From Gammaproteobacteria bacterium (GTDB taxonomy: Bacteria; Pseudomonadota; Gammaproteobacteria; Nitrosococcales; Methylophagaceae): a DNA stretch of 64,000 nt. The stretch is from positions 1-64,000 of the forward strand of contig JACUUH010000001.1 of NCBI GenBank assembly GCA_014859375.1, read 5' to 3'. The position numbers and the translations under genes were made by a program. Under the pieces are notes generated by a model. That model was given only the letters and a program-made list of their open reading frames with translations, was not told the DNA's origin and ran no database searches. Below are positions 1-64,000 of this stretch, piece by piece (position 1 is the stretch's first letter; each line of letters opens with the position of its first letter).

Positions 1-31
1 TAGTCGGATAATTTCGATTACTGCCCTATGT

Positions 32-150
32 GCGCCCATAGCTCAACTGGATAGGATATATATCACCGCCTGTCCCTGCACTGACCTTCTAAGTCAGTAC
101 CGTAAAAAGCAGGATGGAGGTGAAAGGTTCGATTCCTGCTGGGCGTACCA
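32..150 (+). tRNA. tRNA-Arg(TCT)-like RNA, irregular
   Basis: A 7-bp acceptor stem (GCGCCCA with TGGGCGT), encoded CCA, a clean anticodon arm (CTGAC-CTTCTAA-GTCAG, anticodon TCT) and a TTCGATT loop point to tRNA-Arg. It is about 40 nt too long. Extra sequence lies on both sides of the anticodon arm; CACC/GGTG and CCTGC/GCAGG in these extras can pair with each other. The D stem lacks its GAGC partner, and the GCAGG that should pair with CCTGC of the T arm is displaced. AGA codons are abundant in the phage genes, so a TCT tRNA would be useful, but this copy may be decayed or may be a tRNA-like element with another role. Confidence 0.55.
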
Positions 151-262
151 TTATAAAAGCGTATTAGCGGCCTGAGATCTATTGTAGCGAACTCACTACG
201 TAACGTACTGCCATACACGTTTACGTCTAGCTACAGGCTTCTAGTGCGCTTCTATAATGGTT
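148..262 (+). other. foldable segment after the tRNA-like RNA
   Basis: CCATTATA plus AAGCG at the left end pair with CGCTT plus TATAATGG at the right end, closing a roughly 115-nt domain. Inside, CGTAA can pair with TTTACG, and GTAGC with GCTAC. No ORF fills it. It could be a separate RNA or an extension of the tRNA-like RNA. The folding was done by eye only. Confidence 0.35.
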
Positions 263-278
263 AATCAACATAACGTTT

Positions 279-321
279 ACTACTGTACTCCAAAAGGAGT
301 ACAGTAGTATATTTTTTTTTG
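279..321 (+). terminator. rho-independent terminator
   Basis: A perfect 13-bp stem (ACTACTGTACTCC / GGAGTACAGTAGT) with an AAAA loop is followed by a long T run. It ends the RNA-gene region before the first promoter. Confidence 0.9.
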
Positions 322-343
322 TCCACTTACCCAAAAAAATCAT

Positions 344-379
344 TTAACCCAAAGTCAACCCCATATTACTAAATTGAAT
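344..379 (+). promoter_or_regulatory. early-type phage promoter
   Basis: AAAGTCAA followed by CCATATTACTAAATTGAAT lies about 50 nt before the 429 gene. The same block recurs before other genes (12978, 22363, 26241, 49301 and others). The TATTAC core resembles the AT-rich early promoter reported for phiKZ virion RNAP. Assignment to that polymerase is inference. Confidence 0.7.
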
Positions 380-428
380 AGTAGATAGTATTAAGCTATA
401 TATAACAATTAATTTAAGGAGAATAGAC

Positions 429-617
429 ATGAGTTTATTAAAAGTTGTAGCAGTAGTAGGTGGTGCGGTTGTGGCAAGTGTAGCCGTTGGTGGTTACACC
501 GCTTGGAGAAAGTACAAGCGCGATGAAAAAAAGGTCTTAGATATGAAAGGTGAGATGGAAGAGTTTATGAACCGCAGTCACGCGGAATTTAAGAGCGATG
601 CAATAAAGGATAAATGA
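429..617 (+). CDS. small single-pass membrane protein
   Basis: A 62-residue protein of unknown function. Residues 4-24 form one glycine/valine/alanine-rich hydrophobic segment, followed by a basic WRKYKRDEKK stretch and a charged tail, so the N terminus is probably membrane-embedded with the tail in the cytoplasm. The ribosome site AAGGAG lies upstream. Its N terminus resembles the 49686 protein (MSALKIVAGVVGA). It sits first in a two-gene unit behind a strong early-type promoter, which suggests expression soon after infection. Confidence 0.75.
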   Translation: MSLLKVVAVVGGAVVASVAVGGYTAWRKYKRDEKKVLDMKGEMEEFMNRSHAEFKSDAIKDK

Positions 618-618
618 C

Positions 619-768
619 ATGAAAGCATTAGAAATTGTAGTGGGTTTTGCGGCGATAAACGTGTCGCTTGTATTCTTAGCTAAATGGCACCATAATAAGC
701 GCCTCCGTGCGGCCAATAGAGCCGCACGTCAAATGGCTGAAGATTTTGATAATTGTCGACCCAAATAA
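619..768 (+). CDS. small membrane protein (too short for ORF track)
   Basis: A 49-residue ORF starting MKALEIVVGF, one nucleotide after the stop of the 429 gene. Residues 4-21 are hydrophobic, followed by a strongly basic tail (KWHHNKRLRAANRAARQ). It shares the layout of the preceding gene: a short hydrophobic N terminus and a positively charged tail. It is probably translated from the same transcript. Function unknown. Confidence 0.6.
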   Translation: MKALEIVVGFAAINVSLVFLAKWHHNKRLRAANRAARQMAEDFDNCRPK

Positions 769-800
769 TAAATTAATTTGAGTTATCCAAAATAATAGCT

Positions 801-833
801 AAAGAGCACCATTACGAGTGCTCTTTTTTTTTT
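801..833 (+). terminator. rho-independent terminator
   Basis: AAAGAGCAC / GTGCTCTTT stem followed by a T run, ending the small membrane-protein unit. Confidence 0.85.
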
Positions 834-862
834 GTTTAATATGGTAACTTTTTTAGGGTATA

Positions 863-890
863 AATAGACTACCTCTAAAGGTAGTCTATT
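863..890 (-). terminator. terminator of the tail tube/sheath unit
   Basis: AATAGACTACC / GGTAGTCTATT stem with a 6-nt loop just beyond the stop of the minus-strand tail tube gene; T-rich on the minus strand. Confidence 0.7.
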
Positions 891-899
891 GTTTACCTT

Positions 900-1790
900 T
901 TAATAACCGCCAGCTGGAGTATCCATAGCTCTGGCTGAAGCATCATTCACCTGATCAGAGTAACCAGATTCAGCTGCTCTAATATCGGCTTGAATTTCTT
1001 GAACGAAAGCTTCTTTAAGGTTAGGGTTAATACCTGACATGTTCATCTCATCAAGATAACGTTGTGCCAAAGTATTTACGCCTAAACCTTCTTGCGTCAA
1101 GCTAGTGAATTCCACAGAATACTGAGTAGGTTCACCAGGTTGAGTTAAGTCGCGGCGACCAAGAACTTCACCGGCAGTTTTAGGATGCATGTTAGTTGAT
1201 AACCATGCGTGTACTACGCGTGTATGAGTAGGATCTGGTTCGATAAACATTACAGTCATACCAGTGTAGTCCGGTAATAGATCTGTAGGCTTCTCACCTT
1301 GTCTAGTCATAACGTTTGGAACCTTAGTAGTCGGGTCCATGATAAGGTTAGTGATCCAACCTGTCAAGAACTGATTAATAGGTTTCCCATATTTTTCTGT
1401 CCATGTAAATACTGGTACAGAACGTGCACGTGTAACGTTGGTTGCAGTTTCCTGCATTTCACCAGCACCACCGACTGCTTCTTCAGAATACTCTACGGTT
1501 AGAGTAGATTGTAGACCTTCGATGGTGTTAGCGTGCAATTCAACCAAAGACTTCAGTGTACCAACCCATTTTTCAGAGTTAGGTAAATGCTGAAATCCTC
1601 TAGGCGCTTCTACAAGTACAGCGATAAGGTTACGACGAATATAAGCTGCGTTAGAAACGTAGCCTTCAAAGTTCGTGCGAATACCATTCTGACCTGATTC
1701 AAGTAAAGATACATCCAACATACCCTCGCCATTGAGGGACTTTTCACCGTGCGCTTTTGTACCGAGTATGGTGCTTTGTAAACGACCCAT
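900..1790 (-). CDS. tail tube protein (phiKZ gp30-like)
   Basis: A 296-residue protein immediately downstream of the sheath gene in the same minus-strand unit, as the tube follows the sheath in myoviruses (phiKZ gp29-gp30). It contains long beta-rich stretches, as expected of a tube subunit that polymerises into the inner tail channel, but no short diagnostic motif. A ribosome site AGGAG precedes the ATG. The codon choice (many CGT/CGC arginines) is closer to that of highly expressed genes than in neighbouring non-structural genes, which fits an abundant virion protein. The assignment rests on size and gene order. Confidence 0.75.
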   Translation of the reverse strand: MGRLQSTILGTKAHGEKSLNGEGMLDVSLLESGQNGIRTNFEGYVSNAAYIRRNLIAVLVEAPRGFQHLPNSEKWVGTLKSLVELHANTIEGLQSTLTVEYSEEAVGGAGEMQETATNVTRARSVPVFTWTEKYGKPINQFLTGWITNLIMDPTTKVPNVMTRQGEKPTDLLPDYTGMTVMFIEPDPTHTRVVHAWLSTNMHPKTAGEVLGRRDLTQPGEPTQYSVEFTSLTQEGLGVNTLAQRYLDEMNMSGINPNLKEAFVQEIQADIRAAESGYSDQVNDASARAMDTPAGGY

Positions 1791-1834
1791 ATTTTTTTAA
1801 TCTCCTAATTTTGATTAATAAGACTCACCTGAAA

Positions 1835-3967
1835 TTAACCAGGGTAATCCTCGATTCGATGTGCGACAACAGTGAACGAGCCAACAGTTTTCATGTTAGG
1901 TGCGTACATGTGGATGTTACACGCCCAACTATAACCGCGTTGTTCATCGTAAGACGAATAGAAAGTTTCGGCTTGAACAATAATGCGATCACCAAACTTA
2001 TCTCTAACATCTTCTTCGATCAACTGGTCGGAACGTTCCATGAACTGTTCAGGAGTTAAGCCAGAAATACCTGTTAAATCACGCCATGTTCTAAATGCAA
2101 CTTTTTCTAATTCAACAGCAGCAATCATGTTGATAGCTGAGTTAAGTACAGAAGAGTCATCATCGTACACGGTTTGGATACCAGGGAAGAACAAGCTACT
2201 ACGATCGTAGTTTTGTACCCAAGTTAGACCAGTGTCCCAGTTAATACTACGGACATTATCACTAACCCACTCTGCATTAACACCTTTAAATTTCAACACA
2301 CGGTTGTTAGGTGGCATGTCAAACGCTTCACGTGTTTTCCAGATACCATTGCCAGCACCCATGTATCTAGCTGACTTCTGAGCAATCTCTAAAGTTAATG
2401 GCAACAGCCCTTTATAGTTACTATTTAACAAGTAACCAGAATGTCCCACGATAAGTGCACGACAAGTAGGTGTTCCGTAAACTTCAGACTCAGGATAAAG
2501 TCTAGCTTTAGAACGTAACGCCACAGCAATCGACTGTTCTTCAGAAGCTGTGTTCTGAGGTTGCGACACGTCTTGGGTTGATACGACAGGGTAAATATCT
2601 TTACGCTTACCCATAGGTACAAAGAATGCATACTTAGTTTCAAGTGAGAAACCACTATCGTAAAGCACTGACTGTGGATACATTGCCATGTCCATGAACT
2701 TAGCTTCTAGATCGCCGTAGTTAGTCAATTGATGACGAACAGCTAAATCGAAAGTTTCAAAATTCATAACACCGTCGTAACCACCGGTGCAATAATGAGT
2801 AGAAGAAGAACTCAATAGAACGCCACCTTCAGACGGACCTTGAATAATCAAAGATTCGTAAGGGATGTTATTCCAATCAGTACCACCGAACACGTTAACC
2901 AAATGTAGATTTTCTTCACCATCTGGAACATAACCGTGTGGTGCTTCTTTTGCTTGAACCATTGAAAGAATAGTTTCTAAATGGTCTTTGTAAACATGAA
3001 TGCGTTTAAATGGAGCTTGAATTTCAGGTAGACCTGCTGCAGCTTCTTGCGAGTATGCAGGGAGTACAGCGTCATCAATGTATAGTTCTTTTTGAACACG
3101 TGGATTGAAGACACCTTCTTTAAAACTGAAATCTACCGTTTGCTCACCAAATAAAGTTTCTACAGTTTTAGATGTGAAGGTTTGTGTATCGCGTTCCACA
3201 ATCTGTAGTCTGTAAAGGTATGCCAGCTGTTCTTCGATCGTTTGATCGTCAGCTGAAATAGCGCTATCAGTAGTTGGCGCAGAAAATCTAATGCCAACAT
3301 TATTACCATAAGAACCGAAGTGTTGTACTTCAAAGTCCATGATAGGATAGATGGTGGACTGTTCACCGTCACTGTTTGTCATTTGACCTACAGTAGACTT
3401 TCCGTCACCAACGCGTGAATCAAGAATACGCTCATTACCTGATTCAAGTAAACGAGGGTCGTTATCTTCTAAAATACGTCCGTCATCTTCAGGTTTAATA
3501 GTAGGACCTACTAACCAGCGAAGGTTAAAGCCTTCTACTAAGTCCCCGGTAGGGATTTTATTACCGCTTTCATCTAACTTGTGTTTACCTTGTTCGTCGC
3601 GCTCATACACGGGAACAAATTCTGGCAATACATCAACAGACAAACGTAGCGTTGCAGGTGGGTTTGCGCCAGGCGGCACTAACCGTTGAATCATCATGCT
3701 GTTACCTTCAGCACCAATGGTTTCAACAAACGGTGTTGCATGGTTATAGTAAGGACCTTTAGGGTCAAAGGTCTTTTGACCATACATACTAACCATTGCT
3801 GTACCAGATGTCAATTGCGGCAGTGTTTCCCCTCTCTCACTATAAATGAAGAGGTGTGGTAAATGTGTTGGAATTAAGATTGGTTCAATTACTGGTGCTC
3901 TACCAGAATTATCTTTAATACCTTTATAAATACCACGTGGGGCCGCATTTCGTATTGTTAACGACAT
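1835..3967 (-). CDS. contractile tail sheath protein (phiKZ gp29-like)
   Basis: A 710-residue protein close in size to phiKZ sheath gp29. The N terminus (IRNAAPRGIYKGIKDNSGRAPVIEPILIPTHLPHLF) fits the conserved opening of giant-phage sheaths, and the C-terminal part (LNSAINMIAAVELEKVAFRTWRDLTG) fits the domain that forms the inter-subunit mesh. The sheath contracts to drive the tube through the envelope. It is first in the two-gene minus unit with the tube, 44 nt apart, and is preceded by an AAGGAG ribosome site. Codons are biased as in an abundant protein. Confidence 0.85.
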   Translation of the reverse strand: MSLTIRNAAPRGIYKGIKDNSGRAPVIEPILIPTHLPHLFIYSERGETLPQLTSGTAMVSMYGQKTFDPKGPYYNHATPFVETIGAEGNSMMIQRLVPPGANPPATLRLSVDVLPEFVPVYERDEQGKHKLDESGNKIPTGDLVEGFNLRWLVGPTIKPEDDGRILEDNDPRLLESGNERILDSRVGDGKSTVGQMTNSDGEQSTIYPIMDFEVQHFGSYGNNVGIRFSAPTTDSAISADDQTIEEQLAYLYRLQIVERDTQTFTSKTVETLFGEQTVDFSFKEGVFNPRVQKELYIDDAVLPAYSQEAAAGLPEIQAPFKRIHVYKDHLETILSMVQAKEAPHGYVPDGEENLHLVNVFGGTDWNNIPYESLIIQGPSEGGVLLSSSSTHYCTGGYDGVMNFETFDLAVRHQLTNYGDLEAKFMDMAMYPQSVLYDSGFSLETKYAFFVPMGKRKDIYPVVSTQDVSQPQNTASEEQSIAVALRSKARLYPESEVYGTPTCRALIVGHSGYLLNSNYKGLLPLTLEIAQKSARYMGAGNGIWKTREAFDMPPNNRVLKFKGVNAEWVSDNVRSINWDTGLTWVQNYDRSSLFFPGIQTVYDDDSSVLNSAINMIAAVELEKVAFRTWRDLTGISGLTPEQFMERSDQLIEEDVRDKFGDRIIVQAETFYSSYDEQRGYSWACNIHMYAPNMKTVGSFTVVAHRIEDYPG

Positions 3968-4249
3968 AAAAGAAATGCTCCTTCGAAGGATAAATTTTTT
4001 TGTTTAAACTCTACCATAACTTGAACGTGTTTAGTGCCATGGTCACACTGACACGCCCCATGGTGAAATGGTATAGTTCTGACTTTTTATACAAGCGTCT
4101 CTTCTTCAATAAAAAGTATCATAGAAAATGTATACATATTTTCTTGAAACAAGGAGATAAACAATTGCTTGTGTAAAAAATATTTAACGACAACAATGTT
4201 TAAAACCTCATACAATCATGTAAGGTTTTACACTTAAAGGAGATAATAA
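3968..4249. promoter_or_regulatory. divergent intergenic region before the tail genes
   Basis: These 282 nt separate the minus-strand sheath gene from the plus-strand 4250 gene and must hold promoters in both directions. An inverted repeat ACTTTTTAT / ATAAAAAGT lies near 4083-4118. A TTGTGTAAAAAATATTT stretch near 4169 resembles a motif repeated at 14872, 16738 and 26122. An early-type TATTACT element is not seen, consistent with late transcription. Confidence 0.4.
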
Positions 4250-5146
4250 ATGTTTTCCACCGCTTACGATACCCTAGCCGCTAGGTTTTATGATGTAAAA
4301 GAAATTAGATCTAAGCTAGAACTTGCACGTATCGACGATGAACTTAAACCTGCTAGATGGCCTGATAGTAGAGAAATTATTGACGGGATATATGAAGTTG
4401 GTGATAATGAAGTTCCGACTTTCACACATCCTTTCAAATATGAATTTGATAAAAAGCCTGTTTATGTTGTCGACTTAAGACCTTACACCAAGATTGAAAG
4501 AGATGGCACTAGAGCTATCACTAACCTACCAGAATACTCTTTACTTTTAATGAGAGCTAAACTAAACAAAATCTGGGATGAAGAACCAAGTCTAGTTGTA
4601 AACATGGGCGACTTACCAATGGTAGTCTTTGTTAGATGGTTAACTGGTGTCATTAGTTCTAGATTAGGTCTATCTCCAGAAGATCAAATCAAACTATCAG
4701 CTGTCACTCTTTTTTATTGGTACGATTTGTCTAGAGAAGAGTCTTTAGAAGAATCTGAGAAAATGAGAGTGCTCGCTAAATTATCTAAGATCTCATACAT
4801 ACCTACCACTGCAGTTGTCGGGTTAGTGGATAGAATTGTGAGAATGGGTAATGTTAGCGATTACATTGCAGTTGCTAAAGAAGTGGTGGGTTCTACTAGA
4901 ATGGAGAAATTAAACCCTGGTTTATTATTCTCTATGTTAGGTGGAAGTTGGTTTGGTTTAAACGCCAAAGAGTTAATAGCTGTAGCCACCGAACACCCTC
5001 CAACGTTCATTGCCATTATAAATGCAGCTTTGGAGAGTAGAAGTTACAAGAAATCTCTTTTAGGTAAACTTGTCTATGAAAACGACAAAGATAGAAGAGG
5101 TAAAGTATTTACTCAGTCCATCTACAACTTAATGAAAGATTATTAA
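4250..5146 (+). CDS. conserved virion or assembly protein (phiKZ gp28 position)
   Basis: A 298-residue protein of unknown function with a clear AAGGAG ribosome site. It contains no transmembrane segment or catalytic motif that I recognise. It begins a four-gene plus-strand unit ending in the large terminase; phiKZ has gp25 (terminase) to gp28 beside sheath gp29, so the order here mirrors that block with inverted orientation relative to the sheath. A head, neck or tail-completion role is inferred from context only. Confidence 0.6.
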   Translation: MFSTAYDTLAARFYDVKEIRSKLELARIDDELKPARWPDSREIIDGIYEVGDNEVPTFTHPFKYEFDKKPVYVVDLRPYTKIERDGTRAITNLPEYSLLLMRAKLNKIWDEEPSLVVNMGDLPMVVFVRWLTGVISSRLGLSPEDQIKLSAVTLFYWYDLSREESLEESEKMRVLAKLSKISYIPTTAVVGLVDRIVRMGNVSDYIAVAKEVVGSTRMEKLNPGLLFSMLGGSWFGLNAKELIAVATEHPPTFIAIINAALESRSYKKSLLGKLVYENDKDRRGKVFTQSIYNLMKDY

Positions 5147-5164
5147 TAAGTTAAGGAAATGATC

Positions 5165-7735
5165 ATGTCTAATTACCTAACAAGACACGCTATAGAAAAT
5201 GTTTGGTGCAGTCATGATCAGGATCATCAACATTTATACCAACCCGCTAGAATCTCAATACCCAAAGGGGTTAGAAGATTTGTTGGTGTGGAATGGTCTA
5301 ATGTTAGACTTCCTGATTATAACAAAACTTACCATGTCTACCAAATAGGTAATATATCTCCAGCTATCATTAACCTTATACCTAATAATGATCGCTGGTA
5401 CATAGCCTCTGAGACTATAAATAAGTATAACATGATAATTGATGTCTATGACGATAAAGGTCGGCATCTACCTAGGTTTACAGCTTATTTTAGAAAAAGT
5501 GTCAGCGGTAATTTAGTTATTGCCGTTGAAGATCAACCAAGAATAAGTGAACTCAGGTATAGAAAGTTATACGTTAGGTTTTATACCAATGCCTATTTCT
5601 CGTCTGAAAGATCCCATGAAACTGAAGACAGAGTTTTCACTAAAGGTATTAAGGTAACTGGTAGAAACCAAGTAGTTGTATTCCAAAATGAAATACAGGA
5701 TATTAAAGACTCTTGGGGCGGTGAGGTTTACGTATTTCTAAATGGTTGGTGGTGTAAAGGGTTTAACCCGGACAATGTTGCAGAGGGAGATATTCTCGAA
5801 TACGTCCACGATACATCCGTTAAGAAAATAGAAAGCTTTAAAATAGATGACTTAGAAACTTTTACCTCTACACTAGATTCTCTTAGAAAGTATTTAATTT
5901 TAAGAGATACTGATTTAATGGATACCATTGATTATAAAGATGACATGGATATCTTTTTGGTTAAAAAGGAAGGTTACTTACAGAAAGGTATAACCTATCA
6001 TCAGTCTACACCGTTCTCTGTAAGAATGGTTACTCATAAAGACTATTCAATCCCAGTGCAACATTTAACAGACTTGGCTAGTGAGATTGAAGATTGGGAT
6101 AATCTATTGGACCTTTACATAGTTCTTCAGATACGCCGAGCAGGGTATGAAAGACCTTTAGTTTTTGAACATCATCGCATAAAAGAACTAATGCGGTTAG
6201 ATAAGGATAAAGTTCTTCAAGCAATGGTTGGCAGTAACTCAAACGTTGAGGAATGGAAAGCTGCTAGTTTAGAGAATAGTAAATATGTTGAGTTAATGAG
6301 AGCTAAGTTACATCAGGTCAATGAAGATTTTGTTCAAACTGCTTATGGTTACAACGCTATAACCAAAATGTTTGGAGATAACCTACATAAGCCTTATAAT
6401 CTTGGAGGAAAGAGAGTAGTATATTTACCCACTCTACTTCAAGACAATGCAACGATCTTTGAATTTGATATGCAAGGAAGATTGGTAGATTTCTATCATC
6501 ATGACTCAGGGCGTATCTATGAAGTTAAGAATGAAATCACAGGTTATGTTGAAGCTATAACTGGCAGAGGCGGGGATAGTTCATACACTTACTACGGATA
6601 TGATTGGATTTTATTAAATCCTTTAGTTGGCTATAAATGCTATATCACTGACCTTGCAGGTGGAAATCCTCTGAAGGATAATTGGAGATTAGCAGTAGAA
6701 GGCAGTGACTACAAAGTGGAGGGTGATGTGCTCACATGGTTGGTTGACAGAGATACCACATGGAGTGCTCTACGCACGGATGATGGTTTCCTTGTAAGGA
6801 AGTTCCAAGATAGCTTTACGGATGGTATTCTTAGATTTACTATCAAGGCTATGGATAGAGTACAAGAAGAAACTGTTGAAGTGTTGAGTCATATACCTCC
6901 TGCCAAACTGGAAGTGTTTTTAAACGGTCATCCACTTATAGAAAATCTAGATTACTTTGTTAAATGGCCCGAGGTCATTATATCAAATAAGGAATACTTA
7001 AAACCTGATTTAGATATCGAACAAGACATAGTTGTCAGATGCTTAGGTTTTTGTACGGATGATTTACAAAGACTACCGGCTAATGATTTTGGATATGTTG
7101 AAAACGGGATTCTTAGCGCTAATAATCGCTTCGATGTTAGGGACGACAAAGTAATGAGATTCGTTGCTGGAGGTAGAATATATCATCAAAACGAATTACA
7201 GTTCTGTGAGGACGACTGTGGCATTAGGATTGGGAACATTGGAAACGGTACTCCTTATCTAATCGACGAGACTCCAGTTGCTTTAGGTAATTTAATTAAT
7301 GAGGAAGTTCATTCGTTTAGAGAAAGAAGTCTTAACTTAGATAAGAGAATATCGGATTATCTAACTATGTATTATCCAGAACCTGAGCGCAGTGAGATTT
7401 CAGTTATTGATAAACGTTACAGAATCATAAGTCCTTTCATCTCTAAGATCTATTATGATCTGGCCAGTGGATTCTTTTACCCAGAAGGTATAGAAAACCA
7501 GTACTCTGAAGAGAAGGCTAGAGAGTGGGTTAAGGATTATGAGTGGTTATTAGATTACGATCCTATCAATCACGGCGTGGATCAGAGATACGTATCTATT
7601 CACCCACATCCATTATTCACAGAGGTGTCGTTGGATATTTACAGATATAACTTCTTACTTAAGATTGTTAAATCGTATTACAACGATAGAATGAATATCG
7701 CTTCCCATATCAACATAAAAGAAGGATGGGTATAA
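5165..7735 (+). CDS. large virion-associated protein (phiKZ gp27 position)
   Basis: An 858-residue (or longer by two) protein between the 4250 gene and the 7739 gene. The ORF track starts at ATG 5159, but the ATG at 5165 is better spaced from the AAGGA ribosome site. The sequence is rich in tyrosine and beta-strand-like segments (YRKLYVRFYTNAYFSS, KLEVFLNGHPLIENLDYFVKWP), which suggests repeated beta domains of a structural protein. Gene order places it in the tail/neck group beside the terminase. No enzyme motif seen. Confidence 0.6.
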   Translation: MSNYLTRHAIENVWCSHDQDHQHLYQPARISIPKGVRRFVGVEWSNVRLPDYNKTYHVYQIGNISPAIINLIPNNDRWYIASETINKYNMIIDVYDDKGRHLPRFTAYFRKSVSGNLVIAVEDQPRISELRYRKLYVRFYTNAYFSSERSHETEDRVFTKGIKVTGRNQVVVFQNEIQDIKDSWGGEVYVFLNGWWCKGFNPDNVAEGDILEYVHDTSVKKIESFKIDDLETFTSTLDSLRKYLILRDTDLMDTIDYKDDMDIFLVKKEGYLQKGITYHQSTPFSVRMVTHKDYSIPVQHLTDLASEIEDWDNLLDLYIVLQIRRAGYERPLVFEHHRIKELMRLDKDKVLQAMVGSNSNVEEWKAASLENSKYVELMRAKLHQVNEDFVQTAYGYNAITKMFGDNLHKPYNLGGKRVVYLPTLLQDNATIFEFDMQGRLVDFYHHDSGRIYEVKNEITGYVEAITGRGGDSSYTYYGYDWILLNPLVGYKCYITDLAGGNPLKDNWRLAVEGSDYKVEGDVLTWLVDRDTTWSALRTDDGFLVRKFQDSFTDGILRFTIKAMDRVQEETVEVLSHIPPAKLEVFLNGHPLIENLDYFVKWPEVIISNKEYLKPDLDIEQDIVVRCLGFCTDDLQRLPANDFGYVENGILSANNRFDVRDDKVMRFVAGGRIYHQNELQFCEDDCGIRIGNIGNGTPYLIDETPVALGNLINEEVHSFRERSLNLDKRISDYLTMYYPEPERSEISVIDKRYRIISPFISKIYYDLASGFFYPEGIENQYSEEKAREWVKDYEWLLDYDPINHGVDQRYVSIHPHPLFTEVSLDIYRYNFLLKIVKSYYNDRMNIASHINIKEGWV

Positions 7736-7738
7736 AAA

Positions 7739-9397
7739 ATGAGTGAAGTTTTAGTACCAATACATGACCCTGATAGAGGCTTTAGAATTTGGCACCTATC
7801 AGAAATATTTAGAGGTCCTAATACCGGCAGGTACATACCTAATAAAGACGATCTAGTTTTAGATTGGGATACAGGTATGTATAGAGTAGTGGGTAATGAT
7901 TTATCCACAGGCTTGAGTCGGTTAGAACCCTGGTATGGTCCAAAAGAAGGTGAGGGTGTTACTTTAGAAAATAGTCTATTAGGTATTGACATTGGGAATC
8001 AAGGTGAGTCTTTTAGAGCCTACATTGATACTAGTGTCACACCTCACACCTTGGCATGCGACAGTAGACTGCATATCCACGGGACTGCACCTACAAGCAT
8101 TAAAGTTTTTAAAGGCACGGACATTAGCGATACCGGTACGGTTATCTCCGCTATGTATGATAGAAATAACCAACTACTAGGTGAGAACATTCCATTGGAG
8201 TTAGTCACCATGCCCGATGCCAATAACAAAGCTATTAAAACACCTGTTGTTGGACACACGCTTAGTAAACTAGACGATGGTGAAGTTGTCACTGCAGTAG
8301 TTTATGATGACTTGGGGTATGTTAGAAGTTACAGCACTCTATTAGTTAAGAATACTACTTTCATTAGAAGTACGGAAGCTAATAGAAAATACATTACGTC
8401 TATTCATTTGGAATCACCGTTCCTAGATAAGAATGAACCTAACGTATTAAGATTACCTATTAACGTTGCAATAAGCGATGTACCAGTTATAGGTGTGGTT
8501 ACTTATAGCGATGGTAGTCAGATGAAGTTACCTGCTAACGGCGGTAAGTTCAAACTATATGGAATGACTCATTTTGTATCTACTATCGTAGGGCAAAAGA
8601 TTCCATTAGTATTGACCTATCACTTAAGTCCTGATGAAATTAACTACGGTGCTCAAGCAGGTGACTCCAAACATATCTCTGTAGAATATTGGGGGACTAC
8701 AACTGAATTTGAGAAATCATACTCTGTTAAGATATTTGCCTTCCCAAGATGGGTTGACGGTATTCGCGGTTATGAACTTGATTATTGGTTATACAACCTC
8801 GATCGACACAAAGTTTATAACATCACTAATCTTGTTACATTTACTAACAACTCTGAATTCTTCAGACCGTTACAGTACAATGTAAAACAGAAATTAGTGT
8901 TATCTGTTGAAATGGATAAAGTAGATACAGCTTACCCTAAATATAAGTTTGTACAAGCAATTGATTTAACTTTAATGTCACCAGGTACGTCGGATCAAAC
9001 TAAATGGTTAGTTGGTTTCCAACCTAATCAAGATCCAATGTATGGTCATGACCTTGTAGCTAAAGTTCAATTTGTTAATACAGATTACTGGTTAGTTGAC
9101 ATCACAAGTGGGTTCAACTCTAAAGAAGAATGGTTAAGGCATGTTTACTACGATGCTAAACCATTGTTTAATCCATTGAGTGAAGATGAAGCTCCAATGC
9201 CTAATCTACTTGTTCTTAAAACTAAGAATAATAGATACGAGGTACCGAGTGACGATTGGGATGATCATATCGAATTTGTAAACGATCTCAACGATGGTGA
9301 GAACCTAATGATTGAGTTTGTCTATAGATTAGATGAGACTGATTTACAGCTTGGTGTGGCCGCTTTACCAGTTAAGGCTGTTCAACACTTAGATTAA
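7739..9397 (+). CDS. virion-associated beta-rich protein (phiKZ gp26 position)
   Basis: A 552-residue protein, 3 nt after the previous gene, so probably translationally coupled. It is beta-rich, with several Ig-like alternating stretches (VVTAVVYDDLGYVRSYSTLLVKN, IGVVTYSDGSQMKLPANGGKF) and a C-terminal segment similar in style to the 5165 protein. A structural role in tail or neck is inferred from style and neighbours. No known motif was recognised. Confidence 0.55.
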   Translation: MSEVLVPIHDPDRGFRIWHLSEIFRGPNTGRYIPNKDDLVLDWDTGMYRVVGNDLSTGLSRLEPWYGPKEGEGVTLENSLLGIDIGNQGESFRAYIDTSVTPHTLACDSRLHIHGTAPTSIKVFKGTDISDTGTVISAMYDRNNQLLGENIPLELVTMPDANNKAIKTPVVGHTLSKLDDGEVVTAVVYDDLGYVRSYSTLLVKNTTFIRSTEANRKYITSIHLESPFLDKNEPNVLRLPINVAISDVPVIGVVTYSDGSQMKLPANGGKFKLYGMTHFVSTIVGQKIPLVLTYHLSPDEINYGAQAGDSKHISVEYWGTTTEFEKSYSVKIFAFPRWVDGIRGYELDYWLYNLDRHKVYNITNLVTFTNNSEFFRPLQYNVKQKLVLSVEMDKVDTAYPKYKFVQAIDLTLMSPGTSDQTKWLVGFQPNQDPMYGHDLVAKVQFVNTDYWLVDITSGFNSKEEWLRHVYYDAKPLFNPLSEDEAPMPNLLVLKTKNNRYEVPSDDWDDHIEFVNDLNDGENLMIEFVYRLDETDLQLGVAALPVKAVQHLD

Positions 9398-9413
9398 AGT
9401 AATAAAGATGTTA

Positions 9414-9448
9414 TAGGAGGCCTTATCGGTCTCCTAAGCATTTTTTTA
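9414..9448 (+). terminator. probable terminator before the terminase gene
   Basis: AGGAGGCC / GGTCTCCT stem (one G-U pair), then AAGCA and a T7 run. Partial read-through to the terminase is possible. Confidence 0.6.
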
Positions 9449-9474
9449 TAACGTATTTTTTTGGGGTAAAACTA

Positions 9475-11652
9475 ATGTCAGCAATTTTATTTAAAGATGA
9501 CTGGTTAAAATTCCCAGGTGCTATTGTGGACTATGAGACTAAGAATGAATCATTTAAAAGAATGGTTTCGCTCTATAAACACATGGGAATAGAAAACTGC
9601 TTGTTTCCTTTAGCTTTACTTCAACCCGAACTTCAAGGTGTTGATCCATTTGATCCTAACTTAAGTGATGAAATGAAAACAAAGATAGGTATGGAATGCA
9701 CTTGGAACTATTGGTACTTTATAAGAGAAGTAGCAAGAATTCCTCCGGTGGCTGGCACCAACCCTATACCTTATAAAGCTAATAGAGGAAACCTTGCTGT
9801 GTCTTGGTTATTTCTTAACAACATAGACTCGGCGCTTATTCAACCTCGTCAGACTGGTAAATCAGTATCTACAGACGTTATAATGGATTGGGTAATGTAC
9901 ATAGCTGCGGTCAACACTTTGGTTACACTATTAACAAAAGACCATGACCTCAGAACAAAGAACGTGGAAAGATTGAAGAAGATAAGAGATCTATTGCCTT
10001 CTTATCTATTTACTTTAACAAGCTCCGACTCGGATAACCAGATAGGTCTTACTTATCGCATTAAAGGTAACTCTTATATCACTGGTGTAGCTCAAAACTC
10101 TGAGAGCGCGGCTAACAACCTAGGTCGTGGTTTAACATCCCCTATAATGCACATAGATGAAGGACCCTTCATTAAGTTTATCAAAGTTACTTTGGGTGCG
10201 GCGCTTGCATCTGGTACGGCCGCTAGAGAAGAAGCTGAGATGGAAGGTAAACCATACGGTAACATCTTCACTACAACGGCAGGTAAGAAAGATGATAGAG
10301 ACGGCAGTTACATGTACGACTTTATTCATTCAGGTGCTACTTGGGATGAAATGTTTTTCGATGCTAAGAATAAAGAAGACCTTATCAAGTTAATAGATAG
10401 AAACAAATCTGGTAAAAAGATTTTGGTTAATATAACCATGAGTCACCGGCAATTAGGTAAAACTGATAAATGGCTTTATGACGCCATGGCTAATGCCAAC
10501 GTTAGCGGGGAAGAGGCTGATAGAGATTTCTTTAACAGATGGACTAGTGGTAGTCAGAGTTCCCCGTTATCAACTGAAGTCAACAAGATCATTAAAGATT
10601 CGGAGACAGATCCTGTTTACAGAGAAATATCTAGAGACAGTTATGTTGTTAGGTGGTATGTGTCTGAGGAAGAACTAAGTTCTATGATGAGAACAACTAG
10701 TTTCATTATGGGTCTAGATACTTCTGACGCTATAGGTAGAGACTCCCTTGCTATTGTAATAAGGGATGTTAAGGATTTATCTGTAGTTGGTGCCGCTACT
10801 ATTAACGAGACTAATCTAATTAGGTTCTCTAAGTTCCTAGCAGACCTTTTAATCAAGTACCCTAATATAACCCTTATCCCTGAAAAGAAAAGTTCAGCAC
10901 AGGCTATTATAGACTCTCTATTGATTCATTTAGTGAATGCTAATATAGATCCATTTAGAAGAATATTTAGCAATGTGGTAAACGAGTACACCGAAAGGGA
11001 AAGAGAGTATCACGAAATTCAAACGCCTATGAATAGAAGGTCGCAAGGTTTCTACGATAGGTATAAGAAGATATTCGGGTTTAATACCTCAGGCAGTAGT
11101 AGGGATTTATTATTCTCCACCGTTTTACAAACAGCTGCTAAAGAAAGTGGTCATTTAGTTAGAGATAGAACTTTAACTACTGAGATACTTGGTTTAGTTG
11201 TTAAAAACGGTAGGATAGATCACTCTAATGGTAATCACGATGACATGGTGTTTAGTTGGTTGTTGACACAGTGGATGATTAGTCACTCTAAGAATTTAAG
11301 TTTCTATGGAATTGATACATCTAAAGTGTTATCTAGAGTAACAGGTAAGGCTAAGCAATTAAGTGACTTTGAGATGTATGAAATTGAAGTTCAAAGAGAT
11401 ATAAAGGCCCAGATAGAGGATATCTACGAAGAACTTACAAAAGTTACAGATGAGTTTATGATTGCTCAGTATGAAAGGAAGTTATACTCTTTAAACGCCA
11501 GATTGAAAGATGAGGATGTTTTAGAAGGTATGACGATTGATAAACTTATTACCGATGCCACGGAAACCAGAGCTCAAAATAATCGTAAAAGATTAATGCA
11601 ACAAAGAGCTAGGGTTGGTAGAGAAAATAGGTTCGGCAATTATTATCAATAA
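9475..11652 (+). CDS. terL: terminase large subunit (phiKZ gp25-like)
   Basis: A 725-residue DNA-packaging motor. The ATPase half has a Walker A-like PRQTGKS (about 124-130) and a Walker B IMHIDEG (about 224-230). The C-terminal RNase H-fold nuclease has GLDTSD (about 413-418) and NHDDMV (about 587-592), both carrying metal-binding aspartates. It pumps DNA into the prohead and cuts concatemers. The length fits phiKZ-type terminases, which are larger than the T4 enzyme. No intron or inserted endonuclease is present. Confidence 0.92.
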   Translation: MSAILFKDDWLKFPGAIVDYETKNESFKRMVSLYKHMGIENCLFPLALLQPELQGVDPFDPNLSDEMKTKIGMECTWNYWYFIREVARIPPVAGTNPIPYKANRGNLAVSWLFLNNIDSALIQPRQTGKSVSTDVIMDWVMYIAAVNTLVTLLTKDHDLRTKNVERLKKIRDLLPSYLFTLTSSDSDNQIGLTYRIKGNSYITGVAQNSESAANNLGRGLTSPIMHIDEGPFIKFIKVTLGAALASGTAAREEAEMEGKPYGNIFTTTAGKKDDRDGSYMYDFIHSGATWDEMFFDAKNKEDLIKLIDRNKSGKKILVNITMSHRQLGKTDKWLYDAMANANVSGEEADRDFFNRWTSGSQSSPLSTEVNKIIKDSETDPVYREISRDSYVVRWYVSEEELSSMMRTTSFIMGLDTSDAIGRDSLAIVIRDVKDLSVVGAATINETNLIRFSKFLADLLIKYPNITLIPEKKSSAQAIIDSLLIHLVNANIDPFRRIFSNVVNEYTEREREYHEIQTPMNRRSQGFYDRYKKIFGFNTSGSSRDLLFSTVLQTAAKESGHLVRDRTLTTEILGLVVKNGRIDHSNGNHDDMVFSWLLTQWMISHSKNLSFYGIDTSKVLSRVTGKAKQLSDFEMYEIEVQRDIKAQIEDIYEELTKVTDEFMIAQYERKLYSLNARLKDEDVLEGMTIDKLITDATETRAQNNRKRLMQQRARVGRENRFGNYYQ

Positions 11653-11660
11653 CGGTATAA

Positions 11661-11693
11661 ATAATACAGGTAGGTCTAACCTACCTGTATTAT
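11661..11693. terminator. bidirectional terminator
   Basis: A near-perfect inverted repeat (ATAATACAGGTAGGT / ACCTACCTGTATTAT) with a 3-nt loop lies between the convergent terminase and 11700 genes and is flanked by T runs in both directions. Confidence 0.85.
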
Positions 11694-11699
11694 TGTTTT

Positions 11700-12926
11700 C
11701 TACCCTTGATAATGCTTTTTAGCAAAAGCTCTTAAAACAATATATATCTGTAACCCTGTCCTAACAGAAGCTTGCAACACTCTGTTTCTTGTTCTAACAG
11801 ATCTCTTAACAATAGCCTCAGCTAAATCTCTCATTTCTATCAATTGGGAATCGGACATTCTAGATGCAGAATAAATATTTTTGAGTTTAACTACTAAACC
11901 GCCTATGTCAGAAGGATTAGCCATTATACCTACCTTTTCAGATAAGTATTGATAAGCATGTAATAGAGTTTCATCCAACAACTTCTCTATCTTCTTATCT
12001 CCGCCTGAACCAAAGTTATCTGAACAGTAATCTAACGCCTGTCTTAGATGATCTGGGTTCATGCTAGACATTATATCTGATACCACGTCCACTAATTCAG
12101 ATCTGATGAAAGTAGGTTTATCACTTATGATGTTTTTTAAATATCTAGTATAAGCCGTATGATCTCTCATCTTCTCTAGCAATTCTTTCTCACCGTCTAT
12201 TTCTACAACAGTAGTTTTAGAGGTCACCCTGAGGTTTTCTTCCTTAACCCTAGCAAAGACTGTGTGAATCTTCTTAACGATCTCTCTGAGGCGCTTCTGG
12301 ACGTCTGAGATAACGTTTATGACGTCTTTATCATCTCTCATATGTAAAAAAGATTCATAATGTATACCGCTAGAAGATAAAATCATTTTTGTTCTATGGT
12401 CTAGTAAACCTTGCCAAGAACCATATTGTTTAATTTCAAACTTTCTTGATAAGGCTTCGTATGTAGCAATCGCCACGGCTCTATCTGCTAGATAAGGAAA
12501 ATGTCTAACGACAACGCTACTTAAAAGTTTATATTGGAACATTAGGATAGTTTCTGTCATCCCTTGTTCTTTTTCTCTAGCTGATAACTTAGTGGAATTC
12601 ATAATTTTGTGTGTTATCCAAACACATGATAGATTCACAGAGTCATTTGCTCTAACCCAACCGTCGTCAATAGTATCTAGTCTCTTTATCTTTTCTCTAA
12701 TATCTTCTTCATCTACTTCGAGGACTTCTTCAAACCAACGATCTCTATCGCTAGATTTATACCGAATAGGGTTAACCCCTATAAGGTTTCCAGTAAAGAA
12801 TTCTAGATGATCCTCATTTCTATTCATGAATTCTAAACGAATATCTCTGATAGTTTTAATAGTCGACCTATTAGCTTCAAACCTATCACAGACTTCATCG
12901 AAAACTGACTTAATATCTTTGCTCAT
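11700..12926 (-). CDS. unknown 408-residue protein
   Basis: Not recognised. A mostly helical, charged protein with long predicted helices (for example KDVINVISDVQKRLREIVKKIHTVFARVKEENL) and no membrane segment. Single minus-strand gene between the terminase and an early-type promoter region, sharing a bidirectional terminator with the terminase. Its genome position beside packaging genes suggests a virion or assembly role, but nothing in the sequence proves it. Confidence 0.6.
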   Translation of the reverse strand: MSKDIKSVFDEVCDRFEANRSTIKTIRDIRLEFMNRNEDHLEFFTGNLIGVNPIRYKSSDRDRWFEEVLEVDEEDIREKIKRLDTIDDGWVRANDSVNLSCVWITHKIMNSTKLSAREKEQGMTETILMFQYKLLSSVVVRHFPYLADRAVAIATYEALSRKFEIKQYGSWQGLLDHRTKMILSSSGIHYESFLHMRDDKDVINVISDVQKRLREIVKKIHTVFARVKEENLRVTSKTTVVEIDGEKELLEKMRDHTAYTRYLKNIISDKPTFIRSELVDVVSDIMSSMNPDHLRQALDYCSDNFGSGGDKKIEKLLDETLLHAYQYLSEKVGIMANPSDIGGLVVKLKNIYSASRMSDSQLIEMRDLAEAIVKRSVRTRNRVLQASVRTGLQIYIVLRAFAKKHYQG

Positions 12927-12977
12927 TGTTAAAGACCTTATAATTAAACTTCACACATAATTCGACAGTAAATAGTG

Positions 12978-13016
12978 TTTAACCTAAAGTCAACTCCATA
13001 TTACTACAATGTAAAT
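12978..13016 (+). promoter_or_regulatory. early-type phage promoter
   Basis: TTTAACCTAAAGTCAA followed by CCATATTACTACAATGTAAAT, matching the block at 344-379 almost base for base. It lies about 80 nt before the 13094 gene. Confidence 0.7.
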
Positions 13017-13093
13017 AGAGACTTAAGGTTTTTATTATGAGGTATGATGTTAAACTATCATATCTATTTTTTAACCCTTAAAGGAGGGATGAA

Positions 13094-13333
13094 ATGAAAA
13101 CCTTAATAACCACGTTAAGATCAACTGCCCTGTGTATAGAGCACGCGGCATTGGAGGACTGTGATCTTCCAGAGTGTTTGGAAACGGAGATGAAAGCTAA
13201 ACTTCTAAATGAAGATGGTAGCTTGAATCACCAAAATGCTGATATCCTTGAAGCTGAGGGATGGATAGTAGGTCTTAATGAAAAGGACCTGGTAGTGCAG
13301 GTAAATGCTACTAGGTTCAGTGTATCACTTTAA
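13094..13333 (+). CDS. unknown small protein
   Basis: A 79-residue protein with a very strong ribosome site (AAAGGAGGG). It has two nearby cysteines (CDLPEC) and no membrane segment. It is the first gene after an early-type promoter, 18 nt before the cell wall hydrolase, and so may be made early. Function unknown. Confidence 0.65.
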   Translation: MKTLITTLRSTALCIEHAALEDCDLPECLETEMKAKLLNEDGSLNHQNADILEAEGWIVGLNEKDLVVQVNATRFSVSL

Positions 13334-13351
13334 TTTTAAAAGGGAGTCAAG

Positions 13352-14080
13352 ATGAAAGCTTGGCATTTAATATTTTTAGCGTTAGGGTTCTTTGCTCTAA
13401 CAGCTATTTCATTTGATCTAAGAATGGGTCAAAAAGAAACAGTGGACAAAATGGTGAGCGTTGAAGAAAAACTTCAGCTCTTAGAAGAGAAACAAAAAAG
13501 TTTGGAGGAAGAAGTTAAGGACACACAAGAAGTAGTTCTTGACTTATTGGAAACACCCAACGTTTCCATGCTTCCAAAGAAACAAGTTAGGGAGGTTGAG
13601 ATAGTGCAGCCTCCAAAAATTATCATTAGAGGACAAGAAGTCACGCTGGAAGGAGAGCTGAGATGTTTAGCTCTCAATATCTATTTTGAAGGGAGAAATC
13701 GTTCTTCCTTCATGAAGGAAGCTGTAGGTTGGGCTACGGCTAATCGTATCGGTAAATACGGTAATCGTAATTTCTGTGATACCGTAACCAATGCACGGTG
13801 GGTAGATGGTGGCATTGAAAAACATCAATGCCACTTCTCGTGGTATTGCGATGGTGAGGTTATCAAGGAAGTGGCTTTTAATAAGCTTGAAGATGAAGCT
13901 TATAAAAGATCGGTAGATTTAGCTAAGCGTGTTATAGCTAGATCCACTCACGGAGGCCCTGAGGCCGACATCACAGGTGGAGCCACTCATTATCACCGTG
14001 ATGATGTAGAACCTTACTGGAGAGAGTCTATGGCTCTTGTAGGGCAATTCGATGACCATATCTTTTACATAGGTCATTAA
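13352..14080 (+). CDS. SleB-type cell wall hydrolase, membrane anchored
   Basis: A 242-residue protein with the Hydrolase_2 (SleB/CwlJ) domain at about 103-241: ALNIYFEGRNR with the presumed catalytic glutamate E113, then EAVGWATANRI, CHFSWYCDG, GATHYHRDDVEPYW and DDHIFYIG. It would cleave peptidoglycan glycan strands. Residues 3-21 form a hydrophobic signal or anchor, followed by a coiled coil (about 30-65), so the enzyme is probably displayed in the periplasm from the inner membrane. It may serve as endolysin or a periplasmic remodelling enzyme. Preceded by a GGGAG ribosome site. Confidence 0.85.
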   Translation: MKAWHLIFLALGFFALTAISFDLRMGQKETVDKMVSVEEKLQLLEEKQKSLEEEVKDTQEVVLDLLETPNVSMLPKKQVREVEIVQPPKIIIRGQEVTLEGELRCLALNIYFEGRNRSSFMKEAVGWATANRIGKYGNRNFCDTVTNARWVDGGIEKHQCHFSWYCDGEVIKEVAFNKLEDEAYKRSVDLAKRVIARSTHGGPEADITGGATHYHRDDVEPYWRESMALVGQFDDHIFYIGH

Positions 14081-14093
14081 AGAAGCTTTTTAA

Positions 14094-14121
14094 AGAGTAT
14101 TGGGGATATCCCCAATACTCT
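14094..14121. terminator. perfect 28-nt palindromic hairpin
   Basis: AGAGTATTGGGG / CCCCAATACTCT with an ATAT centre lies between the hydrolase and the 14155 gene. There is no good T run, so it may act as a transcript end-stabiliser or weak terminator. Confidence 0.6.
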
Positions 14122-14154
14122 AATTTATACCGTAAACAGAGAAAGGAGAAACAT

Positions 14155-14520
14155 ATGTTTACATTGAATGAGATCCAATTTCAACAGATGTCGAAAGAAT
14201 TAGACGCCATCCCTGTAATTGAATTTGGAGTGATCATGAATTGGATAGCAAACAAACCAACTCGACTGTTGGCGTTACCTCAAGAGGAAGAAAATGTGAT
14301 AACATTAGCTTCTGATCAATTTCAGCTGATCACTGCTATAATAAACATCATTAGAGGTTATAACACCTCCGAAGGATGTTGCTGCATTCACTGGATGGTC
14401 ACAGACCAAATCTTTAATAGCGTTAGCTATCCAGTATTAAAGATAGTGGCGGACGATGAGCGTCTTGAGTTTATTCTTAATTATCTAAAACACCGTAAAG
14501 CTTTAGAAAAACAAAAATAA
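14155..14520 (+). CDS. unknown 121-residue protein
   Basis: Strong AAAGGAG ribosome site. Contains a cysteine cluster (EGCCCIHW) in the second half; no other motif. It is followed 11 nt later by the 14532 gene and they form a pair. Function not recognised. Confidence 0.6.
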   Translation: MFTLNEIQFQQMSKELDAIPVIEFGVIMNWIANKPTRLLALPQEEENVITLASDQFQLITAIINIIRGYNTSEGCCCIHWMVTDQIFNSVSYPVLKIVADDERLEFILNYLKHRKALEKQK

Positions 14521-14531
14521 AGGAGGGTGAG

Positions 14532-14792
14532 ATGTTAAAGTCAGTCGTTGAAATTAATGAAGAGGTTGAAGTGTCTGTAGGGTTAAAGGTTACCTTTCCT
14601 AGCACCCTAGTTGGGGTCATGGCTTACGCCGACCTTTTGGCGGGTATTATAAACTACAATGCTCAGTCAGAACAGGCGATAGATATAAATGTAACCTCTA
14701 CTAATAGCGGTTATGTATTAGAAGTCCTTAATCCCGAAGTGGGTAATAACCGCCATTGGATTAAGGATTGGGTTAAGGACCTAGACATCTAA
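14532..14792 (+). CDS. unknown 86-residue protein
   Basis: A small acidic protein with an AAAGGAGG ribosome site overlapping the end of the upstream gene. No membrane segment or known motif. Second gene of a two-gene unit ended by the terminator at 14806. Confidence 0.6.
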   Translation: MLKSVVEINEEVEVSVGLKVTFPSTLVGVMAYADLLAGIINYNAQSEQAIDINVTSTNSGYVLEVLNPEVGNNRHWIKDWVKDLDI

Positions 14793-14805
14793 CTAACGGT
14801 ATATT

Positions 14806-14837
14806 AAGACTACCCCTTACAGGTAGTCTTTTTTTGT
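14806..14837 (+). terminator. rho-independent terminator
   Basis: AAGACTACC / GGTAGTCTT stem followed by T7. It closes the 14155-14792 unit. Confidence 0.85.
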
Positions 14838-14926
14838 TTAAAATACCCTATTTACTAGGTGTTTTTTAATGTATGTAAAAAAATACTTTTAAGACGAATC
14901 TAAAAAGGGATATTTATTTACAATTG

Positions 14927-14965
14927 GTAAAAGGGGTCCCCCTCCGGGGATCAGACCCCTTTTAC
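14927..14965. repeat. 12-bp inverted repeat, GC-rich centre
   Basis: GTAAAAGGGGTC and GACCCCTTTTAC are perfect complements, and the loop can itself form CCCC/GGGG. The result is a long cruciform-capable structure without a following T run. Confidence 0.75.
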
Positions 14966-15152
14966 GATTTCTAATTTCTAAGTCTACGTTCGTGCACCGG
15001 TCGCTCTGCTCCCTGCTTACTCCAGTCGCTCTGCTCCTTCTCGTAAGGCACTTCACTAAAAAATTTTCAAAAAAATGAAAATCACTATAACATATTAGAC
15101 ATAGTAAAAAAATATTTTTTTTTTGAAAATTTTAAATACTAATACTTAAGTT

Positions 15153-15185
15153 AGAGAGAAAGGTTTCTTTCAGACCTTTCTCTCT
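15153..15185. repeat. 12-bp hairpin
   Basis: AGAGAGAAAGGT / ACCTTTCTCTCT perfect stem with a 9-nt loop, in the gene-free stretch downstream of the minus-strand 15278 gene. Confidence 0.75.
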
Positions 15186-15211
15186 GAAGTGTTAAGTTAT
15201 AAACCTTAATC

Positions 15212-15263
15212 CCATTATTCTTTTTTTGTTGTTTCATCGAGTGAAACAAAAAAAGAATAATGG
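15212..15263 (-). terminator. long hairpin, terminator for the minus-strand genes
   Basis: CCATTATTCTTTTTTT pairs with AAAAAAAGAATAATGG, and GTTTCA with TGAAAC inside. It lies 15 nt past the stop of the 15278 gene. The T-rich arm would supply termination on the minus strand. Confidence 0.75.
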
Positions 15264-15277
15264 TTGTTATGTCTTTT

Positions 15278-15868
15278 TTATTCGTTTGTTAGTTTTATGA
15301 ATCCTCTACGCACGAAGTGCAATAGTTTAGATTTTACAAAACTATAAGGTTTAATAGTGGCATTGGAACTATCTTTAACCAGCGGCACGCCGGACTCAGT
15401 GAATATCTTAGAGATAAAGTTAGAGGCTAGTAATTCACTAACTTCCTTACAACTACCTAGCTCATTATCTAAGTAGGAACTGAAGGTCTTTAGTAACTCA
15501 TTAGATGGTTCTTCGCTTAACTTCTCTAACTCTTCTAGTCTACACTTTATTTTTTGTTTAGTATCAGAATCTACCAATACTTTGTACAACGAGTAAGGTG
15601 CGCCTTCCAATTCTTCTAATTTATCTAATGAAACACCACTACCTACTTTATAAGTAAATAGCGCGTTATTAGGACCTAGTTTATCAAAGTCTTCAAACGC
15701 CACGCTTATGTGAGTATATGGATCAGTGCCAAACACAAATCCTTTGTTATCATTTAAGTTATCTATGTTTGTTAGTATTACATAGACTTCATGTACGTCT
15801 GAGGTAGTTTCTCTCAATTCACTTAAAGCCATAGCTTCAAAGCTAATGTTTAGATTATCTTTATTCAT
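15278..15868 (-). CDS. unknown 196-residue protein
   Basis: Not recognised. An acidic protein with a helical, leucine-rich middle (CRLEELEKLSEEPSNELLKTF) and no membrane segment. It follows the 15893 gene by 24 nt in the same minus unit and is probably co-transcribed with it. Confidence 0.6.
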   Translation of the reverse strand: MNKDNLNISFEAMALSELRETTSDVHEVYVILTNIDNLNDNKGFVFGTDPYTHISVAFEDFDKLGPNNALFTYKVGSGVSLDKLEELEGAPYSLYKVLVDSDTKQKIKCRLEELEKLSEEPSNELLKTFSSYLDNELGSCKEVSELLASNFISKIFTESGVPLVKDSSNATIKPYSFVKSKLLHFVRRGFIKLTNE

Positions 15869-15892
15869 TTCTTTATCTTCCTATCTTTCTTA

Positions 15893-16702
15893 TTAGAATC
15901 TACCGCCGGTTATTCTTTTGAGATGTCGCTTATAAGCTTCCTTATCTCCAAACACAGCCATTTTTCTCCAGGTCTCTTCAAAATACTCTTGATACATTTC
16001 TTCTGCATCTGAATATTCTTCAACTATTGAACTAAACCTACCTAATTCTTGACCACCTGATAGTTGAGCCTGATCTATTTGAATAATTAATTTATTGTAA
16101 ATATAAGACTTTACAGCAAGTTCTACTAATTTTGAGAACTTAGGTAGTATACCAGGAGTTAAGTTATTTAACTCTGCATCATTTTCTAACACACATCTTA
16201 AGTGTAGGTTAGGTGCATACTGATGATTAATGTTTGCTAATACGGTATTCTCACCAACTAATCTAATATCGTGATGTGAGATATTAGGGATTGGTAGATG
16301 AGACATCATTAAACCTGCTGTAGCGTCTTCTATAGCGCTAGCACCTTGGTTATACATATTAGCCGTAGTAGGAGATTGGTTAGAACCAATTACTAGAGAG
16401 TAAACTCTACTGATTCTTCTATTCTCTGTGGCTGCCATCGGGATACGCCATAAGGTCTTATTGTCCATAGTGTATTCTGGAATTATACCTTTTAAAGGAA
16501 TGGTTACTTCCTGACCACCTACTAAGTTTAGATCTTTCATAACTCTAGGTTCAATCACCTGCTCTCTTATTAAGTAATCAATTGAGATAGGTGTTCTTTT
16601 TACGAATGAACCGAATATAGCTTCATTAACAAAAGCTCTTTCTAAAATAGCTTGTGGGATCTTAAACTTTAAATCTGTGATAGCGTTGTCTATTGCATTC
16701 AT
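15893..16702 (-). CDS. probable virion structural protein
   Basis: A 269-residue protein without a recognised enzyme motif. A middle region rich in asparagine and proline (HLPIPNISHHDIRLVGENTVLANINHQYAPNLHLRC) looks like a beta-structured virion protein. It is first in a two-gene minus unit, upstream of which lies the TATGTAAAAAA-type motif. The structural role is inferred from style only. Confidence 0.5.
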   Translation of the reverse strand: MNAIDNAITDLKFKIPQAILERAFVNEAIFGSFVKRTPISIDYLIREQVIEPRVMKDLNLVGGQEVTIPLKGIIPEYTMDNKTLWRIPMAATENRRISRVYSLVIGSNQSPTTANMYNQGASAIEDATAGLMMSHLPIPNISHHDIRLVGENTVLANINHQYAPNLHLRCVLENDAELNNLTPGILPKFSKLVELAVKSYIYNKLIIQIDQAQLSGGQELGRFSSIVEEYSDAEEMYQEYFEETWRKMAVFGDKEAYKRHLKRITGGRF

Positions 16703-16737
16703 TTTTTTATACCTTAATTAGAACATTCTACCCTACT

Positions 16738-16777
16738 TATATGTAAAAAAGTAGTTTGCACTTTACTTAATTTGAAT
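16738..16777. promoter_or_regulatory. divergent promoter region before phuZ
   Basis: On the plus strand CACTTTACTTAATTTGAAT (16759-16777) resembles the early-type block and lies about 90 nt before the phuZ start. An adjacent ATATGTAAAAAAGTAGTTT stretch repeats a motif seen at 14872 and 26122 and may serve the minus-strand 16702 gene. Confidence 0.5.
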
Positions 16778-16863
16778 CACAAAATAGGTAGATAATAACT
16801 AACCACCTATCGTGTGGGTAAATTTGTCTAACTTTTTCAACCTTAATTGGAGATTAATCTAAT

Positions 16864-17829
16864 ATGAGTGATAAGCAAATCGGAACTCTAAGAGTCTATG
16901 GATGCGGTGGCATGGGTACTAACGTAGCTAGTTACTTCAATGGCGCAGGTGTAGAACCTGGTACAGCCGCTATAGAAGCTGTATACATTGACACTAGTCG
17001 TTCTAATCTTAAAGAAGGTTTAGCCGAAGATGATGTTTACATCCTACCAAATGTAGACGGCTCTGGTAAAATCCGTAAAGAAAACTATCAAGAAATTTCT
17101 AATGTAATTAAGCAGATTTTATTAGAGTTTGTTCCTGGTGATTTTAACGTTGTTGTATTTAGCGCCTCTGGTGGCTCTGGTTCTGTAATTGGACCTTTGT
17201 TATTGGGTGAGTTATTAAATCGTGGTCTTTCAGCTGTTTGTATGGTAGTAGGTTCTGATGAATCTATTCTAACTGCAGAAAACACTTTGAAGACATTGAA
17301 GTCTTTAGAAGCTATTGCTAAATCTTCTAAGTTGCCAGTGGTTATGCGTTATGAACACAATGACCGTCGTCGTTCTGAAGTAGATAATCAAATTCGTTTG
17401 GCGATTTCAGCATTGGCTATCTTAGCGTCTAAGCAAAACCGTGAATTAGATTCAGCAGACATTGCTAACTGGGTTCAATTCTCTAAAACTACTTCGGTGG
17501 CCCCACAGCTATCAATGTTAGAAATCTTTGCTGATGTAGATTCAGCTAATGAAGTTAAAGATCCTATTTCAGTAGCAAGCATTTTCAAAGATGAAGACGG
17601 TGGTCGTCTACAAGCTATTCCTGAATATCATGCAGCCGGTTATACTAACCAAGCAAGTGGTGATGTTTCTGAATTGCACTTTGTAATTAGCATTGATGAC
17701 GTTCCTGGTATTTTTGGTAATATCAAAAAGACTTTAGATCAGTATAGTTCACAGCGTGACGGTCGTGTTAAACAAGCTTCTATTTTAGATGCTAACGATG
17801 TCACTACTGACGATGGTCTAGTTCTTTAA
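16864..17829 (+). CDS. phuZ: PhuZ-like phage tubulin
   Basis: A 321-residue tubulin/FtsZ-family GTPase, close in size to phiKZ-type PhuZ (about 315). The nucleotide-binding glycine motif GCGGMGTN is at residues 13-20 and the tubulin signature loop appears as SASGGSGSVIG (about 100-110). A segment rich in aspartates around 220-245 (EIFADVDSANEVKDP) fits the T7 loop region. The acidic C-terminal tail (DANDVTTDDGLVL) matches the tail needed for filament contacts in known PhuZ. PhuZ filaments centre the phage nucleus and carry capsids. Codon use is that of a highly expressed gene. Confidence 0.9.
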   Translation: MSDKQIGTLRVYGCGGMGTNVASYFNGAGVEPGTAAIEAVYIDTSRSNLKEGLAEDDVYILPNVDGSGKIRKENYQEISNVIKQILLEFVPGDFNVVVFSASGGSGSVIGPLLLGELLNRGLSAVCMVVGSDESILTAENTLKTLKSLEAIAKSSKLPVVMRYEHNDRRRSEVDNQIRLAISALAILASKQNRELDSADIANWVQFSKTTSVAPQLSMLEIFADVDSANEVKDPISVASIFKDEDGGRLQAIPEYHAAGYTNQASGDVSELHFVISIDDVPGIFGNIKKTLDQYSSQRDGRVKQASILDANDVTTDDGLVL

Positions 17830-17852
17830 TAAAGTTATAAAGGAGGTAAGCT

Positions 17853-18071
17853 ATGGCTTTATTTGTATGTGATGTATGCGGTACAGTAGATAGCACTGAT
17901 ATAGCTTACCCCGACGGTCTTATGGACGGCGGTAAGCCTTTAACAGAGTTAAAATGTACAGAATGTCAAACTGGTACCTGGCATGAGCTTTTCGAAAAAG
18001 AAGCTTATCGTCCAGAGTTTGATGTTGTCATTAACAGACCTTCTGGTATAGGTCTGGGTAGTGAGAAGTAA
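17853..18071 (+). CDS. small zinc-ribbon protein
   Basis: A 72-residue protein with two CxxC pairs (CDVCG at about 6-10 and CTECQ at about 36-40), the spacing of a rubredoxin-like zinc ribbon. AAAGGAGG ribosome site; 23 nt after phuZ and probably co-transcribed. The C-terminal tail is likely disordered. Function unknown; nucleic-acid or protein binding is possible. Confidence 0.7.
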   Translation: MALFVCDVCGTVDSTDIAYPDGLMDGGKPLTELKCTECQTGTWHELFEKEAYRPEFDVVINRPSGIGLGSEK

Positions 18072-18435
18072 AAACTAACTTTGGTTAGTATTGTATGAGT
18101 TTAGGTGTATAAATCTTTAGTAAAGTGATCCAACCCGACCGAGTAGTAAAGAGCGTAGTTCTTTAGAAGTCCCGCATAACTAGTTTATATACCTAAACCT
18201 TTCCTTTAAAGCATTTGTGGTTGAGTGTTTTAAACGAAGGGTGCTTCCCATTCTTCGTATGGTTAAACCTTATTCTGAATGCATGTTGGGTATTCAGACC
18301 ATTGAATTGGTAAGGTTGGATTTGTTGTATAATTGCTCATTGGTTGGTTAGTTTACCGACAGATAATGCGGTGTAGTTCTTATAAGGGTTTTTTATGTCT
18401 CCTGACCTTAGGGCTACACCGTACTTTTTACTTTT
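18072..18435 (+). ncRNA. candidate large structured RNA, new family
   Basis: A gene-free stretch of about 445 nt downstream of phuZ and the zinc-ribbon gene is densely foldable. Helix A pairs 18099-18113 with 18184-18198 (15 bp, one G-U). CGAAG/CTTCG form a hairpin near 18234-18257. AACCTTA (18266) pairs with TAAGGTT (18311), enclosing TCTGAAT/ATTCAGA and CCA/TGG hairpins as a three-way junction. CGGTGTAG (18369) pairs with CTACACCG (18414) around TAAGG/CCTTA. A T-rich tail follows. No matching ORF exists on either strand. It resembles no RNA class I can name. Confidence 0.55.
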
Positions 18436-18518
18436 TATGCCGCAAAATTAGAAAAATCAATGAAAAAATATACGAACCCTTAATATTAAGATGAGTATGA
18501 ATAGAAGAGGGTGTTTTA

Positions 18519-18920
18519 ATGAGACGAGTAGGTTTAATCTACGACGTTGCCGATTTAAATCTTCTAGTGTTAAGAGACATTAGTAAAGCTTTAAGTTTTC
18601 TAAATCAACAAGAATATAGTGAAGAGGAGATTCTAGACTATTGGTATCAGAAACAGTTTAGATTACAAGGTAAGGTACTACTTCCATATAAGCCAACAAT
18701 TAGATTTGGTTCTATAGTACCTAACGACATAGATTGGTTAGTTGATACATGTGTCCATCCGGCACTTGGTAGAATACTTTGGAGACTAGTCTTAATACCT
18801 TCTGAAATAGGCGGTAGGGAATTAACTAAATATTCCATAACCGAAAGAACCTTAACATTAGAATACTTAGTTAACGCAGACATTAAGTTAAGTTCTATGT
18901 TTTATAAAACAAACACATAA
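18519..18920 (+). CDS. unknown small protein, cluster gene 1
   Basis: A 133-residue protein, first of nine tightly packed small genes after the candidate RNA. Contains a tryptophan-rich middle (DIDWLVDTCVHPALGRILWRLVLIP). No recognised domain or membrane segment. The AGAGGG ribosome site is modest. Confidence 0.6.
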   Translation: MRRVGLIYDVADLNLLVLRDISKALSFLNQQEYSEEEILDYWYQKQFRLQGKVLLPYKPTIRFGSIVPNDIDWLVDTCVHPALGRILWRLVLIPSEIGGRELTKYSITERTLTLEYLVNADIKLSSMFYKTNT

Positions 18921-18930
18921 GGAAAGTCTA

Positions 18931-19392
18931 ATGCGGATAATCCTGCCGAGCAAAGAATACACGGATATACTAAAAATAAAATCAGATAACTACTGTAACC
19001 ACAATAACTTACCAGAAATTCCAATGGAAGTTTGTTTCTTAATGGTAGAAGCGATGTTTGATACAGCTCACTTTTCTAGATTGCTATGGTGTAAGTCATA
19101 CGCAAGAATTGAAGATGCTGTAGCACATATCCCCTGGTGGACATATGAAGATGTGGAAATCACAGAGATGAGTGGTATGGCTAGAATCTCTCAGGACTAC
19201 TACGTTAATATAATAGATGAGTTATTCTTAGGTGTGATGGAACTAACACAAAAAATAGTACCTATTACGCACGAAAACGATCAATGGGTATTTTGGCTAA
19301 AGTCAAGGAACTCTTACGACATATTAATTGAAAAAGCAGAAGACTATCGAATAATGGTCTATAACGAAAAAATGAGAAATGGTGAATGGTAA
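18931..19392 (+). CDS. unknown small protein, cluster gene 2
   Basis: A 153-residue protein, 10 nt after the previous stop with an AAGGAAAG ribosome site. A segment DYYVNIIDELFLGVMELTQKIVP followed by a short tail echoes the layout of cluster genes 3 and 6. Function unknown. Confidence 0.6.
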   Translation: MRIILPSKEYTDILKIKSDNYCNHNNLPEIPMEVCFLMVEAMFDTAHFSRLLWCKSYARIEDAVAHIPWWTYEDVEITEMSGMARISQDYYVNIIDELFLGVMELTQKIVPITHENDQWVFWLKSRNSYDILIEKAEDYRIMVYNEKMRNGEW

Positions 19393-19856
19393 TGAAAAGT
19401 TTGTTAGTAAACGTAACCGAACTTAACTGTTACATTTCTAGTAGACTTATCCCACATCTTGGACCCTCAGCTGTTTCTAATAATTATTCAGAGATTATTA
19501 GACTAATGATAGAATCTGTACTTTACCCATATACCGATTTCCCTTATGATAATATTCATAGAGAGTTCTCGTTGTATGGGATAGACAGAAATGTATCAGA
19601 GGGTGTAATTGGTGACTTGAGTGTAATGGCATATAGGTTAGTTGGTTGGTATAAACGTCAATTTACCAGTTACGATGAACATGTATTTGACGTAATAGTT
19701 AAAGACGCTAACTGCGTGCAAATAGCCTACCTGGGCATTGCAAGAGTCCAAAGTCAACAGTCTCTAGAAGAACAGCTTAAGCAACAAATAATGAGTGACA
19801 TGGATAACGGTCACTTTATACCTGAGAAGACAAGACACCTGGCTGGTGTTTATTGA
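19386..19856 (+). CDS. unknown small protein, cluster gene 3
   Basis: A 156-residue protein overlapping the preceding stop (TAATG), so translation is probably coupled; ATG 19392 is an equally possible start. Contains GVIGDLSVMAYRLVGWYKRQF followed by a strand-like DVIVKDANCVQIAYLG, a helix-then-strand layout shared by several cluster genes. Function unknown. Confidence 0.6.
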   Translation: MVMKSLLVNVTELNCYISSRLIPHLGPSAVSNNYSEIIRLMIESVLYPYTDFPYDNIHREFSLYGIDRNVSEGVIGDLSVMAYRLVGWYKRQFTSYDEHVFDVIVKDANCVQIAYLGIARVQSQQSLEEQLKQQIMSDMDNGHFIPEKTRHLAGVY

Positions 19857-20227
19857 AGAAGGTGTTTAGCATGAAAGATGCAAAAGGCATAATTCTAAAC
19901 ACAAACTTACTTGATGGTACATCTCCGGAATATTTTGATGTTAACCCTATAGAAGTGTTGGCATTGATATTAGAATTAGTCGAGGATGTGGGTGACATAG
20001 AACTTGTTGATGACATTGAAGTAGCCCGTCGTTTTATAACGGGTAAATGGATGTCAGAACAAGGCGATGCTCTTGTTGATATAGAGAGAGCAGCTGATGT
20101 AGTTACTCAATTATCACAAGAAATAAGAACACGCTTTAAAAAGCACTTATCTGTTAAACCCAAAGATAAGAAATGGTTTGTTCTTAAAACAAGTAAGTTT
20201 GTAGTCGTGATAGGTGAACTTAAATGA
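19853..20227 (+). CDS. unknown small protein, cluster gene 4
   Basis: A 124-residue protein whose start overlaps the stop of the previous gene by 4 nt. ATG 19871 preceded by AAGAAGGTG is an alternative start (MKDAKGIILN). The first half is acidic (ELVEDVGDIELVDDIE), the end is basic. Function unknown. Confidence 0.55.
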   Translation: MKKVFSMKDAKGIILNTNLLDGTSPEYFDVNPIEVLALILELVEDVGDIELVDDIEVARRFITGKWMSEQGDALVDIERAADVVTQLSQEIRTRFKKHLSVKPKDKKWFVLKTSKFVVVIGELK

Positions 20228-20748
20228 CTATAGTAAGAAATTTCATAATGGACAGATCAGCCTTTCCATCAATACATGAAGAAATCTTGGGGCTTCTAAG
20301 AGAGCCCCAAGAGTCTTTTTATTATAACTTCGTTTACCTATTTAGTGTTATTTGTACAATAGACGATGTTTATGAATACTGGAAAGATTTCATAAATGAC
20401 GTTGATTGGATTAACCATAACTTAACCCCCTCTGGATTAGATGCTAACGATGCTATGTGGGAGTTAACTAACAGATACATTGAATTTCATCAGAATAATT
20501 ATAGACGTTTATATTTCCTAAGAAAACCTCCACCTGGTGTTGAGTACGTAGTTACTTCGTTGTCATTTATTACCGACACCACCTTATTAGTTGAGATAGA
20601 TCCTTTTGTTCAGCAAGATGATAATGAAATATATGCGCCTCCTTCAGATGAAATTTTAATGATGAAGAAAGTTGAAAAAGGTGAAAGACTTTACGGAAGT
20701 GATAATTATGAGAGATCAGTCCAACCATTACATTATCGTCCCTATTGA
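20224..20748 (+). CDS. unknown small protein, cluster gene 5
   Basis: A 174-residue protein overlapping the previous stop (ATGA). Helical N-terminal part with aromatic residues (YYNFVYLFSVICTIDDVYEYWKDF), then a strand-like region. Function unknown. Confidence 0.6.
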   Translation: MTIVRNFIMDRSAFPSIHEEILGLLREPQESFYYNFVYLFSVICTIDDVYEYWKDFINDVDWINHNLTPSGLDANDAMWELTNRYIEFHQNNYRRLYFLRKPPPGVEYVVTSLSFITDTTLLVEIDPFVQQDDNEIYAPPSDEILMMKKVEKGERLYGSDNYERSVQPLHYRPY

Positions 20749-21139
20749 TTCTGTGTATAACCCTCATACGGAAGACGGTTGTATATTAGACTCTTTAGGG
20801 ATAGATGTAGATTATTTAATTGAATTGGCTATTGTGGCTTTTAATTCCACGGAAAACAATAGAGCTATAGCGTTAGGGTTTGAAACAGATCCTTGGTCAA
20901 CAATAATGGATGATCTTATTGGCGCTGAAATTACAGACCTATTGTTTCACTTAACTCCCATGGAGCAAGAAAACGCTCTAGTTAAGATAGCTAATTTGGC
21001 ATGTAACTTAAGATGGTTATTCTTAAGTGTTATAGATAAAGTAAATCCATCTCTAAGACGAATGGATACTAATGTACGACTTAGTTTAGTAAAGCTTATA
21101 GGTACAACACCAGTGATAGGTATAACAAGAGGTTGGTAA
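20708..21139 (+). CDS. unknown small protein, cluster gene 6
   Basis: A 143-residue protein. The track starts at 20672, but ATG 20708 (MRDQSNHYIIVPID) gives a smaller overlap with the upstream gene and has a GGAAGTG site before it. Helices AIVAFN and NALVKIANLACNLRWLFLSVIDKV precede a C-terminal strand. Function unknown. Confidence 0.55.
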   Translation: MRDQSNHYIIVPIDSVYNPHTEDGCILDSLGIDVDYLIELAIVAFNSTENNRAIALGFETDPWSTIMDDLIGAEITDLLFHLTPMEQENALVKIANLACNLRWLFLSVIDKVNPSLRRMDTNVRLSLVKLIGTTPVIGITRGW

Positions 21140-21140
21140 C

Positions 21141-21578
21141 ATGGAACGAAAAATGACATTGGATCTTACAAAGGAACATGATTTGCTATTTAAAAAATTA
21201 GCCAGTCTACGTGTTATACCGGATAACTTAGATAAAATGATAAATGACACATTATTGTGTGTTAATCAGTTATCTATAGAAAGTTCGGAGCAAGAAATAA
21301 CATCAGTTGTTAAACCGATACTTACTTTCCAACCCACTTATCTGCAATGGTGCGTCTTCAACGGCGATGAAGTGTATGAGAGAGTCCCATATCCCGCACC
21401 TGTGGATGATGAATATAATTTTATTTTGAATACATTTGTAACTGTTGTAAAGTCGTTAGTCCAACGTTTAAATAAGTTTGCTATTTTCAAACAGAGTGAA
21501 GAAGGTACTCCAATGGAGGTCTCTATAAAGCTTTTGGAAATTAAACAACGAACTGGTGTAGTTTTGATTAAGAGGTAA
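21141..21578 (+). CDS. unknown small protein, cluster gene 7
   Basis: A 145-residue protein starting 1 nt after the previous stop. Two helical halves (LTKEHDLLFKKLASLRVIP; NFILNTFVTVVKSLVQRLNKF) and a C-terminal strand-rich end (LLEIKQRTGVVLIKR). Function unknown. Confidence 0.6.
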   Translation: MERKMTLDLTKEHDLLFKKLASLRVIPDNLDKMINDTLLCVNQLSIESSEQEITSVVKPILTFQPTYLQWCVFNGDEVYERVPYPAPVDDEYNFILNTFVTVVKSLVQRLNKFAIFKQSEEGTPMEVSIKLLEIKQRTGVVLIKR

Positions 21579-21580
21579 TC

Positions 21581-21916
21581 ATGCCTAAAATATTTATAGT
21601 CGAATACGATGACATACAACATGGTATAGACATCGTCAGATCTGTAATGTATGCAGATACGCCAAGAGGCGATCCATATATTGAACATGAGGTGAGAGTA
21701 GAGTTAGAGTTAATTCTGAACTTTATCTTAGGTCTACATTTCTGCTATATGGATGAAAGAGCTATAAAGTCCAAGGAGTATTATCACTCATGTAAGGCAA
21801 TACTTGAGAACTTATTGGATAAGCAAATTTATCGGTTTTTGTCCGACCAACCTTTGAAGAAGATTGACTTAACACCCAACAATCTTCTTTTATTTAAACT
21901 AGAGGAAGATCAATGA
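21581..21916 (+). CDS. unknown small protein, cluster gene 8
   Basis: A 111-residue protein 2 nt after the previous gene. A helical core (HEVRVELELILNFILGLHFCYMDERAIKS) is followed by a short C-terminal strand. Function unknown. Confidence 0.6.
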   Translation: MPKIFIVEYDDIQHGIDIVRSVMYADTPRGDPYIEHEVRVELELILNFILGLHFCYMDERAIKSKEYYHSCKAILENLLDKQIYRFLSDQPLKKIDLTPNNLLLFKLEEDQ

Positions 21917-22317
21917 CGTTAAAAGATTATTTGGAGTATGGTAATATTATCAGCTTCGATACTTATCCTGCAAGTATTATCGGTGCAAGATTTGAAGATG
22001 TAAAAGTTATGGCTCTCTTAGATAAAGAAACAGCCAAACAATACATAGACCCGGATACGTTGCATGTTAACGTATATCCATTGTTACCAGCTGGTTCACC
22101 AGATGATCCCGATGCTTACCAGTATGTTAAACTAAAACATCCAAACGGTAACATCACGGTGATAGGTACACCTTGGATTATCCCAGATACATTATCTATT
22201 GTTAATAAAGGTAACTTAACTATTCTTATTGAAGATGTTACAGTAACTGATAGAGAAGTAATCTTACGCGCAATTAAAGATAATGGTTATCAAGTAAAAC
22301 GTACCGAGTTAGTTTAG
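21913..22317 (+). CDS. conserved-looking small protein, cluster gene 9
   Basis: A 134-residue protein overlapping the previous stop by 4 nt. Begins MTLKDYLEYGNIISFDTYPASIIG, a beta-rich opening I associate with phage SH3-fold proteins of unknown role; the region HVNVYPLLPAGSPDDPDAYQYVKLKHPNG is also beta-rich. Last gene of the cluster; a terminator follows. Function unknown. Confidence 0.6.
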   Translation: MTLKDYLEYGNIISFDTYPASIIGARFEDVKVMALLDKETAKQYIDPDTLHVNVYPLLPAGSPDDPDAYQYVKLKHPNGNITVIGTPWIIPDTLSIVNKGNLTILIEDVTVTDREVILRAIKDNGYQVKRTELV

Positions 22318-22322
22318 GTTAT

Positions 22323-22348
22323 AGAGACAGTCCAACCGGACTGTCTCC
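22323..22348 (+). terminator. hairpin terminator of the small-gene cluster
   Basis: GAGACAGTCC / GGACTGTCTC stem with an AACC loop immediately after the last cluster gene. Confidence 0.75.
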
Positions 22349-22362
22349 AATTATACCCTTAA

Positions 22363-22398
22363 TTAAACTAAAGTCAAATACATACTACTAATTTGAAT
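22363..22398 (+). promoter_or_regulatory. early-type phage promoter
   Basis: TTAAACTAAAGTCAA followed by CATACTACTAATTTGAAT, the same block as at 344 and 12978, about 60 nt before the 22458 gene. Confidence 0.7.
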
Positions 22399-22457
22399 AA
22401 ACCTATTAAAGGTTACATATTAATTTAAAAAAATAAATAGCAAAAAGGAAAAAAGAA

Positions 22458-22619
22458 ATGTTTAATGAAATCTTGAAGACTTTGGCCGGTGCAGCACAAA
22501 ACAACCCACTATCGGCAATCGCCGCCGGTGGAGCGATTGTAGCAGCTGGTGCGGCAATAGTTGCCGCACGCCGTATCAAAGCGATGAACTGCAAAAAGAA
22601 AAACAAAGACTGCGAATAG
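22458..22619 (+). CDS. small alanine/glycine-rich membrane protein (too short for ORF track)
   Basis: A 53-residue ORF starting MFNEILKTLAG with an AAAAGGAAAA ribosome site. Residues 18-41 (AIAAGGAIVAAGAAIVAA) form one hydrophobic segment; the tail is basic with two cysteines (CKKKNKDCE). It sits directly behind an early-type promoter and in front of two terminators, so a short abundant transcript is likely. The layout matches the 429, 619 and 49686 genes. Confidence 0.7.
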   Translation: MFNEILKTLAGAAQNNPLSAIAAGGAIVAAGAAIVAARRIKAMNCKKKNKDCE

Positions 22620-22630
22620 TCTTTGTTTTT
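22602..22630 (+). terminator. terminator overlapping the stop of the 22458 gene
   Basis: AACAAAGACT / AGTCTTTGTT stem followed by TTT. Confidence 0.7.
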
Positions 22631-22631
22631 C

Positions 22632-22667
22632 AAAAAGAACCTTTTCATTAAGGTTCTTTTTTTTTTG
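22632..22667 (+). terminator. second tandem terminator
   Basis: AAGAACCTT / AAGGTTCTT stem followed by T8 or more. Two terminators in a row separate the tiny gene from the DNA polymerase gene. Confidence 0.8.
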
Positions 22668-22749
22668 TTCGAGTATGTCTTTTTTAGGTTAAAAAATAAA
22701 GCTTTGCCTTATACTGTTGATGAGCAAAAAAACATACGGGAGAATCGGT

Positions 22750-24945
22750 GTGGAAAATCATTTTATTTTAACCGCAGAAGAATACACCAAAACAAGAGAT
22801 TTAAATATAGTAGGTAACTATATTGAGGATGCCGCATTATTTCTTCACAAAAGAACAGGTAAACCTTTAGAACAATGTAAAGATTATGTCGTAAAGGTAA
22901 CTGGTGTAAATGGTAAGTATAGGTTACAAGACCCTGATGTGTTATCTTTAACTAAACATACGCCTGGTAATAGAGAGAAGGAAGTTATACCCTTTTCATT
23001 ATACCTTAAAGAAGTTGTTGAAGGAGATATGGTTATTTCACCAACCATGGCGGTATATGTACCTGCCAAGGTGAAGGTTTCTATCCTTTCTGAATTTATC
23101 GACAATAACATTAAAAGACGTAGTAAATCTAAGAAAGAAATGTTCGCTGCAAAAATGAGACACGATGAGTTACTAGAGACATTTAAGAATAACGAGCAGA
23201 CGTCCTTTAAGATTTCTAACAACTCGCTATCCGGCGCACAGGCTTCTACAGGTACTATCCTCTATAACAAGTCAGCTCACTCTACTTTAACGTCTACTTG
23301 TAGGACAGCTACTAGTTATGCCAATGCCAATAATGAAAAGTTCTTATTTGGTAATAGACATTACTGGAATCCGGATATAGTCAAGAATAACATTATCTCT
23401 ATTGTTAGAAATACTGACTATGTTTCATTAACGAAGACTTTAGAAACCTACGGCATTGTTCATCCAACAGTTGAACAAACAATGGATTGCATTACCTACT
23501 CTACCGACCTATATTGGAAAAGAAGCAAGAAGGTAATAACTGAAATAGAGCAATTGGTTAGAGGGTTAACCGATATAGAAAGAAGCGCTTTTGTTTATAC
23601 GGGTGACTTCTATCACTTAGCTAAGTATAATCCTGAAATCATGAGGGAGTTTCTTACACGTATAACTATCAAAGATACTTCCATTGTTGATAATCCCACA
23701 GGTTACTTAGATGAGTTAAATGAAGATTCGTTAGCATACGTTTCTCTTTTATGCGCTAAAGAAATTAATGGACGTCCTTTGTTTGAGGTGTTGGGTAAAA
23801 AAGAAGATGTCCCTAGGGATGATGTTACTGTTAACATTCTAGGTGCAACCGCTAAAAATTTAATAAATACCTTGAACCATTATCAATACCTTATTAAAGG
23901 GTTATGGAGAGTTAGATCTTTACCGGCGTCGGTGGCTAATATTAGAAGTAGTTTAAGAAGAGGTGTAGTAACCTCAGATACAGACTCCACTATTTTCTCT
24001 ACTCAATATTGGACAGAGTGGTATGTAGGTAAAATAGACTTTAGCGAACAATCTAAAGCTGTCTCCTACGCCATGACTTATTTAGTAACACAAAACGTGG
24101 CGCATATCCTTGCTACTATTTCAGCTTCAATGGGTGTTGATGAGAAACAAATGTTTAAGCTGGCTATGAAAAACGAATTTGCGTTTCCGGTGTTTGTACT
24201 AACATCCATAGCTAAACATTACTTTGCATTCATATCGGCTCAAGAAGGTAACGTATACAAAGAAATGGATATGGAGGTTAAGGGTGTTCAGTTAAAGGAT
24301 TCCAATATACCGCCACACATCATGGAAGCTTTTAAGGAACGTCTAAAGGATATAATGACTTCTGTAATGGAAGGTAAAATGTTAAGCATAGAAGACCTTA
24401 AGAAAAGAGTTTCTACCATCGAGTACGATATTATTAACTCAGTTAAAAGAGGGGATTCTAGATATCTAACAGGAACTAACATTAAAGAGAAAGGTTCTTA
24501 TGTGAATCCTTTGAGTTCACCGTTTGCACATTACTTAATGTGGCAGGAAGTATTCGCACCAAAGTATGGTGATGCACCAGAGCCACCTTACCAAGCCGTT
24601 AAGGTATCTGTGGAGTTAGATAATAATACTAAGTTAAAACTTTGGTTAAATGGACTCACCGACGTAGGTGTTAGAGATAGAATGGAGAGCTATCTAAAGA
24701 ATAGTAAGAAGAATGGTGTTAAGACGCTAATACTACCTAGGTCACTCATTGAGTCTAATGGGATACCAGATGAGATTATTAGTGCTATGAATATCAGAAA
24801 ACTTGTTTATTCTTGCGTTAGACCTTATTATCTTTTAATGGAATCTTTAGGGTTTTATATGGTCAATGATAATCTTACTAAACTTGTAAGTGATCTAGTA
24901 CCTCCTTATTCCGAAGAAGAACTTAATATGCTAGATAGGAAATAA
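22750..24945 (+). CDS. family B DNA polymerase, C-terminal half (motifs B and C)
   Basis: A protein of 731-742 residues. The start is uncertain: GTG 22750 has a GGGAG site 7 nt upstream, while ATG 22720 lacks one. Numbered from the ORF-track start, motif B is KISNNSLSGA (about 165-174; compare KxxxNSxYG), motif C is SDTDS (about 420-424), and a thumb-like KGVQLKDSNIPPHIMEAF follows near 540. Exonuclease and motif A are absent; they lie in the 53407-55098 protein on the other strand. The two together would make one polymerase for replication inside the phage nucleus. About 250 residues separate motifs B and C, far more than usual, so there is an insertion. Confidence 0.82.
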   Translation: MENHFILTAEEYTKTRDLNIVGNYIEDAALFLHKRTGKPLEQCKDYVVKVTGVNGKYRLQDPDVLSLTKHTPGNREKEVIPFSLYLKEVVEGDMVISPTMAVYVPAKVKVSILSEFIDNNIKRRSKSKKEMFAAKMRHDELLETFKNNEQTSFKISNNSLSGAQASTGTILYNKSAHSTLTSTCRTATSYANANNEKFLFGNRHYWNPDIVKNNIISIVRNTDYVSLTKTLETYGIVHPTVEQTMDCITYSTDLYWKRSKKVITEIEQLVRGLTDIERSAFVYTGDFYHLAKYNPEIMREFLTRITIKDTSIVDNPTGYLDELNEDSLAYVSLLCAKEINGRPLFEVLGKKEDVPRDDVTVNILGATAKNLINTLNHYQYLIKGLWRVRSLPASVANIRSSLRRGVVTSDTDSTIFSTQYWTEWYVGKIDFSEQSKAVSYAMTYLVTQNVAHILATISASMGVDEKQMFKLAMKNEFAFPVFVLTSIAKHYFAFISAQEGNVYKEMDMEVKGVQLKDSNIPPHIMEAFKERLKDIMTSVMEGKMLSIEDLKKRVSTIEYDIINSVKRGDSRYLTGTNIKEKGSYVNPLSSPFAHYLMWQEVFAPKYGDAPEPPYQAVKVSVELDNNTKLKLWLNGLTDVGVRDRMESYLKNSKKNGVKTLILPRSLIESNGIPDEIISAMNIRKLVYSCVRPYYLLMESLGFYMVNDNLTKLVSDLVPPYSEEELNMLDRK

Positions 24946-24952
24946 AGAAAAT

Positions 24953-24982
24953 AATACAAGGAGGGTTTACCCTCCTTGTATT
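24953..24982. terminator. bidirectional terminator
   Basis: AATACAAGGAGGGT / ACCCTCCTTGTATT with a 2-nt gap lies between the convergent polymerase and 24982 genes; it overlaps the last base of the 24982 gene. Confidence 0.8.
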
Positions 24983-26070
24983 TATAAGTACTCTTCTATT
25001 TCTTCTTTTAAAAAGTTTCTAACGTACTTGGCAAGTTCAGAAGAACCCATCTGCTCTAATCCCTTATCAGATCTCAATCTTCTCAGACTTTTGGTTATTG
25101 TATTAATTTCCATTTTGTTCTGATAAGTATTGGTTCTTTCATTCCAAAGTAATAACATTGCTATTAACTCTAACCTCGATAAAGTTAACGCCCAATTGAC
25201 CTGTCTGGTAAAAGGCATTTGAGGTATTTCCATTACTTGGCGGATAGAACTAGCTAACACTCCTTCTATAGCTTCAATAACTTCCTTAAAAGGTAAGTTC
25301 TTATCAAGGTAGGTGTGTAAGACAGTTTTAACGCTGTTAATTAAATTACTTTGATAGGTATTCATGTAGAATGGATGGTTATCCTTAGCTTCTTTAATTT
25401 CTTCACCATTAAATATCTTTATAAACATATTTAGGTAGGCAACATCTAAGAATGATCTTAAAGAGTTAGGTAGTAAGTATCCAGCTATGAATTGTCTGGT
25501 AGTTCTAGGGTTATCTGAATTTTCTAATAACTCTCTTTTTCTCCACAGGTGATACATTATACCTAACATAGGTAAGTTAATTAGTATAACTGACAACCCT
25601 TGTTCATCTGAATACTCTTCGCCCATCGGTAAATTTAAAGTCATGTCAGACTTAGGGTGTTTAAGAAATCTAATAGGCGATAGGTTTTCCCAGTTAGAAG
25701 TAATAGCGTGTAGTTCAAACTCCTCTTCCGTGAGTATGATAATTTCTTCGCTATCTTTACCTAAGAATATACCGGGGCTAAAAACAGACCCCGTGGTGTA
25801 AGATGAAGTGAACTTAAAATGTCTAGATAACTCAGAGGTATAATCGGATAACATGTCTCGATATTGTAACAGACTATTGTCTTCTATGTTAGGTAGCGTA
25901 TGTAACAATCTCACAAGTAGGTGATTGGATCTTACCGCGTACCCAGAGTTTCTATAATAGTTTATGACACGTTCTAAATTATCACGTTGTTTATTCTTTA
26001 CGTAGTCTAACCTAGGGAATGATACTTGATGAACATTATATCCCAAAGGTTTATTAAATATAGTATACAT
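24982..26070 (-). CDS. unknown 362-residue protein
   Basis: Not recognised. A helical protein with no membrane segment or catalytic motif that I can name. Single minus-strand gene convergent with the polymerase half and divergent from ChmA. A TATGTAAAAAAATACTTT-type motif lies about 55 nt upstream of its start. Confidence 0.6.
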   Translation of the reverse strand: MYTIFNKPLGYNVHQVSFPRLDYVKNKQRDNLERVINYYRNSGYAVRSNHLLVRLLHTLPNIEDNSLLQYRDMLSDYTSELSRHFKFTSSYTTGSVFSPGIFLGKDSEEIIILTEEEFELHAITSNWENLSPIRFLKHPKSDMTLNLPMGEEYSDEQGLSVILINLPMLGIMYHLWRKRELLENSDNPRTTRQFIAGYLLPNSLRSFLDVAYLNMFIKIFNGEEIKEAKDNHPFYMNTYQSNLINSVKTVLHTYLDKNLPFKEVIEAIEGVLASSIRQVMEIPQMPFTRQVNWALTLSRLELIAMLLLWNERTNTYQNKMEINTITKSLRRLRSDKGLEQMGSSELAKYVRNFLKEEIEEYL

Positions 26071-26332
26071 GAATTGGCCTTTTAATATCTTTGTCTATAG
26101 GATGAAAGCTTTAAAAGTCTGTATATGTAAAAAAATACTTTATATACTTAATACTATAGAAAGGTTATCTTTCCTATTGAGTAGCGCTTAGCTACTCAAT
26201 TGCAGTAGATTATAAACCTAATTTAAAATATTTTTAAACACATATTACTTATTTGAATGAGTGCAGGTATTAATTTGCAGCATTCTTTTTCGAAAAAGTA
26301 ATGTAAAACCAAAAACCATGAAGGAGTAATAC
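26071..26332. promoter_or_regulatory. divergent promoter region before chmA
   Basis: Holds three recognisable elements: a TATGTAAAAAAATACTTT-type motif near 26124, a perfect hairpin ATTGAGTAGC / GCTACTCAAT (26176-26200), and an early-type promoter CATATTACTTATTTGAAT (26241-26258). The early element points to chmA about 75 nt away. The AAGTCAA upstream block is missing here. Confidence 0.6.
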
Positions 26333-28228
26333 ATGGCAGTTAAAGACAATAGCGGTTTCGCTGAACAATTGCACAACGCGGCATCTTCTGCAGCCCCACA
26401 AGAGGCTCCGCAGCAGCCACGCGCTAACCAACAGACTCAGTCTCAGGGTCGTGTTAACGGTGCTCATAGGTTGAGTGAGATCAACTCAGTACTACGTCGC
26501 CCGATCAGCCGTAGTTCTGGATCAGAAGTGGTAAACCGCTTCGCTGAAAGCTTCAAACAGTTGTTAGGTACTGATAACGTGGATTACCAAATCCACACCA
26601 TGGATAATAACAACGTAGTTATTGGTCCAATGTCTTTGATCCTAGTAACTATGAATGTTACTTCAGGTGGTAAGAAGTATGTGATGACTTACACGTTAAT
26701 CGTAGAAGGTTCAGGTGATCGTCTAGCACCACGCTTGATCCCTATCGACCAGAACGGCGTACGTCGTCAAATCGAAATTGTGACAACTCCTTCAGAGCTT
26801 TACTCTGCTTCAATGGTTGCGAAAATCGAAGCATACCTAAAAGGCAAGTTAGGTACTAACGATGTAGTAATCGTTGATGCTGGTCTAAGTGTCATTCCTT
26901 CAGAAGTAGATTCTGAAGACTTAGAAAAAGCTCGTTTAGTATTGTTCAACGCCACTGGTGCCTTAATGTCTACTGTGGAAAATATCTTCCCAGAATACAA
27001 GATGGCATTCAACATTGGTATGGTACAAAATGGCCAAGAAAAGTTAACTACTCGTGTTGACTATCACCGTAGTCAGAAGGCCGATTACTACGGCATGCCG
27101 GTGCGTAGCGATATTAGCTTACAGCTAAGCGCTTCAATCAACGATCAGTCAAATGACATTGAACACCAGCAGAACCGTAACATCCTAGAAGTTTCTGGGT
27201 TTGTTGACTTGTTGTATGCACCAGCGCCTAAGCAAAACCCTAACCCTTACTACCAGGGTCAAGTAGATACAACTATTTACCAACCACGTTTTATCATCAC
27301 TCGTTCTGATACAATGATTGATGCTAACACTATGGAACTTCAGTTGTTAGGTCTAGCTCAAGCGCAGGTTATTGCACATCGTCAGTGGGCATGGACTTTC
27401 AGTCCTAACCATGCGGCTAAAGGTATTGATATCACAGATATCGGCGCAGTTGGTTATGAAGATGAAACATTGATTACAGACAAAGGTCGTCAGCGTATTG
27501 ATACTAAAGCTAAAGCATTCGGTCCTGCTGAATTCCAGGCTCTTATTGGTGCTTACTTGAAACCTGATCTTGTATACTCAATGGATATCCAAGAAGGCGG
27601 TGATCTTTCATGGTTACTAGACGTATTAACTGCTGCAGCTTCTGGTGATCACCCTGCTTACGAACATATCGTTGAAGCAGCTGATAACTTAACCGGTGGT
27701 TTGTTCAGTCAAGAACTAACTCACATTTCAGGTGCTGGTCAATTCCTACATCCTAAAGTTGATCGCGTACCTATGGGTTATTACATGACCGATGGAGTTA
27801 TGCGTGATATCCGTGATGTGGATTACCTAGCAGTACTTAACATGTTTGGTAAGTCTGACATTGATACAGTGGTTAAATGGTCTGAAGCTTCTAACAACCC
27901 GAATATCCCAATGGAAATTCGTTTGGAAGAACAGATGAAAATCATTGAAGCTGTTACAGGTCGCCCAGTAATCAAAGCTTACGCACAACGTGTAACTTTT
28001 GGTGCTACCTTCCTATCAGCATTGGTCAATTCATGTACTAAAGCAGGTCTAATGATTAACCTATCTAACCCAGCTGGCGATTTCATTCCGCAGTCACAGC
28101 GTGTTGGATTCGATTCAAGCTACTACTCAACCGCTGCTGTAAACACCGGTTTTGTACAAGCTCCAGGTCAAGGTTATGGCGTAGGTGGCAACCGCCAGTA
28201 CAACCGTACTCGTTGGGGTCAGTTCTAA
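26333..28228 (+). CDS. chmA: candidate chimallin, phage-nucleus shell protein (phiKZ gp54-like)
   Basis: A 631-residue protein, the length I recall for ChmA of phages 201phi2-1 and Goslar. An N-terminal low-complexity Q/A/P-rich tail (residues about 10-45) is followed by a folded core and a glycine/asparagine-rich flexible C terminus, matching the flexible terminal segments by which chimallin protomers link. It sits immediately upstream of the nvRNAP beta-prime N-terminal gene, as phiKZ gp54 precedes gp55, and is driven by an early-type promoter. Codon use differs from its neighbours (many CGT/CGC arginines), as expected for a very abundant protein. The shell encloses replicating DNA and excludes host nucleases. 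Confidence 0.82.
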   Translation: MAVKDNSGFAEQLHNAASSAAPQEAPQQPRANQQTQSQGRVNGAHRLSEINSVLRRPISRSSGSEVVNRFAESFKQLLGTDNVDYQIHTMDNNNVVIGPMSLILVTMNVTSGGKKYVMTYTLIVEGSGDRLAPRLIPIDQNGVRRQIEIVTTPSELYSASMVAKIEAYLKGKLGTNDVVIVDAGLSVIPSEVDSEDLEKARLVLFNATGALMSTVENIFPEYKMAFNIGMVQNGQEKLTTRVDYHRSQKADYYGMPVRSDISLQLSASINDQSNDIEHQQNRNILEVSGFVDLLYAPAPKQNPNPYYQGQVDTTIYQPRFIITRSDTMIDANTMELQLLGLAQAQVIAHRQWAWTFSPNHAAKGIDITDIGAVGYEDETLITDKGRQRIDTKAKAFGPAEFQALIGAYLKPDLVYSMDIQEGGDLSWLLDVLTAAASGDHPAYEHIVEAADNLTGGLFSQELTHISGAGQFLHPKVDRVPMGYYMTDGVMRDIRDVDYLAVLNMFGKSDIDTVVKWSEASNNPNIPMEIRLEEQMKIIEAVTGRPVIKAYAQRVTFGATFLSALVNSCTKAGLMINLSNPAGDFIPQSQRVGFDSSYYSTAAVNTGFVQAPGQGYGVGGNRQYNRTRWGQF

Positions 28229-28264
28229 TCTTAGCTAAATAATTTTAGTTAAGTGAGATGTACA

Positions 28265-28292
28265 GAGGGGCTTAACAGCCCCTCTTTTTTTT
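28265..28292 (+). terminator. terminator after chmA
   Basis: AGAGGGGC / GCCCCTCT with a 5-nt loop and a T8 run. It would cut transcription between chmA and the RNAP gene. Confidence 0.85.
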
Positions 28293-28318
28293 ATACCCAA
28301 CCTAGGAGATTTCTTAAA

Positions 28319-29566
28319 ATGGGTGTATATTTAAAATTAGTGAATCATGACCAACTCTTTTCAGAGTCTAAGTCACAACAACACATAGTTAACTACTACG
28401 ACCTTAGTAATAAGACACAGATGGATGAGTTGAATAACATCATCTTTACTTCTTATAACCAAGACTCGTTAGAGATTTTACCTACTTGCGACTGTGGTGC
28501 CCTTAAAGGCACTTATAACGTTGGTTTGAAATGTAGTGACTGTAACACTGAATGTTTACCGGTAACAGAACGACCTTTAGAATCAGTATTGTGGATAACA
28601 ACCCCTCAAGGTGTTGATACATTAATAAACCCTGAAGTATGGATTATCTTGCAAAAGAAATTCATGGACGGTGGCGTTAATGTATTGGAGTGGTTAACTA
28701 ACCCTAGATACAGAGTATCTGAAGAACGTGAGCCAGTGAGTATAAAGAAGTTGAAGCAAAGAAATGTAGGTAGAGGGTTAAATCACTTCTATCAAAATTT
28801 CGATAGTTTAATGAAGTTGTTAATTGACGATAAAATAATTAAACTTGGCAATCAACAAGATAGAGATGACTTAAAACTTTTCCTAAAGGAAAATAGAGAA
28901 GCTATTTTCTCTAAGTACATCCCTATTCCCTCTAAGATGGCTTTCATTACAGAAAGTTCAGCAATGGGTACTTACGCTGACCCTAACATGTTACCAGCTA
29001 TTGATGCTGTAAGAACGATTAGTTCTATTGAGAACGGTGTTAAATCATTGAATGATAAGACACGAGAAGTAAGAACTGTTCAAGCTATTCAAAAGTTAGC
29101 TGAGTATTATGAAACCTTTTACGGTAAACCTATTGGTCATAAATCAGGATGGTTCAGAAAACACATTTACGGTTCGAGAACTCACTTTAGTTTCCGTGCT
29201 GTAATTGCATCGTTAACTGATCCACACGACTATGATGAAGTGCATTTACCATGGGGTATGGCGGTGATGTTTTTAAGCATTCATTTGATCAGTAAACTTC
29301 TAAAAAGAGGGTTTACTCCTAATGAAGCTAAAAGGCATATTCATGAACATACGTTGAAATACGACATTCTCTTAGATGAGTTATTTCAAGAGCTAATAGC
29401 TGAATCGCCATATAAGGGTTTACCTATTATACTCCAACGAAATCCTTCATTGACTAGAGGTTCTGCTCAACAGTTGTTTGTAACTAAGATTAAAACAGAT
29501 CCAAACATTAATACTGTTTCAGTTTCTGTATTAATCCTTCCGGCGTGGAACGCGGATTTTGATGGT
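28319..29566 (+). CDS. nvRNAP beta-prime N-terminal subunit, exon 1 (phiKZ gp55-like)
   Basis: 416 residues of the first exon. ATG 28319 follows an AGGAG site, so the track start at 28253 is too early. A zinc-binding cluster (CDCGALKG...CSDC, about 47-67) and the double-psi barrel lead to NADFDG, the first six residues of the catalytic NADFDGD motif. An unspliced transcript would run into a stop 2 codons later. Joining to exon 2 gives a 473-residue subunit. In phiKZ this subunit belongs to the non-virion RNAP that transcribes phage genes within the nucleus. Confidence 0.88.
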
Positions 29567-30955
29567 AGATAACATTGCCTTCGTTAAATCTCTCTAATTG
29601 CGGGAAATCCCTTAGAGCTTAATGATACTACTTACAGGTAGCAATACACTGTAATACTTACCCCAGTAATGGAAGTGGTAAGCATAGTAAAAACTCATTA
29701 AGATTGGGTGATCGGCGCAGCGAAGCTTCCCATAGGGAAGTGTGTTCAACGACTAGTGCTATGCACGTAGGGTACCAAGTGGACCCGAAACGGGAGACAC
29801 TCTTAAGAGTGAAGATATAGTCTCAACCGGTATGAAAGTATCGGAAGTTAACAACTGGACATTGTTAACGGTCGGAGTAACGTCCGATAGTCAATTATTC
29901 GTAATATTATTTAAAAAGGCAAAAAAAAATGGATCTAAAGTTAATACCAGATACTTTAGGTTTTTTAGCAGATGGTAAAGGAGGTATATATTCACCCGAC
30001 GGATCTCGTAGAAATACTTATGAGAATTTAGACGGGTACATTACAGCTTCAGTTAAGCATAAAACCTTAGGGTGGAGGACTTTTGGTGTCCATCGTTTAA
30101 CAGCCCTAGCCTTCCATCCTGTAAAAAATCCTGAAGATTTACAGGTTAATCACATTGATGGTAATGTTAAGAACAATGAAAAACATAATCTAGAATGGGT
30201 TAACGTCAAAGAAAATAACGTACATGCTTCAGTATTAAAAAGTAGTGGGAAAAGCAATAGAGTAAAATTATTATCCGAAAACGGAGAAGTAAGATTTTTA
30301 ATAGATTTAAAGGAAACAGCTGCTGAACTTGACGTAAGTGAGGTGGAGGTTTGGAATTCAATTAAGGAAAGAAAACCCTTAAAGGGGTTTGTAATTGAGC
30401 ACGCAGGTAAAAACATAACTAAAAGTAATGTCAAAGATAAGTATAAACCCTACTTAACTAAATTAAAGGCTAAATCGGTAGATACAGGTGAGGAGGTTTT
30501 ATTCGACGGGAATAGAGAAGCAGCCAAATACTTTAGAGTTAGCCGCCCTTTATTGGCACACATGATGTCGGACAACATTAGATTCAAATTACTTAAAGGT
30601 GAATGGTTAGTCGTTTATCAAGAACAGGATTATCCCGTTTACAATGAAGAAATGATAGAAGAGGCTAGATCCCATGGTAGAAAAGAAGTTTACGTCGTTC
30701 GTTTAAGGGACGGTAAAAAATTTATCTACCCCAGCGCGGCATCTTTTATACGTGACTTTAACTTAAGTAAAAAAGCTATCTCTACCAGATTAAAGAAAAA
30801 CAAACTAGAGGAAGTTTCCGGTTTCGTATTTCTATACTTTAACGATGTTAATGTGAAGTTAATTAAAGATTTCTTGGATGGTCCAGCTGAAAAGAAATAG
30901 TTAAAAAAGAATAATTGACGAATAAAAACGGTCTTTGACCGTACAATGAAAATTG
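29567..30955 (+). ncRNA. group I intron in the catalytic NADFDGD motif, with HNH gene
   Basis: Exon 1 ends with T of GGT and the intron ends with G before GATGCT, as group I introns require. Joining restores NADFDGDALNG exactly. Core elements are visible before the ORF: AATTGCGGGAAA (P-Q), GTTCAACGACTA (R) and GAAGATATAGTC (S), typical of T4-type IA introns. An HNH endonuclease gene lies 3' of the core. A GCC near 29578 can pair with the exon GGT as guide sequence. ACGGTC/GACCGT forms a hairpin before the 3' end. Confidence 0.88.
29929..30900 (+). CDS. intron-encoded HNH homing endonuclease
   Basis: A 323-residue protein inside the beta-prime intron, 3' of the ribozyme core. The HNH core is at about 60-105 (HRLTALAFHP, VNHIDGNVKNNEKHNLEWV, ENNVHA). 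Downstream lie two or three NUMOD-type helix-turn-helix units (AAELDVSEVEVWNSI, AAKYFRVSRPLLAHMM, ASFIRDFNLSKKAISTRL) that would read the intron-less target. It would copy the intron into intronless alleles and may interfere with competing phages. Ribosome site is weak (AAGGC). Confidence 0.85.
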   Translation: MDLKLIPDTLGFLADGKGGIYSPDGSRRNTYENLDGYITASVKHKTLGWRTFGVHRLTALAFHPVKNPEDLQVNHIDGNVKNNEKHNLEWVNVKENNVHASVLKSSGKSNRVKLLSENGEVRFLIDLKETAAELDVSEVEVWNSIKERKPLKGFVIEHAGKNITKSNVKDKYKPYLTKLKAKSVDTGEEVLFDGNREAAKYFRVSRPLLAHMMSDNIRFKLLKGEWLVVYQEQDYPVYNEEMIEEARSHGRKEVYVVRLRDGKKFIYPSAASFIRDFNLSKKAISTRLKKNKLEEVSGFVFLYFNDVNVKLIKDFLDGPAEKK

Positions 30956-31129
30956 GATGCTCTCAATGGGATGCTTATTCATGACAATAAAACATTCCAA
31001 AGGGTTAGTAGGTTACAACCGCATTTATACGCTTTAGATTTGAATAACCCTAGAAAGTTATCTGGCTTCATGGCTTTACCAGGACCTGTAGTTGCAAACA
31101 TTGCAGCTTGGGTACATGAAAACCAGTAA
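30956..31129 (+). CDS. nvRNAP beta-prime N-terminal subunit, exon 2
   Basis: 57 codons starting GAT GCT in frame with exon 1 after splicing. It encodes DALNGMLIHDNKTF, completing the NADFDGD active site whose three aspartates bind catalytic magnesium, and ends at TAA 31127-31129. It has no start of its own and is too short for the ORF track. The rest of beta-prime is in the 44331 gene. Confidence 0.88.
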   Translation, partial: DALNGMLIHDNKTFQRVSRLQPHLYALDLNNPRKLSGFMALPGPVVANIAAWVHENQ

Positions 31130-31179
31130 AAATGGAATAGGGAGACTTATCTAATGTATAAACAATTAAGGAGAGGGAA

Positions 31180-31812
31180 ATGGCACAAATAATAACTGAT
31201 TATGACGGTTTAGGTTATGCTGGCCTAGCTGATAATCTACTTTATGCACAGCCCCACCCTAATACATTGGCTTTTTTACAACAGCAAATAGAAGCACCAC
31301 CAGCAAACTATACAACCGTGAGCAATGACTTTCTATCAAGAGCTAGAGACCTCTATGAAAGAACGTCAGGTTCTACGGCAATGAGAATGGCGCAGGCTGC
31401 ACGCCGAGCCTTTGGTTCCATTTGGGGTTCTAATGACGTTAGAGTCTTAACAGACATTGGTCAATTCCAATGGGCTAAATCTCATATGAGAAGATGGGTT
31501 ATGGCAGAACCCACTGTGCGTGAGATGTATCACAACCAGCAACTAGAGGGATACGAGGGTAGTTATCAAGACCCTTTCCCACAGGAAGCTAGCGGTGAAG
31601 AATTTTACGACTACAGAAGAGTTATGGATGGTGTTGTTGTTGAAACTGACGATGGTTGGTATGCCGACACTTATTATGATGAACTCTTGGAAGGAGATCG
31701 AGAATTAAACCATGTTGAACAGGTGGATATTCTTGAGACTTGGACTAACGTAGTTAATCTAATAAGAAAAGGTGGTGACGATCCAACGTCTAGGTGGAAC
31801 GCAAGCCTTTAA
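31180..31812 (+). CDS. unknown 210-residue protein
   Basis: Not recognised. AAGGAGAGGG ribosome site; acidic, tyrosine-rich C-terminal half (EEFYDYRRVMDGVVVETDDGWYADTYYDELLEGD). Closes the chmA-RNAP transcription block, followed by a strong terminator. Confidence 0.6.
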   Translation: MAQIITDYDGLGYAGLADNLLYAQPHPNTLAFLQQQIEAPPANYTTVSNDFLSRARDLYERTSGSTAMRMAQAARRAFGSIWGSNDVRVLTDIGQFQWAKSHMRRWVMAEPTVREMYHNQQLEGYEGSYQDPFPQEASGEEFYDYRRVMDGVVVETDDGWYADTYYDELLEGDRELNHVEQVDILETWTNVVNLIRKGGDDPTSRWNASL

Positions 31813-31820
31813 AAAACTTA

Positions 31821-31850
31821 AAGAGTACCTTAACGGGTACTCTTTTTTTT
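31821..31850 (+). terminator. rho-independent terminator
   Basis: AAGAGTACC / GGTACTCTT stem and a T8 run. Confidence 0.85.
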
Positions 31851-31865
31851 GTCTAAGGAGAGTAG

Positions 31866-32138
31866 ATGTTTCTTCTACAAGCGAGATATATTTTACATAC
31901 TTTGTCGTACTTTAAGTATAAGGTTAAATACAACCTTTATTTGACATCGAAAAAGATACCTGCAATGTCTGGATTGTTTCTAAAAAAGACAACCGATCAT
32001 TTAAAGTGCAATATTCACAATGATGTGGGATGTCATATGGCTGGATCATCCATCTGCGATATAAACAATTGCACTGAAGAGGTGAGAGTTGATCTTAGTT
32101 ATAAGGTTATCACACCCAAAGACATAAGGAAATTGTGA
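31866..32138 (+). CDS. unknown 90-residue protein, cysteine-containing
   Basis: AAGGAG ribosome site; its stop overlaps the next start. Four cysteines and three histidines in the middle (CNIHNDVGCHMAGSSICDINNC) could bind a metal. Basic, aromatic N terminus. Function unknown. Confidence 0.6.
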   Translation: MFLLQARYILHTLSYFKYKVKYNLYLTSKKIPAMSGLFLKKTTDHLKCNIHNDVGCHMAGSSICDINNCTEEVRVDLSYKVITPKDIRKL

Positions 32139-32551
32139 TGAGTAATAAGAAAGTACCTAGCCTAACCACTACTGGCTGGTTAACGGAAATAAGTGATAAA
32201 GCTGATGCTTTAATGGCATATTACATCACCAGTGAGAAATCACAAAGTTATGTTTACTCTGATTCAATAACATCACTACCTTATCACATAGCGGTCTTTG
32301 GTGACGATCTTAATAAGTTAGAGACTCATGTTCAACGTGACCTTACAACTTATTTCGGTAGATACTTTGATAAAGTTGAGGTAACTATTGAAATCAAACC
32401 TCCGCTAGAAGAAGGTGCCGATAGATATAATTTGGAAATAGATGCATTTGTGGTTGAGAATGGGTTTAGATATAACCTAGGTAGACAGATACAGGTGGCT
32501 AATAAAAAAGTTACCAAAGTGTTTGAAGTTAATAATGGGGAAAGAACCTAA
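32138..32551 (+). CDS. unknown 137-residue protein
   Basis: ATG 32138 overlaps the preceding stop and has an AAGGAAA site; the track start at GTG 32135 is less likely. Small beta/alpha protein (HVQRDLTTYFGRYFDKVEVTIEIK). The stop overlaps the next start by 1 nt. Function unknown. Confidence 0.6.
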   Translation: MSNKKVPSLTTTGWLTEISDKADALMAYYITSEKSQSYVYSDSITSLPYHIAVFGDDLNKLETHVQRDLTTYFGRYFDKVEVTIEIKPPLEEGADRYNLEIDAFVVENGFRYNLGRQIQVANKKVTKVFEVNNGERT

Positions 32552-33159
32552 TGGCTAGAAAATTAGAAAACACAATAGAAGACTTTGACCCTAGTTTACG
32601 GGGCGTGTTGAAAGATTCTATCGACGCTATGGATATCTTACTAGAAGCCACTAAAAATGATTCTGCTAAGATACCTGAAGCTATCTTTAAAGAACACATA
32701 CTTCCTATACTTACTAATACAGATGGCAACCAATCACTTTATAAATGGGCGGATGTAGCGGGTAATATTTTAAGACCGTTAGATGTGATAAATCCAGCTA
32801 CTGGTGAGATCTTATTTAGAGTACCTGCGCCATTAAGAAGTATCAATCGAGAGTTCACTGGCGAGGGTCAAAATTCGGCATTCTCTATAATCAATACGGC
32901 TAGACTCAAAGGAAAGGTTCTACCTACCTTAGGTGATAGATTTATAAAAGAACACATGACCAGTAAGGTTAGTAGAATTCCTGTTGATGTCTCTACGGTC
33001 AGTGCATGGAACGCTATCTTAGCTAGATATGGTTTAAAGCCTAGATTTAATGTAGATCAGGCGAATGACGAGACTACAGATAACAGTGATTCCAATGGTA
33101 AATATACTAACACTAGAACTTCAATAAATTCAGAGATAATTGAGTTTGAAGATATATAA
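32551..33159 (+). CDS. unknown 202-residue protein
   Basis: Not recognised. Coupled to the previous gene (TAATGG). A mixed protein with a disordered acidic C-terminal tail (DQANDETTDNSDSNGKYTNTRTS). It precedes the Mre11-like gene by 25 nt. Confidence 0.6.
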   Translation: MARKLENTIEDFDPSLRGVLKDSIDAMDILLEATKNDSAKIPEAIFKEHILPILTNTDGNQSLYKWADVAGNILRPLDVINPATGEILFRVPAPLRSINREFTGEGQNSAFSIINTARLKGKVLPTLGDRFIKEHMTSKVSRIPVDVSTVSAWNAILARYGLKPRFNVDQANDETTDNSDSNGKYTNTRTSINSEIIEFEDI

Positions 33160-33184
33160 CAAATAATTAAGAAGGTGGTGTAAT

Positions 33185-34309
33185 TTGCTTTCCAAAAAAA
33201 TAAAAGTTATTTCCATCGGGGATATTCATTTAGGTCATCGCAAGACACCAGCAAGGAATACATTAAAATTCCTAGAAGAGGTATTCCCTAATAGAGCTAA
33301 GATGGAAGATGTAGATCTTATTTTTATTACGGGTGATGTATTCGATAGGTTATTATCATACCCAGATGACAATGTTTTTGAAATAGAACTGTGGATAAAT
33401 AAGTTCTTAAGAATCTGTAAGAAATACGATGTTGTGGTTAGGATGGTTGAGGGGACTCCCTCACATGACTGGAAACAATCCAAATCCTTTATGAAGATAA
33501 ATGAGATGATGGACATCGGTGCAGACATTAAGTATTTTGAAGCCTTAGATATTGAACATAATGAGAAATTTGGAATAGATATTCTTTATATCCCAGATGA
33601 GTGGAGACCTGAGTGCGATGACACCTGGTTGGATGTTCAGAAGTTAATGGCTAGGAAAGGATTGGATAAAGTAGATTTTATTAACATGCATGGCGCGTTT
33701 TCATATCAGCTACCAGAATTCTTATCCTCATCCACACATGATCCAGAGAGATACTTATCTATTACGCGTTATTTCATTTATGTAGGTCACATCCACAAGC
33801 ATACGGTGAATGATAGAATAATTGCAGCTGGGTCTACGGATAGACTAGCACACAATGAGGAAGAAGATAAAGGTTATGTTGAAACTATAGTTGACCCTAA
33901 AGGTCAGCACAAAATAACTTTTATCCCAAATGAAATGGCAATTGTTTATAAGACACTTGCTTGTGTAGATGATAACGTGGAGAAAACTTTAAAATTCCTA
34001 GAGAAAGAAATAAAAAAGTTACCAGAACATTCTTATATAAGAATAAAAGCTTCAGCAGATAACCCAATACTTTCTTCTAGTAGTATGGAAACCTTAAAGG
34101 GATTATTCCCAAATGTTCATTTAGACACACTGTTGGATAAGGATACAAAAGTCAATAGTCAAACATTGGTAGACCTTAGAAATTCCTATCAACCTATCAA
34201 GATAACAAAAAACAATATAGTTGAATTATTGACAAGCAGACTATCCTCTAAAGTAGATTGTAATATTAAGTTAGATAAAGCTTCTGATTTATTGAAACAG
34301 TTTATTTAA
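33185..34309 (+). CDS. Mre11/SbcD-like metallophosphoesterase nuclease
   Basis: A 374-residue protein with a TTG start behind AAGGTGG. Calcineurin-like metal motifs are in order: GDIHLGH (about 12-18), GDVFDR (about 48-53), the GTPSHDW variant of GNHD (about 88-94), a histidine in NMHGAF, and GHIHKH (about 198-203). This is the nuclease half of Mre11/Rad50-type complexes (T4 gp47-like), which resect DNA ends in recombination-dependent replication. No Rad50/SbcC-like partner gene is seen in this window. Confidence 0.82.
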   Translation: MLSKKIKVISIGDIHLGHRKTPARNTLKFLEEVFPNRAKMEDVDLIFITGDVFDRLLSYPDDNVFEIELWINKFLRICKKYDVVVRMVEGTPSHDWKQSKSFMKINEMMDIGADIKYFEALDIEHNEKFGIDILYIPDEWRPECDDTWLDVQKLMARKGLDKVDFINMHGAFSYQLPEFLSSSTHDPERYLSITRYFIYVGHIHKHTVNDRIIAAGSTDRLAHNEEEDKGYVETIVDPKGQHKITFIPNEMAIVYKTLACVDDNVEKTLKFLEKEIKKLPEHSYIRIKASADNPILSSSSMETLKGLFPNVHLDTLLDKDTKVNSQTLVDLRNSYQPIKITKNNIVELLTSRLSSKVDCNIKLDKASDLLKQFI

Positions 34310-34330
34310 AAAAAAAATAGGAGACATGAA

Positions 34331-35194
34331 GTGAGTAGGATAATTAACTATGTAGTGGAGAGAGAGAAAGGGGCTGTACCCATCTCTATCCCTACATCGT
34401 TGGCTTTGGAGGGGATATTTGCCTTTGGCGAATACGAATCTTTAAAGCCAACATTCGGACAGGTAGATGAATTGTGGATTAATCTAAGAACTTTATTTAG
34501 AAACTTTCTAAATTCCATAGACCGTGAGGTTCACCAGAGTTTAGTAGTGGAACAGATCCTAGACTTTTTTATAGAAGATATAAACATTGTAATGTCTACT
34601 GTGGATATTAAAAGCTCAGGTAGAGTAAAGACAAAGTTCTATTTACCTCTTTACGAACATAAAGAACTCGTAAAGTTATTCCCACATGCTAATATCAAAC
34701 AAGCCCATACACCTAAACAATTGTTTGAGAAAAACTTTGAAGATTCTACACTAGGTGCAATACTTAGTATGTCCGATAGTATTTTTCAAGAAGGTCAATT
34801 TGAGACATTGGCAGTTAAGTTAAAAGGAGGTCCTTTTAGAGCAGCCTTGTTAACTCACTACCCGCTGGATCTTCTCTGGCGTTCTAAGTTTACCGATCTA
34901 TTCTTATTAGAATCACATACCGGTAAGTTAAAATCCAAGAATCTTTGGCATAGTAAATTGACAGGTGGGAATAAACTTAATAGAATACCTTTTAATAAGT
35001 TAACTATTCAAGTGTTCGGAGATAACAGTACAATGTTTAACTCGTTGTCGCCTAAACTAAAGAAAGCTTTAATTGAACTTTCTGAAAGATATAAATGGAC
35101 ACCTGTCACCACAATGGATAAGGTAACCTTTAATATTCAGAGTATAAAAGACGCAGAAATAAAAGAGCAACTTTTAGAATTAAGTAGAGGTTAG
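34331..35194 (+). CDS. unknown conserved-style protein
   Basis: A 287-residue protein with a GTG start behind AGGAG. No motif recognised; mixed helices and strands, no membrane segment. It follows the Mre11-like gene by 21 nt and is therefore likely part of the same DNA-metabolism unit. Confidence 0.6.
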   Translation: MSRIINYVVEREKGAVPISIPTSLALEGIFAFGEYESLKPTFGQVDELWINLRTLFRNFLNSIDREVHQSLVVEQILDFFIEDINIVMSTVDIKSSGRVKTKFYLPLYEHKELVKLFPHANIKQAHTPKQLFEKNFEDSTLGAILSMSDSIFQEGQFETLAVKLKGGPFRAALLTHYPLDLLWRSKFTDLFLLESHTGKLKSKNLWHSKLTGGNKLNRIPFNKLTIQVFGDNSTMFNSLSPKLKKALIELSERYKWTPVTTMDKVTFNIQSIKDAEIKEQLLELSRG

Positions 35195-35250
35195 GTAAAA
35201 AACTACCTTCCAGCTCTATATATTAGTAACTAAAAAACATATAAGATAAA

Positions 35251-35330
35251 GGGCCCTTAGCTCAGCTTGGTTTTAGAGCAAACGACTCATAATCGTTAGG
35301 TCCACGGTTCGAATCCGTGAGGGCCCACCA
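35251..35330 (+). tRNA. tRNA-Ile(CAT), lysidine type
   Basis: Acceptor GGGCCCT pairs fully with AGGGCCC, the anticodon arm is AACGA-CTCATAA-TCGTT, the T arm is CACGG-TTCGAAT-CCGTG and CCA is encoded. The CAT anticodon in this body, including TCATAAT, matches bacterial tRNA-Ile2, which reads ATA after lysidine modification, rather than elongator Met. ATA codons are frequent in the phage genes. Confidence 0.85.
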
Positions 35331-35372
35331 TATTTACTTTTTAATGAAGACTTGATCAACGGAGTGATTAAA

Positions 35373-36056
35373 ATGGCGGAAGCAGAAAGACAACCCCTAC
35401 CGAAAACAGCGTTCAATGATTTTAAATTAAAGATCATTGGTCCTAAGCAAGACGGTTCAGAAAGAAACCCCACATTGTCAGTGGCGGTTATTAAAAACCA
35501 ACCACGAATTGATGTTTATACCAACATCCCTAATGCTAAAGACAATGGTCGTATTTCTGCACCAATGGATACATACACCTTCGTTGTGCTATTAGACGAA
35601 TTGCAAAGAATAATTGATGGTCCTGCAGACGACTTCATTAAAGTAACAAACCGCACCGGTAGACCAGAAGACATGCGTGTGTTGTCTACTACTATTGTAG
35701 GTAAAGATTCTAGTGGTAAAGTTTACATGTCAGTAACTGCTCAAGAGCAGGCTAAAATTAAGTTTGTTTTCGGACCAACTGACTATCATAGTTTTGCTAG
35801 AAAGGACGGTACTGTACCTACAGACGCTGAACTTAGCATTATGTACGCTAAAGCTTTTGTTGATGCGATTCGTCAATTAACTTACAATGTTAAAGACACT
35901 TATTACACAGAGCCTGACTTCCAACGTCAAGCTTCTAATCGTCAATACGATAATAGTGGGTATGGCAATGGTTCTAAGCCTGGTCAAGGCTATAAGAAAT
36001 CTGACTATCAGAAACGCCCAACTGCGTCTCCGGACAATGATGGATTCCCAATGTAA
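35373..36056 (+). CDS. candidate single-stranded DNA-binding protein
   Basis: About 227 residues from ATG 35373, which has a GGAGTG site; the track start TTG 35352 is less likely. A beta-rich folded part (about 10-165) is followed by a glycine/asparagine/lysine-rich linker and an acidic tip DNDGFPM, the layout of SSB proteins whose acidic C-terminal tip recruits partners. An OB fold cannot be proved by eye. Its position between Mre11-like nuclease and RNAP genes fits nucleic-acid metabolism. Confidence 0.5.
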   Translation: MAEAERQPLPKTAFNDFKLKIIGPKQDGSERNPTLSVAVIKNQPRIDVYTNIPNAKDNGRISAPMDTYTFVVLLDELQRIIDGPADDFIKVTNRTGRPEDMRVLSTTIVGKDSSGKVYMSVTAQEQAKIKFVFGPTDYHSFARKDGTVPTDAELSIMYAKAFVDAIRQLTYNVKDTYYTEPDFQRQASNRQYDNSGYGNGSKPGQGYKKSDYQKRPTASPDNDGFPM

Positions 36057-36077
36057 ATAGTTTAACGTTATAGTTTA

Positions 36078-36100
36078 AAGGAGAGCAATGCGCTCTCCTT
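36078..36100 (+). terminator. hairpin terminator
   Basis: AAGGAGAGC / GCTCTCCTT with a 5-nt loop; short T-containing tail. Confidence 0.65.
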
Positions 36101-36133
36101 AGCTTTATACCTTTAATCAAAATATTTACAATT

Positions 36134-36150
36134 ACATACTATCAATTTGA
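36134..36150 (+). promoter_or_regulatory. promoter of early-type consensus
   Basis: ACATACTATCAATTTGA, about 40 nt before the 36189 gene. It resembles the promoters before chmA and the 41015 gene but lacks the AAGTCAA block. Confidence 0.5.
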
Positions 36151-36188
36151 GAACTGTAAAGTAGACTCTATTATTAAAAGGGGAAACC

Positions 36189-37709
36189 ATGCAATACATT
36201 GTTACTAAGACAGAGCGCAACACTCTTTCCTATATTACCGTTAGACATGGTAATAAAGAGATTGAATGGAACGTTACTGTTTATGGGCGATCTACTCTGC
36301 AAAACCCTACAACGATGTTTGATAACGTAAATGCTTACATGAAGACCTTACCGGATGATCTTCAGGATAAGATATTTGACGTATACGTGAATGTCGGTGA
36401 GGTATTGGATAACGTAACGGACTTTAATAAGGTTCATACGCTATTGCAGAAACAAGTGGCCATACTTTATAACTTATTGGACTTTGAAGCGTTAAGTAGA
36501 TGGGTTAAGTTAAAGGGTCAGATAAACACCCCTACAGAATTAAAAACTGATTTCGATACAGATAAGAATGAGTTAACTGAAAAGCTAACTTACCTTAGAG
36601 ACGACTATCGTGATTTAATAGCTTTCAGTCTTTATCTTAAACCCATGTTACCTATCTTTGGTGAGTACTTAAACCACACCTCTAGAGATATATCGGGTAA
36701 ATTCAGAGATCATTTTGTATTATCTCTTTTATCTAAAAGTAAGGTTATTAAATTAAACCCTTATAAGAGATTAGAGATTTATATTAACGCCTCTATCGAA
36801 AAAGAAGAAAGAAAAGCTCAAGCGGCTTTTAAATCTACCTCAGCGGTATTTGGTGGGTTAGGTTCATCTGAATTACCTGAATGGTTGATGTCTAAGGTCA
36901 TTATTAGAAGAGTTGTTATTTACGAAGAAACTCTTGGGGATTCGTTGATAGCTAACATTTATCACACTATCACTCAACAAGTGAATTCGTTAGATAAAAC
37001 CTTTAGCGGTAGAATCAATGAAAAGAGACCTACTGGTAATGTTAACGATGATGATAATGCATCTATTGCAGAAAACTACAAAGTTAAGCAAGAAATAAGT
37101 GACGGGGATTTAACTGTACTATCTGTGTATACGGATAGATTCTTAGACATGGCTTCAATTGTAGACCCTACAATTGATCCCAAATCCGTAGAGGTGTTTA
37201 TTAAACACTTCGATCAGTTAGAGGGGTTAAAGATCCAGAAACATCACTTAGTACTTGCTCAATGGGTTTTGTCAAAAGCTATAAGTCCACGGGGGGTGCC
37301 ATCACTTAACAAACCTTCATTATTGAAGGCCATGGGTGTTACACAAGCATTACTTTGGCATTGGGGTTTTCAAGAAGTATCTTTGTTGTTAAGTGCCCAA
37401 CCAGCACCTAACAATGGACAGCATTTAGGATTACCTACATCTAGAGTTTCTAAGTATCATACTGAGAAGTTTCAAGAATTGTATCCCTATCAAAGAAGAT
37501 TAACTTCCAACATTAATCTAAGGAGTGCTAACGTAGGTTTAAAGGCAATAGATATTGTCTCCACTGATTTAATCAGTAGCGATTGGTTTTATCATCCACC
37601 AGAAAGCATTAGAGCACAACTTTCTGTAGATGTTAATAAACCACAAATGGTTTCCGCTGAGATACGTCAAAACTTATCGGACTTAATAATAAAACTAAAT
37701 GAGTTATAG
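36189..37709 (+). CDS. candidate nvRNAP fifth subunit (phiKZ gp68 position)
   Basis: A 506-residue protein with no motif I can name. Size and place (followed by two proteins and then the split beta gene) match phiKZ gp68, a non-virion RNAP subunit unrelated to beta or beta-prime that helps promoter recognition. AAGGGG ribosome site. Identification is by synteny only. Confidence 0.5.
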   Translation: MQYIVTKTERNTLSYITVRHGNKEIEWNVTVYGRSTLQNPTTMFDNVNAYMKTLPDDLQDKIFDVYVNVGEVLDNVTDFNKVHTLLQKQVAILYNLLDFEALSRWVKLKGQINTPTELKTDFDTDKNELTEKLTYLRDDYRDLIAFSLYLKPMLPIFGEYLNHTSRDISGKFRDHFVLSLLSKSKVIKLNPYKRLEIYINASIEKEERKAQAAFKSTSAVFGGLGSSELPEWLMSKVIIRRVVIYEETLGDSLIANIYHTITQQVNSLDKTFSGRINEKRPTGNVNDDDNASIAENYKVKQEISDGDLTVLSVYTDRFLDMASIVDPTIDPKSVEVFIKHFDQLEGLKIQKHHLVLAQWVLSKAISPRGVPSLNKPSLLKAMGVTQALLWHWGFQEVSLLLSAQPAPNNGQHLGLPTSRVSKYHTEKFQELYPYQRRLTSNINLRSANVGLKAIDIVSTDLISSDWFYHPPESIRAQLSVDVNKPQMVSAEIRQNLSDLIIKLNEL

Positions 37710-37721
37710 GTGAAGAGCATG

Positions 37722-39203
37722 ATGCAACAAAATAACCCATACTTCCAAGCGCCACAACCACAGGCGCAAGCTCGAGTCACAAAGGCAATCTTTGTTGAGA
37801 CTGGAACTTACAATGACATGGCTTCCCGACCATACGCCACTAACATCAATCCCGGTGCTGTGGATTATTTTAAAGAAGTAACGCAGGGTGGGTCTAATTT
37901 CTCTGCAGCTAGTATTGCAGGTGCCGCCAGTTCATTTCTAAATCCACTTGCTCAACCTGTAGGTTTTGTGGGTATTACTAACGGATGGGATATCTCAAGA
38001 TTTAGATTCATGTTAGAAATAACTATACATTCAAATCTTGGCCCACCCCAAAGAAAAATTCTGCAAGGGTATACATCACATGCGGGTATTTCCAATAACC
38101 AGCACATAGACCCTAACATGATGTTGCATTTCAATAACGTTATCACCTTGAGAGATAGTGTTTATGATACACCTCATGGTAGAAATATTCAGACTACTGT
38201 AGTTGAGTCTAACCATTTGATTACAGGCAATGCTGACTTTGGTGCTGGAAATGTTACACACGCCATGCGACCTCAGGATCTCTTCTGCTCTATGACTGTT
38301 AACCAGTTAGGTTTTGATGACATTGTGGACACCAGAACTACATTCACAGACTCTCCAATTAAGAAGTCTAGAAGAAGTAATGGTTCACCAACGCATTATC
38401 TTTCAAATTCTTTGAAAGCTTATGTACAAAGTCATTCAGCACCAGATCTCATAGACTCCTTAGGTGGCGCAGAAGTACATAATACTAGCATGGGTCTTGT
38501 GCAAGAGAACTCTGTGGCAGCAGATACCTTCTTTCAAACTTTGATTGATAAGACTTCTAGTTTCCAAGAAGGTGGTACTATAACTTACGGGGAGATGATG
38601 TATGTTCATCCAGAGTTAGACCATGTAGGTATTTTCATTCCAGCCAAGGCTGTTAATAAGATGCCGACAATGTCTGGTAATCCAATGCGAGAAGCACATC
38701 AACGTGGTCAAACGGAGAATTGGAATACGGCTACTTTGGAAACGGTTTGGGCGGCTTCACTATCTCAGTCTATTCCATCAATTATGTTAGACTTGATGAT
38801 TACTCGCATAGGGTTCACAGCAACAAATAGAACTACCAATGGTCAGACAGACATTCGTATATTCGATAGTCAGACATTCGCCGATGGTTTAGATCTTAAA
38901 CCTTATATCGAATGGTTTAACACTCGTTTAGTTCATGAGGTTATTAATAACTTAGTGACTGCTAATAACATTGACTATGAGTTAACCGCTCTAGTAGATG
39001 TTTTAGGTGAGACGAGATTGACTATTTCTGTGGCGGGTGAACATCCTGTGGATTATGCGGCACCATCCTTTGCAGATGCTTTATTTACCCCTGTTTTAAC
39101 ACAGGATCAACAACATCTAAGAAACGTTGCACATGACTTAGAATCCTTGGCTACTCACATTAGACCAGAGGTTCATTATGATCACAGCGATACAATACTT
39201 TAG
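37722..39203 (+). CDS. candidate phage-nucleus import factor (phiKZ gp69 / PicA position)
   Basis: A 493-497-residue protein; the track starts at GTG 37710, while ATG 37719 or 37722 better fits the GGTGAAGAG site. N-terminal Q/P-rich tail (QQNNPYFQAPQPQAQA), then a beta-rich body with an Ala/Ser-rich segment. phiKZ gp69 (PicA/Imp1), which admits selected proteins into the phage nucleus, lies directly after gp68; this protein has the same position and similar size. Function is inferred from synteny. Confidence 0.42.
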   Translation: MQQNNPYFQAPQPQAQARVTKAIFVETGTYNDMASRPYATNINPGAVDYFKEVTQGGSNFSAASIAGAASSFLNPLAQPVGFVGITNGWDISRFRFMLEITIHSNLGPPQRKILQGYTSHAGISNNQHIDPNMMLHFNNVITLRDSVYDTPHGRNIQTTVVESNHLITGNADFGAGNVTHAMRPQDLFCSMTVNQLGFDDIVDTRTTFTDSPIKKSRRSNGSPTHYLSNSLKAYVQSHSAPDLIDSLGGAEVHNTSMGLVQENSVAADTFFQTLIDKTSSFQEGGTITYGEMMYVHPELDHVGIFIPAKAVNKMPTMSGNPMREAHQRGQTENWNTATLETVWAASLSQSIPSIMLDLMITRIGFTATNRTTNGQTDIRIFDSQTFADGLDLKPYIEWFNTRLVHEVINNLVTANNIDYELTALVDVLGETRLTISVAGEHPVDYAAPSFADALFTPVLTQDQQHLRNVAHDLESLATHIRPEVHYDHSDTIL

Positions 39204-39211
39204 GAGATAAC

Positions 39212-40531
39212 ATGAAAGTAAAAGACGTCATAGATTTCTACGAAGGTCTATTAGGGTCAATGGGTGTGGAAGCAGATGAGAATGGTCTGCTTTCCAACGT
39301 TTTAAATAGCGACACCAAATTACCATTTACCGTAGAAGGTAAAAGATTAGCTCTTCCAACTCGAGAAGTATTGAGAAATGCGGATTGGGATAACTACATG
39401 GCATTTCATCCGTTGAGTGAGAATGTGTATCGTGGTGAAAGTAAAATCATCAAAGCTTTACGTGCAGCTACTGTATTTAGAATCACTTCTGTTATTAGTG
39501 TACTTTTAATAGAGTTGACTGAATTGGCAGCTAATCAAAATAAACATAAGAAACTTACTCCAAGACAAAGTGAGTTATTATCTTGTTTTGATAAACCAGA
39601 TAAGCGTACATTGGTCGACTTTGCTAAGATTACAGATGCTATTAGCTTCCCAGGAACTGAAAGACGTTTATGTAGTCTCTATATTAAGCGTGGTGGTAAA
39701 CTTAGCGGCGAAGGTTATAGTCGTGTAGCCATTATGAGCTTTCCGATTACAGATGAGTTTGATAATGACGATAGAAGTATCTTTGGTGTCAAGTTAAGAG
39801 TCAAAGACTTTAATTCTTTCGTTAAGTTATTTAATTACATCTTACCTTACGCTGGGTCTAATGAAGAATATAGCTACGGTTCTAATTCTAAAGAAGCTCC
39901 GTATTTTGATTCATTAGTTAGAAGCTTTTTAAAGGTAGCTGTGGCAGTTAATGATAAAACAGAATTGTTTTATGATTTCCTAGATGCACCTGATAGCATT
40001 ACCATAGATACTTCATGGGAAGATGGTTTGGAAAACATTTCTATTTTCCGAGATCTTATTCCTGCGTTATCTGGAAATTCAGGTGATCCTGGTGTTGAAG
40101 AGCAAGAGAGTGCAAACGAGAATACTGCAGCTGAGTCAACTAGAAGACTTACGCCTGAAGTACCTACACCCCCACCTCAACAGCAACCATATCAGCAACC
40201 TTATCCACCGCAACAAGGCGGTCAACCTGGATACGGCATGGTTCAACAACCAATGCAACATCCACAGCAAGGAGGTTATCATCAACCTCAGCAGCAACAG
40301 ACTCCTCCATGGGAAGAAGAAGCTGCAGAAGGTAGCGTTAGTTTTAGTGAGATGATGGCTAAGAAGTTTGGTTCACAACCTACTCCCCCACCACCACCTC
40401 AACAACCTTACTATCAGCAACCAATGCCTAATGTTGCACCTTACCCAGGTTATCAGCAACCAATGCAGTACCCACAACAACCAATGCAAGGTTATGGTCA
40501 GCCATATCCACCTAGATACCAAGGTATCTAA
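39212..40531 (+). CDS. protein with long P/Q-rich C-terminal tail (phiKZ gp70 position)
   Basis: A 439-residue protein: a folded N-terminal part (about 1-285) and a low-complexity tail of Q, P, Y and G (QQPYQQPYPPQQGG and variants) to the end. The tail is probably disordered and could drive condensate formation or shell contacts. GGAG ribosome site, 8 nt after the previous gene. Function unknown. Confidence 0.6.
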   Translation: MKVKDVIDFYEGLLGSMGVEADENGLLSNVLNSDTKLPFTVEGKRLALPTREVLRNADWDNYMAFHPLSENVYRGESKIIKALRAATVFRITSVISVLLIELTELAANQNKHKKLTPRQSELLSCFDKPDKRTLVDFAKITDAISFPGTERRLCSLYIKRGGKLSGEGYSRVAIMSFPITDEFDNDDRSIFGVKLRVKDFNSFVKLFNYILPYAGSNEEYSYGSNSKEAPYFDSLVRSFLKVAVAVNDKTELFYDFLDAPDSITIDTSWEDGLENISIFRDLIPALSGNSGDPGVEEQESANENTAAESTRRLTPEVPTPPPQQQPYQQPYPPQQGGQPGYGMVQQPMQHPQQGGYHQPQQQQTPPWEEEAAEGSVSFSEMMAKKFGSQPTPPPPPQQPYYQQPMPNVAPYPGYQQPMQYPQQPMQGYGQPYPPRYQGI

Positions 40532-40560
40532 GTTACGCATTTAAGTTGTTAAGGGCATAA

Positions 40561-40588
40561 AAAAGAAGGGATAAAACCCTTCTTTTTT
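40561..40588. terminator. bidirectional terminator
   Basis: AAAAGAAGGG / CCCTTCTTTT stem with T8 on the plus side and A-rich on the minus side, between convergent genes. Confidence 0.8.
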
Positions 40589-40939
40589 TTATTTATTTTT
40601 GACTTGCAAATAAAGTTGTCTGATATTATCTACCACGGACAGATCTGGTATTAAAAGATACTTCAAGTCTTGATCAACCTCATTAGGATTAAATATGTTA
40701 TTCAATCTCATTATTAACCAATGGTGTTCTCTTCTTATACCTAGTGTTGACACTAACCCATAGAAGTCACCTCTATGTTTATAAACTTCATGAGGTTGTA
40801 GGGCTATAGGTGTGGTAGCTGAATGGGTCCTTAAGTAGTTCATGTATATCTCCAAAACTCTTCTGAATTTTGGTTCATAATACTCTTTAGGTCCGTCCAC
40901 ACCAGATAGTTTATTTATAGACATCGTCATATCAACCAC
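40589..40939 (-). CDS. unknown 116-residue protein
   Basis: A lone minus-strand gene between the P/Q-rich protein and the RNAP beta gene. Small helical protein, no motif recognised. Ribosome site GGTGG before the ATG. Confidence 0.55.
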   Translation of the reverse strand: MVDMTMSINKLSGVDGPKEYYEPKFRRVLEIYMNYLRTHSATTPIALQPHEVYKHRGDFYGLVSTLGIRREHHWLIMRLNNIFNPNEVDQDLKYLLIPDLSVVDNIRQLYLQVKNK

Positions 40940-40962
40940 CTTTAATGAAAAATTTTTTAATT

Positions 40963-40982
40963 ACATACTATCATAATGTCTA
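40963..40982 (+). promoter_or_regulatory. promoter of early-type consensus
   Basis: ACATACTATCATAATGTCTA before the RNAP beta gene, matching the 36134 element (ACATACTATC). Confidence 0.5.
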
Positions 40983-41014
40983 CAGTAGATAAACACAATT
41001 ATAGGAGTACAACA

Positions 41015-42223
41015 ATGGCAAATGAACTCAGACCAGAGTTTCTGTCTATCAACTCGTTAAACCCCTGGACACAACACGACAGTAGTCCACGGGGTTACAT
41101 GTTCTCTGCCTCGCATATTGCACAGGCTTTAGTAATCGACGGTGCAACACCAAGACGTTGCCAAACAGGTACTGAGAGAGAATTTGGGAAGTATACCTTT
41201 AATATTAAATTCCCATACGATTCTCAGATTATTAAAGTCATCCCTAAATACCGACACACATTAGGTAATGACAACATCAAGGATAATCCTGCGACATTAA
41301 TTATTTACGAAAGAGTAGATACTAAAGAAGTTGGTATTGTGGAAATGATTCGACATTCAACTGCCGTGGATGTTAAACACCAGCATTTCGGATTTAGATA
41401 CAAATATAAATCTATTGCCGAAACTATATCTGAAGGTATGGTTGTGCATGGTGGTACAATAATAGCAGATTCTCCATCAATTGACGATGCAGGTAATTAT
41501 AATTACGGAGTCGAATCAAACGTTGCTTTTATGTCTGTACCGGGTATCATTGAAGATGGTGTAGTGGTTTCAGAGTCTTACCTTAAGAAGATCTCTTCAA
41601 AAGGTTTTGAGAAACGAGTAACATCGTGGGGTAAGGAGTATTATCCTCTAAACTTATACGGTGATGTTAATAACTATAAACCCTTCCCTGACATAGGTGA
41701 TAGAATCAGAGATGATGGCTTGCTATTTGCCTTAAGATCATACGATGATTTATTAGGACCGGTGGAGATGAATAAAGCATCTTTACAATCACCTGACTAC
41801 GTATTTGATAAGTTAGTCTATGCTAAACCAGGTGCAAAGGTAGTTGACGTTGCTGTTCACCACGATACCATTAATCGTAATCCTCCTACACCAGTGGGTA
41901 TGGAAGTACAGGTGGATAAATACCACCAGGCAATGGTGAGATATTACACTACCATTCTAGAAACTTATAATGAGCTGCATAGAGTTAGAAAGGATTCATT
42001 GGTAGTAACTCCTGAATTTCATAGACTTGTTGTGGAGGCTGTGGGGTATATAGGCCTGGACGGTAATCCATTAACAAAACACTTGAAAAGTAAGGATGTG
42101 GTTAAACGTCGAGTTCAAAAACTTCATAGAAGAAAAGAAATTGATGACTGGCGCGTTGAAGTAACTTTTGAGTACGATGTATCACCCGTTGACGGTTTTA
42201 AAATTACAGATGCGCACGGTGGT
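41015..42223 (+). CDS. nvRNAP beta C-terminal subunit, exon 1 (phiKZ gp71-73-like)
   Basis: 403 residues. ATG 41015 has AGGAG upstream; the track start at 40976 lies in the promoter and is unlikely. Contains beta-subunit regions such as VAFMSVPGIIEDGVVVSESYLKK and IGDRIRDDGLL, and ends TDAHGG, the first half of the conserved HG-KG motif, where an in-frame TAG opens the intron. Splicing gives a 704-residue subunit, the counterpart of phiKZ gp71-73, which also carries an intron. It forms part of the nvRNAP active centre. Confidence 0.88.
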
Positions 42224-43421
42224 TAGAAACAATTTGAGTTTCTACTTAGGATAAATATGCTAAGTGATCTTCAATTTGATTTTGACAAAAAATGGATGGA
42301 ATTAATTGAGTTGTATCAATTTCCATTCGATAGATTACCCAGTGTAAATCCAAATAACATTGTTTTTACACAACCTGTACCCAGATTAAAATCAAAACCA
42401 GTACCATGGATGATTTTTAATAAACCAATAATGGTTAATTTGAAGTACAGACTTATTCCAAACTTTCCCTTCAACGCCATATGCAAGAAAGGTGAAGTCA
42501 TCTCAATAGTTACTGGTAAAATACTTCCAGTTAGTATTTATCACGAATACCCAACTGTTGAGGTTTATGACCCACTAAGTTTGCGGCACCGCAGTGTTAA
42601 GTTACACAGACTCTTAGCTTTGGCTTGGATTAAAAATAATATTCCTTGGGAAAAACCGTATGTTAATCATAAAAACGGTAACAAGGTAGATTATAGACTT
42701 TCTAATCTAGAGTGGTGTTCTTCATCGGAGAATGCAACGCATGCTATTAAACATGGGTTAAGAAAAGATAACTTTACATGTACGGTAAAGAATATAGAAA
42801 CAGGGGAAAGTGTCGATCTTGAATCTATTAGAAACGCCTGTCGTTTCATGGGTATTAGCGAAGACACTCACTTCAAAGATTTACAACGTTGGATGGAACG
42901 AGATGGTTCCATATGTGGAAAATACACGATTACTAAACACAGCTCTAAAAGCGGTGTTAAGAATGAAGGGTTTAGGGTAACTGCTAAGAGTGACAAAGAA
43001 ACTTTAGAGTTTAATTCACTTAGGAAAGCCGCTACACATTTTAACGTTGATAGATCTGTTATTCGAGACGGTAGAGTTTGGAAAGGGTATAAATTGTCAA
43101 TATATAGCCCGACCGTGTAGTGATACACGGTTGAAACTTCTCTAATTGCTGGAAACTCCCGTTAGGGTTAACGTAGGATACTGAGCTGTAAAGACTCAGC
43201 GACCCCTGAAAATCGTTAACATAGGGACAATCAGCAGCGAAGCTTCCCATAGGGAAGAACGTTCAACGACTAAGACATTTACCAGTCTGTACATCCAAGT
43301 GGATGGAAACGGGAAGGCACTTTATTGTAAAGTGTAAGATATAGTCTGTTCTACATGGAGACATGTAGCGTGTGCACGTAATGGTGCGGGTGAGAAGTAA
43401 CGAATCTCATTGAACAAAAAG
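42224..43421 (+). ncRNA. second group I intron, in the beta HG-KG motif
   Basis: The exon ends GGT and the intron ends G before AAAGGA; joining gives HGGKGVI, aligned with bacterial HGNKGVI without gap. The core near 43140-43360 has AATTGCTGGAAA, GTTCAACGACTA and AAGATATAGTC, almost identical to the beta-prime intron. The HNH gene lies 5' of the core, the reverse of intron 1. A hairpin ACCGTGTA/TACACGGT follows the ORF stop. Alternative joins (HGG-NKKKG) are possible but add residues. Confidence 0.85.
42257..43120 (+). CDS. intron-encoded HNH homing endonuclease
   Basis: A 287-residue protein in the 5' part of the beta intron. The HNH core is at about 118-170 ([41 protein letters not shown]), followed by NUMOD-type units ([24 protein letters not shown]). 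It resembles the 29929 endonuclease in the HNH core but has a longer N-terminal region. It would promote spread of its intron. Confidence 0.85.
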
Positions 43422-44327
43422 AAAGGAGTTATCGTAGGTGTGTGGCCAGATGAAAAGATGCCTGTTGACAGAAATGGCAACAGAGCTGAAATTATCATGG
43501 ATGGTGACGCCACTATTAAACGTATGAATATTGGTCGTCTTTATGAACAATGGTTAAACGCATGTTCAAGAGACGTTACAAATAGAGTACGTGACATGGT
43601 AGAGAACGATCATAAAAATGGATGGCAACAAGCTTATGATTATTTGTTGGGGTATTATGAAATTTGCTCTCCAAGAATGAGGGCTCTATTTGATAAATAT
43701 CCTAAACCTAAACAACATGTGGAGGAAATTCTTAAAGATGGTGTTTACCTTTGGCTACCGACAGATAATCCTCGAGATAGCATGGAAGCTATTAAGATGT
43801 TAAAGGATGGTCCATACGCACCAACCTTTGGTCCTGTTACTTATGCTGAGGGAGTAGTTACGGATAGAAACGTATTAATAGGTAGTTTGTACATAATGCT
43901 CTTAGAGAAAACTGGCTCTGATTGGTCTGGCGTATCCTCAGCTAAACTTCAACATTTTGGTATTCCAGCCAGAGTTTCTAACAGTGATAAGTATTCTAGT
44001 CCAGGTAGAAACCAACCCGTGCGTATTTTAGGTGAGTCTGAAGTGCGTCTATTAAACTCGGTCATAGGTTCTGATACAACTGTGGATATGTTGGATCAAT
44101 CCAATTCTCCAACTACACACAAGTATATCGTTAATAAGATCCTTAGATCAGATCAACCCACAAACATAGATGTAATGGTTGATAGAAAAGAAGTCCCTCT
44201 GGGTAATGCTAGATCTAACTTATTTGTCAAACACATCATGGAATGTGGTGGTGTCAAATTTGTCAGAGAGATAGATGACCCTATCAGAGCGCAGGATGTT
44301 GAAAACCAATTAAAAGGTAAGGGGTAA
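43422..44327 (+). CDS. nvRNAP beta C-terminal subunit, exon 2
   Basis: 301 codons from AAA GGA. KGVIVGVWPDEKMPVDRNGN aligns with the bacterial beta segment KGVISKINPIEDMPYDENG, and RMNIGRLYEQWL matches the following conserved RMNIGQILE helix. The track starts it at TTG 43410, inside the intron. Ends 3 nt before the beta-prime C-terminal gene. Confidence 0.88.
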   Translation, partial: KGVIVGVWPDEKMPVDRNGNRAEIIMDGDATIKRMNIGRLYEQWLNACSRDVTNRVRDMVENDHKNGWQQAYDYLLGYYEICSPRMRALFDKYPKPKQHVEEILKDGVYLWLPTDNPRDSMEAIKMLKDGPYAPTFGPVTYAEGVVTDRNVLIGSLYIMLLEKTGSDWSGVSSAKLQHFGIPARVSNSDKYSSPGRNQPVRILGESEVRLLNSVIGSDTTVDMLDQSNSPTTHKYIVNKILRSDQPTNIDVMVDRKEVPLGNARSNLFVKHIMECGGVKFVREIDDPIRAQDVENQLKGKG

Positions 44328-44330
44328 AAC

Positions 44331-46313
44331 ATGAGTGTAGTCAATGCACGAGATATTTATAACCTAACTAAAGATAAAGTTTGGAGATTACCTGAAGGTA
44401 AAATGTCTCTAAAGTTTGACGATGGTGTGGTTATTGAGACTACCAATAGAGCCACTGTTTTCTCTTGGTATTTAGGTGTGTATCACCGAATGTATCCTAA
44501 GACACCCTTACTTGCCAGGCATCATTTAGGTGACCGGCAGATTGGTAAGAATACACACTTAGATATTTTAGGTGATGCGTTATTCGATGCAGTGGATGCA
44601 TATAACGGTAGTCTTAACATGGAAGAACTATCGTTAAAGGCTTATCAGCTTACAAATGAAATCTATAATGATTTTACTACTAGACTTAAAGCCTATGTAT
44701 CTACAATTACTATTCTTGATTTTCTGGATGCTTTGGAACATCCAGAAATAAAGAAAGCTAACAGTGAAGTCAAACCAACGCAGTTATCTATAGACCAAAC
44801 CTATCAAGCTATTGGTGGGGTGTTGAAAAGAGATGGTGAATTGGTTGGTAATACTGTATCTAGAATGGCTAAGTCCGGTCTAGTATCAATGGGTCAGATT
44901 TTACAATGTGTGGGACCGCGTGGTTACCTAACGGACATTGATTCTAACATCTTTAGAAAACCCGTATTAACAGGCTATGCACAAGGCGTTAATCTTCTGT
45001 ATGATTCAATGATAGAATCTAGATCTGCTTCTAAGGCATTAATGTTTGCTAAAGATCCAGTGGCTGAATCTGAATACTTTAATAGACAGATGCAGTTGAT
45101 GGCGTCAATAGTTACACGTGTTCACGAAGGTGATTGTGGTTCTAATGAATACATCCTCTTTAAAGTTAGATCCAGTGATTTACAAAAGATTACTGGTAAG
45201 TATTACTTGGATGAGACAGATAAGAAGTTAAAAGAAGTTAGAGCGGGCGATAGACATTTGGTGGGTCAACTGCTTAAATTTAGAAGTCCTCTCAAATGTA
45301 AGCATTCTGATTCGTACGGCGTGTGTAGTACTTGCTATGGTGCTTTGCATAAATCTTTACCCTTGCAGACCAACGTGGGGCACATTAGTGCAACTGTTTT
45401 ATGTGAGAAGATTTCACAAAACGTGTTATCTACTAAACATTTGGACGGTTCATCTAAGGTAGATGATTTTGAGATTAGTGATTACGATTCTAGATATATT
45501 AGATCCGAGTCAAATGTCATTGACCCCAAGGACGGTGGTGAGGGCGGCACAGTAATAAAGTTATCTGAAAGACTCAAAGGTGCCAAGATTAAGATGACTC
45601 TGGTGGAATCACAAGCCAGAAACTTATCTGATATCGAATACCATAAAGTTGAAGCCTTGGCACCTAGTCAGATTACAAGTTTGACAGAAGTGGCCTTTAC
45701 TTTAGAAAATAAAGAAGGGTTTACAGAGACCGTAACAATCCCTGTAAGTATGGGTAGTAGATTTTCATGGTTAACATTTGATGCTTTGAAGTATGTCAAA
45801 GAAAAAGGTTGGCATTTGTCTTCTAAGGGTAATTATGTTATCGACCTTACTGACTGGGATAACGATCTACCGTTGTTCCAACTGCCGTTAAAACACACTG
45901 ATATGGTTCAGTATATGAAGACCATTAAACGGTTTGTAATTCACGCAGGTAAACCTTACCGTGGACCTGATAGTAAAACTATTAAACCGGTAGTGGATAG
46001 AAAGCTAATAGATTTTTACAATCTTATTTCATCCAAACTATCTGTTAACTTAGTCTCATTGGAAATAATCATGCTTTCAGCCATGATTAGAAGCGAAGCG
46101 GATAGAGACTTTAGATTACCGAGACCTGTTACCTCTGGTGAATTAGGTTCTTACGATGAGAATATGGGCTTTAGATCCATGGGTGTTTCGATGGCGTATC
46201 AGGCACAGTCTAGAAGACTAACTGACACTAGATCGTTTACAATCAGAACTAGACCAGATTCTTTATTTGATAATTTATTGTTACCTTTCCCCCATGCTAA
46301 TCCTAGAGATTAA
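44331..46313 (+). CDS. nvRNAP beta-prime C-terminal subunit (phiKZ gp74-like)
   Basis: 660 residues. A zinc-type CKHSDSYGVCSTCYG (about 323-337) and GHISATVLCEKISQNVLSTKH match the bacterial beta-prime segment GVCxxCYG...GEAVGVIAAQSIGEP. An earlier region LVGNTVSRMAKSGLVSMGQILQCVGPRG corresponds to the trigger-loop side of the F bridge. It follows the beta C-terminal gene as in phiKZ and completes the split largest subunit. Confidence 0.88.
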   Translation: MSVVNARDIYNLTKDKVWRLPEGKMSLKFDDGVVIETTNRATVFSWYLGVYHRMYPKTPLLARHHLGDRQIGKNTHLDILGDALFDAVDAYNGSLNMEELSLKAYQLTNEIYNDFTTRLKAYVSTITILDFLDALEHPEIKKANSEVKPTQLSIDQTYQAIGGVLKRDGELVGNTVSRMAKSGLVSMGQILQCVGPRGYLTDIDSNIFRKPVLTGYAQGVNLLYDSMIESRSASKALMFAKDPVAESEYFNRQMQLMASIVTRVHEGDCGSNEYILFKVRSSDLQKITGKYYLDETDKKLKEVRAGDRHLVGQLLKFRSPLKCKHSDSYGVCSTCYGALHKSLPLQTNVGHISATVLCEKISQNVLSTKHLDGSSKVDDFEISDYDSRYIRSESNVIDPKDGGEGGTVIKLSERLKGAKIKMTLVESQARNLSDIEYHKVEALAPSQITSLTEVAFTLENKEGFTETVTIPVSMGSRFSWLTFDALKYVKEKGWHLSSKGNYVIDLTDWDNDLPLFQLPLKHTDMVQYMKTIKRFVIHAGKPYRGPDSKTIKPVVDRKLIDFYNLISSKLSVNLVSLEIIMLSAMIRSEADRDFRLPRPVTSGELGSYDENMGFRSMGVSMAYQAQSRRLTDTRSFTIRTRPDSLFDNLLLPFPHANPRD

Positions 46314-46326
46314 AGAAAGGGTAAAA

Positions 46327-46350
46327 AAAGGGTTCAATTAAGAACCCTTT
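46327..46350 (+). terminator. hairpin after the RNAP genes
   Basis: AAAGGGTTC / GAACCCTTT with a 6-nt loop and weak T tail. Confidence 0.6.
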
Positions 46351-46372
46351 ACTTTAAACAAAAGGAGTGATA

Positions 46373-47914
46373 ATGGAGCACTCAAACGCCATCGCGCGAA
46401 TTGATGTTTATAGTCATCACTTTTGCATTTATCGTTTCGATGGGTATTTTCAAGACAAGTTAAGGGACTATTGCAGAACCATAGCCGAATACGGATTAAT
46501 AAGACTACCTACGGGTAAGTTCGTCCGTGGTATGAAGAAAGTATATGTGGGTGTTGATAAAGACAGAACTGTTTTTAGAATACACATTAACTTACTTGAT
46601 GACTTCTTAACATTTATGTCTAATCGGGGTATAAATGAAAAGAGATTTACCATTATTAGGAAAAGATTATACTCCGCACATTTCGCCGATCTTAAATATG
46701 TTGACGATAGAGCACCTAGGGATTACCAAGCGCCTATCATAGACTATATAGTAGACCCTGGCAAAACTAAGGTAGTTACATTAGATCCTGGTAGAGGTAA
46801 AACTTTTATAGCGCTAAGAGCTATCCATCTTTTAAGAGTTAGAGCTTTTTTCTGCATCAAAGCAATGTATTTGGAAAAATGGGTTGGCGATGCTAAGCAA
46901 GCTTTTGATTTTAAGAAAGGTGAGCTCCTAGTTATAAGAGGTGCAGATGCTTTAAAGTCATTAATGAATATGGCAGGTACAGAGGAATATAACGGTAAGA
47001 TAATTCTTTGCTCCAATACTACATTCTTACTCTACCTTAAACAGTACGAGTTATATAAGAGTAACGTAAAGGACTTGGGTTATAGATATCTTCCTCATGA
47101 GTTATTGGAAGCTTTGGATATAGGTCTGCGAGTTATTGATGAGGTTCATCAGGACTTCCATCTTAATTTTAGACAGGACTTGTATTCTCATGTTCCAAAA
47201 ACCTTATCCCTATCCGGAACATTAATAACAAAAGATCCATTCACTAGAAGAATGTACGATGTCATGTTTCCACCAGAGGAAAGATGTCATATCGTTCATA
47301 GAGTAGTGTATTTGCGGGTTAGCGCGTTTCTTTATCGAATAAGAGATGCTGATAATCGAGTTAAATATACTAACCATCAGCTCAAAGCTTATTCGCATAT
47401 GAGATTTGAGAAGAGTATACGTAGAGACAAGAAGCTTTTAAAGCCATATCTTGAAATGATCATGGAACTGGTGAGAACTAAGTTTATTGAAAATAGAGAA
47501 GATGGTCAAAAGGCTTTGATTTACTTTACTACTGTTGAAATGTGTACCAAGATGACAGATCTTTTAAAAGAGAACTTCAGTCATTTAAAAATCAGTAGAT
47601 ATACTCAAGAAGATGATTATAGTGAAATGCTAGAATCTGACCTAATAGTGTCCACACTTAAATCGTTAGGTACAGCCCACGATATACCAGGTTTGGTACT
47701 AGCGGTAATGACAGATGCATTGGATAGCGTGCAGGGTAACCTACAGGCTTCTGGTAGGCTTAGAGAGGTAAAGGATTGGGACATTACCCCTGAGTTTATT
47801 TATCTGGTTTGCACAGACATCAATAAACACATGATTTACCATGAATCCAAGAAGGAGTTGTTTGCAGGAAGAGTTCTTTCCCATGACAATATCTTCTCAG
47901 GATACACTTTATAA
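46373..47914 (+). CDS. superfamily 2 DNA/RNA helicase (phiKZ gp75 position)
   Basis: 513 residues from ATG 46373 behind AAAGGAG. Motif I DPGRGKT (about 138-144), motif II DEVH (about 256-259), motif III SLSGTL (about 279-284) and motif VI-like QASGRLREV near the end place it with T4 UvsW-like helicases. The Q-motif-like region DYQAPIIDYI lies before motif I. Likely used in branch migration or recombination. Confidence 0.8.
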   Translation: MEHSNAIARIDVYSHHFCIYRFDGYFQDKLRDYCRTIAEYGLIRLPTGKFVRGMKKVYVGVDKDRTVFRIHINLLDDFLTFMSNRGINEKRFTIIRKRLYSAHFADLKYVDDRAPRDYQAPIIDYIVDPGKTKVVTLDPGRGKTFIALRAIHLLRVRAFFCIKAMYLEKWVGDAKQAFDFKKGELLVIRGADALKSLMNMAGTEEYNGKIILCSNTTFLLYLKQYELYKSNVKDLGYRYLPHELLEALDIGLRVIDEVHQDFHLNFRQDLYSHVPKTLSLSGTLITKDPFTRRMYDVMFPPEERCHIVHRVVYLRVSAFLYRIRDADNRVKYTNHQLKAYSHMRFEKSIRRDKKLLKPYLEMIMELVRTKFIENREDGQKALIYFTTVEMCTKMTDLLKENFSHLKISRYTQEDDYSEMLESDLIVSTLKSLGTAHDIPGLVLAVMTDALDSVQGNLQASGRLREVKDWDITPEFIYLVCTDINKHMIYHESKKELFAGRVLSHDNIFSGYTL

Positions 47915-47939
47915 CTTTAACTATTCATAGGGGTTAACT

Positions 47940-48380
47940 ATGTCAGAAACAGAACTTAAAACGTTGAGAGCTGGGTTACAATTCACAAACGACGTTTATC
48001 CTCCGTTGGACAAAGATACTGCAGCGTATACTAATGTGGTGCAAGGCGAATTTACTTTTCCAGTAACAAAGGCCGATGGTCGTTTAAGTTATTGCGAAGA
48101 AGTAGAACAAGTTTTCGATGAAGTCTGTAGGTTCCTAAGAGAAACTAATGTGATTCACACACATTGGCGTTTACTAATTGCGTTGGATGGACGTTGCTGG
48201 TTCATAGAACCTAATACGGAAATATACGATGTAGTTAAGGCAAATCCTAATAATTGGATTGACTTTATCTATAAGGTAAATGAAGATGATAAACCACCAG
48301 TCAAATACGAACTGGGATATTTTGATTATCCTGATTCAGAAGAATGGTGTGTAATAGGTGTTGAACCTGTGAAGTGTTAA
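47940..48380 (+). CDS. unknown 146-residue protein
   Basis: An acidic protein without a recognised motif; four cysteines and several tryptophans. GGGGTT region upstream instead of a strong ribosome site. A hairpin terminator follows. Confidence 0.55.
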   Translation: MSETELKTLRAGLQFTNDVYPPLDKDTAAYTNVVQGEFTFPVTKADGRLSYCEEVEQVFDEVCRFLRETNVIHTHWRLLIALDGRCWFIEPNTEIYDVVKANPNNWIDFIYKVNEDDKPPVKYELGYFDYPDSEEWCVIGVEPVKC

Positions 48381-48412
48381 AGTTAAGACCGGGTTAATGC
48401 TCGGTCTTAACT
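48381..48412 (+). terminator. hairpin terminator
   Basis: AGTTAAGACCG / CGGTCTTAACT with a 10-nt loop; weak T tail. Confidence 0.65.
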
Positions 48413-48455
48413 ATATTTATTCGTTTTATAATTAGAAAAAAGAAGGTACTTGTAA

Positions 48456-48677
48456 ATGAAAGTGATTAAAGGTAATGACATTGATTATTTGTTGGGATTC
48501 ACTCAAGCTAAGAATGTTTCTTTAGCCCAAGGTGCGGTGGTGGAAGCAGTTGAGAAGTTATCTAATAAATATAGAGATAACAAACTGCGACTGAGAGTCC
48601 CAGTGTCTACTCATAATTTCTTTGAGGAGGTTCAAGGGTTATTACCCGAACACTTAACTTTACAAGTAGTTGCATAG
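48456..48677 (+). CDS. unknown 73-residue protein
   Basis: AAGAAGG ribosome site. Small helical protein (AVVEAVEKLSNKYRDNKLRLRV). No motif recognised. Confidence 0.55.
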   Translation: MKVIKGNDIDYLLGFTQAKNVSLAQGAVVEAVEKLSNKYRDNKLRLRVPVSTHNFFEEVQGLLPEHLTLQVVA

Positions 48678-48754
48678 ATATTCTAAATGATGGAAGCGCG
48701 TGATCGCATTCTATCTGATATTGAGACCGACTAAATAATAAAAGGAAATAAAAA

Positions 48755-49231
48755 ATGAGCAAGATTTTAAACAAAGAAGTTATGCATGTAGAAATGTCTG
48801 ATCGCTACCACACATCATCGGAAGGTGTGGTGAGTCACATAGGGTCGGTTATGACATTTTTAATTTACGATAAACCACATACGGGCATAAAGCCTATGGT
48901 GAATACCATTGCCAACGTCATACCCACAATGTCCACAGGTGATATGCTTCGGGTTAGATTCTCTGATTATCCATTGTCCTTTGAGATTACATTAACTGGT
49001 ATTTTAGTGACTGATCGAGATGATATTGCTGAACCGGTACTATTTGTTTATTGCGAAGATAACTATGATGATTGTCCATCACTACCTAACTTAACTGACT
49101 ACGGTGTCTGCTATGAAGATTATCTGGTACAGGAGCTAGGTGCTCTTAGCTTCGAACATTACTTCTTTAAGAATTTAGCGACGTCAACCAATTTTGAGTT
49201 ATTACGCAAGTTTCATAACCTATTCCGTTAA
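48755..49231 (+). CDS. unknown 158-residue protein
   Basis: AAAGGAAA ribosome site. Beta-rich (VMTFLIYDKPHTG, RVRFSDYPLSFEITLTGILV), acidic second half. No motif or membrane segment. Followed by a strong terminator. Confidence 0.55.
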   Translation: MSKILNKEVMHVEMSDRYHTSSEGVVSHIGSVMTFLIYDKPHTGIKPMVNTIANVIPTMSTGDMLRVRFSDYPLSFEITLTGILVTDRDDIAEPVLFVYCEDNYDDCPSLPNLTDYGVCYEDYLVQELGALSFEHYFFKNLATSTNFELLRKFHNLFR

Positions 49232-49244
49232 TTAATTACTACAG

Positions 49245-49290
49245 GGAAAATGAGTCTTAAAGACTCATTTTCCTATAACTATTTTTTTTT
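49245..49290 (+). terminator. rho-independent terminator
   Basis: GGAAAATGAGTCT / AGACTCATTTTCC with a 3-nt loop, then a T9 run. Confidence 0.85.
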
Positions 49291-49300
49291 TGCATTTAAC

Positions 49301-49333
49301 TCTAAGTCAACGCCATATTACTTTATTGATAAT
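49301..49333 (+). promoter_or_regulatory. early-type phage promoter
   Basis: CTCTAAGTCAACG followed by CCATATTACTTTATTGATAAT, the same block as at 344 and 12978. Confidence 0.65.
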
Positions 49334-49355
49334 AAAAGGTTAGCAGGAGGAAATC

Positions 49356-49664
49356 ATGCAAGTCATAACCTTAAAGGCGAACTTGTATCTGGTATTAGAT
49401 ACCGGATCGCCTATCGTTAAAAACACCGTAGATGCTTGTTCTAAAAAGAGCTACATGGTGTTCAAACCAGTAACCAGAGCCCTCTTTGAAAGGGCGGCAA
49501 CGGTGCGGTGGGAGTGCGCGCGCGCCCAATATCGAGAGGTATTGGAATTATTAACAGTAGATAAAGAGCATGTCACCGTAGTTGTCGATAAGAATGACAA
49601 CGACCTTTATGCTCTTTATCTTGGTCTTAACTCTAACAAGAACGTTAGAGTGATTTTAAAATAA
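49356..49664 (+). CDS. unknown 102-residue protein
   Basis: Strong AGGAGGAA ribosome site directly behind an early-type promoter. A small alpha/beta protein ending in two strand-like segments (HVTVVVDKNDND, NVRVILK). Function unknown. Confidence 0.6.
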   Translation: MQVITLKANLYLVLDTGSPIVKNTVDACSKKSYMVFKPVTRALFERAATVRWECARAQYREVLELLTVDKEHVTVVVDKNDNDLYALYLGLNSNKNVRVILK

Positions 49665-49685
49665 AAAAAAAATAGGAGATTTATC

Positions 49686-50177
49686 ATGAGTGCATTAAAA
49701 ATTGTAGCGGGTGTAGTAGGTGCCATTACAGTGGGGGTCGCTGTTGGTTACATAACGGTAAAAAGAAAAAAGAAAAAAGAAGAGCAAAACAAACCATCCA
49801 AAAACGAATGGGTCTTTGGGCTCGTTGACGAGGTGGTTAACAACCCACCTTCACTCAAGGAGCAGTCAGACGCCAATGAAACGGCGTTTGAATACCTGTT
49901 CACCGTCGCTCCAGAACATTGGGCGGTGGGGTCTGACTGCTCACTAGTGGAGTTCTCCACTAGTGAGTGTGGAGACGACACGTCTGAGTTTTATGCCTCC
50001 GGTACATGCGGGGGTAAACGGTTCTTGGCCGTGGCGAACACACTAAATAACAGATATGTCATTTACGGTGAAGACTCAGGTTGGTTAAACCTTCCTGAAG
50101 GTTACAATGAAGACACACCCTTGGGTGTCTTCTTTAGACCTCCAGTGGAGGAGGACAATGCCGTTAAAGTAGATTAG
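49686..50177 (+). CDS. membrane-anchored small protein
   Basis: 163 residues. N-terminal hydrophobic segment (about 5-24, IVAGVVGAITVGVAVGYITV) and basic KRKKKKEE stop-transfer, then a soluble domain with two tryptophans and two cysteines. The N terminus is similar to the 429 protein. It shares a transcript with the 49356 gene; terminator follows. Confidence 0.65.
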   Translation: MSALKIVAGVVGAITVGVAVGYITVKRKKKKEEQNKPSKNEWVFGLVDEVVNNPPSLKEQSDANETAFEYLFTVAPEHWAVGSDCSLVEFSTSECGDDTSEFYASGTCGGKRFLAVANTLNNRYVIYGEDSGWLNLPEGYNEDTPLGVFFRPPVEEDNAVKVD

Positions 50178-50183
50178 GTTATA

Positions 50184-50218
50184 ATACAGCAAGGGGCTTC
50201 CCTTGCTGTATTTTTTTT
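50184..50218 (+). terminator. rho-independent terminator
   Basis: TACAGCAAGGG / CCCTTGCTGTA with T8. Confidence 0.85.
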
Positions 50219-50289
50219 GTTTAATATAGTAACTTTTTTAGTTTTTTAATATTATGACCTTTTTTAACAGGATACTAATAGGAGAGAAA

Positions 50290-51318
50290 ATGTCGCTATT
50301 AAAGAAATATGCAACGGTGGAAGAAACAGTCGGAGAATCAACACAAAAGGTTGAAGGTATACTGTCGATAGAAACTACACTAAAAACTAATGTATTAGAA
50401 ACAACTGATGTATCTACAGAAGGGTTAATAGATAATATAAAAACCTGGTGGCAGACATCCAAAGATAAAGCGGCGGCTAAAACCACCAATTGGAATAACT
50501 ATAAAGAAAACTTAACCGATATAGAAACTAGGTTATCACTTATAGAGAAAAGTCTTAAGGGCAGTAAGTACGAAGGTAGTTGGACTTTTGACATTACTCC
50601 TTACTTTACGACTTTTTATATAAATAAAGAAAATGTTTGGCTAAACGATTTTGTTACCTTGCTGAAAAAAGAATTGAAAAGATCTAATGACTTTAGTACT
50701 AAAGTGCACAAAGAGTCTGTCAAAGCTTTAAAGGAAATGGCGGTTAAGGGTAAGAAAGTAAACGTAGACAGTACTGTAGAAGATTTTGATAAGAGCATCG
50801 AACCTATATTAAAAATAAAAAGACCTAATGTCTTAGTGCCTAGAGAGTATTTTAAAGACGGTCAGTTCTTTAGAGCTAAAGAAATAGCGGCTGGAAAACA
50901 CCCTGGTTCAGTAACGTTAATGGTAAATGCCGAAGGTCCTAAGTTTACTACCTTAGCAAAAAAACAGGATAAAGCTAAAAGAGAAGTTACTTTAACTATT
51001 AAGTCGGTCATGGAGATGATCTCCTACATCAAACCTTTACTTAAAAATTTAGACACTTATCATACCGATGATGATATTTTTGTTAAAAGCTTTAACGAGG
51101 CATATTTAGTATTTGATACCATATTAGATGACCTAAGTAGCGCTTCCTTTAAACCAGTGGAATCAGATAACTTAACTCCTTATTTTAGAGCTATGATTTC
51201 ACATAAGGAATTTATAGACCTTATTGAATATAATGATAATATCATAACCCTAGCTGGTCTAAAGTTGGTTATAAATACTCTAGAACGGTTTGCTAAACAT
51301 GTCAATGATAATTCGTAA
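50290..51318 (+). CDS. candidate internal head protein
   Basis: 342 residues from ATG 50290 behind AGGAGAG; the track start at 50254 lacks a site. N-terminal part contains VSTEGLIDNIKTWWQ, a pattern like phiKZ internal head proteins (gp93-95 group) whose propeptides are cut after S/A-x-E by the prohead protease; the following amphipathic helix and lysine-rich helical body fit. It would lie within the capsid inner body. Assigned by style and by similarity of start to the 51999 protein (MSLLKKY / MSLLQKY). Confidence 0.5.
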   Translation: MSLLKKYATVEETVGESTQKVEGILSIETTLKTNVLETTDVSTEGLIDNIKTWWQTSKDKAAAKTTNWNNYKENLTDIETRLSLIEKSLKGSKYEGSWTFDITPYFTTFYINKENVWLNDFVTLLKKELKRSNDFSTKVHKESVKALKEMAVKGKKVNVDSTVEDFDKSIEPILKIKRPNVLVPREYFKDGQFFRAKEIAAGKHPGSVTLMVNAEGPKFTTLAKKQDKAKREVTLTIKSVMEMISYIKPLLKNLDTYHTDDDIFVKSFNEAYLVFDTILDDLSSASFKPVESDNLTPYFRAMISHKEFIDLIEYNDNIITLAGLKLVINTLERFAKHVNDNS

Positions 51319-51326
51319 GGTGTTAA

Positions 51327-51662
51327 ATGAAGATAATGTTAAAAGTTAGATCTAATCTTGATCGAATGAAAAATAGATTAGCTTGTATTCACCTGGTGCC
51401 AGTCAACGGTAAAGATGACGTTCTTATAGGTAGATACATCAGTCATGGTCTTTGCCCCAATGGTAGATTACTTATAGATGTCATAACAGAGAAAGGTCAT
51501 GGTAGAGGTTATCTAAAAACCAAAGGCGAATTTGATTATGTAGAAATCAATGAGTTTGTCCAAAAGGAACATTTTGATTACTCAATGCTTGAGAAGTATC
51601 ATGAAATGCCTTTAAGACTCAAAACAGTTTTAACTTATAGTCTTATTAGACTAAAACAATGA
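51327..51662 (+). CDS. unknown 111-residue protein
   Basis: Starts 8 nt after the preceding stop with AAGGTG. Basic, with strands then helices; no motif. ATG 51336 is an alternative start. Confidence 0.55.
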   Translation: MKIMLKVRSNLDRMKNRLACIHLVPVNGKDDVLIGRYISHGLCPNGRLLIDVITEKGHGRGYLKTKGEFDYVEINEFVQKEHFDYSMLEKYHEMPLRLKTVLTYSLIRLKQ

Positions 51663-51678
51663 TTGAAGGAAGTAATGC

Positions 51679-51969
51679 ATGCAAAACATCCTAGGTAAAT
51701 ATACGGAAGCTAACGTATCTCAAGAAGAAGGTAAAGAAAATCCTTTGGAAGAATTAGTTGATAAAACTGAGTATCATGTTTTTAAAGGGACTAACCGAGT
51801 GGTTTGTTGCTTGCATTTAAAAAAAGGTGGTTCTGTCATTGCTGTCTCTGATGCACCAGTGGAAGATGATTTCAATGAAGATGTAGGTAAAAGCATAGCG
51901 CGTGATCGAGCAATGGATCAGCTATCCATGATGGAGAACTATGCTAAAAGTAAAGGGTCTAGTAAGTAG
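51679..51969 (+). CDS. unknown 96-residue protein
   Basis: GAAGGAAG ribosome site. Acidic N-terminal half, strand-like middle (HVFKGTNRVVCCLHLKKGGSVIAV), helical end. No recognised function. Between two candidate head-protein genes. Confidence 0.55.
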   Translation: MQNILGKYTEANVSQEEGKENPLEELVDKTEYHVFKGTNRVVCCLHLKKGGSVIAVSDAPVEDDFNEDVGKSIARDRAMDQLSMMENYAKSKGSSK

Positions 51970-51998
51970 ACAGTTAAGTAAAAAAAGGAAATAAAAAA

Positions 51999-53192
51999 AT
52001 GAGTTTATTACAGAAGTATAATGTAGTGGGTGAACCTACGGTAGAGAGTTTTTTAGAGAATTTGGATCAAGTTGTTCATAAACTAGAAACCTCTTCTAAA
52101 CATATGACTATTTTAGACGCAGAGATAGCTAGAATAGAAGGTTTGGAAGCTAAAGGAGTGACTGTTTCTGTTGAGGATGCTTCTTCTGAGTTACTGGAAG
52201 TAGTTAGATGTCTTTCAAACGAGATTGATCTTGAATCTTTAGGTATTGAAGACGAAGTCGGTGGACATAGCGATCTTTTAAAGAGATTGTTAGATGGTGT
52301 AATTCAGGACAAAATAAGAACTATTAATTTATTTCTCGACGTCTTTAAAAGTTGGCCAAGTATGGCTAAGAAGTATAAAGAAAAGCTTACAGGTCAGAAA
52401 AATAAACTAAAAAATATAAACAAAGATGTAAATTTTAAATCCCATATAACAACCGAATCAATTGCAAGAATTTTCCTTAAGGCGAAAGGTAAAAAATGGG
52501 AGATGTCGGACTCTATTGTTCAAGACATTTCAGATTTAAATAATTTGGCAGATTTTTTTATTAACGATTATCATCCTAGGGTATCGTCGATTTTATTAGA
52601 CGCCGTTGGACTTTTAGACAAAATTAGTAAAGATAATACCGACGCTAATGAAATTTTGAAAAAATTTCTATCATCCACACCTAGTTTGGATAAAATAATA
52701 CCTAAAAAATACTTGACTACATTTATATCAGGTACCGAGTTAAAAATAGAAGATAAATCTGAAAGTATTTTGGGTAAATTAGGATTACAGAAAGGTAAAG
52801 AAGTAAAATTCACATCAGCTTCCGAGGGGTTTTTTAAAGACGCGTTTAAACTTTATAAATTAGAATACCCTGACGTTAGAATGAGTTATAAAGAATTATC
52901 CGATTTAATAGACGAATCTGAAAAAACGTTAACTATAATTGAAGAAACCATGGGTGTGAGTAAAGGGTTTGAGGAAATTAATAAAAGAATAGACGTAGCG
53001 TTAAACAAACATCTCAAAGGTCTTGAAGGTGTCTCCGACATCGACGCAGATACTTTAAAGGGCTTAGGGGAAATATTGAAAGACTTATCGACCAATGCCA
53101 TTAAACCTATGATTAGTATATCAAAAACTATTATTTTGACCAATAGTCAAACTTACATGTTAACTGACAGCCTCTTAAAAAACCCCGAGTAA
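51999..53192 (+). CDS. candidate internal head protein
   Basis: 397 residues, starting MSLLQKYNVVGEPTVESFLENLD, resembling the 50290 start. Mainly helical, lysine-rich and without enzyme motifs. A few S-x-E sites occur in the first 70 residues (SVEDASSELLE), possible prohead-protease sites. Structural role inside the capsid is inferred. Confidence 0.48.
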   Translation: MSLLQKYNVVGEPTVESFLENLDQVVHKLETSSKHMTILDAEIARIEGLEAKGVTVSVEDASSELLEVVRCLSNEIDLESLGIEDEVGGHSDLLKRLLDGVIQDKIRTINLFLDVFKSWPSMAKKYKEKLTGQKNKLKNINKDVNFKSHITTESIARIFLKAKGKKWEMSDSIVQDISDLNNLADFFINDYHPRVSSILLDAVGLLDKISKDNTDANEILKKFLSSTPSLDKIIPKKYLTTFISGTELKIEDKSESILGKLGLQKGKEVKFTSASEGFFKDAFKLYKLEYPDVRMSYKELSDLIDESEKTLTIIEETMGVSKGFEEINKRIDVALNKHLKGLEGVSDIDADTLKGLGEILKDLSTNAIKPMISISKTIILTNSQTYMLTDSLLKNPE

Positions 53193-53199
53193 TAATATA

Positions 53200-53355
53200 A
53201 TGTCCAATTGGAACCCAGAATTTACAGAAGCGCAACGAAATAAGAATTTAAAACGATTGTCTAAATTTAGTGAAGTATCCTTGGAAGCTATTCCTTCTAT
53301 ACTTAGTTGTACAGAAGATTATTACGGTATGGATAATCCATCAATTAGATGGTGA
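53200..53355 (+). CDS. possible small protein (too short for ORF track)
   Basis: A 51-residue ORF starting MSNWNPEFTEAQRNKN, 7 nt after the 51999 stop, with codon choice like its neighbours but no good ribosome site. Hydrophilic; ends DYYGMDNPSIRW. It precedes a bidirectional terminator. Confidence 0.45.
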   Translation: MSNWNPEFTEAQRNKNLKRLSKFSEVSLEAIPSILSCTEDYYGMDNPSIRW

Positions 53356-53365
53356 ACAAAAAAAT

Positions 53366-53398
53366 AATAGAGTAGAGGGTTTCCCCCTCTACTCTATT
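53366..53398. terminator. bidirectional terminator
   Basis: AATAGAGTAGAGGG / CCCTCTACTCTATT stem between the plus-strand head-protein unit and the minus-strand polymerase half. Confidence 0.85.
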
Positions 53399-53406
53399 TA
53401 TAACGT

Positions 53407-55098
53407 TTATGCTACGTTTTCAGTATCTTTAATAAACTCTTCAAGTAATGTGTCGAACTTTGGAGCTTTAAAGATGTTACAGGCTATCTCTACTGCGTTA
53501 ACTGGTCCACCTGTAAGGTTTATACCAGTGAACCTCTGAACTTCCTCAGGCACGCCTCTAATTCTACATAACTCACGATAAGTAGTTTCCTTAGACATAT
53601 TCAAGAATACTTGAGTGGAAGGGTAACTACTACTAACGTCTAAGTCAGCAACGTGTGTGAATATAAGCGTAGATAAATCTGGAACTTCTCTAACTACCTT
53701 AACACCGTTGTGTAGCGCTAAGTGAGCAGGTAACGTTATAATCCAATTTCTCATTGATACAACATGCTTATCTAAATCATCCACCATGTCATCGGATGCA
53801 GCAGCTACCACCAAACCTTTCTCTTCACAGAAAACATTTAATTGATCCACTAATCGTTTAGGTTGAGAATCAAATATGTAAAATTCGGAAATACCGGATA
53901 GAACAGTTATTGTCACAGCGAGATCTTTAACTTTCTCATCGAAAAGTTCAACACCTATGCAGTCAAATAAGTTATATACCCCATATTCAACTTTATACTT
54001 ATCCTGCATTATTACGTGCCAGGCTAAGCCTTCATGATCTTTAGCCTCTTCAAACTTTAACTTACGCACACCTAAATGCTTATTTAATTGGAAATCTAAA
54101 CTATAAGACGTATCATTAGATCCAGCTAAGCGAACCCTCTTATAAGTACACATAGAGTCAATCAACATAAAACTTGCTGGACACATAGCCTTATGCCATC
54201 GGTCAGCAGGATGTATAGGTGTTATGAGACCAGACGCTGTGACCTTCTGACTTTTACCTTGCATATATTTAAAGAATCTATACTCGGGTGGGACTATTGG
54301 ATCGCTAAAGACCTCAGCTGGATCATAACCACCATTCTTTAAACATTCTACAATTTTGGGTATATCGAAATCTATATTCCATATTGTTAAGAAATCAGGT
54401 TGCCATTCATGAGCTCTAGCTATAACCTTGGCACAGGCCTCCGCTGCCGTATCACATATCAACACCTCTAAATTAATGTTTCTAGACTTCATGTACTCGC
54501 CTAGTAACTCATCTGTCTTTTTTCTCAACTTGGCTTCAAAGTTAGTATCACCGTCGATAAACTCTTTTGTAACTGCGAGAACAGCTTTATCTTTAAACGT
54601 TATAGTTACATATATCGGTCTACCATGACCGTGTACTACATCTGTTTCTATATCTAGTACAGCTACCGAGTTCTCACTGAAAGCATCGGGATATCTTTCT
54701 CTATATTTTTTCTTCATTAATGTTGCAGGGGAAATGTCTGTACCGTAAAGATAAGGGCTTCTAGCCAAAGTCTTAAGTCCACCTTTAGCACCAGGTCTAC
54801 CTAACGCTCGACCTATTGATCTTAGTAAATTATTCTGGGTAGTGGTGAATTTCTGTAACTTTGTTACTTCTTCCCATTCTTTCTTATCTTTATGTTTTTG
54901 AAACCCTGGTTTAGTCACGTAGAAATCACGTTTAAAGTTTTTCAACATAACCATATTAGGAATTTTTCTACCATCTTTGGTGTGAATAACTTCTTTAATG
55001 ACTAAAAGATCATCGTAGCTACCATTGTTAGCTTTGCAATAATTAACATGTTTACATTCAAGAGCTTCTATTTGTTCTTTAGATACTGGTCTAACCAC
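53407..55098 (-). CDS. family B DNA polymerase, N-terminal half (exonuclease and motif A)
   Basis: 563 residues. Proofreading exonuclease motifs are in order: Exo I LDIETD (148-153), Exo II NIDFD (about 241-245), Exo III YNLFD (about 375-379). Palm motif A is DLDVSSSYPS (about 485-494). The protein stops about 70 residues later, before motifs B and C. Those occur in the 22750 protein on the plus strand 28 kb away, so the two chains probably assemble one polymerase. The acidic C-terminal helix (FDTLLEEFIKDTENVA) may serve as contact. AAGGAG ribosome site; minus strand, alone in its unit. Confidence 0.85.
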   Translation of the reverse strand: MVRPVSKEQIEALECKHVNYCKANNGSYDDLLVIKEVIHTKDGRKIPNMVMLKNFKRDFYVTKPGFQKHKDKKEWEEVTKLQKFTTTQNNLLRSIGRALGRPGAKGGLKTLARSPYLYGTDISPATLMKKKYRERYPDAFSENSVAVLDIETDVVHGHGRPIYVTITFKDKAVLAVTKEFIDGDTNFEAKLRKKTDELLGEYMKSRNINLEVLICDTAAEACAKVIARAHEWQPDFLTIWNIDFDIPKIVECLKNGGYDPAEVFSDPIVPPEYRFFKYMQGKSQKVTASGLITPIHPADRWHKAMCPASFMLIDSMCTYKRVRLAGSNDTSYSLDFQLNKHLGVRKLKFEEAKDHEGLAWHVIMQDKYKVEYGVYNLFDCIGVELFDEKVKDLAVTITVLSGISEFYIFDSQPKRLVDQLNVFCEEKGLVVAAASDDMVDDLDKHVVSMRNWIITLPAHLALHNGVKVVREVPDLSTLIFTHVADLDVSSSYPSTQVFLNMSKETTYRELCRIRGVPEEVQRFTGINLTGGPVNAVEIACNIFKAPKFDTLLEEFIKDTENVA

Positions 55099-55183
55099 GA
55101 TTCTTGTGCTCCTTATTATGAGTTGATTAAAACATCTATTACATTAGGGTCGTAGATAAGAATTTATATTCGGAGGTATTCAA

Positions 55184-56464
55184 ATGGCTAGAAAGCCGCT
55201 ATTAGTTTCTAACGAGGCTATTAACCATCAACCGGAGAGCATGTTATTTAAGGACTTAGTAATTAACCTTAGAGACATAGTGGAAAGAGAAAATAAAAAT
55301 GCGATGACCAATCAAGAGGTCACCAAAGTTCTAGACACTATCTCCAAAATTATTCAAAAGCGCGTAGGGGTTAATGCTAATGTCACGTTAGGTAAAGAAA
55401 ACTTTGCTAATGCGTGGGTTTTTTTCCCTGACTTAGATAGAAATAACCCAGTCCTAACGGATTACCATAGACATTATAATTCTTCTACAGAAGGGCTAAA
55501 GGCACTTAAGAAGAATAAAGGTTCTGTTTTAAAAGGCGAAGTCGATAGAGTTAACTCTAAAGTCAGTGGTGTGTTTTCTAAACTAGATGTAAAAATAGTT
55601 GTTACTAAAGGTTTGATATTTGATAACTACTATAAGTTCACAGCTGAGGAAGTAGCTGCTATCATTATACACGAGATAGGTCATGTATTTACATACTTTG
55701 AACACTTGGGTACTATGATCACCACTAACTATATCCTTCAACATACCTCAAGATCATTAATGAATGAGAGAGAGCTTGTTAGACAATATGAGATTATAGG
55801 TGAGTTAGAAGATGTCACTGGTATCAAGGTGGACGATAAAGACGCTCTTATAAAAGCTAAAAATGAGACTATTGTTCAAACAGTTATTCTCAGACAAATG
55901 ATGCAAAAGAGAGTTTCTGAATTGGACTCTAAAACTTACGATCTAACGGCATGGGAAATGTTGTCTGATCAATTTGCTACTCGTCACGGCGCTGGTAAAT
56001 ATAATGTTACAGTACTGGATAAGACTCATAGATCATCTGGCGATTTAGCTTACATGTCCTCTTTTGGGTTTGGTATTAATAATTTACTTAATTTGCTGAG
56101 TCTGCTATTTATAACAGTTATCACTGCGGGTATAATGTTAGCTGTACTTATCATCTTTGGTAAACCTACGGAAAGTCTTTACGATAACACATTCGACAGA
56201 TTTAGTCGCATTAAACGCGATATGGTAGACTCTCTAAAGAACCCTAAGTTAGATTCTGAGACTAAGAAGAGAATTGCTTCGGATATTGAAGACGTAGATA
56301 AGATCATCAATGGTTTAACTAATCGCAAAGATATCTTCACTAGTATTTGGTTAACCTTGAATTCTAAAGGTAGAAGAGAGTATGATCAAATGACATTTCA
56401 ACATGAGTTAGAGCAACTTGCCAATAACGATCTGTTCGTTAAAGCTGCTAAGTTATCTACTTAA
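55184..56464 (+). CDS. membrane-anchored gluzincin-like metalloprotease
   Basis: 426 residues. HEIGH (163-167) is a HExxH zinc site and EMLSDQFA (258-265) supplies the third-ligand glutamate, as in M48-like proteases (ExxADxxA). Residues 301-325 (LLNLLSLLFITVITAGIMLAVLIIF) form a membrane segment followed by a charged helical tail. CGGAGG ribosome site. Targets unknown; membrane placement suggests cleavage of envelope proteins or involvement in lysis or head maturation. It starts the unit that ends in another candidate head protein. Confidence 0.72.
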   Translation: MARKPLLVSNEAINHQPESMLFKDLVINLRDIVERENKNAMTNQEVTKVLDTISKIIQKRVGVNANVTLGKENFANAWVFFPDLDRNNPVLTDYHRHYNSSTEGLKALKKNKGSVLKGEVDRVNSKVSGVFSKLDVKIVVTKGLIFDNYYKFTAEEVAAIIIHEIGHVFTYFEHLGTMITTNYILQHTSRSLMNERELVRQYEIIGELEDVTGIKVDDKDALIKAKNETIVQTVILRQMMQKRVSELDSKTYDLTAWEMLSDQFATRHGAGKYNVTVLDKTHRSSGDLAYMSSFGFGINNLLNLLSLLFITVITAGIMLAVLIIFGKPTESLYDNTFDRFSRIKRDMVDSLKNPKLDSETKKRIASDIEDVDKIINGLTNRKDIFTSIWLTLNSKGRREYDQMTFQHELEQLANNDLFVKAAKLST

Positions 56465-56485
56465 TAAATAAAGAAGGTTTAATAA

Positions 56486-56905
56486 ATGGACATTATTCAA
56501 GTCGTTAAAAGCATCCAGGAAGATAAAGGCATTGACTTCCAAGATAAGGGTAAGTATACCGAGATCGTTGTAGCTGAACACGTAGCTTATCTTTTATCTA
56601 TTCCTGCAACTCCACTAGAAGAGGTGGCAATGTGGTTTAGAGCTAACCTTAAAGTATCCGCACTGCAAGAAATTGGTAAAGCTAACGAAATTACAGTTTT
56701 AGACATTGATAGAACAGTTGAACTGGTATTCAGTATTTGGTTAATCAGATACAATGTAGTTCACCGTATGAACGACGCACGTACAGGTAGACTATTGTCT
56801 CACGTGGTGGCGTCAGACTACATTACGCTGCAACCTAAGACTATTGAATTGCTAAAGCGTTACGCTAATAAATTTACCAGTAAAGCAGTTGTACCTGTAA
56901 CTTAA
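56486..56905 (+). CDS. unknown 139-residue protein
   Basis: Helical; no motif recognised. AAGAAGG ribosome site. Codon choice is relatively GC-rich (CGT, CGC), suggesting high expression. Between the metalloprotease and a candidate head protein. Confidence 0.55.
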   Translation: MDIIQVVKSIQEDKGIDFQDKGKYTEIVVAEHVAYLLSIPATPLEEVAMWFRANLKVSALQEIGKANEITVLDIDRTVELVFSIWLIRYNVVHRMNDARTGRLLSHVVASDYITLQPKTIELLKRYANKFTSKAVVPVT

Positions 56906-56921
56906 TTAATAGGAGGGTGAA

Positions 56922-58160
56922 ATGTCACACGCAGAAATGTTGTTGAAAGATGACTACGAACCCTTGGATGATAGTGTCTTCCACGATATGGAGGACATTG
57001 TCTTTTCATTAGAGTCTAAGCTAAGCGATATAAAGTTTACCTTAGACAAAATGATTAATATGCAAGGTATATCAAAAGGAATGATGCTAGGGTTGGAGGA
57101 TGCTTTACCTTCAAATACATCTATTAACAGTTACACAGCTCAACCTACTCTAACAAACTTTAGACAAACCGTGGTTAGTTTAGAGAATTTAGCGGTTAAA
57201 ATCTTTAACTCTATAATTAAGGCTATAATGGAGTTCTTTAAAAAGATCATCACTTGGGTAACAAAGTTAACTAAAGGTAAAAGAAGTTTTAAAAATTTAG
57301 ATGACACTAAGTCGGCTGAAAAGGCTTTCGATGAGATACTTAATGCAAGTGAAGAACATTCTAGAATAGATACTTTAAACTCAGTTCGAGAGAAGGTTAA
57401 CACTAAATATGAAAGTATGTGGAATGCTTATTCAGAAGCTTGTGCTGTTAACCCTAGTCATGAAATGATAGAGTTCTTTAAGATTGGTGAATTTGTTTAT
57501 AACGACCTTTTAGATGAAGTTACTAAGGTGGCTAAACATCTTAAGGATATTTCGGAAGATGGACCGTCGCCTGAACACGTTTCAGGTAACATGTTTGAAA
57601 CTATCAATAAAGCAATAGACATTACAATCATTAATGGGTTCAGTTCAATGAACTTCCCTACATTGAAACTATCTGACGGTGAAGCCATAGCAAGATTAGA
57701 TGATTTTACTGCTAAGTATAAGAGTTATGTGAGTTCGATGAAGAATAGACCTTCAGAGAATCAATACGACATAGGTTCTGTTAGTAAAACTTTGGTTGAT
57801 TCTAAAGGAACTTCTGGGGTATCTTCTAAAGTATTAAAACCTTACTTACATGTAGACTCTAAAGTTATTGATAAACTAAAAGATTTGCAGAAAATCATTT
57901 ACGGTATCTCAGGTTCTAAGTTTAAATCTTTGGATAACCTAAGATTAGACAGATTGAAAAACCAAATTGATATTGATGCTTTCGGAGATGGCAGTAAGTT
58001 TATAGAAGACCTTAAAGGACTACTATTTAAACTACAGAAGATCTCAGTGTTTATAGGTACGTACACTGGCGAAAGAGCCAATACTATTAATACAGAGAAC
58101 GTTCAGAAAATCATTGTAGATGGTTATCTAGCTAAAGTTATTGAGTTAAGTAAAAAGTAA
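56922..58160 (+). CDS. candidate internal head protein with amphipathic helix
   Basis: 412 residues with an AGGAGGG ribosome site. After an acidic N terminus and a linker, residues about 92-125 form an amphipathic helix (LAVKIFNSIIKAIMEFFKKIITWVTKLTKGKRSF), a feature I associate with phiKZ gp93-95-type inner body proteins; the rest is helical. The N-terminal linker would be the propeptide. Terminator follows. Inferred. Confidence 0.5.
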   Translation: MSHAEMLLKDDYEPLDDSVFHDMEDIVFSLESKLSDIKFTLDKMINMQGISKGMMLGLEDALPSNTSINSYTAQPTLTNFRQTVVSLENLAVKIFNSIIKAIMEFFKKIITWVTKLTKGKRSFKNLDDTKSAEKAFDEILNASEEHSRIDTLNSVREKVNTKYESMWNAYSEACAVNPSHEMIEFFKIGEFVYNDLLDEVTKVAKHLKDISEDGPSPEHVSGNMFETINKAIDITIINGFSSMNFPTLKLSDGEAIARLDDFTAKYKSYVSSMKNRPSENQYDIGSVSKTLVDSKGTSGVSSKVLKPYLHVDSKVIDKLKDLQKIIYGISGSKFKSLDNLRLDRLKNQIDIDAFGDGSKFIEDLKGLLFKLQKISVFIGTYTGERANTINTENVQKIIVDGYLAKVIELSKK

Positions 58161-58171
58161 AGATGGTAATA

Positions 58172-58209
58172 AATAGTAGACTGGATGGTTCCAGTCTACT
58201 ATTATTTTT
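58172..58209. terminator. bidirectional terminator
   Basis: AATAGTAGACTGG / CCAGTCTACTATT stem, T-rich flanks, between convergent genes. Confidence 0.85.
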
Positions 58210-58664
58210 TATGCTTCTCTATGAAGTAGGTAAACATCAATATCTAAAGGATCTAAGTATTTCTCAAACAAAGGTCTGACGTCTTTATGGTAATCTAGCT
58301 TACCAAGACCGCACCCAATAGGTACCATAGCCAATTCTTTTATACCTAATTTTTCAATGTTCTTTACAAGGTCTTTCAAACCACTCTCAATGTATTCTAT
58401 CTTAGAGTCGTCTTTCCAATGGTCTTTAGAAGGAAACAATAACACAAGTTTCTCTTTCTCAGGCACCTTGTATACCTGACACTTACCGATAGTTAAATCA
58501 CCGGTGTAACACAATCTTTTGTAATGGTCTTTAAGACCTTGAACTCGGTTTCTCATAAATAAAGCTAAGCCAGCACCCATTACACCTACGGTATTTACTG
58601 GACAGGTAATTGTCTGAGCTTTATGATTTAAAACATTTCCGAACCCTTCGTATACAATCGGCAT
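58209..58664 (-). CDS. macrodomain protein (DarG/TARG1-like)
   Basis: 151 residues, a single macrodomain. The ADP-ribose-binding loop is CPVNTVGVMGAGLALFMRNR (about 21-40) and the second loop is PIGCGLGKLDYHKDVRPLFEKYL (about 114-136), close to the DarG antitoxin macrodomain in pattern. Such enzymes remove ADP-ribose from DNA or protein or process ADP-ribose phosphate. In a phage it might counter ADP-ribosylating defences such as DarTG, or clear NAD metabolites. AGGAG ribosome site. Confidence 0.82.
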   Translation of the reverse strand: MPIVYEGFGNVLNHKAQTITCPVNTVGVMGAGLALFMRNRVQGLKDHYKRLCYTGDLTIGKCQVYKVPEKEKLVLLFPSKDHWKDDSKIEYIESGLKDLVKNIEKLGIKELAMVPIGCGLGKLDYHKDVRPLFEKYLDPLDIDVYLLHREA

Positions 58665-58706
58665 ATTATTATTTTTCTCCTATTAGTTTAGTGAACGTAT
58701 AAAATA

Positions 58707-58729
58707 TTAGCCATGACTAGCATGGCTAA
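58707..58729 (-). terminator. terminator on the minus strand
   Basis: TTAGCCATG / CATGGCTAA stem with a 5-nt loop and a TATTTT tail on the minus strand, between the 58747 and 58209 genes. Confidence 0.7.
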
Positions 58730-58746
58730 TAAACGTTCTGTAAAAA

Positions 58747-59532
58747 CTAGACGCCGGAGTAGAAGGCTTCAACTCTCTGTTGCATTTCAGAGTTCTTAAA
58801 TCCTTTCATAACCAGCTCTAGGTCTACTTGTTTTAGAGCTTGTGCTCTAGTAGCTGAATCACAGGTTGTTAGAAGTAAAGACATAAATCTTTCAAAGTTT
58901 TTACGCTGGTCGTCAGCAAGTTTTACTTGAGACATATAACGGAAAATGTACTTCTCACCAAACACACCTTTACGATGGTCTTTAATTTTAGATAACAAAT
59001 AATTCATCATCTTGTTAAAACTTGTACCTTCTAAACGCAAGATAGCTTGGATAGTACGATATAGTTTAACTTGACGCATCGGACCTTCTTCACCAAAGTG
59101 TGACTTACCAGGTTTCATTTCTTCGATGTAAGTTTCGATTTCTTTCATCAAGTTTTCTTCAATAGAATTTGATGCTGTAGGTGAGGCGGTTGGCTCTTGA
59201 ACCTTTGGTTCAACCTTAGGCTCTTCTACCTTAACTACTTCAACAGGAGTAGGTTCAGTTTCACCTTCTTCTTCATCTAGAAGTTGATCAATTGTATCAT
59301 CGACTGGCGCGGGTTCAGGTAGCTCAGTTTCTTCACTTCTATCTCCAGTTAGAAACGCTTGCAATTCTTCCAAAGATTGGAATGTATTATCTGCGCGTTT
59401 ACCAGCTTCTGCTAATAGATCAGCTTCGTTTGTTCCAGAGCCAATAGACATTGCACCTTCTGACCATTTGACGATATCGTCATCTGTCCAGTTACTAGCC
59501 TTCTTGTTGTTTACAGGGATGTTCTCAGACAT
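58747..59532 (-). CDS. unknown acidic protein with P/E-rich linker
   Basis: 261 residues. N-terminal short motifs, a long P/E/V-rich disordered linker (about 70-125: EEEGETEPTPVEVVKVEEPKVEPKV) and a helical C-terminal domain. AAAGGAAA ribosome site. No catalytic motif. Codon use suggests high expression. It lies next to the vRNAP subunit; a virion or RNAP-associated role is possible but unproved. Confidence 0.55.
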   Translation of the reverse strand: MSENIPVNNKKASNWTDDDIVKWSEGAMSIGSGTNEADLLAEAGKRADNTFQSLEELQAFLTGDRSEETELPEPAPVDDTIDQLLDEEEGETEPTPVEVVKVEEPKVEPKVQEPTASPTASNSIEENLMKEIETYIEEMKPGKSHFGEEGPMRQVKLYRTIQAILRLEGTSFNKMMNYLLSKIKDHRKGVFGEKYIFRYMSQVKLADDQRKNFERFMSLLLTTCDSATRAQALKQVDLELVMKGFKNSEMQQRVEAFYSGV

Positions 59533-59563
59533 AAAACATTTCCTTTATATTTAAAGTTATCAT

Positions 59564-59597
59564 TAAAAAAGTGGAATAGTGAACATACTATCCCACT
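59564..59597 (-). terminator. rho-independent terminator, minus strand
   Basis: On the minus strand, GTGGGATAGT / ACTATTCCAC with a 6-nt loop and T6, downstream of the vRNAP subunit gene. Confidence 0.8.
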
Positions 59598-59615
59598 AAT
59601 AGTACGAAAAAACTT

Positions 59616-60905
59616 TTAGATGATAGTAGAGACTACATCAAACTTAGTTGTTTTCAATGCCTTGCCGTGAGCAGCCTGCATGGATATATCCATTAGTTGA
59701 CTAGTTACGGCTGCAGCGTATGCTGCTAGAGCGTTCTCATTTTCGGAATTAGGTTCACCAACACAATGTTTGCAGAACTTATTTCCTGAGGTTTTACAAA
59801 ACTGAGGTGACCTAAGAGTAATGACTTTACCCACCAACTCTTTTACATTATCGGCATTTATCAAAATGGACTTATTACCACTTATGTAATAAAACCCAAT
59901 GAAATCTTTAGAGTTGTCTTTTGTAACTGACTTTTCCCAACCCATATTGACGCCGCAATCGTCTTCACCTATTTTAACGTTTTGTAAAACACGGTTGACG
60001 ACCTTAGTGGCATAACCACCAAGACCTGTCATCTTACCACGACCATACGAACCTTCTCTTAATGAGTTGACCATGGCAGGTAGTTTTTCTATATCCCAGC
60101 CATCGCTCAAAGGTGTAGTTATAGTATCTGGGTTCATGCCGAGACCTGATTCATAGCCGTGCATTAAAAATGCTTTCTTTCTTATAATATCGAAATCTTT
60201 ACCCGAGTTGTAGAAACCTTCACTGATATCACCTTTAATCCAATCCTTATCCATTTGTATAAGTTCTGCTTCGATCTTAGCTATAACAGTAGGATCATCT
60301 AATTTACCTTCATACTCCTTTAAAAGCTCATTACGACGCTTTTCAATGTTAGGGTCGGTCATAAGACTTTTAGGTGATGCAGATGGCACAGCAAGCTGCG
60401 TATAGCCTTCTAAGGATAGAATGCAGTCAATGAAGTTTAAATATTCAGATACATAGATTGGATCATCGTGTTTAAAGGTTTTAGCTGTTTGAAACTCAGG
60501 GTCAGTAGTTAACCTTTTAAATATCTCTTCTTCGACTTGTTTTATGTTAAACTCACCATTGACAAAAGGTATCTTACCACCTAAAGGATATATGAGACCA
60601 ACATAGTTAACTAGTATACTACCGTAAGTAGTTTCTATATCCTCAAATAGATTAGGTACGTCGCCACTTTTTAAATTAACCTTAGTTCTGAAACTAAATA
60701 ACCTTTGATTGGGGTCAGCGTCTTCAATTTTAATGTAAGCACCTTCCAACGGTTTAAAGTATATCCCGTCTTCTCGCTTATCTAATTTAAAAGGGTAATC
60801 TTCTTTAGTAGTACCTTTAGTTATAGAGAAAGCAGCCATGACCCAAGATCTATATCTATAGCACTCGTTAGCCATGGCTTCTAAGAAGTATTGTTCTCTT
60901 TTCAT
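59616..60905 (-). CDS. vRNAP beta-prime C-terminal subunit (phiKZ gp80-like)
   Basis: 429 residues. LREGSYGRGKMTGLGGYATKVVNRVLQN corresponds to the trigger-loop side of beta-prime. LRSPQFCKTSGNKFCKHCVGEPNSENENALAAYAAAVTSQLMDISMQAAHG corresponds to the zinc-like C-C pairs and the GEAVGVIAAQSIGEP region. It is clearly distinct from the 44331 protein, so it belongs to the second RNAP, packaged in the virion, which starts early transcription. Only one vRNAP subunit is in the window; the others must lie elsewhere. Confidence 0.8.
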   Translation of the reverse strand: MKREQYFLEAMANECYRYRSWVMAAFSITKGTTKEDYPFKLDKREDGIYFKPLEGAYIKIEDADPNQRLFSFRTKVNLKSGDVPNLFEDIETTYGSILVNYVGLIYPLGGKIPFVNGEFNIKQVEEEIFKRLTTDPEFQTAKTFKHDDPIYVSEYLNFIDCILSLEGYTQLAVPSASPKSLMTDPNIEKRRNELLKEYEGKLDDPTVIAKIEAELIQMDKDWIKGDISEGFYNSGKDFDIIRKKAFLMHGYESGLGMNPDTITTPLSDGWDIEKLPAMVNSLREGSYGRGKMTGLGGYATKVVNRVLQNVKIGEDDCGVNMGWEKSVTKDNSKDFIGFYYISGNKSILINADNVKELVGKVITLRSPQFCKTSGNKFCKHCVGEPNSENENALAAYAAAVTSQLMDISMQAAHGKALKTTKFDVVSTII

Positions 60906-60906
60906 T

Positions 60907-61713
60907 TTATCCTTCTCCGATAAACATTAAAGCTTTAGTTAGAACGTTTATATCTTCGGCGTAATACTCTAATAACTCTCTAACTTTGGCAGTGACTTTA
61001 TCATCTGCTGTGTCACTTATTAAAACCAAGCCTTTAATTTCAACAGCTAGTTTGACATCATTCTTAGATAAGGTGTTGAGGTAATCGTCTGTTAGTTCTT
61101 GAATGTAACAAATAGGAGTTTTTAATCTAATACCTTCTTGTATTAGTTCTTCAGCCTTCAGTAGACCTTTACCTTCTTTGTGTATTTTAAATCTTTCACG
61201 ATAGATACTTAGATCGTGGGGTTCTTCCTCCTCACCAATATTTTTTTCAATGATCTTTTCTACTCGGAATACTAACTCTTCACTTACCGTGGATATTAAC
61301 GGTGCAAAGAAGTACCATGGTTCTGAGTGAACCTCACCAAGTATATCCACCAACTTCTCTGTGCAAGATCTTTCTTTCATTAATATTGTTTGCACGGAGA
61401 AAGGATCGCCGTAATCAGGTAGCGTCAACAACCCTTTTAAAATGTAAGTTAATCCCTTAAGATTAACGTTCTCATCTTCTAATTCAATGCCGAAAGCATT
61501 AATCGAGTCGGATAAATAACTAGTGAGTATATTAAAAATATTCAATATAAAACTTTGTGAATCAAGGTTTTCTTTAGTAGACATTAAATTAAGGATTTCA
61601 TCCTCGTGTTCTACCACACCTAATTTTTCTAGAGACTCACAAGCTTGGGTTATTACTTGCTGATTACCTTCAGTAGTAACCTCTCTTATGTATAACTCTA
61701 ATTCTGCTAGCAT
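60907..61713 (-). CDS. unknown 268-residue protein
   Basis: Helical, strongly acidic, no motif recognised. It ends 1 nt before the vRNAP subunit start and is surely co-transcribed. AAGGAG ribosome site. A role in virion RNAP or head assembly is possible but unproved. Confidence 0.6.
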   Translation of the reverse strand: MLAELELYIREVTTEGNQQVITQACESLEKLGVVEHEDEILNLMSTKENLDSQSFILNIFNILTSYLSDSINAFGIELEDENVNLKGLTYILKGLLTLPDYGDPFSVQTILMKERSCTEKLVDILGEVHSEPWYFFAPLISTVSEELVFRVEKIIEKNIGEEEEPHDLSIYRERFKIHKEGKGLLKAEELIQEGIRLKTPICYIQELTDDYLNTLSKNDVKLAVEIKGLVLISDTADDKVTAKVRELLEYYAEDINVLTKALMFIGEG

Positions 61714-61823
61714 TTAAAACTCCTTGTTTTTTTTCACACTAGTTATCTTATTTATGAAAGCAAATATGTAACCTTATATTTCATTAGGTTGCGATAATTA
61801 AATCATAAGAAGGCATATAAAAA

Positions 61824-62303
61824 ATGGCGAAACAAGAGAAAAATAAAATTTCACAGCGAGAGCTTGCTAGACGCGCTAAGCAGTCTGGTAAAGTAGACTT
61901 AGAAAACAACGGTGGTTGGGACGATCTAAATAACCTATATTTGGAATGTTCTGCGTTATCACTATCGCCAGTAGGTGTTAGTAAATTATTGAAAGATAAA
62001 AATGCTTTAGCTACTGTTAAAGATACTGAAGCTCTTAAATCTGCAGCTTCTGTTTTGGCTAAAGACGTGGCTTCTTTTAACTCACAGTTAACAGAGATTT
62101 ATAACAAACATAAGGCTCGCACAGGTAACGCTGGACCTGAAGAGTTATTGGTGGTCTTATCTCTTGGTGAAGAGTATCACAATTGGTTGACAAATTATCA
62201 GCAAGTAGTTCTACCGGTAATTGCTGATATCACGGCTTTATTTGATACAAGTTCTGTTGATAATACAGAACCTACCCCCGACAACAAAGAAACATCGCAT
62301 TAA
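61824..62303 (+). CDS. unknown 159-residue protein
   Basis: A basic N terminus (AKQEKNKISQRELARRAKQSGK), helical middle and disordered acidic C terminus (DNTEPTPDNKETSH). GAAGGC ribosome site. First gene after the divergent region at 61714-61823. Function unknown. Confidence 0.55.
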   Translation: MAKQEKNKISQRELARRAKQSGKVDLENNGGWDDLNNLYLECSALSLSPVGVSKLLKDKNALATVKDTEALKSAASVLAKDVASFNSQLTEIYNKHKARTGNAGPEELLVVLSLGEEYHNWLTNYQQVVLPVIADITALFDTSSVDNTEPTPDNKETSH

Positions 62304-62331
62304 AAAAATTATGCTTCTTAAGGAGTAATTG

Positions 62332-63867
62332 ATGGATCAGGAAAACAAATTAGTTTCCGCTGAAGTTAAGGAGTCTGCGACTGAACAACCTGTAGTAGAA
62401 AAAGTTGTTCTAGAGCAAGATCCAGTGGAAGTTACAGGCAGTAATGAAGATTTAACAGTAGCTCAGATTAGAGAAGCTATTCTAAACATCCCTAACGTTG
62501 ACATTGACGAATTGGATAAGGTGGTTGAAAACTATCCTAAAATAGAAGCTACCAAAGGTGAAGAAGGTAAAGTTTGGGTGGCTTCTTACTTTGAAGGTAT
62601 TAAAGCTTTACTCCAAGGGTCTTCTTTGTCTGAAGCTGTAAACAGATCTAATAGTGTCTGGAGACAAAAGGTAGAGCATGAAGGTGCTAAACTAGGTATC
62701 TCAAAACCGGTTTATAAAGATATCGAATCTGGTGAAATTTCAGGTGAACGAGCTTTAGACTTAGTAGCGCGTTCTACAGACTTAGGTACAACAGTTACCG
62801 TACCATTGTGGCATACGGGTATTTGGATTACATTACGTACCCCTACAGAACAAGATATGATAAACTTAGATGCTAGAATATCTGGAGAAAAGATTGCGCT
62901 TGGTAGATACACCAGCGGTATGATCTTCTCCAATACTTCTGTGTACACTGCTAGCTATGCAATTAATTTCGTTCTTGAACGTGTGGTCGATTCAAGTATT
63001 AAAAACCTAACTGTGGATAATCTAAAGAAGATTATCAAAATAACGGACATTCCAACTTTATTATGGGGTATGGCATATGCTGTTCACCCTAACGGTTACG
63101 ATTATGCAAGAGCATGTAGTTCAAACCCTGGTAAATGTCAACATGTAGTGAGAGGTAAGATTAACCTTGGTAAGTTGTTCTGGACAGATACTGACTCACT
63201 TACACCTTGGCAGCGAAAGCATATGTCAGATAGAACCGGTAAGTTCACGTCGGATGACTTACTTAAATATGAGAAAGAACACCGTCGTGGTTCAGATCGC
63301 GTATTCTATTTAACAGGTGGATACATTAAAGGTAAACGCATTGGTATCAAACTTAAAGTTCCTAATATTAAAGAATATGAAAGAGCTGGTTTTAGATGGG
63401 TGGACGACATTGTCAATACAGCTACCGAAGCTGTTAGAGCCGATAGTAAGACAACCGATCTTGATGAGTTGATTTTCAACAATGCCAAAACAACTATATT
63501 AAGACAATACGCCCATTGGGTATCTGAGTTCTTGGTATACACTGAAGGCAATGAAGATAGTCATGTTACCATCAAAGATAAAGAAACCATGGAAAGTATC
63601 CTAAGTTCTATTTCATCTAACGATGCTTATTACGAGCGCTTCACAGATGAGATCAGAAAGTATATTGAAGATTCTACTATGGCTTTAATTGCTATACCTA
63701 AATATCCATGTCCTGTATGTGGTGGTGAACAACACACCGATGTAGGTGGTGAATTAGGTGGTAAGTCCCATCCTCATTTATTACCAATAGATGTGCTACA
63801 TACTTTTTTTATCCTTCTCGACCAACACACGTTCAAAGTGCTGGTAAGCAGGCAGACATCCCTTTAG
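62332..63867 (+). CDS. large unknown protein, frame 0 part, frameshifted at a T7 run
   Basis: ATG 62332 behind AAGGAG (track start TTG 62329). An acidic N-terminal linker, a mixed body (PLWHTGIWITLRTPTEQDM) and a zinc-type CPVCGGEQ near the end. After CAT ACT TTT TTT the codon style changes to rare codons (CTC, CTG, AGG) and the frame stops at 63867, while the -1 frame remains open with normal codons to the window end. The true product is therefore probably longer. Structural or assembly role is likely but not shown. Confidence 0.65.
   Translation: MDQENKLVSAEVKESATEQPVVEKVVLEQDPVEVTGSNEDLTVAQIREAILNIPNVDIDELDKVVENYPKIEATKGEEGKVWVASYFEGIKALLQGSSLSEAVNRSNSVWRQKVEHEGAKLGISKPVYKDIESGEISGERALDLVARSTDLGTTVTVPLWHTGIWITLRTPTEQDMINLDARISGEKIALGRYTSGMIFSNTSVYTASYAINFVLERVVDSSIKNLTVDNLKKIIKITDIPTLLWGMAYAVHPNGYDYARACSSNPGKCQHVVRGKINLGKLFWTDTDSLTPWQRKHMSDRTGKFTSDDLLKYEKEHRRGSDRVFYLTGGYIKGKRIGIKLKVPNIKEYERAGFRWVDDIVNTATEAVRADSKTTDLDELIFNNAKTTILRQYAHWVSEFLVYTEGNEDSHVTIKDKETMESILSSISSNDAYYERFTDEIRKYIEDSTMALIAIPKYPCPVCGGEQHTDVGGELGGKSHPHLLPIDVLHTFFILLDQHTFKVLVSRQTSL
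63804..63845 (+). promoter_or_regulatory. candidate -1 frameshift site
   Basis: In-frame T TTT TTT heptamer (63804-63810), followed 10 nt later by a hairpin ACCAACAC / GTGCTGGT (63821-63845, one mismatch). Alternatively a missing T in an 8-T run of the assembly, which would remove the frameshift. Confidence 0.4.
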
Positions 63868-64000
63868 ACGATGGTCCTAATGGTCACGTCGTCTATAGTC
63901 GTTTCGGCTTAGTTGAGGAAGGTGTAAATGAGATTAATGAACTGATTAACACTGTTATTGATAAAGACTTAGATGCTATAAGTGTTCAGATACTCCTTAG
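63810..64000 (+). CDS. continuation of the 62332 gene in the -1 frame (partial)
   Basis: From TAT 63810 this frame reads YPSRPTHVQSAGKQADIPLD and stays open to the window end with typical codons (GGT, GAT, TTA). No ATG/GTG/TTG start near its beginning and no ribosome site, so it is not an independent gene. It runs off the window. Confidence 0.6.

Follow-up and report, generated by a model that had tools for sequence, protein, structure and literature searches.

A count made in 2021 put the known noncoding RNAs of phages at only 21 (PMC8545117). In the phuZ-bearing jumbo phage phiKZ, Grad-seq and Northern blotting documented an abundant RNA of ~100 nt, which is assumed to be a cleavage product of the PHIKZ298 3' UTR and forms two stem-loops, the second of them perhaps a terminator; phiKZ also has the 5' UTR-p40 noncoding RNA, which is structured, ~180 nt long and carries a possible terminator at its end (PMC8545117). 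The region considered here comprises positions 18072-18435 of a 64-kb window (the whole stretch of DNA that was analysed), which forms the first part of a 209,130-base contig (C4) of a 2.35-Mb assembly. C4 is a jumbo phage contig, as judged from the PhuZ, divergent family B DNA polymerase, SH3DP protein and DUF7484 protein that it encodes. Transcription and translation take place in separate places in nucleus-forming phages, so RNA tails that set the stability or location of a message could matter in them; if the folded tail after the spindle gene is a stable RNA, it would offer a testable handle on the fate of jumbo-phage messages.

As the original prediction had placed it, and as the ORF list bears out, the region lies between the phuZ/zinc-ribbon pair and a nine-gene cluster. 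The phuZ gene (16864..17829, + strand) encodes a tubulin/FtsZ-like phage spindle protein of 321 aa (Pfam TubZ_C_2, 6.5e-18, with a weak Tubulin match) that shares at most 46% identity with the PhuZ proteins of named phages, LucasX being the best. It is followed on the same strand by a gene (17853..18071) for a 72-aa zinc-ribbon protein (CxxC...CxxC), 61.5% identical to that of Xanthomonas phage LucasX and 63% to that of L016, a relative described below; this gene is kept beside phuZ in several relatives. The nine-gene cluster (18519..22317, + strand; ORFs and Pfam) encodes small proteins without known function, the last being the SH3DP protein (Pfam PF20287), and precedes the divergent family B DNA polymerase (22717-24945; Pfam). 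Four of the nine cluster proteins match L016 proteins.

The claim that the region is free of genes held, since the ORF list contains no frame of at least 60 aa, and neither the 44-aa and 53-aa frames nor any other frame within it has relatives among the collected loci. Like the PHIKZ298-type RNA of phiKZ, it is thus a folded, ORF-free stretch after a stop codon, which is one of the features that define such an RNA. A search against Rfam had been proposed as a check; with Rfam 15 the region matched no family even at E <=5 and nothing at gathering level, and the sole relaxed match (SNORD35, E 0.25) is located outside it. ARAGORN and Rfam detected no tRNA or tmRNA at 18072-18435, the single ARAGORN tRNA of the 64 kb being at 35251, and no group I intron model matched the region, which interrupts no gene. 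Structured RNAs do occur elsewhere on the contig. Group I introns are found at 29500-29844 and 43032-43368 (81 and 85 bits), and beyond the window a phage-borne permuted (two-piece) tmRNA occupies C4 93393-93815 (L008 9393-9815; RF04321, 83 bits). At 32-147 (+ strand) there is a tRNA with the anticodon-loop CTTCTAA (UCU, Arg), whose anticodon arm is flanked by insertions of ~24 nt on the 5' side and ~21 nt on the 3' side that can pair with one another; this tRNA was undetected by ARAGORN and scored 28.8 bits in Rfam against a cut-off of 29. Directly after this tRNA-like element comes another domain, of ~115 nt (147-261, + strand), with a long closing helix (15 bp in the minus-strand reading); behind it lie a terminator and an early promoter, an arrangement that matches the one at 18072-18435.

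The folding observation itself was confirmed. On the + strand the region folds with -106.2 kcal/mol (z -4.5), a value equalled by none of 100 dinucleotide shuffles, whereas the - strand gives z -1.0; without the terminator the two values are -4.0 and -0.95. The fold is limited to one strand because it contains many G-U pairs, and the poor folding of the - strand indicates RNA rather than DNA. Against the background of a coarse scan of 300-nt windows over the 64 kb (n=213), however, the + strand has a mean z of -1.6 (sd 1.7) and 29 windows lie under -3.5. Strong folds are thus frequent across the phage genome and the z value is not decisive by itself; the case for structure leans more on strand bias, helix length and relatives. 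Helices of at least 16 bp number only five on the + strand of the 64 kb, and shuffled sequence yields 0-1 helices of at least 15 bp.

The reliability of individual helices was expressed as pair probability (P), computed both locally and in the context from phuZ to 18520. The gap is predicted to open, just past the stop codon of the zinc-ribbon gene, with a 6-bp hairpin (18074..18089, P 0.79). This hairpin is followed by a first domain of 100 nt (18099..18198, subdomain z -4.7) with a branched interior, including an 8-bp hairpin at 18147-18165. The closing helix of this domain, originally described as 15 bp with internal hairpins, is indeed predicted and comprises 16 bp (18099-18114/18183-18198, mean P 0.92); it is one of the five helices of at least that length and encloses an interior of 68 nt. 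Next come two adjoining G-U-rich hairpins (18206..18258, subdomain z -3.6), of 12 bp (18206-18233, P 0.95) and 10 bp (18234-18258, P 0.64). The three-way junction proposed at 18266..18317 is predicted locally, with a 7-bp stem, a 9-bp arm and a 3-bp arm (P 0.82, 0.96 and 0.81), but its 7-bp stem is gone in the phuZ-to-18520 context (P 0.00), in which the other tested helices persist; the junction is therefore the least secure part of the predicted structure. Finally, a terminator-like hairpin ends the region (18367..18435, subdomain z -4.6), followed by TACTTTTTACTTTTT, a U-tract that is interrupted. The terminal helix expected at 18369-18421 is thus present, but instead of 8 bp it has an outer stem of 14 bp (18367-18380/18410-18423, P 0.96, and near 1 in all contexts tried) and an inner one of 6 bp (P 0.73). 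A simple terminator scan with a loop limit of 8 nt did not flag this hairpin. In general, the helices first drawn by eye proved accurate within 1-2 bases, although the 12-bp, 10-bp and 6-bp (18074-18089) hairpins had been missed.

To which transcript the fold belongs can be judged from the promoters. The early-promoter motif of this phage is nAnTTAAACnAAAGTCAACTCCATATTACTnnnTTGA, consisting of a core, CATATTAC, and an upstream element, AAAGTCAAC; the core is similar to the phiKZ early promoter TATATTAC (PMC7058600). A TGTAAAAAAATACTT motif had been considered as the promoter and was replaced by the CATATTAC motif. The motif scan returned ten strong sites, all on the + strand and in or at intergenic gaps preceding same-strand genes; those in the window are at 341, 12976, 22360, 26220 and 49293, and the others lie further along C4. 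Past the terminator-like hairpin, just before the nine-gene cluster, there is a weak match on the + strand (18458..18499; score 4.7, about 18th among 209,000 + positions), which is by far the best + match within 16600-18520 and has a strong counterpart in L016 (position 5558, score 17.6). Near 18072, where the folded RNA begins, we found no early-type match comparable to the one at 18458. Given the early motif at 18458 and in L016, and none at the RNA 5' end, the simplest transcript consists of phuZ, the zinc-ribbon gene, the folded tail and the terminator. In phages of this type, middle and late promoters show almost no sequence signal and follow no usable consensus (PMC7598289), so a transcription start could also lie inside the gap.

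The folding, its strand, the absence of an ORF, the position shared with L016 and the place of the promoter motif come from computation; that transcription arrives from phuZ and terminates here, that the RNA is cleaved and what it does are inferred. Our best explanation, in which our confidence is evenly balanced, is that 18072-18435 forms a structured 3' UTR on the phuZ/zinc-ribbon mRNA and may be freed as a stable noncoding RNA. Transcription would run through phuZ and the zinc-ribbon gene and continue into ~290 nt of folded RNA, made up of the 100-nt domain with its 16-bp closing helix, the two hairpins and the three-way junction. It would then stop at the terminator-like hairpin at ~18367-18435, which would part the message from the nine-gene cluster, itself presumably transcribed from a separate promoter of the early type. 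Probably the folded tail shields the message at its 3' end or, once cleaved off, persists as a ~350-nt noncoding RNA; protection of the end would be the modest option and a trans-acting RNA the bolder one.

IMG/VR and GTDB genomes were searched for relatives by way of PhuZ, the zinc-ribbon protein and the DNA polymerase. No DNA relative of the region was found: blastn found no relatives in 50,697 phage records, two exact 20-mers from it had no match in IMG/VR, and a covariance model of the 100-nt domain, run across 36 sources, found only its own source sequence. PhuZ profiles retrieved 58 loci in IMG/VR, and only L016 and L022 were near enough for comparison. L016 (IMGVR_UViG_3300014060_000007), the closest usable relative, has the same gene order (PhuZ 57%, zinc ribbon 63%, polymerase 57%), and at the same position, between zinc ribbon and cluster, an ORF-free gap of 592 nt with a strong terminator at its end; without that terminator the gap folds with z -6.3 on the + strand vs -0.9 on the other. 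The two gaps are not alignable except at the promoter. In L022 (PhuZ 54%) hairpins also follow the zinc ribbon, folding favours neither strand (z -2.6 and -3.0) and the contig stops inside the gap; by eye, its end (~7429-7509) resembles a Nextera adapter followed by poly-A, an assembly artefact. Farther phages have short gaps, of 54 nt (phiKZ) and 61 nt (PhiPA3) after phuZ and 32 nt (LucasX) after the zinc-ribbon gene, and in several of them the gap holds just one terminator. Position and foldedness are kept while sequence is free, which suggests that shape rather than sequence is kept, if anything is. The region is a good candidate, conserved at the level of position and not of sequence, and the strand-specific fold, the absence of an ORF and the same arrangement in L016 together support the proposed + strand structured noncoding RNA. 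The idea of a nucleus-related scaffold found no evidence, and in nucleus-building phiKZ the gene after phuZ begins just 54 nt further on.

The size, branching, terminator-like 3' end and one-stranded fold of the region, along with the equally structured gap of L016, would also suit an independent noncoding RNA gene, transcribed from its own middle or late promoter just after the zinc-ribbon gene, whose product would work in trans, either by targeting host or phage mRNAs or through a phage protein that binds it. Two more distant phages point the same way. In L046 (6991-7300) and L052 (6980-7270), a pair with PhuZ 43% identical, a structured stretch without a long conserved ORF begins directly after phuZ, with a consensus fold of z -6.5 (+) and -2.0 (-) and with 8 compensatory, 11 one-sided and no broken changes, counts for which the structure was picked from the same alignment. 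This suggests that other phages, too, have an RNA structure under selection behind phuZ. However, a standalone RNA, as the original prediction allowed, lacks an early-type promoter at its 5' end, and trans-acting RNAs usually retain their binding sequences, whereas 18072-18435 and L016 have no sequence in common; moreover, it would be missing from LucasX, phiKZ and PhiPA3, with their gaps of 32-61 nt after phuZ or the zinc-ribbon gene. We thus consider such a gene unlikely, if still credible.

Rather improbable, in our view, is that the region is a hairpin-rich spacer with no function past termination, that is, AT-rich phage intergenic DNA that tolerates inverted repeats and holds one terminator. 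The 29 strongly folding windows and the lack of kept sequence in the relatives favour such a reading, as does the finding that other intergenic gaps of C4 fold as strongly as this one. Yet reliance on G-U pairs limits the fold to a single strand, in contrast to the inverted repeats of spacers, a 16-bp helix enclosing 68 nt is not expected by chance, and L016 independently has the same strand bias. Elsewhere on the contig, the gap at 14793-15277, which follows a + gene and precedes a - gene, contains several long inverted repeats and folds with z -7.7 (+) and -7.1 (-).

A doubtful but wider reading of the same comparisons is that giant phages with phuZ carry a phuZ-linked structured RNA whose place and foldedness are kept and whose sequence has almost fully turned over, a new class of RNA acting by shape of which L046/L052 would be a distant instance. 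If true, this class could localise or stabilise the spindle message or bind a phage protein. The L046/L052 stretch has no sequence similarity to 18072-18435, to which no link was found, and in L046 it has no Rfam match. Before the promoter of L046 (~7490-7520), the repeat GACGGC...GCCGTC...GCCGTC would permit two mutually exclusive hairpins, as read by eye from the alignment. An apparent RNA in a further group (L026/L028-L030/L032/L033/L062) was rejected: much of the aligned gap looks by eye like an open frame, and the rest does not fold strongly.

The region also shares its strand with the nine-gene cluster and precedes it, its terminator-like hairpin lying ~95 nt ahead of the cluster's first start codon. 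A leader controlling the cluster had been proposed; it could be a 5' riboswitch-like element that attenuates the cluster at the terminator. We consider this very unlikely: the last base of the hairpin is 18423, and the early-promoter-like site begins only at 18458, past the terminator, as does its strong counterpart in L016; in addition, we found no antiterminator fold, the outer stem of the terminator pairs with P near 1 throughout the contexts tried, and no Rfam riboswitch matched. A DNA element, such as a replication origin or a packaging or recombination site, would account for inverted repeats within a gene-free stretch, but it is the least probable reading, indeed extremely so, as the complementary strand folds weakly (z -1.0) and the many G-U pairs are disfavoured in DNA hairpins.

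As a structured 3' UTR of the phuZ/zinc-ribbon message or an RNA released from it, the region would belong to a kind already known, the structured phage UTR or noncoding RNA. It shares with GOLLD, ROOL and OLE, the first two of which are linked to phages, the character of a large, branched, noncoding RNA, but these RNAs are larger, and 18072-18435 has no Rfam match and is a series of hairpins in tandem, not a single compact fold of large size. The phiKZ 5' UTR-p40 RNA is likewise a structured noncoding phage RNA with a possible terminator end, but it is a leader with early termination. It was also considered as a syntenic counterpart and rejected, since PHIKZ040 begins 54 nt after phuZ, too short a distance to hold a 180-nt RNA, and p40 is very unlikely to be PHIKZ040. 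The PHIKZ298 RNA differs in its length of ~100 nt, its two stem-loops and the gene that it follows, and it has been seen on Northern blots, while the RNA at 18072-18435 is a prediction; nevertheless, both belong to phuZ-bearing jumbo phages, and both are ORF-free folded RNAs that follow a stop codon and end in a hairpin that is perhaps a terminator.
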